IMG/VR virus record: IMGVR_UViG_3300031227_000157
Span: 1-38,383 of that record
Length of the DNA: 38,383 nt
Source of the DNA: a virus
Strand: one strand, 5' to 3'
Made by a program: the position numbers and the translations under genes. The notes below the pieces were generated by a model that was given only the letters and a program-made list of their open reading frames with translations, had not been told where the DNA came from and did not search any database. This document shows, piece by piece, positions 1 to 38,383 of the stretch; position 1 is the first letter of the stretch, and each line of letters begins with the position of its first letter.

Positions 1-3000
1 CAAATAGATTCACCAATTCCTGTAGTATATGGATCTCATATAGTTGGTGGAAATGTTATAGGTATTTATACAGAAAGTAGTGGTAGTGATAATTATCTTA
101 ACATGCTTATTGCTTTATGTGAAGGTGAGATAGAAGGTATATGTAAAAAACAAGATGTTACTTCTATATATGAAACAAGTTATAATATCAATGATCCTTA
201 TATTTTATTAGATGATCAATTTATAGATGTATATAGTAATGTTACTTGGTGGTATAGAACAGGGACAAATACACCATCTGGAACAGCTACTGCTTGGAGC
301 AGTAAAGCATATACTGCTGGTGAAGTAGTAACTAACGATTATTATAAATATATATGTATAGCTGCAAATAATGGAGTAGAGCCTGGGACAACTACAGGAT
401 GGGAAAGTTCTTGGACATTATTTAATCATTATCCTTTTAGTCAAAATGCAATACCATATTTTAATAATTCAATAATGCAGTATGATGATAGTAGAGAAAT
501 AACTAGTAGTGATTATATACAATATACAACAACAAAAGATATTGATAGATTATTATTACAATTAAGAAGTCCTGCATTATATGAAACAAATGAAGACACT
601 GGCTCAATAGATCCATACACAATAACATATAATATTGATTATAAAAAAAGTGGTGGTTCTTGGATTGCTTTAGATGTTAAAACTTGGAATTATTCTGTAT
701 CTGGTGGAGTAAAAAGTGATGGAACAATTACTAATGCAGAAAATATAAATGTAGATTTTTATAGTGACACAATTGTAGTTGGAACACAACCTCCTACTAT
801 AACTTTAGAAGTTTTAGGAAATACCTTTGAAGATTTTACAGTATGTGATAGTGAAAAAGAAAAATCTTATAGAATAGATTATGCAATTTTTGATTCTAAC
901 TCTAACATATTAGAACAATCTTTTGTAACCTCAAAAATAGTAAGAATAGCTAGATATCATAATAGTATTGAACGTGAAGAAGTAATTAGGCCTGGTTATT
1001 GGGCATGTGGATCTGAACAATATAAAAATACAAAATTTTATTTTAATCAATATGAAATTGAATTAGAACATGATGTTAGTGATGAGGATAGATTTGAAAT
1101 TTCAGCTACTGAAAATGCTGATTCTACTACTATAGAAATGTCAGGTAAAAGTAAAACTGAAGTATGGTCTTCTATAGAAATAAATTTTGAAGATCTTGGT
1201 TTAGATAAAGGGACTTATGATATCAGACTTACACGTACTGATGCTGGCCCTTCTGATTCTTTTTACATTTCAGATCAGCTCATACTTAATTCAGTAACTG
1301 AAATTATAAATGGTAAATTTATATATCCTAATACAGCATTATTAGGATTAAGAATTCGTGCTACTGAACAATTATCTGGAGCACCACCTAATGTAAATAC
1401 TTTATTAAAAGGTACAAAAATATCAGTACCTGATATAGAAGATGCAAGTACTTCTGGTACAGATTATACATTTCAAGATTGTTTTTATAATGAAACATCT
1501 GAACAATGGGAAACTAAAGGTGCTGTTAAATTATATTGGAATGATACAGATTCTTGGAGAACTGAATATTCTGATAATTCTATACTTTGTGTTAGAAATT
1601 ATATGCTTAATACACGATATGGAATAGGAAAATATATAACATCTACTGATTTATATTCTTCAGGTATAGAAACTGCAATCCAAGATTGTCATAAAATTTA
1701 TAATCCTTATAATTCTTATAATGCTTTAAGTTGGTGGAATAGTTCAACTGATGAAAATTGGAATGATTCTCTAGAAGTACAGACTACTTTTTCATTTTTT
1801 AACTCTCTTACAACCACAAGAGACTCATCTTTACGTAGCGTAGGTATAAGTAGTACAGCATTTAGTAGATTATCCATAAAATTAAAATTAGTATCTACTT
1901 TAGAATTAGATCAAAGTTGGGTTTTTAAATTAACAATAGCCAATATATCTGGATCTGTCTATGAAATGTCTGCTTTTTATAAAGATATTTATGATAATAG
2001 TATTTTAATAGAAACAAAATCTAATATAACTACTAATGGAACAAAAGAGTTTGTTTTTACACCAACTTTAAATGTTAATGAAATTTTAATAAATATTATA
2101 CTTGGTAATAATATTAACTCTTTTGATATAACAGGTTGTTCTTTAGAAAGTAGCTCATCAGTTAAGACACATTTTCATACTTACAATGGTGTAATGGATT
2201 CAGCACAATCTGCTAATATGGCTTTATTAGAAATGTGTGATTCCTTTAGATGTTGGTCTGTTTGGTATGGTGGCAAATTTAATTTTATTATAAATAAAGA
2301 TGATACTCCTGTTCATTCTTTATCAATGGGTAATTTATCTGAATTTTCTCAATCATTTACACCATTATCAGAAATACCAAATAGGATTATAAGTCAATTT
2401 ACAGATAAGGATTGTAAATATAATATGAGATCTTTAATGGCTAAATCAGCTTTTAGTGATCTTAATGAATTAAATGAAACAACTATTGGATTAAAAGGTA
2501 TAACAGATATAAAAGTAGCTGAAAGAGAAACTAAATTTAAACTTAATCAAATTACAAATTGTACTCATAACATTTCAGCTAAATGTAAATTAGATTATAT
2601 TCATGGAACTGCTGGAGATATAATTAAGATTCAGGATGAGTTACCATCTTGGGGTCAAGGTGGTAGAATAGCTGATTATACATCTACTAATATAACAATA
2701 GATAGAGAATATACTTTTTCTAATACTGCTACAGATACATTTACAATAAATTATCAAAAATCTGATAACACATTTGTAAATGCTTCAGTAGATGAAACAC
2801 ATATTAGTAATAATGATTCACTTATGGTAATACCTATTGATGCTCTTAATGGAAGTCCTTGTACAGATTCAGTATATTATATGGGTGTTACAGGGGCATC
2901 TTATAAAAAATTTAGACTTACTTCTGTTGTTAGAACTGGTATTGATGAAGTACAAATATCTGGGTTTGAACATTTATCTGCTTTATATGCAAATAATGCA

Positions 3001-4104
3001 ACTATAACTATAATTGATGACCCTTATGTACCACCACCTAATTCAATGAAAATTCCTGGAACACCAAGAGGTTGTTCTGTTACACCTACTCAATCTGTAA
3101 ATGGTAAAGGGTTTATTTTAAGAGCTTTTGGCCCAAGTGGTGGAATGACTATAAAAGAAATAGTTATTCAAATGAAAACAGCTAGTAGTATATATAGTAC
3201 CATAGCTACTTTACCTGATGGTCAAAATGAAGCCACATATATAAATAATAACTTAGTAATAGGTGAAACTTATATATTTAGATTTTTTTGTAGAACAGAG
3301 TATAAAAGTGGTATAAGTAATTCTTTTGTAACTTCTGTTACTCTATTTGCAGGTGATTATTCTGTTCCAGCACCCACAGGAGCTTACATAAAAGGTGCTG
3401 ATCCTAATAACGTGGATGATGAAGGTAGACATTACTATGAAGATAAAGATATTAATATAGCTTGGAATGCTGTAGATATTCTTATAGTTGGTTATTATAT
3501 TGAAGTATATCATACATCTACAGATTCTGGAAATTTATTAAGATCAACTATTGTAAATTCATCTGAATACACATATTTTTTTGATAATAATAAAGAAGAT
3601 GGTAATGGTACTGTACATAGTAATATAATATTTGTTATTTATACAATAAATGAAGATTCTATAAAATCATTAAATTCTTTAATATTTAATACTATCAATT
3701 CTTCTCCTGCTACACCTACAGGACTTACTGCTACTTCTGTTATAGGAGGGGTACAATTTGCTTGGGATGCAGGTACTGAATTAGATTATAATGGATATTT
3801 ACTTTACTTTAAAGTAGGAACTGCTGATTATGGGGATTACCAAACTATCCCACAAAATAATTATTATCAAAGAAATCTTACAGATGCTGAAATAAGTAGT
3901 CATGGGAGTAAAGCACTAATAACATGTAAAGTGTTAGCTAGAGATTTATTTCTCCAACTATCGGTTATATCTGTTGAAACTTCTACAAATGCTAATACAA
4001 TAGCTGATAATATATTTCAAATTAGTGGTACTGCATCTGGAAGTTTTGGTCTTGTAAGTCTTTTATATGATGGTAACACAACAGTAACAGCAATTACTAT
4101 ATAA
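1..4104 (+). CDS. Tail tip / host-specificity protein, lambda gpJ-like (5' end outside window)
   Basis: The frame is open from base 1, so the gene begins upstream; 1367 codons are visible. The first residues (PIPVVYG, VGGNVI, YLNMLIALCEGEIEGI) match the conserved N-terminal region of lambda gpJ / TipJ tail tip proteins, which form the distal tail hub and contact the host receptor. The C-terminal third has fibronectin-III-like segments (for example TPTGLTATSVIGGVQFAW) typical of gpJ homologues. The middle carries a Ser/Thr/Asn-rich, beta-rich stretch that may be an inserted carbohydrate-binding domain (inference). The internal ATG at 103 lies within the conserved region and is not the start. 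An AAGGAG follows the stop and serves the next gene 12 bases on. A gpJ-type protein implies a siphovirus-like tail tip. Confidence 0.88.
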   Translation, partial: QIDSPIPVVYGSHIVGGNVIGIYTESSGSDNYLNMLIALCEGEIEGICKKQDVTSIYETSYNINDPYILLDDQFIDVYSNVTWWYRTGTNTPSGTATAWSSKAYTAGEVVTNDYYKYICIAANNGVEPGTTTGWESSWTLFNHYPFSQNAIPYFNNSIMQYDDSREITSSDYIQYTTTKDIDRLLLQLRSPALYETNEDTGSIDPYTITYNIDYKKSGGSWIALDVKTWNYSVSGGVKSDGTITNAENINVDFYSDTIVVGTQPPTITLEVLGNTFEDFTVCDSEKEKSYRIDYAIFDSNSNILEQSFVTSKIVRIARYHNSIEREEVIRPGYWACGSEQYKNTKFYFNQYEIELEHDVSDEDRFEISATENADSTTIEMSGKSKTEVWSSIEINFEDLGLDKGTYDIRLTRTDAGPSDSFYISDQLILNSVTEIINGKFIYPNTALLGLRIRATEQLSGAPPNVNTLLKGTKISVPDIEDASTSGTDYTFQDCFYNETSEQWETKGAVKLYWNDTDSWRTEYSDNSILCVRNYMLNTRYGIGKYITSTDLYSSGIETAIQDCHKIYNPYNSYNALSWWNSSTDENWNDSLEVQTTFSFFNSLTTTRDSSLRSVGISSTAFSRLSIKLKLVSTLELDQSWVFKLTIANISGSVYEMSAFYKDIYDNSILIETKSNITTNGTKEFVFTPTLNVNEILINIILGNNINSFDITGCSLESSSSVKTHFHTYNGVMDSAQSANMALLEMCDSFRCWSVWYGGKFNFIINKDDTPVHSLSMGNLSEFSQSFTPLSEIPNRIISQFTDKDCKYNMRSLMAKSAFSDLNELNETTIGLKGITDIKVAERETKFKLNQITNCTHNISAKCKLDYIHGTAGDIIKIQDELPSWGQGGRIADYTSTNITIDREYTFSNTATDTFTINYQKSDNTFVNASVDETHISNNDSLMVIPIDALNGSPCTDSVYYMGVTGASYKKFRLTSVVRTGIDEVQISGFEHLSALYANNATITIIDDPYVPPPNSMKIPGTPRGCSVTPTQSVNGKGFILRAFGPSGGMTIKEIVIQMKTASSIYSTIATLPDGQNEATYINNNLVIGETYIFRFFCRTEYKSGISNSFVTSVTLFAGDYSVPAPTGAYIKGADPNNVDDEGRHYYEDKDINIAWNAVDILIVGYYIEVYHTSTDSGNLLRSTIVNSSEYTYFFDNNKEDGNGTVHSNIIFVIYTINEDSIKSLNSLIFNTINSSPATPTGLTATSVIGGVQFAWDAGTELDYNGYLLYFKVGTADYGDYQTIPQNNYYQRNLTDAEISSHGSKALITCKVLARDLFLQLSVISVETSTNANTIADNIFQISGTASGSFGLVSLLYDGNTTVTAITI

Positions 4105-4116
4105 TAAGGAGTTTCT

Positions 4117-6393
4117 ATGGCGTGGCAATATGTAAATTATGAATACCCTGTAGCTCAAATGTTTGAAAAACATTTAGTTTGGTTAGAGACAGACTGCAAT
4201 ATGTATTTTGCTATGAAACTTAACTATGAAGATAGTTGGACATATTATGCTGGTAATAGTAGTCATGAATTATTAAGCGGTAAGATACTTATATCATTTG
4301 TAAATGAAGCAGATGCACAAAGTGATTATATTACAACTGTTAAAAATACTGATAATAAATTTTTAGCTATATTACCTTATACTATTCAAGCTAAATATGT
4401 ACGAATGTATATTGATGATTCTGGATCTGATAAATCTTTTTATGAATGGCAACCAAGTTTAAAAATAACAGCACATGATATTGTTACAGGAGATTTAGAA
4501 CTTACTGATGAATTAAGTAGTTCACCAAAAATAAAAGTAATTGCTGATTCTGCAACTAAAGTTGTTATGGGTAATTTATATTCTAATACTTATGGTATAG
4601 CTGGTTATGATACTTTAAATGGTACTGTATTTGAAGTTTCTAATACTGAAACAAAAATAGGTGGATGGGAAATAACATCCTCACGATTGACTTCAGCTTC
4701 TTCAGGAAGACGTATTGAACTTAATCCTCCTGAAAATAGAATAAGTATATTTGATGATGCTAATAATGAAAAAGCTGTAATGGGATATTTAGATGGTTTA
4801 CAAAAAAATGCTAGTCCATCACAAACTTTTGAAAGTGATGATTATGGATTTTATGCAGCTCCAGGGGATCATTTAATAATAGATGGTGATACAGACTATG
4901 AAGGAGGAGATTGGGTAGTTGGACACGATGCTGCTTTTAAAGTAGTTGATTTAAATGATAATACTATTATTAAAATGGGAACTGACACTGGTAAAAAGGG
5001 ATTATTTATTTATGATAACACTGGTACTATACTTGCTGAGTATCACAGTGCTGGATTTCTTATAGGTGATACAACAAAAACTGGTAATTATATAGAGTAC
5101 ACATCTGGTAATCTTAGTATGCATGGTGCTGTAACAATATCTGGTGGTTCAGGTATTGCTTCTTTTTCTGATGCTGGTGATTTAGCTACTGAAGATGATG
5201 TTGGTTGGAGTGATGTTACAAGTAAACCTAATTTTGGGGATTTAGCTACTGAAGATGAAGTTTCTGCTGCTATGTGTGATACAACATTAATTTCTGGTGG
5301 TTATTTAAAAACTACTTTAATTGAAGCTGATTCTATTACTGCTGCTATGATAGGTGTTACTAATTTAGCACAAATTGCTAATATGGAACTAGGTAATACT
5401 GGATATATAAGAACTACAAGTAAAGATGGATATACTGATAATACTGCTGGTATATGGATTGGTTACGATAGCCCTTATTATAGAATGAATATTGGTGATG
5501 GTACTCATAATATGAAATGGACAGGAGAAGACTTAGAGTTAACTGGGTGTGTAGTACCTACTAGTGAAGATTTTATTATTAGTGGTGGTGCTGACTTAAT
5601 ATTAGAAGGATCAGATTCAGACCCAGGAGTAATTAACTTTAAAGGTACAGATTATGAAGTTAAAATGGGTGGTGATGCTGATGGAGACAGATTTTTTATT
5701 GAACCATCAACAAAAGAAGAAATTGCATTAAATTTAGGTGGTAATTGGTTAACAGGAAATGTTTTTAAAAATATATACCTAAATTCATCAAGTTATACCT
5801 ATTTATCAGTATATGGTGCTGCGGCTGAGTCAGTAATACAGCAAGGACAAGATTTTATATATTTATATATTGATGATGATGATGGAGATACACAAACTTT
5901 AAAATTTGTAAACACTGCTGCAATGAATTCCTTTTACCCAGAAACTACAAAAATAACTGATTTAGGTTTAACTGACCATGCGTGGGATAATGCTTATGCT
6001 GATGATTGGCATAATGTTGCTGACTTTTACCATTTTGATGATCATGATGACCTTGTTGCAATAAATGGTATAAAAGGTAGTGGAATTATAGATGATAGAA
6101 CTGGAAATGAATTAATTGATGATGATACACTTCCATTATGGTTACTTTCTAAATATAAAAAAGATGGAGAAGATAGAGAAGAAAGCATTTCTGAGAATGG
6201 GGAAATAGTAAAAGGAAAAATACTTAAAACATATAAAAAAGGTGAAGTAATATATGATCCAGATAATAAACCTTATCTTTCTTTCAAATCATGCACATCT
6301 CTTTCATGGGGAGCAATAAGACAGTTAGATAATAAGGTAGAAGCATTAACACAAAGAATAGTTGAATTAGAAGAACAAATAAGGAGTAAATAA
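4117..6393 (+). CDS. Tail fibre / gpJ C-terminal-like tail appendage protein
   Basis: 758 residues, preceded by a good AAGGAG and co-oriented with gpJ. The N-terminus is unlike known enzymes. The middle has segments typical of tail-tip C-terminal regions and fibre shafts (IGGWEITSSRLTSASSGRR, ITAAMIGVTNLAQIANMEL, a short duplicated GDLATED motif near residues 355 and 375). The region from about residue 600 (LGLTDHAWDNAYADDWHNV) resembles the end of fibres that carry a C-terminal trimerisation or chaperone region, and the last 25 residues are a predicted coiled coil (LDNKVEALTQRIVELEEQI). Probably the part of the tail tip or side fibre that reaches the receptor. The stop codon TAATG overlaps the next start by one base. 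Exact role inferred from position. Confidence 0.7.
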   Translation: MAWQYVNYEYPVAQMFEKHLVWLETDCNMYFAMKLNYEDSWTYYAGNSSHELLSGKILISFVNEADAQSDYITTVKNTDNKFLAILPYTIQAKYVRMYIDDSGSDKSFYEWQPSLKITAHDIVTGDLELTDELSSSPKIKVIADSATKVVMGNLYSNTYGIAGYDTLNGTVFEVSNTETKIGGWEITSSRLTSASSGRRIELNPPENRISIFDDANNEKAVMGYLDGLQKNASPSQTFESDDYGFYAAPGDHLIIDGDTDYEGGDWVVGHDAAFKVVDLNDNTIIKMGTDTGKKGLFIYDNTGTILAEYHSAGFLIGDTTKTGNYIEYTSGNLSMHGAVTISGGSGIASFSDAGDLATEDDVGWSDVTSKPNFGDLATEDEVSAAMCDTTLISGGYLKTTLIEADSITAAMIGVTNLAQIANMELGNTGYIRTTSKDGYTDNTAGIWIGYDSPYYRMNIGDGTHNMKWTGEDLELTGCVVPTSEDFIISGGADLILEGSDSDPGVINFKGTDYEVKMGGDADGDRFFIEPSTKEEIALNLGGNWLTGNVFKNIYLNSSSYTYLSVYGAAAESVIQQGQDFIYLYIDDDDGDTQTLKFVNTAAMNSFYPETTKITDLGLTDHAWDNAYADDWHNVADFYHFDDHDDLVAINGIKGSGIIDDRTGNELIDDDTLPLWLLSKYKKDGEDREESISENGEIVKGKILKTYKKGEVIYDPDNKPYLSFKSCTSLSWGAIRQLDNKVEALTQRIVELEEQIRSK

Positions 6394-8501
6394 TGGCTCT
6401 ATATAATAGTGGTAGTGTTAATATAGTAATAGGATCAGCAAATGTAAGAGGTAATAGTACTGCATTTACTACTTATGTATCTTCTGGTGATTTATTTAAA
6501 GATAATGAAAATAACTCATTTTATGAAGTTGGAAGTATAGTAAATGCTACTAATTTAACTTTAACTTCTAGATATGCAGATGCTAGTTATCAAACAGCAA
6601 GAGCTGAAAATGTAGCTTCTGCAAATACTGCTACTACTATTTATTCTGATACTTTATCTAATACACCTTTAATACAAAACTATATTGTTATAACAGCATC
6701 AGAAAGATTTACAGATAATGGTTCTGGTGTATTAGCAGGAAATGCTAGTCCTGCTGGATCTGGTACTGTTGATTATGATAGTGGTTTATTTTCTATAACT
6801 TTAGGTACTGATTTAACAGGTTCAGTAAATCTTTCTGCATCCTATTATTCTGGTGATACTCGTAGTTCAATGCCTTATAAAATTATTACTGATTTTACGC
6901 CTAATTATGATTTACCAGAATTAAATTTAAATGATAGAGAATTTAATACTATATTTACTAAAGCTATGAGGCTAATTGATGCAAGACTTTATGTTACTGC
7001 TTCTCATACATTAGTTGCTTCAGATTTCACACAAGATGGTGGTATGTTAGTAGGTACAGGAACAGGAGGTGTATATCAAGAAGAAACAGGAGCAACACTT
7101 TTAACAAGCCTAGGTGCTGAAAATGTTACTTTGCACTCATCTGCTACTGCTGGTGGTATGTCACTTTCATCTCAAGAAATACATAATCAAGCGGCTTCTG
7201 ATTCACAAAATGGATATGTAACAGCTACTTATATATCAATAATTGACAACAAACTTACAAATATTGTTGAAGATATTTCACCTCAACTTGGTAGTAATCT
7301 TGATATGAATAGTTTTAATATTCAAACAGTTACACCAACAGAAATGACTTATGTTCATGGTGTAACATCTGCAATTCAAACACAATTAAGTAATAAACTT
7401 ACAAATATTGTTGAAGATGTGTCTCCCCAGCTTGGTAGTAATCTTGATATGAATGGCTTTAATATTCAAACAGTTACACCAACAGAAATGGCTTATGTTC
7501 ATGGTGTTACATCAGCAATACAAACACAACTAAGTAATAAACTTACAAATCTTGTTGAAGATGTATCACCTCAACTTGGTAGTAATCTTGATGTCAATGG
7601 AAAAACAATTGTTTCTGTTAGTGCTAATGATATAATAATTACGCCAGACACTACTGGAGAAATTATTCTTGATAATATTAAATGGCCTCAAGCTGATGGT
7701 ACTTCTGACCAACTTATAAAAACAGATGGGGCAGGACAACTTTCATGGGTAACTGTATCTAGTGGGGGTCTTGGAAATCTTGTTGAAGATACTTCACCTC
7801 AACTTGGTAGTAATCTTGATATGAATGGCTTTAATATTCAAACAGTTACACCAACAGAAATGGCTTATGTTCATGGTGTAACATCTGCAATTCAAACACA
7901 ATTAAGTAACAAACTTACAAATATTGTTGAAGATGTATCACCTCAACTTGGTAGTAACTTAGACATGAATGGCTTTAATATAGGTGGTAACTCAGAAGCA
8001 CAATTAGATGATGCTGTTTCAACAAAGCATACTCAAAATACTGATACAGCTTTAAGTGCTCAATCTGAAAATTTAGATATGAACAGTCATAAAGTAGTTT
8101 CTGTTACAGATCCAACTAGTAATCAAGATGCAGCCACAAAAAAGTATGTCGATGATAGTGCTGTATCTAAAACAGTAACTTCAAAAAGTAGTGATTATTC
8201 TGTAGTAGCTACTGATTTAACAAGTTTTACAGCATTTACAAATAAAACTGCTACAGCTTCTATTAATTTTTCATTAGACGAAGCTACTACTGGACGTATG
8301 ACATCATTTATGGTACGTACCGCTTCATATCTAAAATGTACAGCAGGTGGAAGTGATAAATTTGAATATAATGGAGAACTTGGAGTTGCTGGTGGAGATA
8401 TTCGTAGTAATACTATTGGAAGTTATTGGGCAATTGGGTGTTATGAAGCAAGTATTTGGACAATTACTGATTTAATTGGTACAATTAAATATGATGAATA
8501 A
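6393..8501 (+). CDS. Repeat-containing tail fibre protein
   Basis: 702 residues, translationally coupled to the preceding gene (TAATG, with AAGGAG inside the upstream coding end). Residues about 287-535 hold tandem copies of a 48-residue unit (VEDVSPQLGSNLDMNGFNI then TPTEMAYVHGVTSAIQTQL), a motif common in phage fibre and neck appendages. A further DAVSTKH / DAATKKYVDD segment near residues 545-590 is the familiar collar or fibre linker motif. The N-terminal about 230 residues (MALYNSGSVNIVIGSANVRGN) look like a virion-attachment domain. No catalytic motif was seen. The repeats make copy-number variation likely. Function as a fibre is well supported; receptor unknown. Confidence 0.75.
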   Translation: MALYNSGSVNIVIGSANVRGNSTAFTTYVSSGDLFKDNENNSFYEVGSIVNATNLTLTSRYADASYQTARAENVASANTATTIYSDTLSNTPLIQNYIVITASERFTDNGSGVLAGNASPAGSGTVDYDSGLFSITLGTDLTGSVNLSASYYSGDTRSSMPYKIITDFTPNYDLPELNLNDREFNTIFTKAMRLIDARLYVTASHTLVASDFTQDGGMLVGTGTGGVYQEETGATLLTSLGAENVTLHSSATAGGMSLSSQEIHNQAASDSQNGYVTATYISIIDNKLTNIVEDISPQLGSNLDMNSFNIQTVTPTEMTYVHGVTSAIQTQLSNKLTNIVEDVSPQLGSNLDMNGFNIQTVTPTEMAYVHGVTSAIQTQLSNKLTNLVEDVSPQLGSNLDVNGKTIVSVSANDIIITPDTTGEIILDNIKWPQADGTSDQLIKTDGAGQLSWVTVSSGGLGNLVEDTSPQLGSNLDMNGFNIQTVTPTEMAYVHGVTSAIQTQLSNKLTNIVEDVSPQLGSNLDMNGFNIGGNSEAQLDDAVSTKHTQNTDTALSAQSENLDMNSHKVVSVTDPTSNQDAATKKYVDDSAVSKTVTSKSSDYSVVATDLTSFTAFTNKTATASINFSLDEATTGRMTSFMVRTASYLKCTAGGSDKFEYNGELGVAGGDIRSNTIGSYWAIGCYEASIWTITDLIGTIKYDE
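7251..7990 (+). repeat. 144-bp coding tandem repeat in the fibre gene
   Basis: Two full units start at 7251 and 7395, each beginning aaacttacaaat; a third starts at 7539 and diverges after about 60 bases. After an unrelated spacer (about 7600-7769), a fourth near-full unit runs from about 7770 to 7910 and a fifth partial unit from 7911 to about 7990. Each full unit encodes 48 residues and stays in frame. Units 2 and 4 are nearly identical, which suggests recent duplication or gene conversion. Confidence 0.88.
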
Positions 8502-8513
8502 GGAGATATAATT

Positions 8514-9068
8514 ATGGGAACTTGGGGCGGCACAATATTATCACAAACAAAACTTTGCACGGCAAAATCCGGCGATACCACTACAATCACAGTCGGCAAC
8601 AATAGGATTGCGGCTATCGCTTATAACGGGAGTGCCGGCGACGGCACGATAGATTCAGAAGTCACAGCCGTCACCGACATCGACGACCCGGCTGGGACTG
8701 GTGGATGGACCGACCTTGTAGATTTAACGGGCGGTCCGTATGCGATCGCTTTCGCCCCAGCATCAGTTTACGAGGCAATTGGTTTGGGTGTTCAAGACGA
8801 AGAGGACTCAGGGGACTCTTTGAGACTACAGGTTTTAAAAGATGGTGATATCATTCTTGATATAAAAGCCGTCGGGAACAACACTGCCGAACAAAAAATA
8901 TCTTGTAGTGGAACTTGTTATGGCACGGACCTTTTTACGCCGTCTGTTGGCGCTTTTTATTGTGAAAGTTCTTTCAAAATACGGGTTGCTCGAAAAGGGG
9001 CGTTTGTCAATTTCAGTTCTTCAATTGCAGTCCCTCAGCTTAACTATAACGAGGTTGAAAAATTATGA
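8514..9068 (+). CDS. Hypothetical protein, probable virion or host-contact accessory
   Basis: 184 residues that I do not recognise. It is rich in Gly, Asp, Thr and Ser with a beta-rich look (AIAYNGSAGDGTIDSEV, TGGPYAIAFAPASVYEA) and has four Cys, two of them in SCSGTC. No signal peptide or membrane segment was seen. The start has AAGGAG eight bases upstream. Base use changes abruptly here: codons such as GGC, GCC, GAC and ACG are common, unlike the AT-saturated fibre genes just before. It overlaps the next gene by ATGA and so belongs to the three-gene cassette ending in the peptidase. Its place after the fibre genes suggests a structural or fibre-tip role, but this is inference only. Confidence 0.6.
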   Translation: MGTWGGTILSQTKLCTAKSGDTTTITVGNNRIAAIAYNGSAGDGTIDSEVTAVTDIDDPAGTGGWTDLVDLTGGPYAIAFAPASVYEAIGLGVQDEEDSGDSLRLQVLKDGDIILDIKAVGNNTAEQKISCSGTCYGTDLFTPSVGAFYCESSFKIRVARKGAFVNFSSSIAVPQLNYNEVEKL

Positions 9069-9274
9069 AAATAACCGAGAACGGAAAAGAATACGATGTC
9101 GTTGGAGATTACCCGGACGGTAAGTACGTAAAACAAATTTCAAACAAAGGCACTGTAAAAGAGGTGCCAAGCGTTAATAGCATTCTTTCTGCTATTGATA
9201 CCAGGCTCAAGGCATTAGAATCAATAAGCGATGACATTAAAAAGTCGGTTGCCGCGCTTAAGGTTTTACCATGA
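9065..9274 (+). CDS. Small hypothetical protein with C-terminal helix
   Basis: 69 residues, ATGA overlap with genes on both sides, so it is translationally coupled in a three-gene unit. The N-terminal half is a short beta-rich stretch (MKITENGKEYDVVGDYPDG). The C-terminal half is an amphipathic helix (SAIDTRLKALESISDDIKKS) that could form a coiled coil. There is no transmembrane segment, so it does not look like a holin or an inner-membrane spanin despite lying next to the peptidase gene. It shares the GC-richer composition of its neighbours. Role unknown. Confidence 0.6.
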   Translation: MKITENGKEYDVVGDYPDGKYVKQISNKGTVKEVPSVNSILSAIDTRLKALESISDDIKKSVAALKVLP

Positions 9275-10131
9275 TTGATTGGAAAGCGGCACAGGTATCA
9301 TTTGAGATGGCAATGGCGCAAGAAAAAACCGGTATATATAAAAACTGGTACGGCCATACCGGTATGACAATTTCCTACGGGTTTTGCATGGTGGTGGATC
9401 GTCCAGACGGTGAGAGGATTATTTTACCAAAAGATACAGACGTCAAGGATATCTATAAAATACCTGAAATAACCGAGGAATGGAATAAATTGTTTTCAAT
9501 TGACATCCCAGGCCCCCAGCGTTTGCGTGATGTGATTGTCCCAATGACCGCTAAAGAAATTCGACGCAGTAAGCCAGTCAACATTACCAAGGACACCGAT
9601 ATTATGCGATTTGCTGGGAATCCATTATGCCCAAATATGTACCCCAAAATTTACGAAGTCATTGAACATGTGATGCGTAGTGTTATTCGAGACTACCCAC
9701 GTCCTGGCAATAATGCTTTTGTGTGGGGTGATGCAGGGTGCTGGCCCGGAAAGAGTTGTCCAAATCACTCCGGGGCGCACAACGATTGGACCACCGTTGA
9801 TATTGATTATTGTACAACAGGTCATAACTGCACCCATTATGGCTGGAGGCTGGACCTGCCAATAGAGAAGTTGTGGAACGATACTTTTCCATACCGATCT
9901 CTAAAAAAAGAGGTGTTTGACACTGATAAAAACAATGCGTTCTTTGAGCGTATTGAAACTGTTTTTGTGGGAAATAACGAAACCATAAAGGTAAATACAG
10001 GCATTTACAATCACCTAAAGCAATTGTTTGGTGATAGCTGCACAAACTATGATGACACTGAAATATGGTGCCATCACAAGCATGCTCATATTTATTTGCA
10101 GGATGAAATTAATTGGGATGCTGTTATTTAA
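9271..10131 (+). CDS. LAS-family metallopeptidase, probable endolysin (MepA/M15-like)
   Basis: 286 residues. The motif H170-x6-D177 (SGAHNDWTTVDIDY) and the later H271-x-H273 (HHKHAHIYL) match the zinc ligands and catalytic His of LAS metallopeptidases (penicillin-insensitive murein endopeptidase MepA, D-Ala-D-Ala peptidases, M15), which cut peptide cross-links in peptidoglycan. The SxxHxxxxxxD arrangement is nearest to MepA. No signal peptide is present, so release would need a holin, and none is recognisable in the window. It is the last gene of the + strand block, a normal place for lysis genes. It is longer than minimal M15 endolysins, and residues 1-140 have no recognised domain. Codon use drifts back to AT-rich near its end. 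Cleavage specificity is inferred. Confidence 0.78.
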   Translation: MIDWKAAQVSFEMAMAQEKTGIYKNWYGHTGMTISYGFCMVVDRPDGERIILPKDTDVKDIYKIPEITEEWNKLFSIDIPGPQRLRDVIVPMTAKEIRRSKPVNITKDTDIMRFAGNPLCPNMYPKIYEVIEHVMRSVIRDYPRPGNNAFVWGDAGCWPGKSCPNHSGAHNDWTTVDIDYCTTGHNCTHYGWRLDLPIEKLWNDTFPYRSLKKEVFDTDKNNAFFERIETVFVGNNETIKVNTGIYNHLKQLFGDSCTNYDDTEIWCHHKHAHIYLQDEINWDAVI

Positions 10132-10154
10132 TAGAAGATAAAAAATAGCAACAT

Positions 10155-10205
10155 TTGATCCATGTATAGATCTTAAAAAGAAATAGTGATCTATACATGG
10201 ATCAA
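10155..10205. terminator. Perfect 18-bp inverted repeat between convergent genes, probable bidirectional terminator
   Basis: The left arm ttgatccatgtatagatc (10155-10172) and the right arm gatctatacatggatcaa (10188-10205) are exact reverse complements around a 15-base A-rich loop. The + strand stem is followed by a stretch containing attatttttt, and the - strand stem by ctattttttatc. The two flanking genes converge on it. The stem is AT-rich and the loop long for a classical terminator, so a protein-binding or processing site is possible. The arms hold four GATC sites. Confidence 0.65.
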
Positions 10206-10284
10206 TTATATTATTTTTTATAATACAATCTTATCTATATCAATAATTTTTCTATCTCTTATCTTAGCAATACAATAACCTATT

Positions 10285-11553
10285 TCAATTAGGTATATTA
10301 ATAGATATAGTGCCTACATTCCCCTCGGTCTTATCCCATATAATAGCTTCTCCTGTCCTGAATGGATGAATATAACCCTTCTTATAATGCCAAGCATCTG
10401 TGCCACTAATACTTGATAAAGTCCTTACCACGACACCACCAAACGTATCTCCAGCTATATAATTAGTTTGTTTCTTTTTATGAGTATGGCCTACATGCCA
10501 TTCCCTATATATAGAAGTTGACCACATAGTAGGTTCTTCTGCTGCCATTATTGTAGGTAAATCTCTGTGTGGTTCTTCATTACCATGTGTCATACCGAGT
10601 AAACATTTACCCCATTGATAATATTTTCTTAATTTAGGAGATAAATTTACAGTAACTTGATCTACATTTCTATAATGTTCTTTTAAAGCATCAACTAAAT
10701 AGTATGAAGTTTCAGGGTCATGATTTCCAGGCACCCATGTAATATCTACAGGAGCTACACCAAGACAATAATCAACAGCTTTAAATACTGCTATTTTACC
10801 TGCTTGATATATTTTAGCTAATCTACTATCATAATCAAGTCTATTTTTTGCTAGAGGTGTAACTCCATCTGGTGAATTAAGATGAAAAAAATCATTACCT
10901 ATAGGAAATAATATTCTACTAATTTTAAAGTTTTTAGATCTTTCAAGTATTTTTTGAACTGTAGTTACAAATATTTCTTCAGCTATTTTAATATCCCAGT
11001 CAACTCCAGTTTCTAATCCCCAAGCAAGCATCCCAAAATGAATGTCATTTAATCCAATTTCTAATAAAAAGTCTCCTTCTGGGTCATTAATAGTTTTACA
11101 ATATACAGGCTTATGTGCTGATATTTGTTCAATAAGCCCATGTATAGCAAATTCAACAGGTTTAATAATTATAGGTTTAAGCCATACTTTAGTTTGATAA
11201 TTAGTTTTAGTAGTAGGAACATCCTTTATATTCATTGTAACTTGCCAAGAATTTATAACATATCTATCCACCTCATATACAGAAAGATCAACATTACCTG
11301 CTTTAAGTGCAGCATCAAGCGTATCAATTGTTAAACTGTTAACTTCAATATTTAAAGTTTTATCTGTATATTCTGTCTTGATTTTAGTAGTATCAGCAAT
11401 ATCAGAAAGTCCTTGGTTATTATTTTTAACAAGAGTGATATATCTTCTAGCAACATTATAAGGGATATTATATTTATCTTTAAGTATAGTTCTTCCACAA
11501 CCTGATTGAATATCAGTAACTATATTAACTGGTATATCTTCACAAAATTTCAT
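10285..11553 (-). CDS. HTH plus calcineurin-like metallophosphoesterase
   Basis: 422 residues. The C-terminal two thirds carry all five metallophosphoesterase blocks: D170-x-H172 (NDIHFG), G219-N-D221, G276-N-H-D279, H323 (MTHGN) and G355-H-T-H358. These bind two metal ions and hydrolyse phosphodiesters or phosphomonoesters. The first about 50 residues (GRTILKDKYNIPYNVARRYI) look like a helix-turn-helix, a domain pairing seen in phage HTH-metallophosphatase proteins. It is separate from the SbcD/Mre11 homologue at 33884, which has a different architecture. A likely role is in DNA processing, or phosphatase activity on nucleic-acid ends (inference). It is the last gene of the - strand block and has AAGGAG upstream of its ATG. 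Confidence 0.8.
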   Translation of the reverse strand: MKFCEDIPVNIVTDIQSGCGRTILKDKYNIPYNVARRYITLVKNNNQGLSDIADTTKIKTEYTDKTLNIEVNSLTIDTLDAALKAGNVDLSVYEVDRYVINSWQVTMNIKDVPTTKTNYQTKVWLKPIIIKPVEFAIHGLIEQISAHKPVYCKTINDPEGDFLLEIGLNDIHFGMLAWGLETGVDWDIKIAEEIFVTTVQKILERSKNFKISRILFPIGNDFFHLNSPDGVTPLAKNRLDYDSRLAKIYQAGKIAVFKAVDYCLGVAPVDITWVPGNHDPETSYYLVDALKEHYRNVDQVTVNLSPKLRKYYQWGKCLLGMTHGNEEPHRDLPTIMAAEEPTMWSTSIYREWHVGHTHKKKQTNYIAGDTFGGVVVRTLSSISGTDAWHYKKGYIHPFRTGEAIIWDKTEGNVGTISINIPN

Positions 11554-11589
11554 TTATAAAATTCTCCTTATTGTAAGTTAATAAAATAT

Positions 11590-12153
11590 TTAATCCTTTT
11601 CATATTTCATAGAAGATGGATGTGAAAATTCTATATGATAATTTGTTCTAAAATCACCTCTATATCCACCAACAATATAATTAATTATACCATTATTAAA
11701 TTCTTTATTAAATTCAAAGTTTTCATTGCTTTCTAATTTTTTTTCTAATTCTTTCCAATATTCTAAAAATTTATCTATCTCATCAATTTTAGATTCAGTT
11801 TCTTTCTTTTTTATAAGTCTTTGTTCAAAAGGAGAAAGTTCTGGAATAAATTCTGATTTAAATTCAGTATTAAGATCAAACATACATTGTTCAAAAACAT
11901 CAAAACATTCACCTCTATTTATTGGATTATTACTCTCTTTATTTGTTAAAGCTTCCATAGCTCTTTTTTCAGCTATATCTCTACCACCTACAATATTATT
12001 TTTTTCATCATAATAATAAGATTTCTTTGAGAAGTTATCTTTTAATGAACAAATTGCAATACCTCTTGCATAATCACTTTTATGTTCAATTAGGCATACA
12101 GTAATATGTGGTCTATTTTCTTCATCTCTAAAATAATAATACCATTTTTTCAT
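11590..12153 (-). CDS. Hypothetical protein with coiled-coil segment
   Basis: 187 residues of unknown family. The N-terminus (MKKWYYYFRDEENRPHITVC) begins a compact beta-rich region whose style (RDEENRPHITVCLI then ARGIAICS) recurs in small phage proteins. Residues about 108-150 are charged and probably helical (EQRLIKKKETESKIDEIDKF). The end (GGYRGDFRTNYHIEFSHPSS) is again beta-like. No Cys clusters, membrane segments or catalytic motif. AAGGAG lies inside the upstream KTSC gene's last codons, so the two are probably coupled. Confidence 0.6.
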   Translation of the reverse strand: MKKWYYYFRDEENRPHITVCLIEHKSDYARGIAICSLKDNFSKKSYYYDEKNNIVGGRDIAEKRAMEALTNKESNNPINRGECFDVFEQCMFDLNTEFKSEFIPELSPFEQRLIKKKETESKIDEIDKFLEYWKELEKKLESNENFEFNKEFNNGIINYIVGGYRGDFRTNYHIEFSHPSSMKYEKD

Positions 12154-12156
12154 GTT

Positions 12157-12363
12157 TTATTCTCCTTCTACTTTTGAAAATTCATATTTACCTTTAATAT
12201 ATTTAAAGAAATACTTTCCTACTGACTCTGCTTTTTTAAATTTTTCAAACAACTCTTCAGATACATCAGAATAATTATACATAGTGTTATTTTTAAATTT
12301 AACTGTTAAAACTTCATCCTCAAACCCGATTGAATCTATGTTGCTTGACTTAACTTTAATCAT
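12157..12363 (-). CDS. KTSC domain protein
   Basis: 68 residues. The sequence MIKVKSSNIDSIGFEDEVL followed by V-F-N-MYNYSDV and SVGKYFFKYIKGKY matches the KTSC domain, a small domain named for a conserved motif and found alone or next to RNA/DNA enzymes such as lysyl-tRNA synthetases and phage proteins; its biochemical role is not established. The frame is open to 12417, but the ATG at 12363 has AGAGGAG upstream and begins exactly where the family begins, so it is chosen as start. It lies between an endonuclease-like gene and a hypothetical gene. Confidence 0.8.
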   Translation of the reverse strand: MIKVKSSNIDSIGFEDEVLTVKFKNNTMYNYSDVSEELFEKFKKAESVGKYFFKYIKGKYEFSKVEGE

Positions 12364-12373
12364 TTTTTCTCCT

Positions 12374-13270
12374 CTACTTTTGAAATTTTGCATAACCTTG
12401 ATACAATTTTTTCTCACTTTGCCAACAAGTATCCTTTTTTATAATATTTTTCTTACCATATAACATTTGTAAATTGTAAGGATTAACCATATATTTAATT
12501 GGTATATTCCTTCTGAATCCTTCTATAATTGAAAATATATGATCTAAATGATATTTACTTCTACCTCTTTCTAAATTATTAGGATTTATAATATTTTTGT
12601 ATTTTCTATAATTTCTGTTTGATAATTGTATTACATTTGCTTTATACTTTTTTAATTCTTTTAATTCCTTTTTTGTATAATTTTTCCACATAGGATGCCC
12701 TGATCCAAATCTTGATAATTTATAACATTTAGGGCATCTTTGCCCACTATGGAAATTAGCCCATCTCATCCAAAATTTATGACCTTCAGGACATTGAAAT
12801 TTAAGTTTAGTTAAAGCGTTTATGTATTCTATAGATAAAAGTTTATAATTATTTTTTTCAATTTGTTTTTTTATATATTTATATGTTAATTTTATTCCAC
12901 CAAAACATTTAGAACATCTTCTACCTGTTTTAAAATGACTCCAATTCATTTCAAATTCATGACCTTTAGGACATACAAATTTAAGTTTTAATTGAGCATT
13001 TATATATTTTTTACTTAATAATTCATAACCAGGTGCTATAACTAATATTTGTTTTTTTAATTCTTCTATAGTTAATTTATTATGTGTATTGCATATAGGA
13101 CATCTACTACCAGATTTAAAACTACTCCAGCTTGTTTTAAAGTTATGATTTTTATCACATAAAAATTCTAACTTTTTCATACATCCATCATAATTCAATG
13201 ATAATAATTTATATCCTATAGCAATTATAGGTATTTGTTCCTGTATATACTTTATATTTAATTTATTCAT
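12374..13270 (-). CDS. HNH homing-endonuclease-like protein with three treble-clef modules (copy A)
   Basis: 298 residues. Residues 1 to about 175 contain three repeats of about 57 residues with the pattern GYxLLSxxYIN, then C-x2-GH (or NH), then W-x2-F-x2-G-x-RC-x2-C, giving a Cys/His/Cys/Cys zinc site typical of a treble clef. A linker (HPMWKNYTKKELKELKKY) follows, then an HNH nuclease core (YHLDHIFSIIEGF and NPYNLQMLYGKKNI). The ATG at 13270 follows the lipoprotein stop by one base (TAAAATG); the RBS is weak. The C-terminal motif LYQGYAKF recurs in the other copies. Likely a freestanding homing endonuclease spreading among phages (established for HNH families; activity here inferred). Confidence 0.78.
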   Translation of the reverse strand: MNKLNIKYIQEQIPIIAIGYKLLSLNYDGCMKKLEFLCDKNHNFKTSWSSFKSGSRCPICNTHNKLTIEELKKQILVIAPGYELLSKKYINAQLKLKFVCPKGHEFEMNWSHFKTGRRCSKCFGGIKLTYKYIKKQIEKNNYKLLSIEYINALTKLKFQCPEGHKFWMRWANFHSGQRCPKCYKLSRFGSGHPMWKNYTKKELKELKKYKANVIQLSNRNYRKYKNIINPNNLERGRSKYHLDHIFSIIEGFRRNIPIKYMVNPYNLQMLYGKKNIIKKDTCWQSEKKLYQGYAKFQK

Positions 13271-13271
13271 T

Positions 13272-13796
13272 TTACCATTCAATTCTTAATAAGTTATGTA
13301 CTGATATTAAACTATATATGCACCATTCTATTTCAGCTTGTTTTTTATATGATTTATACCTATCTAAAGTATTTAAATCACCTTTACCATCACTTCTTAA
13401 AGGATATGTTAAAGTTTGTATAGCTGACATGCTATTATACCCAAGTGTAAAATAAGAATCTTTAGATAAAAATAAACCAACTAAATTTTGTGATAAAAGC
13501 CCTGCTCTTGCAACCCATCGTACTTTATTATTTGAAAGATTTTTATCATCAAAATATATATAAGGCTCAGTACCTTCAAGTTTTATCTTATAATCAGCAT
13601 TAAAAATTTCAAGTAATGTTATATGTGCAAGTTCATGTGTTAAGAATGAAGCACATAATCCAATTCCTATAGCCCCATAATCTTTTAATTCAGCTTTTTT
13701 AAGTTGTTTAAAGTTAGTATTTGCTATATAAATATGATCATAACTACAACTTGTAAATAAAAATACTATTAATATTATTGCTAAATATGTTTTCAC
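13272..13796 (-). CDS. Putative lipoprotein with HExxH zinc-protease motif
   Basis: 174 residues from a GTG at 13796, chosen because GGGAG lies six bases upstream and it gives a compact signal (MKTYLAIILIVFLFTSC) ending in a lipobox-like FTSC; the frame itself is open to an ATG at 13820 with no RBS. Cys17 would be lipidated. Residues 54-58 are HELAH, the HExxH zincin motif, inside a hydrophobic helix (GLCASFLTHELAHITLLEIF). No third zinc ligand can be assigned with confidence. Phage lipoproteins often act in superinfection exclusion; a membrane-anchored metallopeptidase is the other reading. It lies between nrdJ with its small neighbour and endonuclease copy A. Confidence 0.66.
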   Translation of the reverse strand: MKTYLAIILIVFLFTSCSYDHIYIANTNFKQLKKAELKDYGAIGIGLCASFLTHELAHITLLEIFNADYKIKLEGTEPYIYFDDKNLSNNKVRWVARAGLLSQNLVGLFLSKDSYFTLGYNSMSAIQTLTYPLRSDGKGDLNTLDRYKSYKKQAEIEWCIYSLISVHNLLRIEW

Positions 13797-13851
13797 TTTA
13801 ATCTCCCTGTTTTCCTTCATTTAATAAAAATGATAAAAAGAATGAAAACTA

Positions 13852-13995
13852 TTATTCTTCTTCTAAATAGTAGTCATCTAAACCATCTTGTATTTCTCCA
13901 CGTTCTGCATAACGATCACTTTTTTTGTATGGTTTTTTATGACTTTTATCAAATTCAACATCTTCAGTTTCATATATTTCTTGTTCCACTTTCAT
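13852..13995 (-). CDS. Small charged hypothetical protein
   Basis: 47 residues (starts MKVEQEIYETEDVEFDKSHK, ends DGLDDYYLEEE). Very rich in Glu, Asp and Lys with no Cys. The ATG at 13995 follows a strong AAGGAG and lies nine bases after the nrdJ stop, so it is probably translated with nrdJ. Function unknown. Confidence 0.62.
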   Translation of the reverse strand: MKVEQEIYETEDVEFDKSHKKPYKKSDRYAERGEIQDGLDDYYLEEE

Positions 13996-14003
13996 TCTCC
14001 TTT

Positions 14004-15740
14004 TTAAAGTTCACAAGATCCTGATGAGCATTTAACAGTATCAATATCAGCATCAGAATCAAACTGTTCTTTTTTTAAGAATTCTTTAATTTTTTCTTTA
14101 GATATTTTATTTAAAATTTGACCTTCTCTACTACCATCTACATAAATTGTTACTCCTTTTAAATCACGAATGTATTCCAATAATAATGAAGATAATTTTT
14201 CATGTGAAATATCTTCTTGAAAATTAATTGTTTTTGATACACCACCATCAACATATTTTTGTACAATACTCTGTGTTTCTAAGTGATCTTCTGGTTTTAA
14301 ATCAGAAGTATCTACAAACCATTCATCTATGTCATCAGTATTATCTTTTAATGCTTGTTTGTATAAATCATGAATATATATTCTATTACTTATTTGATCT
14401 TTTCTTTCATAAGCTTTAAGAAATAATGGTTCTATACCAGAACTAACTCCTGCAATTAATGATATAGTTCCTGTGGGGGCGATGGAAATACCTGTTACAC
14501 ATCTTGACCCATACTTTTTAATATCCATTCTTAATGATGGTGGTAATGTTCTTATAAATTTTGCCTTGGAATATGCAGTACTATCAAATTTAGGAAATGC
14601 ACCTTTTTCACTTGACAATTTAACTAAACTTTCATACACACAGTTTCTTACAAATTTCGCTAATTTTTCTGTTTCTTCCAAAGCTTTAGTTGATCCATAT
14701 CTTAATTTTTTAGCAAATAAATAATCAGCAAGTCCCATATATCCTAAACCTATACGTCTTGAATCAAATGATTTTGTTTTAATTACGTCTAATACATAAT
14801 TATTACAGTCTATAACATCATCTAAAAATCGTACACTATTTTCAATAGTAGCTTGTATTTTTATCCAGTTAGTATTCCCACCTTTACCTACAAATTTAGG
14901 TAACACAATACTACCTAAACAACATGTCTCATATGGAGATAAAATAGCTTCTCCGCAAGGATTTGTGGTGATTACAGGTGCATAAAAATACGAATTATTT
15001 TCACGTAAATTATCCCAATTTATTAATCCAGGTTCTGCTGATGTAAGCATATTAGAAATTAATGTATCCCATAGAGTTCTTGCATCTATTGTATCATATG
15101 TTTTTTGTGCAAATTTTAAATCCCACATATTATTGGATTCAACTCTTTGTAAAAAATCTTCTGTAACTCCTACTGATATATTATAATGAGGTATAAGTTT
15201 ATCTACTAATTTAGCATTTATAAATTTTAAAATATCAGGATGCCTAACATTCATAAGAGCAAGTCCAGCAGCTCTTCTTTGACCACCAATCTGTATTGTT
15301 TCAGCTATAAAATCTGAGGCTTTAAGAAAGGATATAGGCCCTGATGACTTACCACCTACACCACGAATAGGAGCACCTTCTGGTCGTAATGAAGAGAGAT
15401 TAGTCCCAATACCCCCACCGGAACCCCATAAACAGAAGGAGTCAGAAAAATATTTACCTATCTCTTCTCTTGAATCTCCAAATGGAAGTACATAACAATT
15501 AAATAAAGACCCTTTTATTCTTCCCGCATTTCTAAGTATCCTACCACCAGGAATAAATTCAAGATTAAAAATAGATTCAGTAAATATATCAGAGTATTTC
15601 TTTCTATTTATTTCTGATGATTCAGCCATTGCTATACTACTACCAACTCTAATTGCAAGTTCACTCCATTTAGTTTCAACACCTTCTACAAAATATCTAC
15701 TATCAGCTACTTTAAGTGGATTACCCATTAACTCTGGCAT
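14004..15740 (-). CDS. nrdJ: Class II (adenosylcobalamin-dependent) ribonucleotide reductase
   Basis: 578 residues from the ATG at 15740. It reduces ribonucleotides to deoxyribonucleotides by a cobalamin-initiated thiyl radical. Key features: FIPGGRILRNAGR, then Cys82 (FNCYVLPFGD), GSGGGIGTNLSSLRP, GGQRRAA, the N260-P-C262-G-E264 active-site motif and Cys273/274 (ETCCLGS) as redox partner. The C-terminus CSSGSC is the expected thiol relay. There is no ATP-cone, and no NrdB or glycyl-radical activase nearby, which fits class II. The frame is open to 15776, but AAGGAG at 15752-15759 suits the ATG at 15740 (11-base spacing) best. The start is overlapped by endonuclease copy B, and an RNR-like N-terminal remnant lies just upstream. 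Works with Dut and ThyX in dNTP supply. Confidence 0.88.
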   Translation of the reverse strand: MPELMGNPLKVADSRYFVEGVETKWSELAIRVGSSIAMAESSEINRKKYSDIFTESIFNLEFIPGGRILRNAGRIKGSLFNCYVLPFGDSREEIGKYFSDSFCLWGSGGGIGTNLSSLRPEGAPIRGVGGKSSGPISFLKASDFIAETIQIGGQRRAAGLALMNVRHPDILKFINAKLVDKLIPHYNISVGVTEDFLQRVESNNMWDLKFAQKTYDTIDARTLWDTLISNMLTSAEPGLINWDNLRENNSYFYAPVITTNPCGEAILSPYETCCLGSIVLPKFVGKGGNTNWIKIQATIENSVRFLDDVIDCNNYVLDVIKTKSFDSRRIGLGYMGLADYLFAKKLRYGSTKALEETEKLAKFVRNCVYESLVKLSSEKGAFPKFDSTAYSKAKFIRTLPPSLRMDIKKYGSRCVTGISIAPTGTISLIAGVSSGIEPLFLKAYERKDQISNRIYIHDLYKQALKDNTDDIDEWFVDTSDLKPEDHLETQSIVQKYVDGGVSKTINFQEDISHEKLSSLLLEYIRDLKGVTIYVDGSREGQILNKISKEKIKEFLKKEQFDSDADIDTVKCSSGSCEL

Positions 15741-16029
15741 ATGTATCATTACTCCTTTTAATATTAGATAATTCATTAATAAATTTAAAATATCCTATAT
15801 ATAATTCTTCTTTATTTTGCCAACAATTATCATGTTTAGATATATTTTCAAACTCTGTAAGCATTTGTAAATTATAAGGATTAGAAATATATTTAGCTGG
15901 TATATTATTTTTAAATCCACTCATTATAGAATAAATATGATCAAGATGATATTCATGTTTACCTCTTTTCAGAATCAAGCCAGCGTGAATAAGTTCTTTT
16001 GTAAATGAACTCTTGGTACAATGTATCAA
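15721..16029 (-). CDS. Minimal HNH endonuclease-like ORF without zinc modules (copy B)
   Basis: About 100 residues carrying only the HNH core: KRGKHEYHLDHIYSIMSGF, NPYNLQMLTEFENIS and the family end motif LYIGYFKF. There is no ATG; the only candidate start near an RBS is the TTG at 16029, while the GGAGGAG upstream is better placed for an ATG at 16033 in another frame. Its last 20 or so codons run over the nrdJ RBS and start. It lacks the treble-clef array of its relatives, so it is either a degraded copy or a minimal nuclease. Expression is doubtful, and a frameshift from the ATG at 16033 is an alternative. Confidence 0.55.
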   Translation of the reverse strand: MIHCTKSSFTKELIHAGLILKRGKHEYHLDHIYSIMSGFKNNIPAKYISNPYNLQMLTEFENISKHDNCWQNKEELYIGYFKFINELSNIKRSNDTYARVNG

Positions 16030-16033
16030 ACAT
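15959..16033 (-). pseudogene. Remnant of a class II RNR N-terminus, cut by endonuclease copy B
   Basis: A 24-codon ORF with an ideal GGAGGAG and an ATG at 16033. The peptide begins MFDTLYQEF and contains IYKRTYSRWLDSEKR. YKRTYxRWL is the conserved N-terminal motif of class II RNRs of the Lactobacillus RTPR type. The frame stops exactly where homology to the HNH family begins in the overlapping frame. It looks like the 5' end of an RNR gene interrupted or replaced by an endonuclease event; the intact nrdJ starts about 290 bases downstream with its own RBS. Confidence 0.6.
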
Positions 16034-16059
16034 ATATTTACTTCTCCTCCTTCAATTTA

Positions 16060-17304
16060 TTATAATATAGTTATATGGTATAATAATTGTTTAGTTATTT
16101 CTGATCTATAATTTTTTGCTTCATTTTTTGAATACCAAAGCATTTGTAAGTTATTTTTATTAGAGATAATTATAGGTGGTATGTTATTTTTAAATCCATC
16201 AGATATTGTATAAATGTGATCTAAGTGATAATTATATGTACTCCTTTTTAGTTTTTTAGGATTTATATAATAATAGTATTTTCTATAATTATGATTTGAT
16301 AACTGAGCTACATTTTCTCTATAGTTAGAAAATTTTTCTATATCTTCTTCTGTATAATTTTTCCAATTCCAATGTCCTTTACCTCTTGTATTTTCTATAG
16401 CACATACAGGACATCTTTTACCACTTTGAAAATTATTCCATGACATTTTAAATTCATGGTTATTTGAACATATAAATTTAAGTTTTGTATGAATATCTTT
16501 ATATTCAGATAACATTTTATAATTTATAGGTTTTATATAATTTATAATATATTCCGAAGTAATTTTATTACATTTAGTACATCTATTCCCATTACTATAA
16601 AAACTTGTCCAACTCATAAAAAATATATGTTTATTTGGACATTGTATTTTTAGTTTTTCTTCACAATGATTATAATTTAATGATAGTAATTTATAACCTT
16701 TTATATTTTCTATCTCCTTTTTAACAAATTTATAGGTAAGTTTTTTTGATTTATAATAACATATAGAACACCTATTACCTTGTTGAAATGAAGCCCATTC
16801 TACTTTATAAATATGACCTTTATTACATTTTAATTTTAATTTTTTATGAGCACTTATATATTTAGTAGATAATAATTCATATTTATTTTTTTCTATGTAA
16901 CTTTTTACATATTTATATGTTAATTTTTTTAATTTATTATTACATACAGGACATATAGTACCTTTATTAAAAGTTGCCCAAGAAGTCTTATATATATGAC
17001 CTTCAGGGCATTGAATATCTAACTTTAATTTAGTATTTATATAAGTTTTGGATAATAGTTTATAACCTCTTTTTTCTGTTTGATCTTTTATAAAGTTATA
17101 AGTAAGTTTCTTATATTTAATAGAACAATTTTTACATCTTCTCCCTTCTTTAAAATGCTTCCACATCATTTCAAATTTATGTCCTTTACTACAACATAAC
17201 TTTAATTTTGAATTAGCATTTATATACTCTTTAGATAATAATTTATAACCTTCCTTTTCTACTTGTTCTTTTATAAATTTATATGTTAATTTTTTTCTAC
17301 CCAT
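16060..17304 (-). CDS. HNH homing-endonuclease-like protein with five treble-clef modules (copy C)
   Basis: 414 residues, the longest family member. Five modules of about 57 residues each carry C-x2-GH/NH/KH and C-x2-C pairs (for example CSKGHKFEMMWKHF then GRRCKNC; CPEGHIYKTSWATF then GTICPVC). A linker (GHWNWKNYTEEDIEKFSNYR) and an HNH core (YHLDHIYTISDGF, ISNKNNLQMLWYSKNEA) follow. The start ATG at 17304 has GAGGAG 11 bases upstream; an ATG nearer the RBS opens only a three-codon frame. It lies directly upstream of the RNR remnant and copy B. A freestanding homing nuclease with a modular zinc DNA-binding array is the best reading. Confidence 0.78.
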   Translation of the reverse strand: MGRKKLTYKFIKEQVEKEGYKLLSKEYINANSKLKLCCSKGHKFEMMWKHFKEGRRCKNCSIKYKKLTYNFIKDQTEKRGYKLLSKTYINTKLKLDIQCPEGHIYKTSWATFNKGTICPVCNNKLKKLTYKYVKSYIEKNKYELLSTKYISAHKKLKLKCNKGHIYKVEWASFQQGNRCSICYYKSKKLTYKFVKKEIENIKGYKLLSLNYNHCEEKLKIQCPNKHIFFMSWTSFYSNGNRCTKCNKITSEYIINYIKPINYKMLSEYKDIHTKLKFICSNNHEFKMSWNNFQSGKRCPVCAIENTRGKGHWNWKNYTEEDIEKFSNYRENVAQLSNHNYRKYYYYINPKKLKRSTYNYHLDHIYTISDGFKNNIPPIIISNKNNLQMLWYSKNEAKNYRSEITKQLLYHITIL

Positions 17305-17309
17305 TCATA

Positions 17310-17459
17310 TTAATTCTCCTCTAATTCATTAATATTTTCAATATAAATATTAATTGCTCTAGTAAGTTTTTTTTGAGCAGTTTCTTGATGTTCAAATGAA
17401 CAAGCATTAAGTAAATCCGATCTTGCATATATTATTAAATCCATTATTTCTTTAATCAT
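17310..17459 (-). CDS. Small helical hypothetical protein
   Basis: 49 residues (starts MIKEIMDLIIYARSDLL, ends INIYIENINELEEN), predicted all-helical. Its ATG overlaps the dUTPase stop (TGATG), so it is coupled to dut. The GAGGAG inside its last codons acts as RBS for endonuclease copy C. Function unknown. Confidence 0.62.
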   Translation of the reverse strand: MIKEIMDLIIYARSDLLNACSFEHQETAQKKLTRAINIYIENINELEEN

Positions 17460-17893
17460 CAACTATCTCCAGTTGAACCAAAACCATCAGTCCCACGTTC
17501 TGAATCTTTAAATTCTTCAACTTCTTCAAATTCTGCTTTATAAAATTTCCTTAATACACCTTGCATTATTTTTGTATGTTTTGGTATATTCAATGTTTGA
17601 TTAAAAGAATTATTCCTGAATAGTACAAGTACTTCTCCAATATAATGAGAGTCCACAATACCTACGGAGTTTGATAAATAATTAGGATGATTACCACTTA
17701 GTCCAGACCTTGGGTATAGCTCAAGGGAGTGACCATCAGGTATATCCATTGCAATACCTGTTCTAATAATTTTAGTGGTAAGGCTTTCAACTGATTCATC
17801 CTCAAGTGTATAAAAATCCATACCTGCATCTGTTTCATGTGCATATGTTGGAATTAAAGCATCTTCATGTAATTTCTTAATTTTTACTTTCAA
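17459..17893 (-). CDS. dut: dUTPase (dUTP diphosphatase)
   Basis: 144 residues, normal length for trimeric dUTPases. It hydrolyses dUTP to dUMP and PPi, preventing uracil incorporation and feeding thymidylate synthesis. All five motifs are seen: DAGMDFYT (I), PRSGLS (II), VGIVDSHYIGEV (III, with catalytic Asp), GVLRKF (IV, diverged) and RGTDGFGSTG (V, P-loop-like tail). The start is a TTG at 17893 with GGAG six bases upstream; no in-frame ATG is near. It stands close to thyX and nrdJ, making a pyrimidine-deoxynucleotide module. Confidence 0.92.
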   Translation of the reverse strand: MKVKIKKLHEDALIPTYAHETDAGMDFYTLEDESVESLTTKIIRTGIAMDIPDGHSLELYPRSGLSGNHPNYLSNSVGIVDSHYIGEVLVLFRNNSFNQTLNIPKHTKIMQGVLRKFYKAEFEEVEEFKDSERGTDGFGSTGDS

Positions 17894-17895
17894 AT

Positions 17896-18267
17896 TTATC
17901 TCCTATCCTTCTTATTAAAATATTCAAGAATTTCATTATGTTTATAACCAAGTATTGAATCAGAACCTCTTATCATAGCTCTTACTGTATTACCTGTACA
18001 ACTATTAGCTATATGTTCTAATAAGAATCTATCATCCATATAAACATCATCTGCTTCTTTATATGTTTCATCAAAGAATAAGTCATTTTTATTTTCACCT
18101 AAAGTTATGTTCTTTCTAAATTTAATCTTTCTTCCAAACTCTTTTATTTTACCATTTTTATCTGTAAATTTTAATAAAACTTCAGCCGTATTAAAATCTT
18201 TGTTTTCTTCAGAAGTTTTAATAGTTATAAAATCTTTTACAAAATCAGCTATGTTAGTATCACTCAT
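17896..18267 (-). CDS. Hypothetical protein with MSDxxI N-terminus
   Basis: 123 residues, no recognised domain. The N-terminus MSDTNIADFVKDF resembles the first residues of two other small proteins in this block (MSDIDIGDFVNYYL and MSDIDISNFVNDYL). The middle is beta-rich and charged; the end (GSDSILGYKHNEILEYFNK) is probably helical. The start follows the previous stop directly (TAAATG), so it is likely coupled. Lies between a 63-residue ORF and dut. Confidence 0.6.
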   Translation of the reverse strand: MSDTNIADFVKDFITIKTSEENKDFNTAEVLLKFTDKNGKIKEFGRKIKFRKNITLGENKNDLFFDETYKEADDVYMDDRFLLEHIANSCTGNTVRAMIRGSDSILGYKHNEILEYFNKKDRR

Positions 18268-18459
18268 TTAATACTCCTTTACTTTTAATTCTAAAGTTAC
18301 TTCATCATAAAACCAATCATTAATATGTTCATTATAATACTCATTTAATAATTTTGAAAAGTTATCAATATGAGCAACAGTAATTAAATAGTCTTTATCT
18401 TTAGTATACATTTCAATCATTTCACTATCAAACTTATTTCGTTTTGCTATAATTTCCAT
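18268..18459 (-). CDS. Small hypothetical protein
   Basis: 63 residues (starts MEIIAKRNKFDSEMIEMY, ends LELKVKEY), acidic and soluble-looking. Its start lies 13 bases inside the end of the papain-like gene with a GGAG ten or so bases upstream, and its stop touches the next start, so it sits in a tight translational chain. No family recognised. Confidence 0.58.
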   Translation of the reverse strand: MEIIAKRNKFDSEMIEMYTKDKDYLITVAHIDNFSKLLNEYYNEHINDWFYDEVTLELKVKEY

Positions 18460-18872
18460 TTTTTAGCTCTCCTTTTTACTCTTGAAATTGGGTAAATATA
18501 ATTTATATCATATTCTTTAAGTTTAGTTCGTTTAGTATTTGGGTTTGGGTCATATAATTGTTCCCCATCCCAATACACTACATGATCTAATCCTGGAAAA
18601 CTTTCTGAATCAACACAAATAAATAATTCAAATCCATCAAAATTTATAATAGCATAATAATTTACACCCATATCATTATCTTCATTCTTTATGTGAGATG
18701 CAAGGTAACAGCCGTGATGAGCTAAGAAAATCATTGCGTCTTCTGGTGCTAATGCTATGCCATTCCCATAATTCTTAAACCAATCAATTACATAGGATTC
18801 TGATGTATTTGATATCATTGCACAAACGCAATACATACATGTATTGTTACATGTTTGCTTAATTGTTTTCAA
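18447..18872 (-). CDS. Papain-like / C39-like cysteine peptidase fold protein
   Basis: 141 residues. The N-terminus KQTCNNTCMYCVCAMIS fits the Q-x(n)-C nucleophile region of C39-like/papain-fold proteins. Residues about 93-110 (GLDHVVYWDGEQLYDPNPNT) supply the expected His and the DP motif. A middle segment (PEDAMIFLAHHGCYL) corresponds to the helical part. Which Cys is the nucleophile is uncertain because several cluster. The start is a TTG at 18872 with AAGGAG seven bases upstream, overlapping the thyX stop (TTGA). Small C39-like proteins are frequent in phage middle regions, with unknown targets; a protease or transpeptidase role is inference. Confidence 0.65.
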   Translation of the reverse strand: MKTIKQTCNNTCMYCVCAMISNTSESYVIDWFKNYGNGIALAPEDAMIFLAHHGCYLASHIKNEDNDMGVNYYAIINFDGFELFICVDSESFPGLDHVVYWDGEQLYDPNPNTKRTKLKEYDINYIYPISRVKRRAKKWKL

Positions 18873-19504
18873 TTATTTTCTCCTTTAATTAAATCACTGT
18901 AATATTCTGGAAACATTTCTATAAATTCATCTCTTAATGGAATCATTATTTGTCTTATTTGTGGATGTGCTTTATTACTACATCTTAAATTAAATATATG
19001 TTTCCACTCTCTTATATTAGCAGTAACTATTATCTCTGTTTTTAAACTATTAGGTAATACAGATCTTGCTTCTTGTGCAGATGACCCATAATCTATTAAA
19101 GTTAAGTATGTTTGTTCAGCAACTTTTATTGAATTCTTCCATAAATTATATCTATTTGTATATTCATCATAAAATAAAGGTTTAATAACTGTTATTTCAT
19201 TATTAAATTTATTTTTTGAATAATTTGCATAACGAGTACTTTCTTGACTAAATGAGCATAATCTATGTCTTACAATTTCATGACTTATTCCTCTATCACA
19301 AACAATTAATACAGATATACTAATATGTTCAAATATACTTTGATGACCATTTTTATTTAAAGATTTAAGTAATACTTTTGCAGATCCTTTTTTTATTTTA
19401 TCTTCTGATTTATAACATAATCTTGCAGCTTTTTCAAGATGTGTTAATATAAAATTACTTTTAGGTTTATTTAATATTTCATAATACGGTTCAATTATTT
19501 TCAT
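18869..19504 (-). CDS. thyX: FAD-dependent thymidylate synthase
   Basis: 211 residues. It converts dUMP to dTMP with methylene-tetrahydrofolate, FAD and NADPH. The ThyX signature RHR-x2-S appears as RHRLCSFSQESTRY near residues 79-92, with the upstream HQSIFEH segment (His of the folate/FAD site) and downstream RSVLPNSLKTE and LRCSNKAHPQIRQ motifs typical of the family. The start ATG has AAGGAG upstream. It is coupled to the papain-like gene downstream and acts with Dut and NrdJ in dTTP supply. Phages of AT-rich genomes commonly carry this. Confidence 0.93.
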   Translation of the reverse strand: MKIIEPYYEILNKPKSNFILTHLEKAARLCYKSEDKIKKGSAKVLLKSLNKNGHQSIFEHISISVLIVCDRGISHEIVRHRLCSFSQESTRYANYSKNKFNNEITVIKPLFYDEYTNRYNLWKNSIKVAEQTYLTLIDYGSSAQEARSVLPNSLKTEIIVTANIREWKHIFNLRCSNKAHPQIRQIMIPLRDEFIEMFPEYYSDLIKGENN

Positions 19505-19522
19505 TAATTCTCCTTTATAATT

Positions 19523-19687
19523 TCATGTAAAAAAAGATTTAGCATAAGATGGTACAATAGGTTTAGCACTTTCATCAAGTATATAATATACTATCTTTGC
19601 CCACTCAGGTCCATTAAATGGTCCATCTGTATATCTACAGTGAATCCATATAAACATCATAAATCTTTCTGAAGGAAGTGCATTCAT
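19523..19687 (-). CDS. Small hypothetical protein
   Basis: 54 residues (starts MNALPSERFMMFIWIHCRYT, ends PSYAKSFFT). An AGGAGGA lies four bases before the ATG at 19687; a nearer ATG at 19691 is out of frame and lies against the RBS. The upstream 82-residue gene ends inside this RBS. Trp/Tyr-rich and unlike known families. Confidence 0.55.
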   Translation of the reverse strand: MNALPSERFMMFIWIHCRYTDGPFNGPEWAKIVYYILDESAKPIVPSYAKSFFT

Positions 19688-19697
19688 TCATCCTCCT

Positions 19698-19946
19698 TTA
19701 ATAATTTACATTAACAGTGAATATTTTTTTAGTAGGAAAAGTAGTATTAAATCCACAACATTTAAAATATTCCCATTGTTCTTCATCTATTATAAATTCC
19801 CAACCTTGTCCATTATTTATTGGAGCAAGTTTTTTATATTTTTTATCTGTTTCAGTTATCTGTTCAGTATATATTTCCCAATCTGAAAAATCAGAATATA
19901 ATTTTTTATTTTCTTTTATTGTTTTTTCTAAATCTGAAACTTTCAT
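19698..19946 (-). CDS. Hypothetical protein
   Basis: 82 residues (starts MKVSDLEKTIKENKKLY). The first about 25 residues look helical; then a Trp/Tyr-rich region (NNGQGWEFIIDEEQWEYF) and a CCGF pair. Its start overlaps, as TGATG, with the stop of the in-frame extension of the upstream 61-residue gene, and its GGAGG lies inside that extension. Function unknown. Confidence 0.6.
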   Translation of the reverse strand: MKVSDLEKTIKENKKLYSDFSDWEIYTEQITETDKKYKKLAPINNGQGWEFIIDEEQWEYFKCCGFNTTFPTKKIFTVNVNY

Positions 19947-20026
19947 CAGTCCTCCATGTCATCTATAATTAATAAGTCAGCTCTTTTTCCTGCAATTTCT
20001 GAACCTACATAATAACCTTCTACATT

Positions 20027-20212
20027 TCATTTAAAATATGTTATTTCATCTTCTTCTGAATATTTATTTATAAAATAGTCATAACATTTTTGTAAAGATT
20101 CAGAAGATAAATAATTATTATCAGATTCATTCCACCATGCTTCATGTGTTTTATTTTTTTTATCACCATCCAAATAATCATTAACAAAGTTACTAATATC
20201 TATATCACTCAT
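20027..20212 (-). CDS. Small acidic protein, MSDIDI type, probably truncated
   Basis: 61 residues from the ATG at 20212, chosen because AGGAGG lies six bases upstream and it restores the MSDIDISNFVNDYLDGD start shared with its neighbour. It is acidic and helical, with a WW pair. It ends in TGA at 20027, but the same frame continues for 26 more codons (NVEGYYVGSEIAGKRADLL then IIDDMED) to a stop that overlaps the next start. The TGA therefore looks like a nonsense mutation or readthrough point. Function unknown. Confidence 0.58.
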   Translation of the reverse strand: MSDIDISNFVNDYLDGDKKNKTHEAWWNESDNNYLSSESLQKCYDYFINKYSEEDEITYFK

Positions 20213-20391
20213 GGGCATCCTCCTGTAGTTGTTCTCCATTTATATAAATGAGTCATAAAATCATCTGAAAATGGATCAACATAATCATCAGTATAGAAAT
20301 TAATTGCATTATAATCATCCCATCCATTATCAAATTCATCTTCATCATCTAAATAATAATTTACAAAATCACCAATATCTATATCACTCAT
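20209..20391 (-). CDS. Small very acidic protein, MSDIDI type
   Basis: 60 residues, starting MSDIDIGDFVNYYLDDEDEF, with an excess of Asp and Glu through the first two thirds. Its stop overlaps the next start (ATGA), and that next protein begins with nearly the same 12 residues, indicating a tandem duplication. It lies immediately downstream of spoVR, two bases from its stop. A small acidic partner or regulator is conceivable but not shown. Confidence 0.58.
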   Translation of the reverse strand: MSDIDIGDFVNYYLDDEDEFDNGWDDYNAINFYTDDYVDPFSDDFMTHLYKWRTTTGGCP

Positions 20392-20393
20392 AT

Positions 20394-21932
20394 TTATTTC
20401 CCCCTTAATATTTTATTAAGTTGTTTTTCATAACTTGAACTTTTCTTAGGATCTACAGTAATTACAACATCTTTATCCCCATCTTCTGTTCTAATACTAA
20501 TGGGCTTTCCCCAAATATTATATATATGTCTCATAGTTTCTTTTGCATACTTAGTATCTAAGTCTTGACCCTCCCAAGAATGCTTTAACATCATACCACC
20601 ATTACCATTATGATCACCATTTATTATTTGAATCTTAGGCATTCCATTGTAAGCAAAACTTCTTACAATTAAATCTTTAATTTTTTGAGCATCACGTACT
20701 CCAATAATAAAATCATCATACTCTTGTTCTTCTTTTATAAAATAAATATATAAATCTAATTCTTTGACAAGATCTGTAGTTAAAAAATCCTGCATCATAA
20801 ACCAATCTGTATAAGTTTCTACACAATTTAATACTTTTTCAAACCCTTTACCATCCTTAGTATCCCAATTTTCTTTCTCTTTTTGATCTGTTATTTCATT
20901 ATATTCATCACCATGTTTACCTTTATCCCATCTATCTATTACATCTTCCCAGATCCTTGAACCGATTAAATAAGGATTCATACTTGTAGGATTCTTTCCT
21001 TTAACAAGTGAATTTGAATAATTAAATTGAGCATGTTCACTTGAATTTAAAAGGTCTTCTTCAAACAATTGATTCATTATTTTTTCGTGGCAAAGAACAG
21101 CAAATCCTTCATTTCCGAACTTAGTTTTCATTTGGGGCCAGAAATATCTACCAACTTCTCTTAATGTTTCAAGTATATCTCTAGACCAATCTTCAAGTAT
21201 TAAAGAATTATCTACAATGTATCTAAGAAAATCTTCAGTAGGTTCAATCGGAGTTCTATTTTTTAAATCTTGGTATAATTTACTATTGTATAATTCTATA
21301 TCCATATCTGGTTTTTGTTTACTCAGTACTGGATTTGATAAACTTCCAAATTGAGATTTATCTATAGCATGTGCTTCTTTTCTTTCTTGTTTAAATATTC
21401 TTTTAAGTTTTTCAATTTCTGTTTCATTGTCGAAAGGACTTGAATGAAAATATAAAGCATGACCTGCATCAACAATTTTTTCTACTTCATCAATTCCATA
21501 TTTCTTTTCATATTTATTAAACCTTAATGTTGCTTCACTCATAAAATCCATGATATCTTTACGAGTATTTTTAAAAAATTCATTCATTGTAAAGAATGCA
21601 GAATGACCAACACAATGTGCAATAATTAATACTTGAATTGCAAATGTATTAGTTTTCATTAAGTATGCTCTAGCTGGATCATTATTAATAATTACTTCGT
21701 ATGGAAGACTCGGGTTTACATTTTCATATATAGTTCTTTGTTTTTCGTAGTCTCTTCCAAATTTCCAATTTGACAAGTTAGTTGGAATGTTGTATGCCAT
21801 GACCTCAAGCATCTTTTGTGCAGGAATAATATCAAACTCAATAGGACATGTAACTAGTCCCATTTCCTCAACTGCTATTTGCATAATGCGTTCTTCAAGT
21901 TTTGCTAATCTCATCAATTCTTGATTAGTCAT
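20394..21932 (-). CDS. spoVR: SpoVR family protein
   Basis: 512 residues, close to the usual SpoVR/YcgB length. Family hallmarks include FDIIPAQKMLEVMAYNIPT, the NWKFGRDYE and NTFAIQVLIIAHCVGHSAFF region with conserved His, the segment DAGHALYFHSSPF and a C-terminal HSWEGQDL. SpoVR was named for a role in Bacillus spore cortex formation; in Gram-negatives the homologue YcgB is linked to starvation responses with PrkA/YeaG and YeaH. It is the third member of that set here, 13 bases after the DUF444 gene, with AGGAGG upstream. Its molecular activity is not established. Confidence 0.92.
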   Translation of the reverse strand: MTNQELMRLAKLEERIMQIAVEEMGLVTCPIEFDIIPAQKMLEVMAYNIPTNLSNWKFGRDYEKQRTIYENVNPSLPYEVIINNDPARAYLMKTNTFAIQVLIIAHCVGHSAFFTMNEFFKNTRKDIMDFMSEATLRFNKYEKKYGIDEVEKIVDAGHALYFHSSPFDNETEIEKLKRIFKQERKEAHAIDKSQFGSLSNPVLSKQKPDMDIELYNSKLYQDLKNRTPIEPTEDFLRYIVDNSLILEDWSRDILETLREVGRYFWPQMKTKFGNEGFAVLCHEKIMNQLFEEDLLNSSEHAQFNYSNSLVKGKNPTSMNPYLIGSRIWEDVIDRWDKGKHGDEYNEITDQKEKENWDTKDGKGFEKVLNCVETYTDWFMMQDFLTTDLVKELDLYIYFIKEEQEYDDFIIGVRDAQKIKDLIVRSFAYNGMPKIQIINGDHNGNGGMMLKHSWEGQDLDTKYAKETMRHIYNIWGKPISIRTEDGDKDVVITVDPKKSSSYEKQLNKILRGK

Positions 21933-21945
21933 TTAATCTTCCTCC

Positions 21946-23238
21946 TTATTTATTATCACTCTCAAACAAAAAATGTTTTAAAGCTGACCAAATATGGTCT
22001 CTTTTCTGAATTTTAGCCAATAAGAATCTTAAATCTTCATTCTTATAAAAACTTGTACCATCAACACTTCTGACTGTAAATTTCCAAGTATCTTTAATCT
22101 TCTTTATAAGGGAATCACCATAAGAAGTATCAGGTTTAATTTCAGTATACCCAAGCATATTAATTTTCTTATCTAACATAATTTTAATTTCTTTAATAGT
22201 ATCTTCTGGCCCCCAGTCATCCCCGTCAGATAAGTATTGCACATAAACATTCCATTCAGTACTTGGGTATTCTGCTTCAATTATCTCATTAGCAAGTTTA
22301 AAACCTGATGCACATTTAGTCCCACCTGATTCTCCTCTATTAAAAAAGTCATCTTCGGATACAAGTCTTGCTTCAGTAGTATGAACAATAAATCTTATCT
22401 CTACATTATCATATTTTTTTCTTAAAAACTCTACCATCCAGAATAACATAGATCTTGCTAAATACTTTTTATCAGTATCCATACTTCCTGAAACATCCAT
22501 AATTGCTATCACAACTGCATTAGAATGTAATTCAAAATCTTCTTCTATTTGTTTGAATCGTAAATCATCATCTTCAATATAAATACCATCTGAAGTTTCA
22601 GTTAATTTACCTTCTTTTATAATAGTAATAGCATCTTCTATATCACCTCTTGCTTGTAACAAAGCAAGTCTTCCTTCTTCAAAAGAACATCCTGTATCAT
22701 TCATAATTTCACCAATAAATGCAGATGTTCTTTTGATAGCTTCAATCATTGTTCTCTTTTTATGAATTCTGGGTATAATACCTTTCTTAGATACAGTATC
22801 AAATTTCCAACCTTTAGGTACAAGTTGTTTAGCTTTAGTTTTTTCTTCAATCCAAGGTAAACCAAGATCTTCAAACATAATTTTAATCAAGTAATCAATA
22901 TCAACTTCAGTTTCCATATAATCTTCACCAACTTCTTCTCCTGGTTTATTACCTTTGCCTTTACCATTTTTTCTTTGACCTATTGAATCCCCTTCATCGC
23001 CATCCCCTTGACCAACTCCACCCTTTGTACCTTTCTGCCCATGAATAAATCTGAAATCCTTCAATCCTTTAATTGGTATACGTACTTTTCTTCCTCTCTT
23101 TTTTGTAATTATTGATTCTTCAGAAATTACGTCCTTTACATTTTTGCGTATATTCTCATCAATGAGATCTCTGTGCCTCTGGGCATCTTTCTCACCTTTA
23201 CGAGACATGTCCCAATCCGAGTGATATATAATACTCAT
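21946..23238 (-). CDS. yhbH: DUF444 family protein (YhbH/YeaH), VWA-like
   Basis: 430 residues. The N-terminus (SDWDMSRKGEKDAQRHRD) and the Gly-rich acidic linker (residues about 68-105) are typical of DUF444. The C-terminal half is a von Willebrand A-like domain with the MIDAS motif D248-V-S250-G-S252 and SDGDDWGPED. Metal-dependent protein binding is expected. In bacteria it is encoded between prkA and spoVR, and may be a partner or substrate of the PrkA kinase. The RBS AAGGAG overlaps the stop of the GIY-YIG gene just upstream. Confidence 0.92.
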   Translation of the reverse strand: MSIIYHSDWDMSRKGEKDAQRHRDLIDENIRKNVKDVISEESIITKKRGRKVRIPIKGLKDFRFIHGQKGTKGGVGQGDGDEGDSIGQRKNGKGKGNKPGEEVGEDYMETEVDIDYLIKIMFEDLGLPWIEEKTKAKQLVPKGWKFDTVSKKGIIPRIHKKRTMIEAIKRTSAFIGEIMNDTGCSFEEGRLALLQARGDIEDAITIIKEGKLTETSDGIYIEDDDLRFKQIEEDFELHSNAVVIAIMDVSGSMDTDKKYLARSMLFWMVEFLRKKYDNVEIRFIVHTTEARLVSEDDFFNRGESGGTKCASGFKLANEIIEAEYPSTEWNVYVQYLSDGDDWGPEDTIKEIKIMLDKKINMLGYTEIKPDTSYGDSLIKKIKDTWKFTVRSVDGTSFYKNEDLRFLLAKIQKRDHIWSALKHFLFESDNK

Positions 23239-23241
23239 TCT

Positions 23242-24228
23242 TTACTCCTTATTTATTTTTTTATCAAACCAGTGTCTTATTGTTCTTTTAGAAATATTTA
23301 ATTTTAAAGAAATTTTATTCCATGAGTAATTTTTACTTCTCATTAAAAATGCTTCATCTCTTATTTCTTTTGAATACTTTCTGCTACCCATACAAACTTT
23401 TTTTATAATTTTTATACCATTACTCCTACATATATTCCCTATAACTTTTGATGGCATATCCATTATATCAGCTATATCATCATATATTAATTCTTTTTTT
23501 CTTAGTTTAATAATTTTATTAATAATTTCATCATCATATATTTTTCTAGGTTTACTCATTTTTATTTTTGTTTCTTCTGTGTGCTTCCTACCATAAAATG
23601 GATTTTTATCACCAATATTTTGTTTATTCATATTAGAACGTGCTTTATTTTTCTTCCCTAACATTGGATTAACCCAACCTTTTTTATATCTTTGTATCAT
23701 CTCTTCAGACTTAGCTTCTTTCATTTCATTAGATTGTTTTCTACCAGTTGCTTTTTCTGATATTTTTTGTTTTGTTTCTTCTGTATGATTCATACCATAT
23801 GTTGGACTGTCTTCACCACATTTACCATACATAGGATTATTTTTACCTTTTCTTTTTTCACTTAATTCTATTTTTTTATCTAATGTCCAATATTCTTCTA
23901 TTTTTATTTTTTGTTTTTCTGTCCATTTATAACCTACTGTACCATCCCCACCCATAGTTAAATTATACCCGTTAGGAGCAAATGTATTATATTGTTTTAT
24001 ATAATGAAACTCCATCTCATCTAATTCTTCTTTTGTATCACATTTTTCAATAATCTTCCATTTAAATTTATTTATTCCATATTTTTTTATGGCAGAATGA
24101 AAATAATCATTTTCATGTGTTTTTAATGATCTTGATTTATGACTGCATATTCGTAGTTTTAAATTTAATATTGTTTGTCCTATATACATTTTACCATTTA
24201 CTTTATTAGTAGCTTTATAGATTATCAT
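23242..24228 (-). CDS. GIY-YIG homing endonuclease with NUMOD3 repeats
   Basis: 328 residues. The nuclease domain starts at once: IYKATNKVNGKMYIGQT (GIY...YIG form), then the catalytic Arg-containing LRICSHK and the Glu/Asn region EFHYIKQYN. A chain of NUMOD3-type motifs follows (GKNNPMYGK, DSPTYGMNHTEETK, KNPFYGRKHTEETK), then a C-terminal helix-turn-helix (SWNKISLKLNISKRTIRHWF). This is the architecture of freestanding Seg-like and intron-encoded endonucleases. It stands between prkA's small downstream genes and DUF444. Its ATG overlaps the upstream stop (TAATG), and its last codons NKE plus stop contain the RBS for DUF444. Confidence 0.88.
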   Translation of the reverse strand: MIIYKATNKVNGKMYIGQTILNLKLRICSHKSRSLKTHENDYFHSAIKKYGINKFKWKIIEKCDTKEELDEMEFHYIKQYNTFAPNGYNLTMGGDGTVGYKWTEKQKIKIEEYWTLDKKIELSEKRKGKNNPMYGKCGEDSPTYGMNHTEETKQKISEKATGRKQSNEMKEAKSEEMIQRYKKGWVNPMLGKKNKARSNMNKQNIGDKNPFYGRKHTEETKIKMSKPRKIYDDEIINKIIKLRKKELIYDDIADIMDMPSKVIGNICRSNGIKIIKKVCMGSRKYSKEIRDEAFLMRSKNYSWNKISLKLNISKRTIRHWFDKKINKE

Positions 24229-24383
24229 TACGATTCATTTTTTACTCCTTCAAGAAATTCAATATAAGAAATTAATTCAATTATCTGACTACAACCCCAT
24301 GATTCACAAAAACATAGGGCATCATCCTTGCCACAACATTCTTTTACACTATCTTTATACCCTTCTATATCTGGTCGTTCTAT
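24228..24383 (-). CDS. Small Cys-rich protein with apparent ATA start
   Basis: 51 codons (ATA-initiated: IERPDIEGYKDSVKECC, then CFCESWGC, ending EGVKNES). AAGGAG stands six bases before the ATA, exactly the spacing used by the genes on both sides (AAGGAG plus six bases plus ATG). The frame upstream is closed by the previous gene's TAA. The five Cys could bind zinc. Either a rare ATA start is used or the ATG has mutated to ATA. A readthrough of the upstream TAA in the same frame is a less likely alternative. Function unknown. Confidence 0.5.
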   Translation of the reverse strand: MERPDIEGYKDSVKECCGKDDALCFCESWGCSQIIELISYIEFLEGVKNES

Positions 24384-24386
24384 CTT

Positions 24387-24605
24387 TTACTCCTTATTAT
24401 TCTTTTTAATATAAAATCCACTTTTTGCAGGGGCTTTATATAATGTCACATACCCTAATTCTTTTAATAATTGGTTTTGTATAGTACTTATATCTTCCAT
24501 CAATTTTTCTAATTTTATTACTTTTTCTTTAAGTCTCATTTTACCTACCTCCATTCTATAACATTGAGGATTATTATTTTTTGTACTACATTCAGGATTA
24601 CTCAT
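24387..24605 (-). CDS. Hypothetical protein with coiled-coil segment
   Basis: 72 residues. The N-terminus has MSNPECSTKNNNPQCYR with two Cys; residues 24-50 are a probable coiled coil (RLKEKVIKLEKLMEDISTIQ). It sits directly downstream of prkA, 21 bases from its stop. Its last codons NNKE and stop contain AAGGAG for the next ORF. No family recognised. Confidence 0.6.
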   Translation of the reverse strand: MSNPECSTKNNNPQCYRMEVGKMRLKEKVIKLEKLMEDISTIQNQLLKELGYVTLYKAPAKSGFYIKKNNKE

Positions 24606-24626
24606 CCTCTACTCCTTATAATTTTT

Positions 24627-26582
24627 TTAATTTTCTTTGCGTAAAATTTCTGCTACGAATTGTAAAAGTGTATTTGCACATTGATCACAGTAACCTTTTT
24701 CTATTAATTTCTTAATTGCTTCACTTCGTTTCTTCTCAGTTTTTGGATTTACATTTGTAGTATCTGCAATAGAGAGACTTACTACATTTTTAAGATCTTT
24801 AAGAAGGCGTTTTTCGATGCTTTCCTTAAGAGGGTCATAGTCTTTAAATGTAAAAGCCTTACCTTGTCTGAGCATTGTAGCTTCGTAAACGAAGATTTGA
24901 TTTCTAAATTCTCGTTTAGAATTCTCAGGAACTTCAATAATTTCCTCAAGAGATCTCATAAGTTTCTCATCAGGATCATGATACTCTCCAGTTAATTCAT
25001 CATGAACTTTTTCATTCTTACAAAATGATGTCACGTTTTTCATATAATTTTCAAACAAGGATTGAGCTTGTTCATCATATGCATAAATAAATGCCATATT
25101 AACTTCTTTTTTAGCAATCTCTTTATATTCAGATGCAACAGAATCTTTCTCACCAGTTAAAAGTAAATTATATTCAGTAACTTCTTCCTCTGTATAACCA
25201 ACCTGATGATCAAAATTACTTCTTAATGCTTTAATAACATCAATAGCATTAATACAATTCTTATCTTCTTTCATACCAAGTGCAATATTCAAAGCATTGA
25301 TAATGAATCTTGGAGAAATACCTGTCATCCCTTCCCCATTTTTCCTACCTTCTTCAATCAATTCTTTTAAATCAACTTCTGATTTTTTAAATTCTTTTGT
25401 TACTTCCCCATTATAAATTTTCATTTTTTCTGTCAAAGAAGATACTTTATTTGATTTAGAAAGCCTTGAAAGAATAGCAAATTGAGCTGCAATCTTGAGT
25501 GCTTTAGGTGCAATATGAATTCCTCTAAAATCAGATTCACGGATCATCTTCTCATAAATTTTAACTTCATCATCAAGTTTCAAATTCCAAGGTACATAGA
25601 TAGGATAAATTCTATCATGTAATGCTTCATTCTTTTTATCAGTTTTAAATGAGTTATATTCTGAAAAGTTGGTATGGCCAAGTATAAGTGTGTCAATATA
25701 CATCTGAGGGAATCCAGGAGACTTGATTAAACTTTCTTGTGCTGCTGTGAGGAGAACATAAAGAAGTTTAATATCTATTTTAAGTATTTCTATGAATTCA
25801 ACTACACCCCCATTAGCAACTTGTAATTCACCTGTAAATTCATATCCTCTTGGGTCTGTTTCTGTATGACGATGCATTTTAGATAAATTAATACGTCCTA
25901 TTAATTCCGATACATCTTGACTTTTATTATCCATAGGGGCTATTGTACCAATGCCTGATCGTTTCTGTTCAGAAAATTGCATAGTATTTACAGGAACGGA
26001 ACCCCAATCAACAACTCCATTTTCATCAGTGTAATTATTATCAATATTATGTTGACATACTGGACAAAGATTACCTTCAATTTTAACACCTAATTTATCT
26101 GACCATGAATCTCTATCACTTAATGGAATTGCATGTAAAGGCTCTTCATGTAAAGGACATCCTGCAATACCAAATTTTAAAGTATCATCATTTTCAAGTA
26201 CTCTTTTAATAAGAGCAGCTATAGTTGATTTACCTGAACTAACTGGACCAACCATAATTAAAATACGTTTACCTGTTTCAGTTCGTCTTGCACTTGCTTT
26301 CATAAATTTCATAAGATCATGGATAGCTTCTCTCGTTCCGTACATTTTTTCATCAAAATATTTATATTCTACAAGATCCTCATACCCAGCAGTCTTAAGT
26401 GCATCATCAACTGGTCTTGTACCAAATTTCATAATTGCATTGTAGATTCTACCTGATGCAAAATTTGCAATATCTGGATCTTTTTCTACTTTGTATAAAT
26501 ATTCTAGTAAAGTTCCATTCCATTTTGTAATACCTTTGCCTTTTTTTTGTTCAGCTATCATGCTTTTAAAATTATCACTCAT
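24627..26582 (-). CDS. prkA: PrkA family serine protein kinase / AAA+ ATPase
   Basis: 651 residues, the normal PrkA/YeaG length. The Walker A motif is G112-PVSSGKST-120, followed by the PrkA-specific segments PLHEEPLHAIP, a CPVC pair, ELIGRINLSKMHR, GVVEFIEILK and GHTNFSEYNSF. In bacteria PrkA is a Hanks-unrelated serine kinase with an AAA+ domain; homologues are induced in starvation, and a Bacillus homologue has also been linked to protease activity. It is the first of the prkA-DUF444-spoVR set, separated from DUF444 by two small ORFs and a GIY-YIG endonuclease. The RBS AAGGAG is close to the ATG. All recognisable motifs are intact, so it is probably functional. Confidence 0.92.
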   Translation of the reverse strand: MSDNFKSMIAEQKKGKGITKWNGTLLEYLYKVEKDPDIANFASGRIYNAIMKFGTRPVDDALKTAGYEDLVEYKYFDEKMYGTREAIHDLMKFMKASARRTETGKRILIMVGPVSSGKSTIAALIKRVLENDDTLKFGIAGCPLHEEPLHAIPLSDRDSWSDKLGVKIEGNLCPVCQHNIDNNYTDENGVVDWGSVPVNTMQFSEQKRSGIGTIAPMDNKSQDVSELIGRINLSKMHRHTETDPRGYEFTGELQVANGGVVEFIEILKIDIKLLYVLLTAAQESLIKSPGFPQMYIDTLILGHTNFSEYNSFKTDKKNEALHDRIYPIYVPWNLKLDDEVKIYEKMIRESDFRGIHIAPKALKIAAQFAILSRLSKSNKVSSLTEKMKIYNGEVTKEFKKSEVDLKELIEEGRKNGEGMTGISPRFIINALNIALGMKEDKNCINAIDVIKALRSNFDHQVGYTEEEVTEYNLLLTGEKDSVASEYKEIAKKEVNMAFIYAYDEQAQSLFENYMKNVTSFCKNEKVHDELTGEYHDPDEKLMRSLEEIIEVPENSKREFRNQIFVYEATMLRQGKAFTFKDYDPLKESIEKRLLKDLKNVVSLSIADTTNVNPKTEKKRSEAIKKLIEKGYCDQCANTLLQFVAEILRKEN

Positions 26583-26596
26583 TTTGATTCTCCTTT

Positions 26597-26826
26597 TTAA
26601 TATACTGTTGGTATATTTTGAAGTGGTTGTTTATTATCATAAATCCATTCTTCAATTTTTTCTATACGTTTATATATATCTCCTTTTTAAGATCTTCAAT
26701 TTCTTGATCTATCCCTGAATGATCAAACACCCAACTTTCTAAACACCATAATCTATCTTTAATACTCATAGTTTCTTCTAACATAGATAAAAATTTACGT
26801 TTCCTATCTTCATGTGTTTCATTCAT
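26597..26826 (-). pseudogene. Small helical protein split by a frameshift in an AT run
   Basis: The ATG at 26826 (GGAG upstream) opens 54 codons (MNETHEDRKRKFLSMLEE ... DLKKEIYINV) ending at 26662. In the run ATATATATA just before the stop, loss of two bases would give IYKRIEKIEEWIYDNKQ and continue to a TAA at 26597, two codons or so from the prkA RBS. The second part keeps the same amphipathic helical style and has no start of its own. Either a two-base slippage has broken a 75-residue gene, or programmed slippage or a sequencing error is involved. Confidence 0.55.
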
Positions 26827-26829
26827 ATT

Positions 26830-27345
26830 TTACTCCTCTTCTTCTATATCTTTAATAAATTGTTTTGCAGTCACCTCTAAATCTTTCAAAGTTCCATCAT
26901 TATTTATAACATAATCATATTGAAAATTATTTACATTCATATCAGATTTATTTTTTGGTACTGTAAGCCCTTTCCTTTTCATTAAGAGAGTAGTACAATC
27001 CTCAAAATGATCTACGAATTGCTGAATTTCATCAGGTTCACGACAATGAATAAATAAAATAAAACCATTCATAAATGAATCATAATTTTCATACTGATCA
27101 ATCATATCTTTAAAAGGTATATTATCATAATCCGTTAAAAATTTTTTAATATCTGACATCAATTTTCTAGCTAAGAAATCCATCTTGTCAAATTTATATC
27201 CAAGATTATATAAAGACATTCTTATATTATCAATAGTTGAATGATTAAAAACTGTAATATCAGTATACTTATTGAATATTTTAATGAACTCATCTTTCCC
27301 TGCACCTGAACTCCCATTTATAATTATGACCTTATTATTTTTCAT
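26830..27345 (-). CDS. P-loop nucleoside monophosphate kinase-like protein
   Basis: 171 residues from the ATG at 27345, which has AAGGAG six bases upstream; an earlier in-frame ATG at 27363 lacks an RBS. Walker A is GSSGAGKDE at residues 11-19. The central FILFIHCREPDEIQQFVDHF resembles the LID/NMP-binding region of dephospho-CoA kinase/adenylate-kinase-like phage proteins that phosphorylate (deoxy)nucleoside monophosphates. A role in dNTP supply with ThyX, Dut and NrdJ is inferred. It overlaps the upstream gene by 11 bases. Confidence 0.68.
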   Translation of the reverse strand: MKNNKVIIINGSSGAGKDEFIKIFNKYTDITVFNHSTIDNIRMSLYNLGYKFDKMDFLARKLMSDIKKFLTDYDNIPFKDMIDQYENYDSFMNGFILFIHCREPDEIQQFVDHFEDCTTLLMKRKGLTVPKNKSDMNVNNFQYDYVINNDGTLKDLEVTAKQFIKDIEEEE

Positions 27346-27652
27346 CTCTCTCCTTTTTATCAACTTCTTTATATAACTCTTCCATATTAGATGTGAAATT
27401 TAATATACTATCCTGCCCCAAATAATCTATAGAAACTATTACTGATTCAGGTGATGCTTTAGCTTCATTTCTTGCAGCAGCTATATTAGAAACTCTCATT
27501 ACTTTATTTTCAAATTGAGCTATTACATTTTTAAATTCAGTTTTATCAAAGAAAGTTAAAGAATACCAATAGCCTTCTGTATGAAACTGGATTTTACTAA
27601 AACAATAACTAATAATACCTCCTGCTATTCCTGCCATAATTAATTCATTCAT
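27335..27652 (-). CDS. Hypothetical protein with N-terminal hydrophobic segment
   Basis: 105 residues. The first about 20 (ELIMAGIAGGIISYCFSKI) could be one membrane helix or a signal anchor; the rest is soluble, with a short beta-rich part and a charged end (ELYKEVDKKERDEK). The ATG overlaps the upstream Cys-rich gene by four bases. No family recognised. Confidence 0.58.
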   Translation of the reverse strand: MNELIMAGIAGGIISYCFSKIQFHTEGYWYSLTFFDKTEFKNVIAQFENKVMRVSNIAAARNEAKASPESVIVSIDYLGQDSILNFTSNMEELYKEVDKKERDEK

Positions 27653-27927
27653 TCTTGTTCCCCCTTAACACAACACCCACAACACCCATGTATACTAATA
27701 CTGCTATCAGTACCCATAGATATCTGATAAGCAATATCATCAGGATCTGGATGACCCACACCACATTTACATATACGTTCCATTATACCTTTATCACTTC
27801 TCCAATTAGTAGGCCAATTTCTCATATGATGATTTGACGGATTATGTATCACACAATATCTACCTTTACAATCTTTTTTATCATGCACCATAATCTTTTG
27901 ACCTGTGCCTGTAATATACTCTTCCAC
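27649..27927 (-). CDS. Cys/His-rich conserved phage protein (HPDPDD type)
   Basis: 92 residues with many possible zinc ligands: KDCKGRYCVIHNPSNHHM, GIMERICKCGVGHPDPDD and the end SIHGCCGCC. The SDKGIMER...CxxGxGHPDPDD...GCxGCC layout is one I associate with a conserved family of unknown function in diverse phages. The start is a GTG at 27927 with AAGGAG upstream. Located between the PD-(D/E)XK nuclease and a putative membrane-anchored protein. Probably a small zinc-binding protein; function unknown. Confidence 0.68.
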   Translation of the reverse strand: MEEYITGTGQKIMVHDKKDCKGRYCVIHNPSNHHMRNWPTNWRSDKGIMERICKCGVGHPDPDDIAYQISMGTDSSISIHGCCGCCVKGEQE

Positions 27928-27928
27928 C

Positions 27929-28333
27929 TTATTTCTCCTTTAATTTTTTCAGTTCTATTTGATCTTTTAAAAGTTTGAAGAATAAATTTGTATCCATACA
28001 TACAATTTTATCAAACCGATTTTTTGTAATAAACAATAACCAGTCTGTTTCTTCCTTATTATTTCGCTTTGCCTGTTTCACCCAAGAAGGTAATGAGAAT
28101 TGTTCACAATTTTTTGCTTCAACTGCATAAGGGAACAACTTTTTTGCTGACCCGCGAAAAGCTATATCAGTTCCAGCCTGTCCCATAATCCTAGATTCTA
28201 TATCCTCATCTACACCATATGGTATGCTAGATATAATACTAAATTGTTCAGCAATCCAATTCTGAAATCGCTTCCCTTTGTTCTTCCCAGATCGAATGGT
28301 TATTTTACGTGCCTTAACTGGTTTTTTTGCCAT
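27929..28333 (-). CDS. PD-(D/E)XK nuclease, possibly Holliday-junction resolvase-like
   Basis: 134 residues. The core is RIMGQAGTDIAFRG, then PYAVEAKNCEQFSLPSWVKQ: a catalytic Asp, then the E-x-K of the PD-(D/E)XK fold, then the conserved Gln helix. The basic N-terminus (KPVKARKITIRSGKNKGKRF) would bind DNA. Size and layout fit small archaeal Hjc-like/phage resolvase-type nucleases, though an endonuclease of another type is possible. Its neighbourhood with SbcCD and a RecA-like recombinase supports a role in recombination or branch resolution. Confidence 0.7.
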   Translation of the reverse strand: MAKKPVKARKITIRSGKNKGKRFQNWIAEQFSIISSIPYGVDEDIESRIMGQAGTDIAFRGSAKKLFPYAVEAKNCEQFSLPSWVKQAKRNNKEETDWLLFITKNRFDKIVCMDTNLFFKLLKDQIELKKLKEK

Positions 28334-28334
28334 A

Positions 28335-28511
28335 TTACCTACCTTCTCTTACTAATTGTTTTCGAGTTGCAATAACCCATCTTTCAAGATCATCAAAAGA
28401 TACACTCTCACCAGCCCAACAATCAAGAGTATGAATTTCTATTTCAACATTACCAGTTTCATTTAAAAAATATAATAACATATTGTTTACATTCAATTCT
28501 TTAAACTTCAT
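28335..28511 (-). CDS. Small hypothetical protein, LERWVI type, copy 2
   Basis: 58 residues (starts MKFKELNVNNMLLYFLNE). The second half (FDDLERWVIATRKQLVREGR) is closely similar to that of the upstream 61-residue protein (FNDLERWVILVRKQLTMEGR), so the two are tandem duplicates. GGAG precedes the ATG within the upstream gene's end. Function unknown. Confidence 0.62.
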   Translation of the reverse strand: MKFKELNVNNMLLYFLNETGNVEIEIHTLDCWAGESVSFDDLERWVIATRKQLVREGR

Positions 28512-28512
28512 A

Positions 28513-28698
28513 TCATCTCCCTTCCATTGTCAGTTGTTTCCGAACTAAAATAACCCATCGTTCAAGATCATTAAATAGTACTGATCTATTAATCCATCCA
28601 TATGTTTCTGAGTAAAATTCTATATCTACCTTACCGTACTTATCAGGATAATACAAGGAAGTGCCATCATTTATATCTAAATCATTTGTTTCTTTCAT
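28513..28698 (-). CDS. Small hypothetical protein, LERWVI type, copy 1
   Basis: 61 residues with the end FNDLERWVILVRKQLTMEGR shared with the next gene downstream. The N-terminal halves differ (MKETNDLDINDGTSLYYPD here), although a GKVDIEF / GNVEIEI strand is common to both. AAGGAG lies upstream of the ATG, and its stop is one base away from the copy 2 start region. Function unknown. Confidence 0.62.
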   Translation of the reverse strand: MKETNDLDINDGTSLYYPDKYGKVDIEFYSETYGWINRSVLFNDLERWVILVRKQLTMEGR

Positions 28699-28708
28699 TT
28701 AATCTCCT

Positions 28709-28906
28709 TTACCAATTTTCACAATCAGTAATATCTATTGAATCACCACATAAATTACATTTAACTGATGTAAAAGTGCCTAAACTTGTTGGAGTTATTA
28801 TTATACTAAACCTACCACCAATTGATCCTACATAATCACCTGTACATTTATGTTTATAAAATTCTAAAAGTTTTTCTTCTTCCTTACCTATTATTTCAAA
28901 CTTCAT
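28709..28906 (-). CDS. Small zinc-ribbon-like conserved phage protein
   Basis: 65 residues. Cys ligands are at YKHKC and at KCNLCGDSIDITDCENW. The central GSIGGRFSIIITPTSLGTF is highly ordered and looks like a beta hairpin of a zinc-binding fold. I recognise the style as a small phage protein of unknown function. An AGGAG lies seven bases before the ATG. Confidence 0.62.
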   Translation of the reverse strand: MKFEIIGKEEEKLLEFYKHKCTGDYVGSIGGRFSIIITPTSLGTFTSVKCNLCGDSIDITDCENW

Positions 28907-28914
28907 AATTTCTC

Positions 28915-29394
28915 CTATGGTAAAATAAGTTTACTATTTATCATATCTTCTGAATATTCAAGAACTCCACCCTCTTGTGACATATTAAAATATTGAATAA
29001 TCTTATTCCAGAAAGTCTGATAAAGTCCCGAATTAAACCAGAGGTCTGAATTTCCAAAGTTGTTAGGCAGAGAAAGTGAAAATCCTGAACTCTCACTAAA
29101 TAGAGATAAGAAAGATTCTTTTTTAAATCTATTCAGGGGACATTTAAAATAGACACATTCCTGAGCTTTCTCACAGTATTTCTCATCAGGTTCTACAGTA
29201 ATCGTAGTAACTGCTGTAGTCATTTTCTTGAAGTCGTAAGGAGCAAAGATCATTACTCTACCTGTATAATTACAAATTCCTAACCACATACGCTTCTCAG
29301 ATTTTATTTCTGTAAATACTATTTTCGTATCAATCCAGCTTATACCTACGTCTATCTGATTCCGCTTCATTCTTTTTTCTGTATTTAGTCCCAT
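28915..29394 (-). CDS. Hypothetical protein
   Basis: 159 residues, unrecognised. The first half is beta-rich and basic (MKRNQIDVGISWIDTKIV). A CEKAQECVYFKCPLNRF segment supplies three Cys, possibly a metal site. The second half is Ser/Phe-rich (FLSLFSESSGFSLSLPNNF). AAGGAG is upstream of the ATG. It is in the small-gene run between sbcC and the resolvase-like nuclease. Confidence 0.58.
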   Translation of the reverse strand: MGLNTEKRMKRNQIDVGISWIDTKIVFTEIKSEKRMWLGICNYTGRVMIFAPYDFKKMTTAVTTITVEPDEKYCEKAQECVYFKCPLNRFKKESFLSLFSESSGFSLSLPNNFGNSDLWFNSGLYQTFWNKIIQYFNMSQEGGVLEYSEDMINSKLILP

Positions 29395-29404
29395 TCAATT
29401 CTCC

Positions 29405-29623
29405 TTATGCATTTAATACAACAGCCTTATTAGGTTGAGAAGCATACCAATCTCTATCTGAACCAGCAATATAATCAGGTAATTTAATTTCTGTTTTATC
29501 AAATAAATTAATAGAATTTACCCATCCAGCTATTTCCCAATCATTATTATCATGAGCAGACATTCCAACTTCAAGATTTTGTGGCATTTTCTTTAATTGT
29601 TTTATTAATTCTTTTACTAACAT
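29405..29623 (-). CDS. Small conserved-type phage protein
   Basis: 72 residues. The N-terminus MLVKELIKQLKKMPQNLEVG followed by MSAHDNNDWEIAGWV matches the general pattern of small phage proteins that begin VKELIxxLxxxPxxxxV, whose function is unknown. Its start lies directly at the sbcC stop, with AGGAGG inside the sbcC end, so it is coupled to sbcC. Confidence 0.6.
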   Translation of the reverse strand: MLVKELIKQLKKMPQNLEVGMSAHDNNDWEIAGWVNSINLFDKTEIKLPDYIAGSDRDWYASQPNKAVVLNA

Positions 29624-31957
29624 TCAATCCTCCTTCAAATAAGATATACCATCTTTAATACCAACATTCATAATATTTTCAAAACTATCTTTAATATCAT
29701 CATCATGTGAAATTACAATTATAGTTCCTATGTCTTTAATCTGTTGTTTAAGTAGATCAATTACTTGTTCTTTACCTTCAATATCAAGTGACCCCTCAAG
29801 ACTCTCATCAAGTATCATGAAGTCAAGATTACTTATAAGTTTGTGAAGTGCAAATAAGTTAGCAAGCTTAACTCTCTGTCTTTGCCCTGCTGAATAACTA
29901 CCAATAGATGTAATCTTTTTATCTGGATGATGAAGTTTTATATCTATTTTCTCTGATATTGATTTATCTTTATTCTCTTTATCTGGTGTAATAGTAATAT
30001 GCATTCTTGAAATTGTTGACAATATTTTATTTGTTTCATCTTCAAGTGAAATTAAGAAATCATCTGATAACATACTTGGCAATCCAGTCTTGCCATATCC
30101 TGTAAGCCAAAATTTATAATATAAGCTCTCTTCAAATAATTTTTTATTTTCTTTTTCTTTTTCATTTATTTTTTCTTTATTAATTTTTATTTTTTTATTT
30201 ATTTTTTTCTTAAAACTTATATGTGGATTCTCTTCTTCTTTTAAATTCTTTATAGAATCTTTAAAATTTAATATGTTATTCTGTTTTAGTTTATTATCAG
30301 TTTTTATATCAGAAACTTTATCTTTTATTATTTCAATCTTTTCATCTATGTCATCATTAAATTGTATATTTATACTTGCCTTATCAAGTTTATTAGATAA
30401 AGTTATTAAATTAAGTCTTATATTATTTATCTCTTCTTGTAATTCATCTACTTCTTTCTGTTCAGGTATCTTTATTTTGTTTTTAATATCAATATATGGA
30501 TTCTCTTCAATCTTCAGTTTTTCTATGTTATCTTTTACACTTTGTATTTTATTCTCATTTATAAGATTGTCAGTTTCTATTTCATTTATGTCATCTTCAA
30601 TTATACTTATCTTATCTTTTAATTTACTATTAGCATTTTTTAAATCAATTAATTCTTTTAATTCAACTTTTGTTTCCTCAATTGAAACGCCAAGTTCTTT
30701 TATATCTTTTTCTAAAGATTTTATATCTGGCTCACAGTCCTTGATAATATCATCTCTCTGATTGATAAGAAGTTCACACTGATGACTTTTGAAAATGGGG
30801 CATATACCATCCCCTGCTTCCTTAAGTCTCTTTCTATTACCTTTTAACTCTGTCTCCTTTGCAGTTTTAATAGGTTCAAGTTCAGCTAAGTCATGCATTA
30901 AATCTGATATTTCATCTTCATCAACATGTACTTTAAGTTTATTAAGTTCCTTTATTTTATCTTCTAAATCTTCGGTTGATTCAATTTCTAAATCAAGCCC
31001 TTGTATTAATAATATACCTATTGTATTCTTTTTATCTTCATCATAATTACTTATCTTATAAGTAATATTTAATAATTCTCTTTTTTTATTTGTTATATCA
31101 AGTTCAATACCTGCTATCTCAGTTTCTTTCTTGACTACTTTCAGCTTAAGAGAATCAAATCTTTCATTTAAAGATTCCAGTTTATCTAAATCTACTTCTT
31201 TTTTTATCTTTTCAAGCTCAGTTACTTTAATTTCTAATTTATCAAAAGACTCAAGTTCAATTTCAGAAATATCAAAATTTAATCTCTTAATCTTAGCTTC
31301 TTTATTTACATTATATTGATTTATTTTTTCAATTACATCTTCTAAATCTTCCTCCTGGCTTATTAAAGTTTGTTTTATATCTTCAATTTTCAATTCATTA
31401 TGTTCAATCTTAATACCTAATTCTTTTATCTTATCCTTTGCAGCTTGTTTTCCTTTATTAAATTTAAGTAATCCTAATACTTTATAAATAATATCTTTAC
31501 GTTCAGAATCAAGGCTTTCAATAAAAGATTTAGACTGAGATGAATATATAGAAGTAGTCATTACAGAGAATATATCTATATCAAACAGCCTGAAGATTTC
31601 TTTTTGTGTCTCTCTTCTATCAGTATGAGTTAAAGAAGTATTACCATTTAATTCAAGAATAGTACTTTGCCCAAATTTTTTATGATTTCTATATTTAGTA
31701 ATTCTTATTATATCACCATCTTTATCAAATACACCTTCTATTTTGCATTCAGTATCAACATTGAAAGGTATATCACTTAACATAATCTCATCACTGAACT
31801 TGTCAAGTAGTAGATATTCCACAGCATTCTTGATACTGGACTTGCCACTACCATTTTTGCCATTGAATAACAAAAGCCCCATTTCATCTATATTATCAAA
31901 ATGTAATTCTTCCCAAGACCTGAAGTTTTTAAGATTTATAGATTTTAATTTTATCAT
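29624..31957 (-). CDS. sbcC: SbcC / Rad50 (T4 gp46-like) recombination ATPase
   Basis: 777 residues. The N-terminal Walker A is GKNGSGKSS (residues 33-41), with long heptad-rich coiled coils from about 170 to 640. The ABC signature SYSAGQRQR lies near residue 686, and Walker B (LDFMILDES) and the switch His (VISHDDD) follow. The apex has C386 and C394 (CPIFKSHQC), eight residues apart rather than the usual CxxC zinc hook. With SbcD it forms the exonuclease that processes DNA ends for recombination-dependent replication. The ATG overlaps the upstream stop (ATGA). The large Lys/Glu content suits the coiled coils. Confidence 0.92.
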   Translation of the reverse strand: MIKLKSINLKNFRSWEELHFDNIDEMGLLLFNGKNGSGKSSIKNAVEYLLLDKFSDEIMLSDIPFNVDTECKIEGVFDKDGDIIRITKYRNHKKFGQSTILELNGNTSLTHTDRRETQKEIFRLFDIDIFSVMTTSIYSSQSKSFIESLDSERKDIIYKVLGLLKFNKGKQAAKDKIKELGIKIEHNELKIEDIKQTLISQEEDLEDVIEKINQYNVNKEAKIKRLNFDISEIELESFDKLEIKVTELEKIKKEVDLDKLESLNERFDSLKLKVVKKETEIAGIELDITNKKRELLNITYKISNYDEDKKNTIGILLIQGLDLEIESTEDLEDKIKELNKLKVHVDEDEISDLMHDLAELEPIKTAKETELKGNRKRLKEAGDGICPIFKSHQCELLINQRDDIIKDCEPDIKSLEKDIKELGVSIEETKVELKELIDLKNANSKLKDKISIIEDDINEIETDNLINENKIQSVKDNIEKLKIEENPYIDIKNKIKIPEQKEVDELQEEINNIRLNLITLSNKLDKASINIQFNDDIDEKIEIIKDKVSDIKTDNKLKQNNILNFKDSIKNLKEEENPHISFKKKINKKIKINKEKINEKEKENKKLFEESLYYKFWLTGYGKTGLPSMLSDDFLISLEDETNKILSTISRMHITITPDKENKDKSISEKIDIKLHHPDKKITSIGSYSAGQRQRVKLANLFALHKLISNLDFMILDESLEGSLDIEGKEQVIDLLKQQIKDIGTIIVISHDDDIKDSFENIMNVGIKDGISYLKED

Positions 31958-32103
31958 TTACTTTCCTTAATTTTATTTTGTAATACTAATACACGTTTAA
32001 TTTCATGTATAATAATTTCATTATGAATTAGTAATTCTAAATCTTCTTCAAATTTAATAAATTCTATCCTATTATATATTTTTATGAATTCATCTCTATT
32101 CAT
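31954..32103 (-). CDS. Small helical hypothetical protein
   Basis: 49 residues from the ATG at 32103 (MNRDEFIKIYNRIEFIKF), preceded by GGAAG; the frame is open further to 32151 but without RBS. The peptide is a run of amphipathic helices. Its stop overlaps the sbcC start, so it may help couple sbcC translation. Function unknown. Confidence 0.55.
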   Translation of the reverse strand: MNRDEFIKIYNRIEFIKFEEDLELLIHNEIIIHEIKRVLVLQNKIKESK

Positions 32104-32293
32104 ATTTAATACTTCCAGAAATAAAATTATTACTAAATCCACCTGTTGCACAAGTACTCATATATCCTACTTCATTTGATGCCATTTTTGGTCTAAATCC
32201 TGCACTACGTTCTGCTCTAATCCATTCTTCTTTTGTAACTTCAACTTTATTATTTAATCCTATAGTTTCTAAAAAGTACTTTTTATTTTTCAT
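32096..32293 (-). CDS. Small conserved-type phage protein (VTKEEWIRAERSAGF)
   Basis: 65 residues. The central VTKEEWIRAERSAGFRPKM and TCATGGFS are characteristic of a small conserved phage protein I recognise by pattern, function unknown. The end overlaps the next ORF by a few bases. AAGGAG precedes the ATG, inside the membrane-protein gene's end. Confidence 0.65.
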   Translation of the reverse strand: MKNKKYFLETIGLNNKVEVTKEEWIRAERSAGFRPKMASNEVGYMSTCATGGFSNNFISGSIKYE

Positions 32294-32583
32294 TTCTCCT
32301 TCTCCAAAAATGAATCTAATTTGTTATTAAATATCCGTGCCCATTTTTTATTTATATTCCAAAATAAATAAAGCAAACTACAACAACCACTAATACTAAC
32401 ACATGTAATTGATAAAAGAATTAATGTATATAAACTAACAAAGTAAGGAGACATGGTAGAAATACCTACAAAATTAACAAACCAACTCCACTTTAATAAT
32501 ACTACACCTAAATAATAAGGCCCAAAAATAACAGTAGATAACTCAACAATTTTTAATATTACAAAAATAATATGTTTCTTCAT
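32290..32583 (-). CDS. Small membrane protein with two or three helices
   Basis: 97 residues. Hydrophobic stretches lie at about 4-30 (IIFVILKIVELSTVIFGPYY) and 45-75 (FVSLYTLILLSITCVSISGC), with a basic cytosolic-type end (NKKWARIFNNKLDSFLEKEK). ATGA-type overlaps on both sides show tight packing. A holin is possible by topology, but the distance from the endopeptidase gene and the opposite strand make it unsupported. Confidence 0.6.
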   Translation of the reverse strand: MKKHIIFVILKIVELSTVIFGPYYLGVVLLKWSWFVNFVGISTMSPYFVSLYTLILLSITCVSISGCCSLLYLFWNINKKWARIFNNKLDSFLEKEK

Positions 32584-32783
32584 TTTTTCTCCTCCAATAT
32601 AAATTTAATTGGTTTAGACATATCCCAAAAAGAATCTAAAGGTTCATCTCTTGCCATACTTTTCCAAGTTCTCCAAACTTTAATTGCTTCTTCCTTTGTA
32701 TTATAAATATGAGGTCCATCTTCTGGATCAAAAATAATCCATAGTTTTTTGGCACCTTCCTTTACTTTACTAATTTTTTTCAT
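32580..32783 (-). CDS. Small hypothetical protein
   Basis: 67 residues. The middle (WIIFDPEDGPHIYNTKEEAI) is a short beta hairpin followed by a helix of the kind seen in small phage proteins; the end (SKPIKFILEEKK) carries the RBS for the next gene. Start and stop overlap neighbours by four bases. Function unknown. Confidence 0.6.
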   Translation of the reverse strand: MKKISKVKEGAKKLWIIFDPEDGPHIYNTKEEAIKVWRTWKSMARDEPLDSFWDMSKPIKFILEEKK

Positions 32784-33874
32784 TTCAATAATTCCTTTAA
32801 ATATTTCTGTCTTTGTTTTTTAATTTTAAATTTTTCATAACTTTGATACAATTTTTTCTCACTCTGCCAAGGATCATCATGTTTAATTAAATTTTTCTTC
32901 CACCAAAGCATCTGTAAATTATAAGGATTAGCTAAATATTTAGCTGGTATCTTTTTTCTGAATCCTTCTATTACTGGAAATATGTGATCCATGTGATATT
33001 TATAATTACTTCTTTCCTTATTGTCTGGATTTATTATATCTTTATATTTATTATAATTTCTATTTGATAGGCTTATTACATATTTTCTATATTTATCTAA
33101 TTGATTTAATTCTTCTGGTGTATAATTTATATAATAACACTCAGGACATTTTTGACCTTGTGAAAAATTTCCCCAAGTCATACTAAATATATGACCTTCA
33201 GAACATTTAAATTTAAGTTTTGAATGAGCACCTATGTATTCAGTACTAACTAATTCATAATCTTTTTGTATAATGGGTATTTGTTCTCTCACATATTCAA
33301 TAGTTAATTTTCTTAATTCATTGTAACACTCAGGACATTTTCGATCTTGTGAAAAACTATTCCAAGTTATTTTAAATACATGACCTCTATCACATTTAAA
33401 TTTAAGTTTTGAATGAACACCTATATATTTAGTACTTAATAATTCATAACCTTCTTGTATAATAGGAGTTTGTTCTTTAACATACTCAATTGTTAATTTT
33501 TTACACTCAGGACATTTGTTACCTTGTGAAAAATTATCCCAAGTCATACTAAATATATGACCTTCAGAACATTTAAATTTAAGTTTTGATTTAGCACCTA
33601 TATATTCAGTACTCATTAACTTATAACCTTCTTGTATAATAGGTGTTTGTTCTCTCACATATTCAATAGTTAAATATTTTGATTCATTGTAACATTCAGG
33701 ACATTTACTACCATGACTAAAATTACCCCAACTTGATTCAAATATATGACCTCTATTACACTTAAATTTAAGTTTTGAATGAACACCTATATATTTAGTA
33801 CTTAATAATTCATAACCTTCTTGTATAATAGAAGTCTGTTCTTTTATATATTCAATAGTTAATTTTTTACTCAT
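32780..33874 (-). CDS. HNH homing-endonuclease-like protein with four treble-clef modules (copy D)
   Basis: 364 residues. Four near-identical modules (LTIEYVREQTPIIQEGYxL, then YIGxHSKLKFKC and GHIF, then KCPEC) are followed by a linker (NYTPEELNQLDKYRKYV) and the HNH core (YHMDHIFPVIEGF, NPYNLQMLWWKKNLIKHD). The modules resemble each other more closely than in copies A and C, pointing to recent internal duplication. It has no strong RBS and follows the sbcD stop by nine bases. It lies between sbcD and the small genes leading to sbcC, in the middle of a functional pair. Confidence 0.78.
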   Translation of the reverse strand: MSKKLTIEYIKEQTSIIQEGYELLSTKYIGVHSKLKFKCNRGHIFESSWGNFSHGSKCPECYNESKYLTIEYVREQTPIIQEGYKLMSTEYIGAKSKLKFKCSEGHIFSMTWDNFSQGNKCPECKKLTIEYVKEQTPIIQEGYELLSTKYIGVHSKLKFKCDRGHVFKITWNSFSQDRKCPECYNELRKLTIEYVREQIPIIQKDYELVSTEYIGAHSKLKFKCSEGHIFSMTWGNFSQGQKCPECYYINYTPEELNQLDKYRKYVISLSNRNYNKYKDIINPDNKERSNYKYHMDHIFPVIEGFRKKIPAKYLANPYNLQMLWWKKNLIKHDDPWQSEKKLYQSYEKFKIKKQRQKYLKELLK

Positions 33875-33883
33875 AATTTTTAT

Positions 33884-34819
33884 TTATTTTAAAAGTAATT
33901 TTCCTACTTTAAAAAGTCTATCTTTATCCAAATTTGTATTTTTTAGTTCTATGTATTGAATTATCTGGTTGTTAATATTTCCTGTCTGCTTTATTCTTGA
34001 AACTCGTTTTTTTAATTTTGTAATATTAGGAAATACATTATACTTTTTAAATATAGAATGTGATAACTCATCTGAACTAATATTAATCCTATAAAAATTA
34101 TATTTATCATCAAAATCTTCTGGTATTTCATTTAAAGTATTCCAAGTAGGATGATTAATATTGATTGAATCTATAATACCATCATGATAATGTACAAATC
34201 TTTTTTGTTGCCCAGCCTCCCCCCAATCATTAGGTACAGTACTTCCAACATTAATTACATTATGTATATCTTTTGGTTTATGTATATGACCATTAAATAC
34301 TACTTTGTAATCTACAATATCTTTTAATAAAATCAACTTGTTAGATTCAAAACCCTCAACTATTCCTTCAACTTCTTCATGTAAAAATAATATCTCAGAG
34401 TTTGATTTTAATTCACCTTCTGTCATACCAAAAGGAATAAATTTTATATTCTCTATGACAGAGGGCTTCGTAATCACAGTAATGATATCCGTGAATGGAG
34501 TAAGAGATGAATCTCTATCCACTTTAAATATATCATGATTACCTGTGTTCAATATAATATTTAATTTCTTAGAATATTTTTTAAATAAACTCCATACAAT
34601 ATTATACACACCTTGAGTGATATTATTTTTATTTTCAAATACATCACCATTACAATATACATCTTCTATATCATACTTAATTGCATACTGGAATATATCT
34701 TCTGTTACATCAAGTTGAGTTTGTAACCAAGATGATATCCCAAACTCGTTTATGTAAGATTTATTTCTACATTGTTGGAAATGTAAATCAGACATTACTA
34801 AAAAGTTATTCACTTGCAT
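33884..34819 (-). CDS. sbcD: SbcD / Mre11 (T4 gp47-like) nuclease
   Basis: 311 residues. The five phosphodiesterase blocks are D11-x-H13 (SDLHF), G58-D59 (NGDVF), G93-N-H-D96, FLHEE and GHIH. With SbcC it forms a Mn-dependent nuclease that trims double-strand ends. The capping region after about residue 215 is short, as in phage gp47. The ATG overlaps the end of the recombinase gene by 14 bases, so the RecA-like protein and SbcD are coupled. The partner sbcC is separated by endonuclease copy D and four small ORFs. Confidence 0.9.
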   Translation of the reverse strand: MQVNNFLVMSDLHFQQCRNKSYINEFGISSWLQTQLDVTEDIFQYAIKYDIEDVYCNGDVFENKNNITQGVYNIVWSLFKKYSKKLNIILNTGNHDIFKVDRDSSLTPFTDIITVITKPSVIENIKFIPFGMTEGELKSNSEILFLHEEVEGIVEGFESNKLILLKDIVDYKVVFNGHIHKPKDIHNVINVGSTVPNDWGEAGQQKRFVHYHDGIIDSININHPTWNTLNEIPEDFDDKYNFYRINISSDELSHSIFKKYNVFPNITKLKKRVSRIKQTGNINNQIIQYIELKNTNLDKDRLFKVGKLLLK

Positions 34820-35819
34820 TCTCCTCTTCCTTTATATTATATTCAGGGTAAGTATCAAAATTAAGTTCAGGATAATCTTTTAATATTTGTTCAACATTAG
34901 ATTCTTTTAACTTTTTATCTTTGTATAATATTATTTCATTTTTAAATGCTTTGAATTCAGTTTTGTTTTTAGGTTGTAAAATATTCCTGTCAACAAGTAA
35001 TCTTATATATCCTGATAAATATGGAATACCCTTCTTGAAGAAATGTTGAAAAGTAATTGATCTCATTGCAGGACCAGATCTAGTTTTGATTACTTTAGCT
35101 TTAATATAATTACCTGTAATTTCCCCTCCTAAACTGTCATCTTTTATATCTTTACCATTATTAAGTTCAATTCTGTAGTTAGTAAAATATTTACCTGCTT
35201 CACCACCTGTAACAGTTGTATTAGGTCCAAAAAGTACTCCTGGTTTCCAAGTTCTTTGATTACTAAATACAAATAAAGTTTTATTATCTATATAAGGAAG
35301 TACTCTTCTAAACATTCGATGGATATCCTTAGCCTTACGTCCCATGTCTGACCGGTCTATTTTTGCAGTATCATCAAATGCTGCTATAGAATCAATTCCT
35401 ATAAATTTATAAACATCTTTAGGTATATTAGATAGTGTTTCAATAAGAGCTTGTGTAGCATCTGGTATAATAGGAATATCTGTAGGTTTGAATTTAATAA
35501 CCCTACTATTATCTATTCCTAAAAATTCAGATCTATTATTATAATACGCATTTTCTCTATCTAACCATATACCTACAGTATTATATTTTTTTTGCATATC
35601 TGCTAACATTAGTTGCATTAATGTCGTTTTTCCACTGCTATTAAATCCGCTTAATTCCACTAAATTTTCTAGGTTTACCCCACCTTCGAGAGATAAATCA
35701 AGAGCCTTATTTCCTGTAGATATAAACTCTATAGTTTCAACTTCATCAGCAGCAACCTTAAGTGATCCATAATTCTTTTTTAATTTATTTGCTAATTTTT
35801 GTATGTCGAATTCTGCCAT
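34806..35819 (-). CDS. uvsX: RecA/UvsX-like recombinase
   Basis: 337 residues. Walker A is G58-FNSSGKTT-66, the catalytic Glu lies in WLDRENAYY, Walker B is FIGIDSIAAF, and a mobile loop region follows (GPNTTVTGGEAGKYF). The C-terminus is acidic (EEENASE). Length and layout fit phage strand-exchange proteins (T4 UvsX and bacterial RecA lineages); the symbol is by function and not proof of orthology. AAGGAG for its start lies inside the last codons of endonuclease fragment F. With SbcCD and the resolvase-like nuclease it forms the recombination module. Confidence 0.86.
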   Translation of the reverse strand: MAEFDIQKLANKLKKNYGSLKVAADEVETIEFISTGNKALDLSLEGGVNLENLVELSGFNSSGKTTLMQLMLADMQKKYNTVGIWLDRENAYYNNRSEFLGIDNSRVIKFKPTDIPIIPDATQALIETLSNIPKDVYKFIGIDSIAAFDDTAKIDRSDMGRKAKDIHRMFRRVLPYIDNKTLFVFSNQRTWKPGVLFGPNTTVTGGEAGKYFTNYRIELNNGKDIKDDSLGGEITGNYIKAKVIKTRSGPAMRSITFQHFFKKGIPYLSGYIRLLVDRNILQPKNKTEFKAFKNEIILYKDKKLKESNVEQILKDYPELNFDTYPEYNIKEEENASE

Positions 35820-36340
35820 AAACTCTCCTTAGTTAGTTCAAATTTATAATATCCTAAATATAATTCTTTTTTTGATATATCTGAATCTCCAGATTTACTT
35901 ATATTTTCTTTACTACCTATTATTCTTAAATTATAAATATTAGAAATTATTTCAATAGGAATGTTATTAATATATCCATCAATAACAGAATATATATGAT
36001 CTAAGTGATATTTTTTACCTCTTCTTAATTTATCATTATTAATAACATTTATATATTTATAATAATTTCTTCTTGTAATATTATCTACAGCATTTCTGTA
36101 TCCTGTATATAATAGTATATCTTCTTTTGTAAAATTTTTCAATTTACATGTTGGGCATCTTCTACCAGAATGAAAATTACCCCACTTTACAAAATATATA
36201 TGACCTTTATTGCACTTTACTTTTAAAGGAGTGCTATTATTAATATATACTTTAGATAATAATTTATAATTTTCTTTTTCAATTTGTTTTTTTACAAATT
36301 CATAAGTTAATTTATGTTTACCAAAACAAATTGAACATCT
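35792..36340 (-). pseudogene. HNH endonuclease-like gene lacking a start (copy F)
   Basis: 182 codons open after a TAA, with no ATG near an RBS; only a TTG at 36142 could start the last 116. It has one treble-clef module (RCSICFGKHKLTYEF, CNKGHIYF, RRCPTC), the linker KNFTKEDILLYTGYR, the HNH core (YHLDHIYSVIDGY, IYNLRIIGSKENIS) and the end motif LYLGYYKF. Its 5' end joins the 3' end of copy E in a different frame, and its 3' end overlaps the recombinase start. Best read as the 3' half of a deletion chimera; frameshifting from copy E is the alternative. Confidence 0.6.
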
Positions 36341-36930
36341 TTATCACTATAGTTTTTCCAATTAGGATGAGTCTTTCCTTTTAATGTTTTGAAATAACAT
36401 TGTTTGCATCTTACACCATTTAAAAAACTAGAAAATACAGTTTTTCCTTTATGACCTTCTGGGCATATATAATTTAAATGAGTATTTGCATTTAAATATT
36501 TAGTATCTAAAAGTGTATAATTAAATTTTTCAAAATATTCTTTTACATATTCAAATTTATACCTTCTTTTATCATTACATATAGGGCATCTATTACCTTT
36601 TTTAAAATTTGTAATAGTAGTATTCCATATATGATTTTCTGGACATAAACATTTTAATTTTTCTTTTTTACTTTTACATTTAGTAGATATTAAATTATAA
36701 TTTTCATTTTTAAATAATTTTTTTATAACATCTATATCAATTTTAGAACCTGTGCATATAGGACATCTTGTTCCTCCACTTTTAAAATGATTCCATGTTG
36801 TTTTAAATTTATGACCTTTTCCACACTGAAACCACATCATAGTTTTACTATTTATATAAGAAGTACTTAATATTTTATAATTAATTTTATTACAATAATC
36901 TTTCATATATTCAAAAAAGTTATTTCTCAT
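36307..36930 (-). CDS. Treble-clef zinc protein, truncated HNH endonuclease family (copy E)
   Basis: 207 residues with three modules (CGKGHKFKTTWNHF then TRCPIC; CPENHIWN then NRCPIC; CPEGHKGK then RCKQC). It reaches the linker GKTHPNWKNYSDKD, where the family would continue to the HNH core, but ends eight residues later (VQFVLVNIN). Homology resumes at once in another frame as copy F. So the nuclease domain is lost. A start at 36930 is assumed; AAGGAG favours an ATG at 36934 that opens only four codons. It could still bind DNA without cutting. Confidence 0.6.
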   Translation of the reverse strand: MRNNFFEYMKDYCNKINYKILSTSYINSKTMMWFQCGKGHKFKTTWNHFKSGGTRCPICTGSKIDIDVIKKLFKNENYNLISTKCKSKKEKLKCLCPENHIWNTTITNFKKGNRCPICNDKRRYKFEYVKEYFEKFNYTLLDTKYLNANTHLNYICPEGHKGKTVFSSFLNGVRCKQCYFKTLKGKTHPNWKNYSDKDVQFVLVNIN

Positions 36931-36988
36931 TCATAATGTTTCTCCTTTTAATGGTTAATATATTGTGCATTAAGTATCATTTATGCCC

Positions 36989-37159
36989 TTAATAGCCAAC
37001 ATATTGTTCTTTAACTCCTTTTAACATATCTTTGGTAGCATCTTCATACCCTTTATCATATGCTGTTAATGCGATATTTCTTAAAGCATACTTACCAAGC
37101 TTAGAATATTCTATACTATGTGCATTTCTTTCTTTATCCCACCACACTTCAAAACTCAT
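36989..37159 (-). CDS. Small hypothetical protein
   Basis: 56 residues from the ATG at 37159 (MSFEVWWDKERNAHSIEYSK), with AAAGG upstream and the previous stop two bases away; the frame is open further to 37210. The rest (YALRNIALTAYDKGYEDATK) is helical. The WDKERNAHS...AYDKGYEDA pattern is common in small phage proteins of unknown role. Confidence 0.6.
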   Translation of the reverse strand: MSFEVWWDKERNAHSIEYSKLGKYALRNIALTAYDKGYEDATKDMLKGVKEQYVGY

Positions 37160-37160
37160 A

Positions 37161-37499
37161 TTATACCTTTCTATTCCAGTGTGAAATAATATCTGTGTCA
37201 CCTTCACCATCTAATGTTAATACAATATTACAGGTTAAACAATGAACAAAAGCTTCACCAGAACCCCAGTTATCTCCACTTTCTATATTAGAACTCCCAC
37301 AACAAGGGCAAGATAAAGGTCTTTTATATTCATCTAAAAGATATTGAATATCTTCTATACCCCCTGGACCTGCCAAACTTACTAAAAATCTAAAAATATC
37401 CGATAATGTATGCTTCTCAGATATTAAATATTCCTCTGGACCAGCAGTAAATGATTCTCCCTCTGTTAATTGTATTACTTTTTCTTTTATTTCACTCAT
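37161..37499 (-). CDS. Lar-like zinc-ribbon protein
   Basis: 112 residues. The C-terminal half is a zinc ribbon: LSCPCCGSSNIESGD, then VHCLTCNIVL, ending DIISHWNRKV. CPxCGs...VxCxxCg...WNrr is the pattern of the Lar (restriction alleviation) family; lambdoid Lar modulates type I restriction. The N-terminal about 55 residues are extra relative to minimal Lar proteins. Function as anti-restriction is inferred only from the motif, as many Lar-like zinc ribbons are uncharacterised. Coupled to the clamp-loader gene by a four-base overlap. Confidence 0.62.
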   Translation of the reverse strand: MSEIKEKVIQLTEGESFTAGPEEYLISEKHTLSDIFRFLVSLAGPGGIEDIQYLLDEYKRPLSCPCCGSSNIESGDNWGSGEAFVHCLTCNIVLTLDGEGDTDIISHWNRKV

Positions 37500-38383
37500 T
37501 TCTTCTCCTTAAATAAACAAAACATATCAAATAATGCTGTAATCAGTGATGCATCTTGAGGAATAAAAATATTATTTAATGACTTTATACTTTTAATTAA
37601 CAGGCTACCTTCATTCAAAGATGTCATATACTTTGATTTAAGTCTCCCTGTTATAATATTTATTAATCCAATTCGTATTGCGTCTGATGATTTAGTTTTC
37701 TGTATATTCTTTACTAAGTTTACTATTTGTATCCATGAAAGACTGCCTGATAAAATATACTTAAAAAGTTCAAGTACATCAGGATCAGCATCCATTGAAC
37801 TAATATCTAATAAATATTCAGCTTCCTCTTTATCTTTTATATTTTTAATTATAGGTAATGAAGTTAAAAGTTTTCGCGCTGAACCATCAGACTTTTCAAT
37901 CAATAAAATCTTTAACCAACGTTCAAGTTTAATACTCTCTTTTTCACATACATAATTTAATAACTGTTTTAAATTTTTATTTGATAATGGTTTAAGTTTA
38001 TATATTAAAAATCTATCTAACAACTGTTTCTCAAGTTTACCTACTGTAGATGAACATGCAATAATTTTTTTATTTTTAGGTAATGTTTCTAAAGGTTTAA
38101 GTAACAAACGTTGTGCTTTAATACTTTGATTCAACCCATGTAATTCATCAAGAATTAATACTTTTTCTTTACCAAATATACTAGATCTAAAAAACTCACT
38201 AAGTATATTTTCTATATCAGGTTTAGTTGAATTAGTTACACAATCCCTTTCAGTTATATTTTCAGATTTACAAAATTCATTTGCTAAAATATATGCAATT
38301 GTAGTTTTACCTACACCAGTCTGACCAATTAATAGTATTGGTTTATCTAAGTTTACAGTATTAATTATAGAATTCTGACCTAA
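37496..38383 (-). CDS. Clamp-loader-like AAA+ ATPase (N-terminus outside window)
   Basis: The frame is open to the window edge, so the gene starts beyond 38383; 295 residues are visible. Walker A is GQTGVGKTT and Walker B is KVLILDELHGL, followed by a sensor region (KKIIACSSTVGKL) and the QLLDRFLIYKLKPLS segment with an Arg-finger-like LLDRF typical of DnaX/RFC/gp44 clamp-loader subunits. The C-terminal helical part (IVNLVKNIQKTKSSDAIRIG) would be the collar. Expected to load the sliding clamp in phage DNA replication. The Lar-like gene follows with a four-base overlap. Confidence 0.82.
   Translation of the reverse strand, partial: LGQNSIINTVNLDKPILLIGQTGVGKTTIAYILANEFCKSENITERDCVTNSTKPDIENILSEFFRSSIFGKEKVLILDELHGLNQSIKAQRLLLKPLETLPKNKKIIACSSTVGKLEKQLLDRFLIYKLKPLSNKNLKQLLNYVCEKESIKLERWLKILLIEKSDGSARKLLTSLPIIKNIKDKEEAEYLLDISSMDADPDVLELFKYILSGSLSWIQIVNLVKNIQKTKSSDAIRIGLINIITGRLKSKYMTSLNEGSLLIKSIKSLNNIFIPQDASLITALFDMFCLFKEKK

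Follow-up and report, generated by a model that had tools for sequence, protein, structure and literature searches.

Phages exchange RNR genes often; to our knowledge, direct sequence traces of such exchange are rarely visible. Two class II subclasses are relevant here: RTPR, the monomeric adenosylcobalamin-dependent class II RNR (TIGR02505, PF17975, phrog_367), and NrdJ_Z (TIGR02504), which is of the dimeric type. Which RNR subclass a phage carries bears on the substrates used, triphosphates or diphosphates (PMC10547690). In Aeromonas phage Aeh1, the endonuclease gene mobE splits nrdA, and both halves belong to one enzyme (PMC2988022). Homing in T4-like phages leads to co-conversion of flanking sequence (PMC2988022). 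Surveys have located homing endonuclease genes in the vicinity of RNR genes as well as at the boundaries of phage gene exchange (PMC10448857).

Here, we describe an RNR locus in a viral contig of 38,383 bases with 28.5% GC, the whole of which was analyzed and is referred to as the window. Similar to Aeh1, RNR coding sequence stands beside an HNH endonuclease gene. In contrast to Aeh1, two RNR subclasses have contributed the pieces, and the enzyme encoded downstream is complete. The locus shares with the published ‘HEG islands’ the endonuclease genes close to essential genes, RNR among them, the exchange borders and the domain swaps (PMC10448857), whereas it differs from them in that 72 nt of the other RNR remain at the joint. 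We consider it probable that the locus represents a recombination scar, located at the boundary of an exchange between genes of the RTPR and NrdJ_Z types, in either direction. It is an unusually legible instance of the nuclease-bordered gene exchange already published for phages, not a new process. The joint between RTPR and NrdJ_Z can be read base by base inside an endonuclease gene, which speaks for homing endonucleases as markers, and perhaps causes, of RNR swaps.

Gene order around nrdJ

The window encodes a tail fibre, an exonuclease, a class II RNR, a dUTPase, ThyX, a PrkA-DUF444-SpoVR module, SbcC/SbcD and a UvsX-like recombinase, and HNH genes of the putative homing type are abundant in this genome. 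The PrkA-DUF444-SpoVR module (20394-26582, minus strand) is complete, comprising a PrkA kinase (24627-26582), DUF444 (21946-23238) and SpoVR (20394-21932), with a homing endonuclease gene at 23242-24228 inside it. Its PrkA relatives in other viral contigs are 63-67% identical. The records of the PrkA-SpoVR phages at this level of identity (63-67%; L016-L026), several of which are fragments, contain neither nrdJ nor RTPR.

Along the minus strand, the locus runs from dUTPase through a 50-codon ORF, an HNH gene, a spacer, a 24-codon frame and the 3' fragment of another HNH gene to nrdJ. The features, with the evidence for each, are as follows.

17459..17893, minus strand: dUTPase (phrog_135)
17310-17462, minus strand: 50-codon ORF in the interval between dUTPase and HNH, without relatives in the fetched loci
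16060..17304, minus strand: intact HNH homing-type endonuclease with CapR/DUF4379 zinc-finger repeats and a C-terminal HNH (PF21817, PF14311, phrog_559, alignment)
16034..16059, minus strand: 26-nt spacer with the ribosome-binding site GGAGGAG (direct reading of the sequence)
15959..16033, minus strand: putative RTPR relic, codons 1-24 and an immediate stop (L013/L010 alignment, PF17975, phage tblastn, shuffle test)
15962..15972, minus strand: junction CTGAAAAGAGG (ends of the RTPR and HNH homologies, alignment)
15721..15972, minus strand: 3' part of an HNH gene, from the catalytic core to the C-terminus (DNA identity with L285, paralogue identity, phrog_5104)
14004..15740, minus strand: predicted complete nrdJ of the NrdJ_Z subclass, 578 aa from ATG 15740 (TIGR02504, PF02867, starts of relatives, Cys columns)
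12374..13282, minus strand: paralogous HNH endonuclease on the far side of nrdJ (closest paralogue of the fragment within the window)

The GC content of the locus forms a patchwork, with 20.9% in the HNH gene at 16060-17304, 34.7% in the relic, 21.2% in the HNH fragment, 30.4% in nrdJ and approximately 32% in dUTPase, which backs a composite origin. A scan for promoters and terminators gave no signal exceeding that of shuffles.

A 24-codon relic of an RTPR-type gene

The frame from ATG 16033 to 15962 on the minus strand, which ends at a stop codon at 15961-15959, encodes MFDTLYQEFIYKRTYSRWLDSEKR. A strong ribosome-binding site, GAAGGAGGAG, is read 10 nt 5' of its ATG, and the HNH gene at 16060-17304 adjoins the relic on its upstream side. 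In a Pfam search with the 24-mer, the sole match was PF17975 RNR_Alpha (E 0.00098), at 20 bits, which is below the whole-domain cut-off of 26.4 bits, as expected for 24 residues. The relic contains the N-terminal YxRTYSRWL segment of RNR_Alpha, a hallmark of RTPR. Searching 50,697 phage records by tblastn at E<=10 matched 44 records; among the 30 matches listed, 27 are annotated as RNR, two lack annotation and one is hypothetical. The RTPR of L013 is the closest match, with 19 of 20 residues identical from Met1 (95%; E 3e-7 in the window) and a DNA identity of 83% over 47 nt, and L010 is 75% identical across all 24 residues. Meanwhile, a profile built from three RTPR N-termini gave 43.8 bits on the relic, compared with at most 13.5 bits in 200 dinucleotide shuffles of the whole window. 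The original prediction had recognized in this frame, with its strong ribosome-binding site, the N-terminus of a class II RNR. Our results confirm this and refine it: judged by these comparisons, the 24-mer is the N-terminus of an RTPR-type (monomeric, class II) RNR, not one of the subclass of the adjacent nrdJ.

Only these 24 codons are left. The catalytic barrel and active site of RTPR are absent after the relic, and RTPR queries revealed no RTPR body beyond the first 20-24 residues elsewhere in the window. Their other alignments in the window are weak, consisting of matches to nrdJ itself at 21-25% identity and chance matches. The codon differences between the relic and L013 comprise 12 synonymous and four non-synonymous changes, so the relic resembles a recently functional coding sequence. 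This small amount of decay may reflect either a recent event or preservation by some factor. Translation from the former RTPR start probably still yields a 24-residue peptide, and the relic is most likely non-functional today. It is very unlikely that the relic has been kept for a function, whether as a leader tuning operon expression or as a site that the adjacent HNH endonuclease targets; if it has, the locus would represent an endonuclease-driven exchange of RNR subclass with a preserved signature.

The present nrdJ is of the NrdJ_Z subclass by curated cut-off

The nrdJ product scores 456.6 bits against TIGR02504 (NrdJ_Z), above the curated cut-off of 399.95, compared with 76.4 bits against TIGR02505 (RTPR), of which the cut-off is 340. 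The conserved cysteines and the NPCGE motif are kept, and C87, C267, C278 and C581 are invariant in alignment A1. As far as sequence can tell, nrdJ is a full member of NrdJ_Z and encodes a complete class II enzyme of the dimeric type, which is not split. The enzyme itself is unremarkable, with 55-57% identity to its nearest known relatives. A profile scan identified viral relatives (L106-L130 and L161) at 43-57% identity, and single-protein scans of viral contigs found no close relatives of either NrdJ or the HNH fragment. In the NrdJ tree, the window sequence is placed inside the clade of viral relatives with support of 100/100, the nearest by path being L106, L109 and L108.

The start of nrdJ, ATG 15740 (or 15749), falls within the 3' end of the HNH frame and is preceded by AAGGAG. 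It had indeed been proposed to start downstream, with its own ribosome-binding site inside the end of the endonuclease. The conserved RY follows after 14 residues from ATG 15740, or 17 from ATG 15749, and all 22 relatives with a readable N-terminus start 11-17 residues before it. For L118, the script value was empty, an earlier RY having been caught, and the start MTLSKNSEDTFKSRY gives 13 by eye. By motif search, no YKRTYSRW-like segment was present near nrdJ in the loci of the relatives; one chance match lies approximately 3 kb downstream of nrdJ in L131.

These starts bear on the idea that the endonuclease split nrdJ in the way of mobE in Aeh1 nrdA, so that the 24-mer would be the true N-terminus of NrdJ and might act in trans. 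The order of the parts, an RNR N-terminus, HNH and RNR, does look split, and Aeh1 is a precedent (PMC2988022). However, the relic peptide and NrdJ belong to different subclasses, 22 relatives that lack the 24-mer have the same start, and NrdJ has its own subclass N-terminus (MPELMGNPLKVADSRYF, to be compared with M..LSDNALxVAxSRYF). On the basis of the subclass mismatch and the starts of the relatives, we reject an Aeh1-like split as highly improbable. The earlier suggestion that the endonuclease invaded nrdJ is thereby contradicted, and so is a former joining of LDSEKR to VETKWSELAIRVG. HNH-free relatives that share the nrdJ start and lack a YKRTY segment are also what the suggestion itself had named as evidence against it. 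We also tried an in-frame LDSEKR-VETKW join, and noticed that its place is already filled by MPELMGNPLKVADSRYF, which is homologous to the N-termini of the relatives. Annotators should neither extend nrdJ upstream nor join it to the preceding frame.

The HNH fragment and the junction

The fragment at 15721-15972 carries the motifs LKRGKHEYHLDHIYS..NNIP..ISNPYNLQML..N..K, which extend from the HNH catalytic core through the C-terminus. Residues H16, D18, H19, N38, N41, N50 and K53 are invariant between the fragment and three paralogues. Its closest paralogue, at 12374-13282, is 61% identical over 64 aa at the C-terminus and 74% identical in DNA over 189 nt; the genes at 16060-17304 and 32780-33874 are also similar. 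Over 215 nt starting at 15962, the fragment has 77% DNA identity to a full-length HNH gene of L285. We therefore assign the fragment, by homology, to the C-terminal catalytic end of the CapR/treble-clef HNH family, of which the window has three intact paralogues. Compared with CapR/DUF4379 zinc-finger HNH homing-type endonucleases (phrog_559/681/5104), the fragment keeps the catalytic core and C-terminus but has lost the DNA-binding repeats and its translation start. RTPR sequence stands upstream in place of the N-terminal CapR/zinc-finger repeats, which 16060-17304 does have, and no start codon of the fragment frame bears its own ribosome-binding site. None of the full-length HNH relatives in other viral contigs (L285-L325) is located within 4 kb of an RNR gene.

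We noticed another CapR-HNH gene that is broken or fused, at 35792-36930 on the minus strand. Its zinc-finger repeats (36307-36930) end in a stop, and repeats and an HNH core resume in another frame down to 35792.

At the junction, the RTPR homology runs to 15962 (L010 residues 1-24), while the HNH DNA homology starts between 15962 (L285) and 15972-15968 (paralogues). The two homologies overlap by at most 11 nt, CTGAAAAGAGG, at 15972-15962. The frame of the relic had been said to stop exactly where HNH homology begins in another frame; the other frame is right, the HNH homology being in the +1 frame relative to the relic, but the exact point gives way to this overlap. In the RTPR frame, CTGAAAAGAGG reads ...(S)EKR, the end of DSEKR, and one base further on it reads LKRG of HNH. 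Such an overlap is as expected from microhomology-mediated joining, and it accounts for the change of frame. That the joining occurred in this way at CTGAAAAGAGG we infer from homologues rather than from parental sequences. A programmed +1 frameshift (AAG AGG UAA A) producing a peptide-HNH fusion was considered by eye and dropped, as there is no recognized slippery pattern.

The insertion lies immediately 3' of a strongly conserved coding motif, and HNH genes are frequently intron-borne, which would suit a group I intron or a similar self-splicing element that carries the HNH gene, with exon 1 spliced to nrdJ. On the other hand, no Rfam match at the gathering threshold was obtained in the whole window, and no intron at E<=5 in 15500-17500. 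The element would have only about 220 nt, mostly HNH coding, and its exons would come from different RNR subclasses, making this explanation extremely improbable.

A chimeric assembly of two phages is very unlikely as well. The locus is known from a single metagenome contig, of which we found no near-identical record. However, assemblers require overlaps longer than 11 nt, and HNH paralogues of the same family occur on both sides of the junction (12374, 16060 and 32780), consistent with one genome.

Possible origin of the scar

In the recombination scar that we favor, two parental arrangements would have met. One would have carried, after the dUTPase region, an HNH endonuclease gene and an RTPR-type RNR gene. 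In the other, an HNH endonuclease gene would have abutted the ribosome-binding site of an NrdJ_Z-type nrdJ. At some 8-11 shared bases, CTGAAAAGAGG, codons 1-24 of RTPR would have been joined, out of frame, to the last third of the second HNH gene. The body of RTPR would have been lost together with the DNA-binding repeats of that HNH gene, leaving nrdJ_Z whole. Two phages may have recombined illegitimately, an event that HNH cleavage nearby probably started or favored, or a deletion may have taken place in a phage that had both RNRs for a short time. The involvement of HNH cleavage as the trigger is inferred, as is the order of events.

dUTPase and RNR genes in other phages

In L106, L108 and L109, the dUTPase stop is 17-21 nt before the nrdJ ATG; in the window, HNH and RTPR sequences amounting to approximately 1.7 kb separate the two genes. 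The dUTPase adjoins nrdJ_Z in L106, L108 and L109 but RTPR in L013, L269 and L104, and the dUTPase tree favors neither RNR kind as the resident. Phages L104 and L105 have 26% GC and a CapR-HNH gene approximately 2-3 kb before dUTPase, which is followed by RTPR. A phage type with the full set of donor-side ingredients exists in these records. An intact parental junction, with HNH directly before either RTPR or nrdJ_Z, occurs in no phage that we found.

These neighborhoods weigh on the direction of the exchange. It is possible, though we would not favor it, that RTPR was the resident and nrdJ_Z the newcomer with its HNH gene, RTPR being removed by homing-driven replacement. Consistent with this, dUTPase also adjoins RTPR (L013, L269 and L104), the relic has kept the original start and ribosome-binding site, and HNH genes flank nrdJ_Z on both sides. 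However, the dUTPase-nrdJ_Z pair is kept in the three nearest relatives, which suits nrdJ_Z as the resident, and the dUTPase tree does not decide. Of the original proposal that an RTPR-type gene was replaced by a different NrdJ, the exchange with NrdJ_Z stands as the best reading, with either gene as the possible resident.

Interrupted RNR genes are also seen among these phages. AT-rich phages have very long RTPR frames, of 1870 aa in L267 and L271 and 943 aa in L269, and likewise in L104 and L105, which are probably due to inteins. The RTPR of L105 has an intein-like insertion after LYILMCG. In L131, L132 and L134, an interruption of NrdJ_Z lies close to the NPCGE active-site region, for which inteins or endonuclease insertions are the probable cause.
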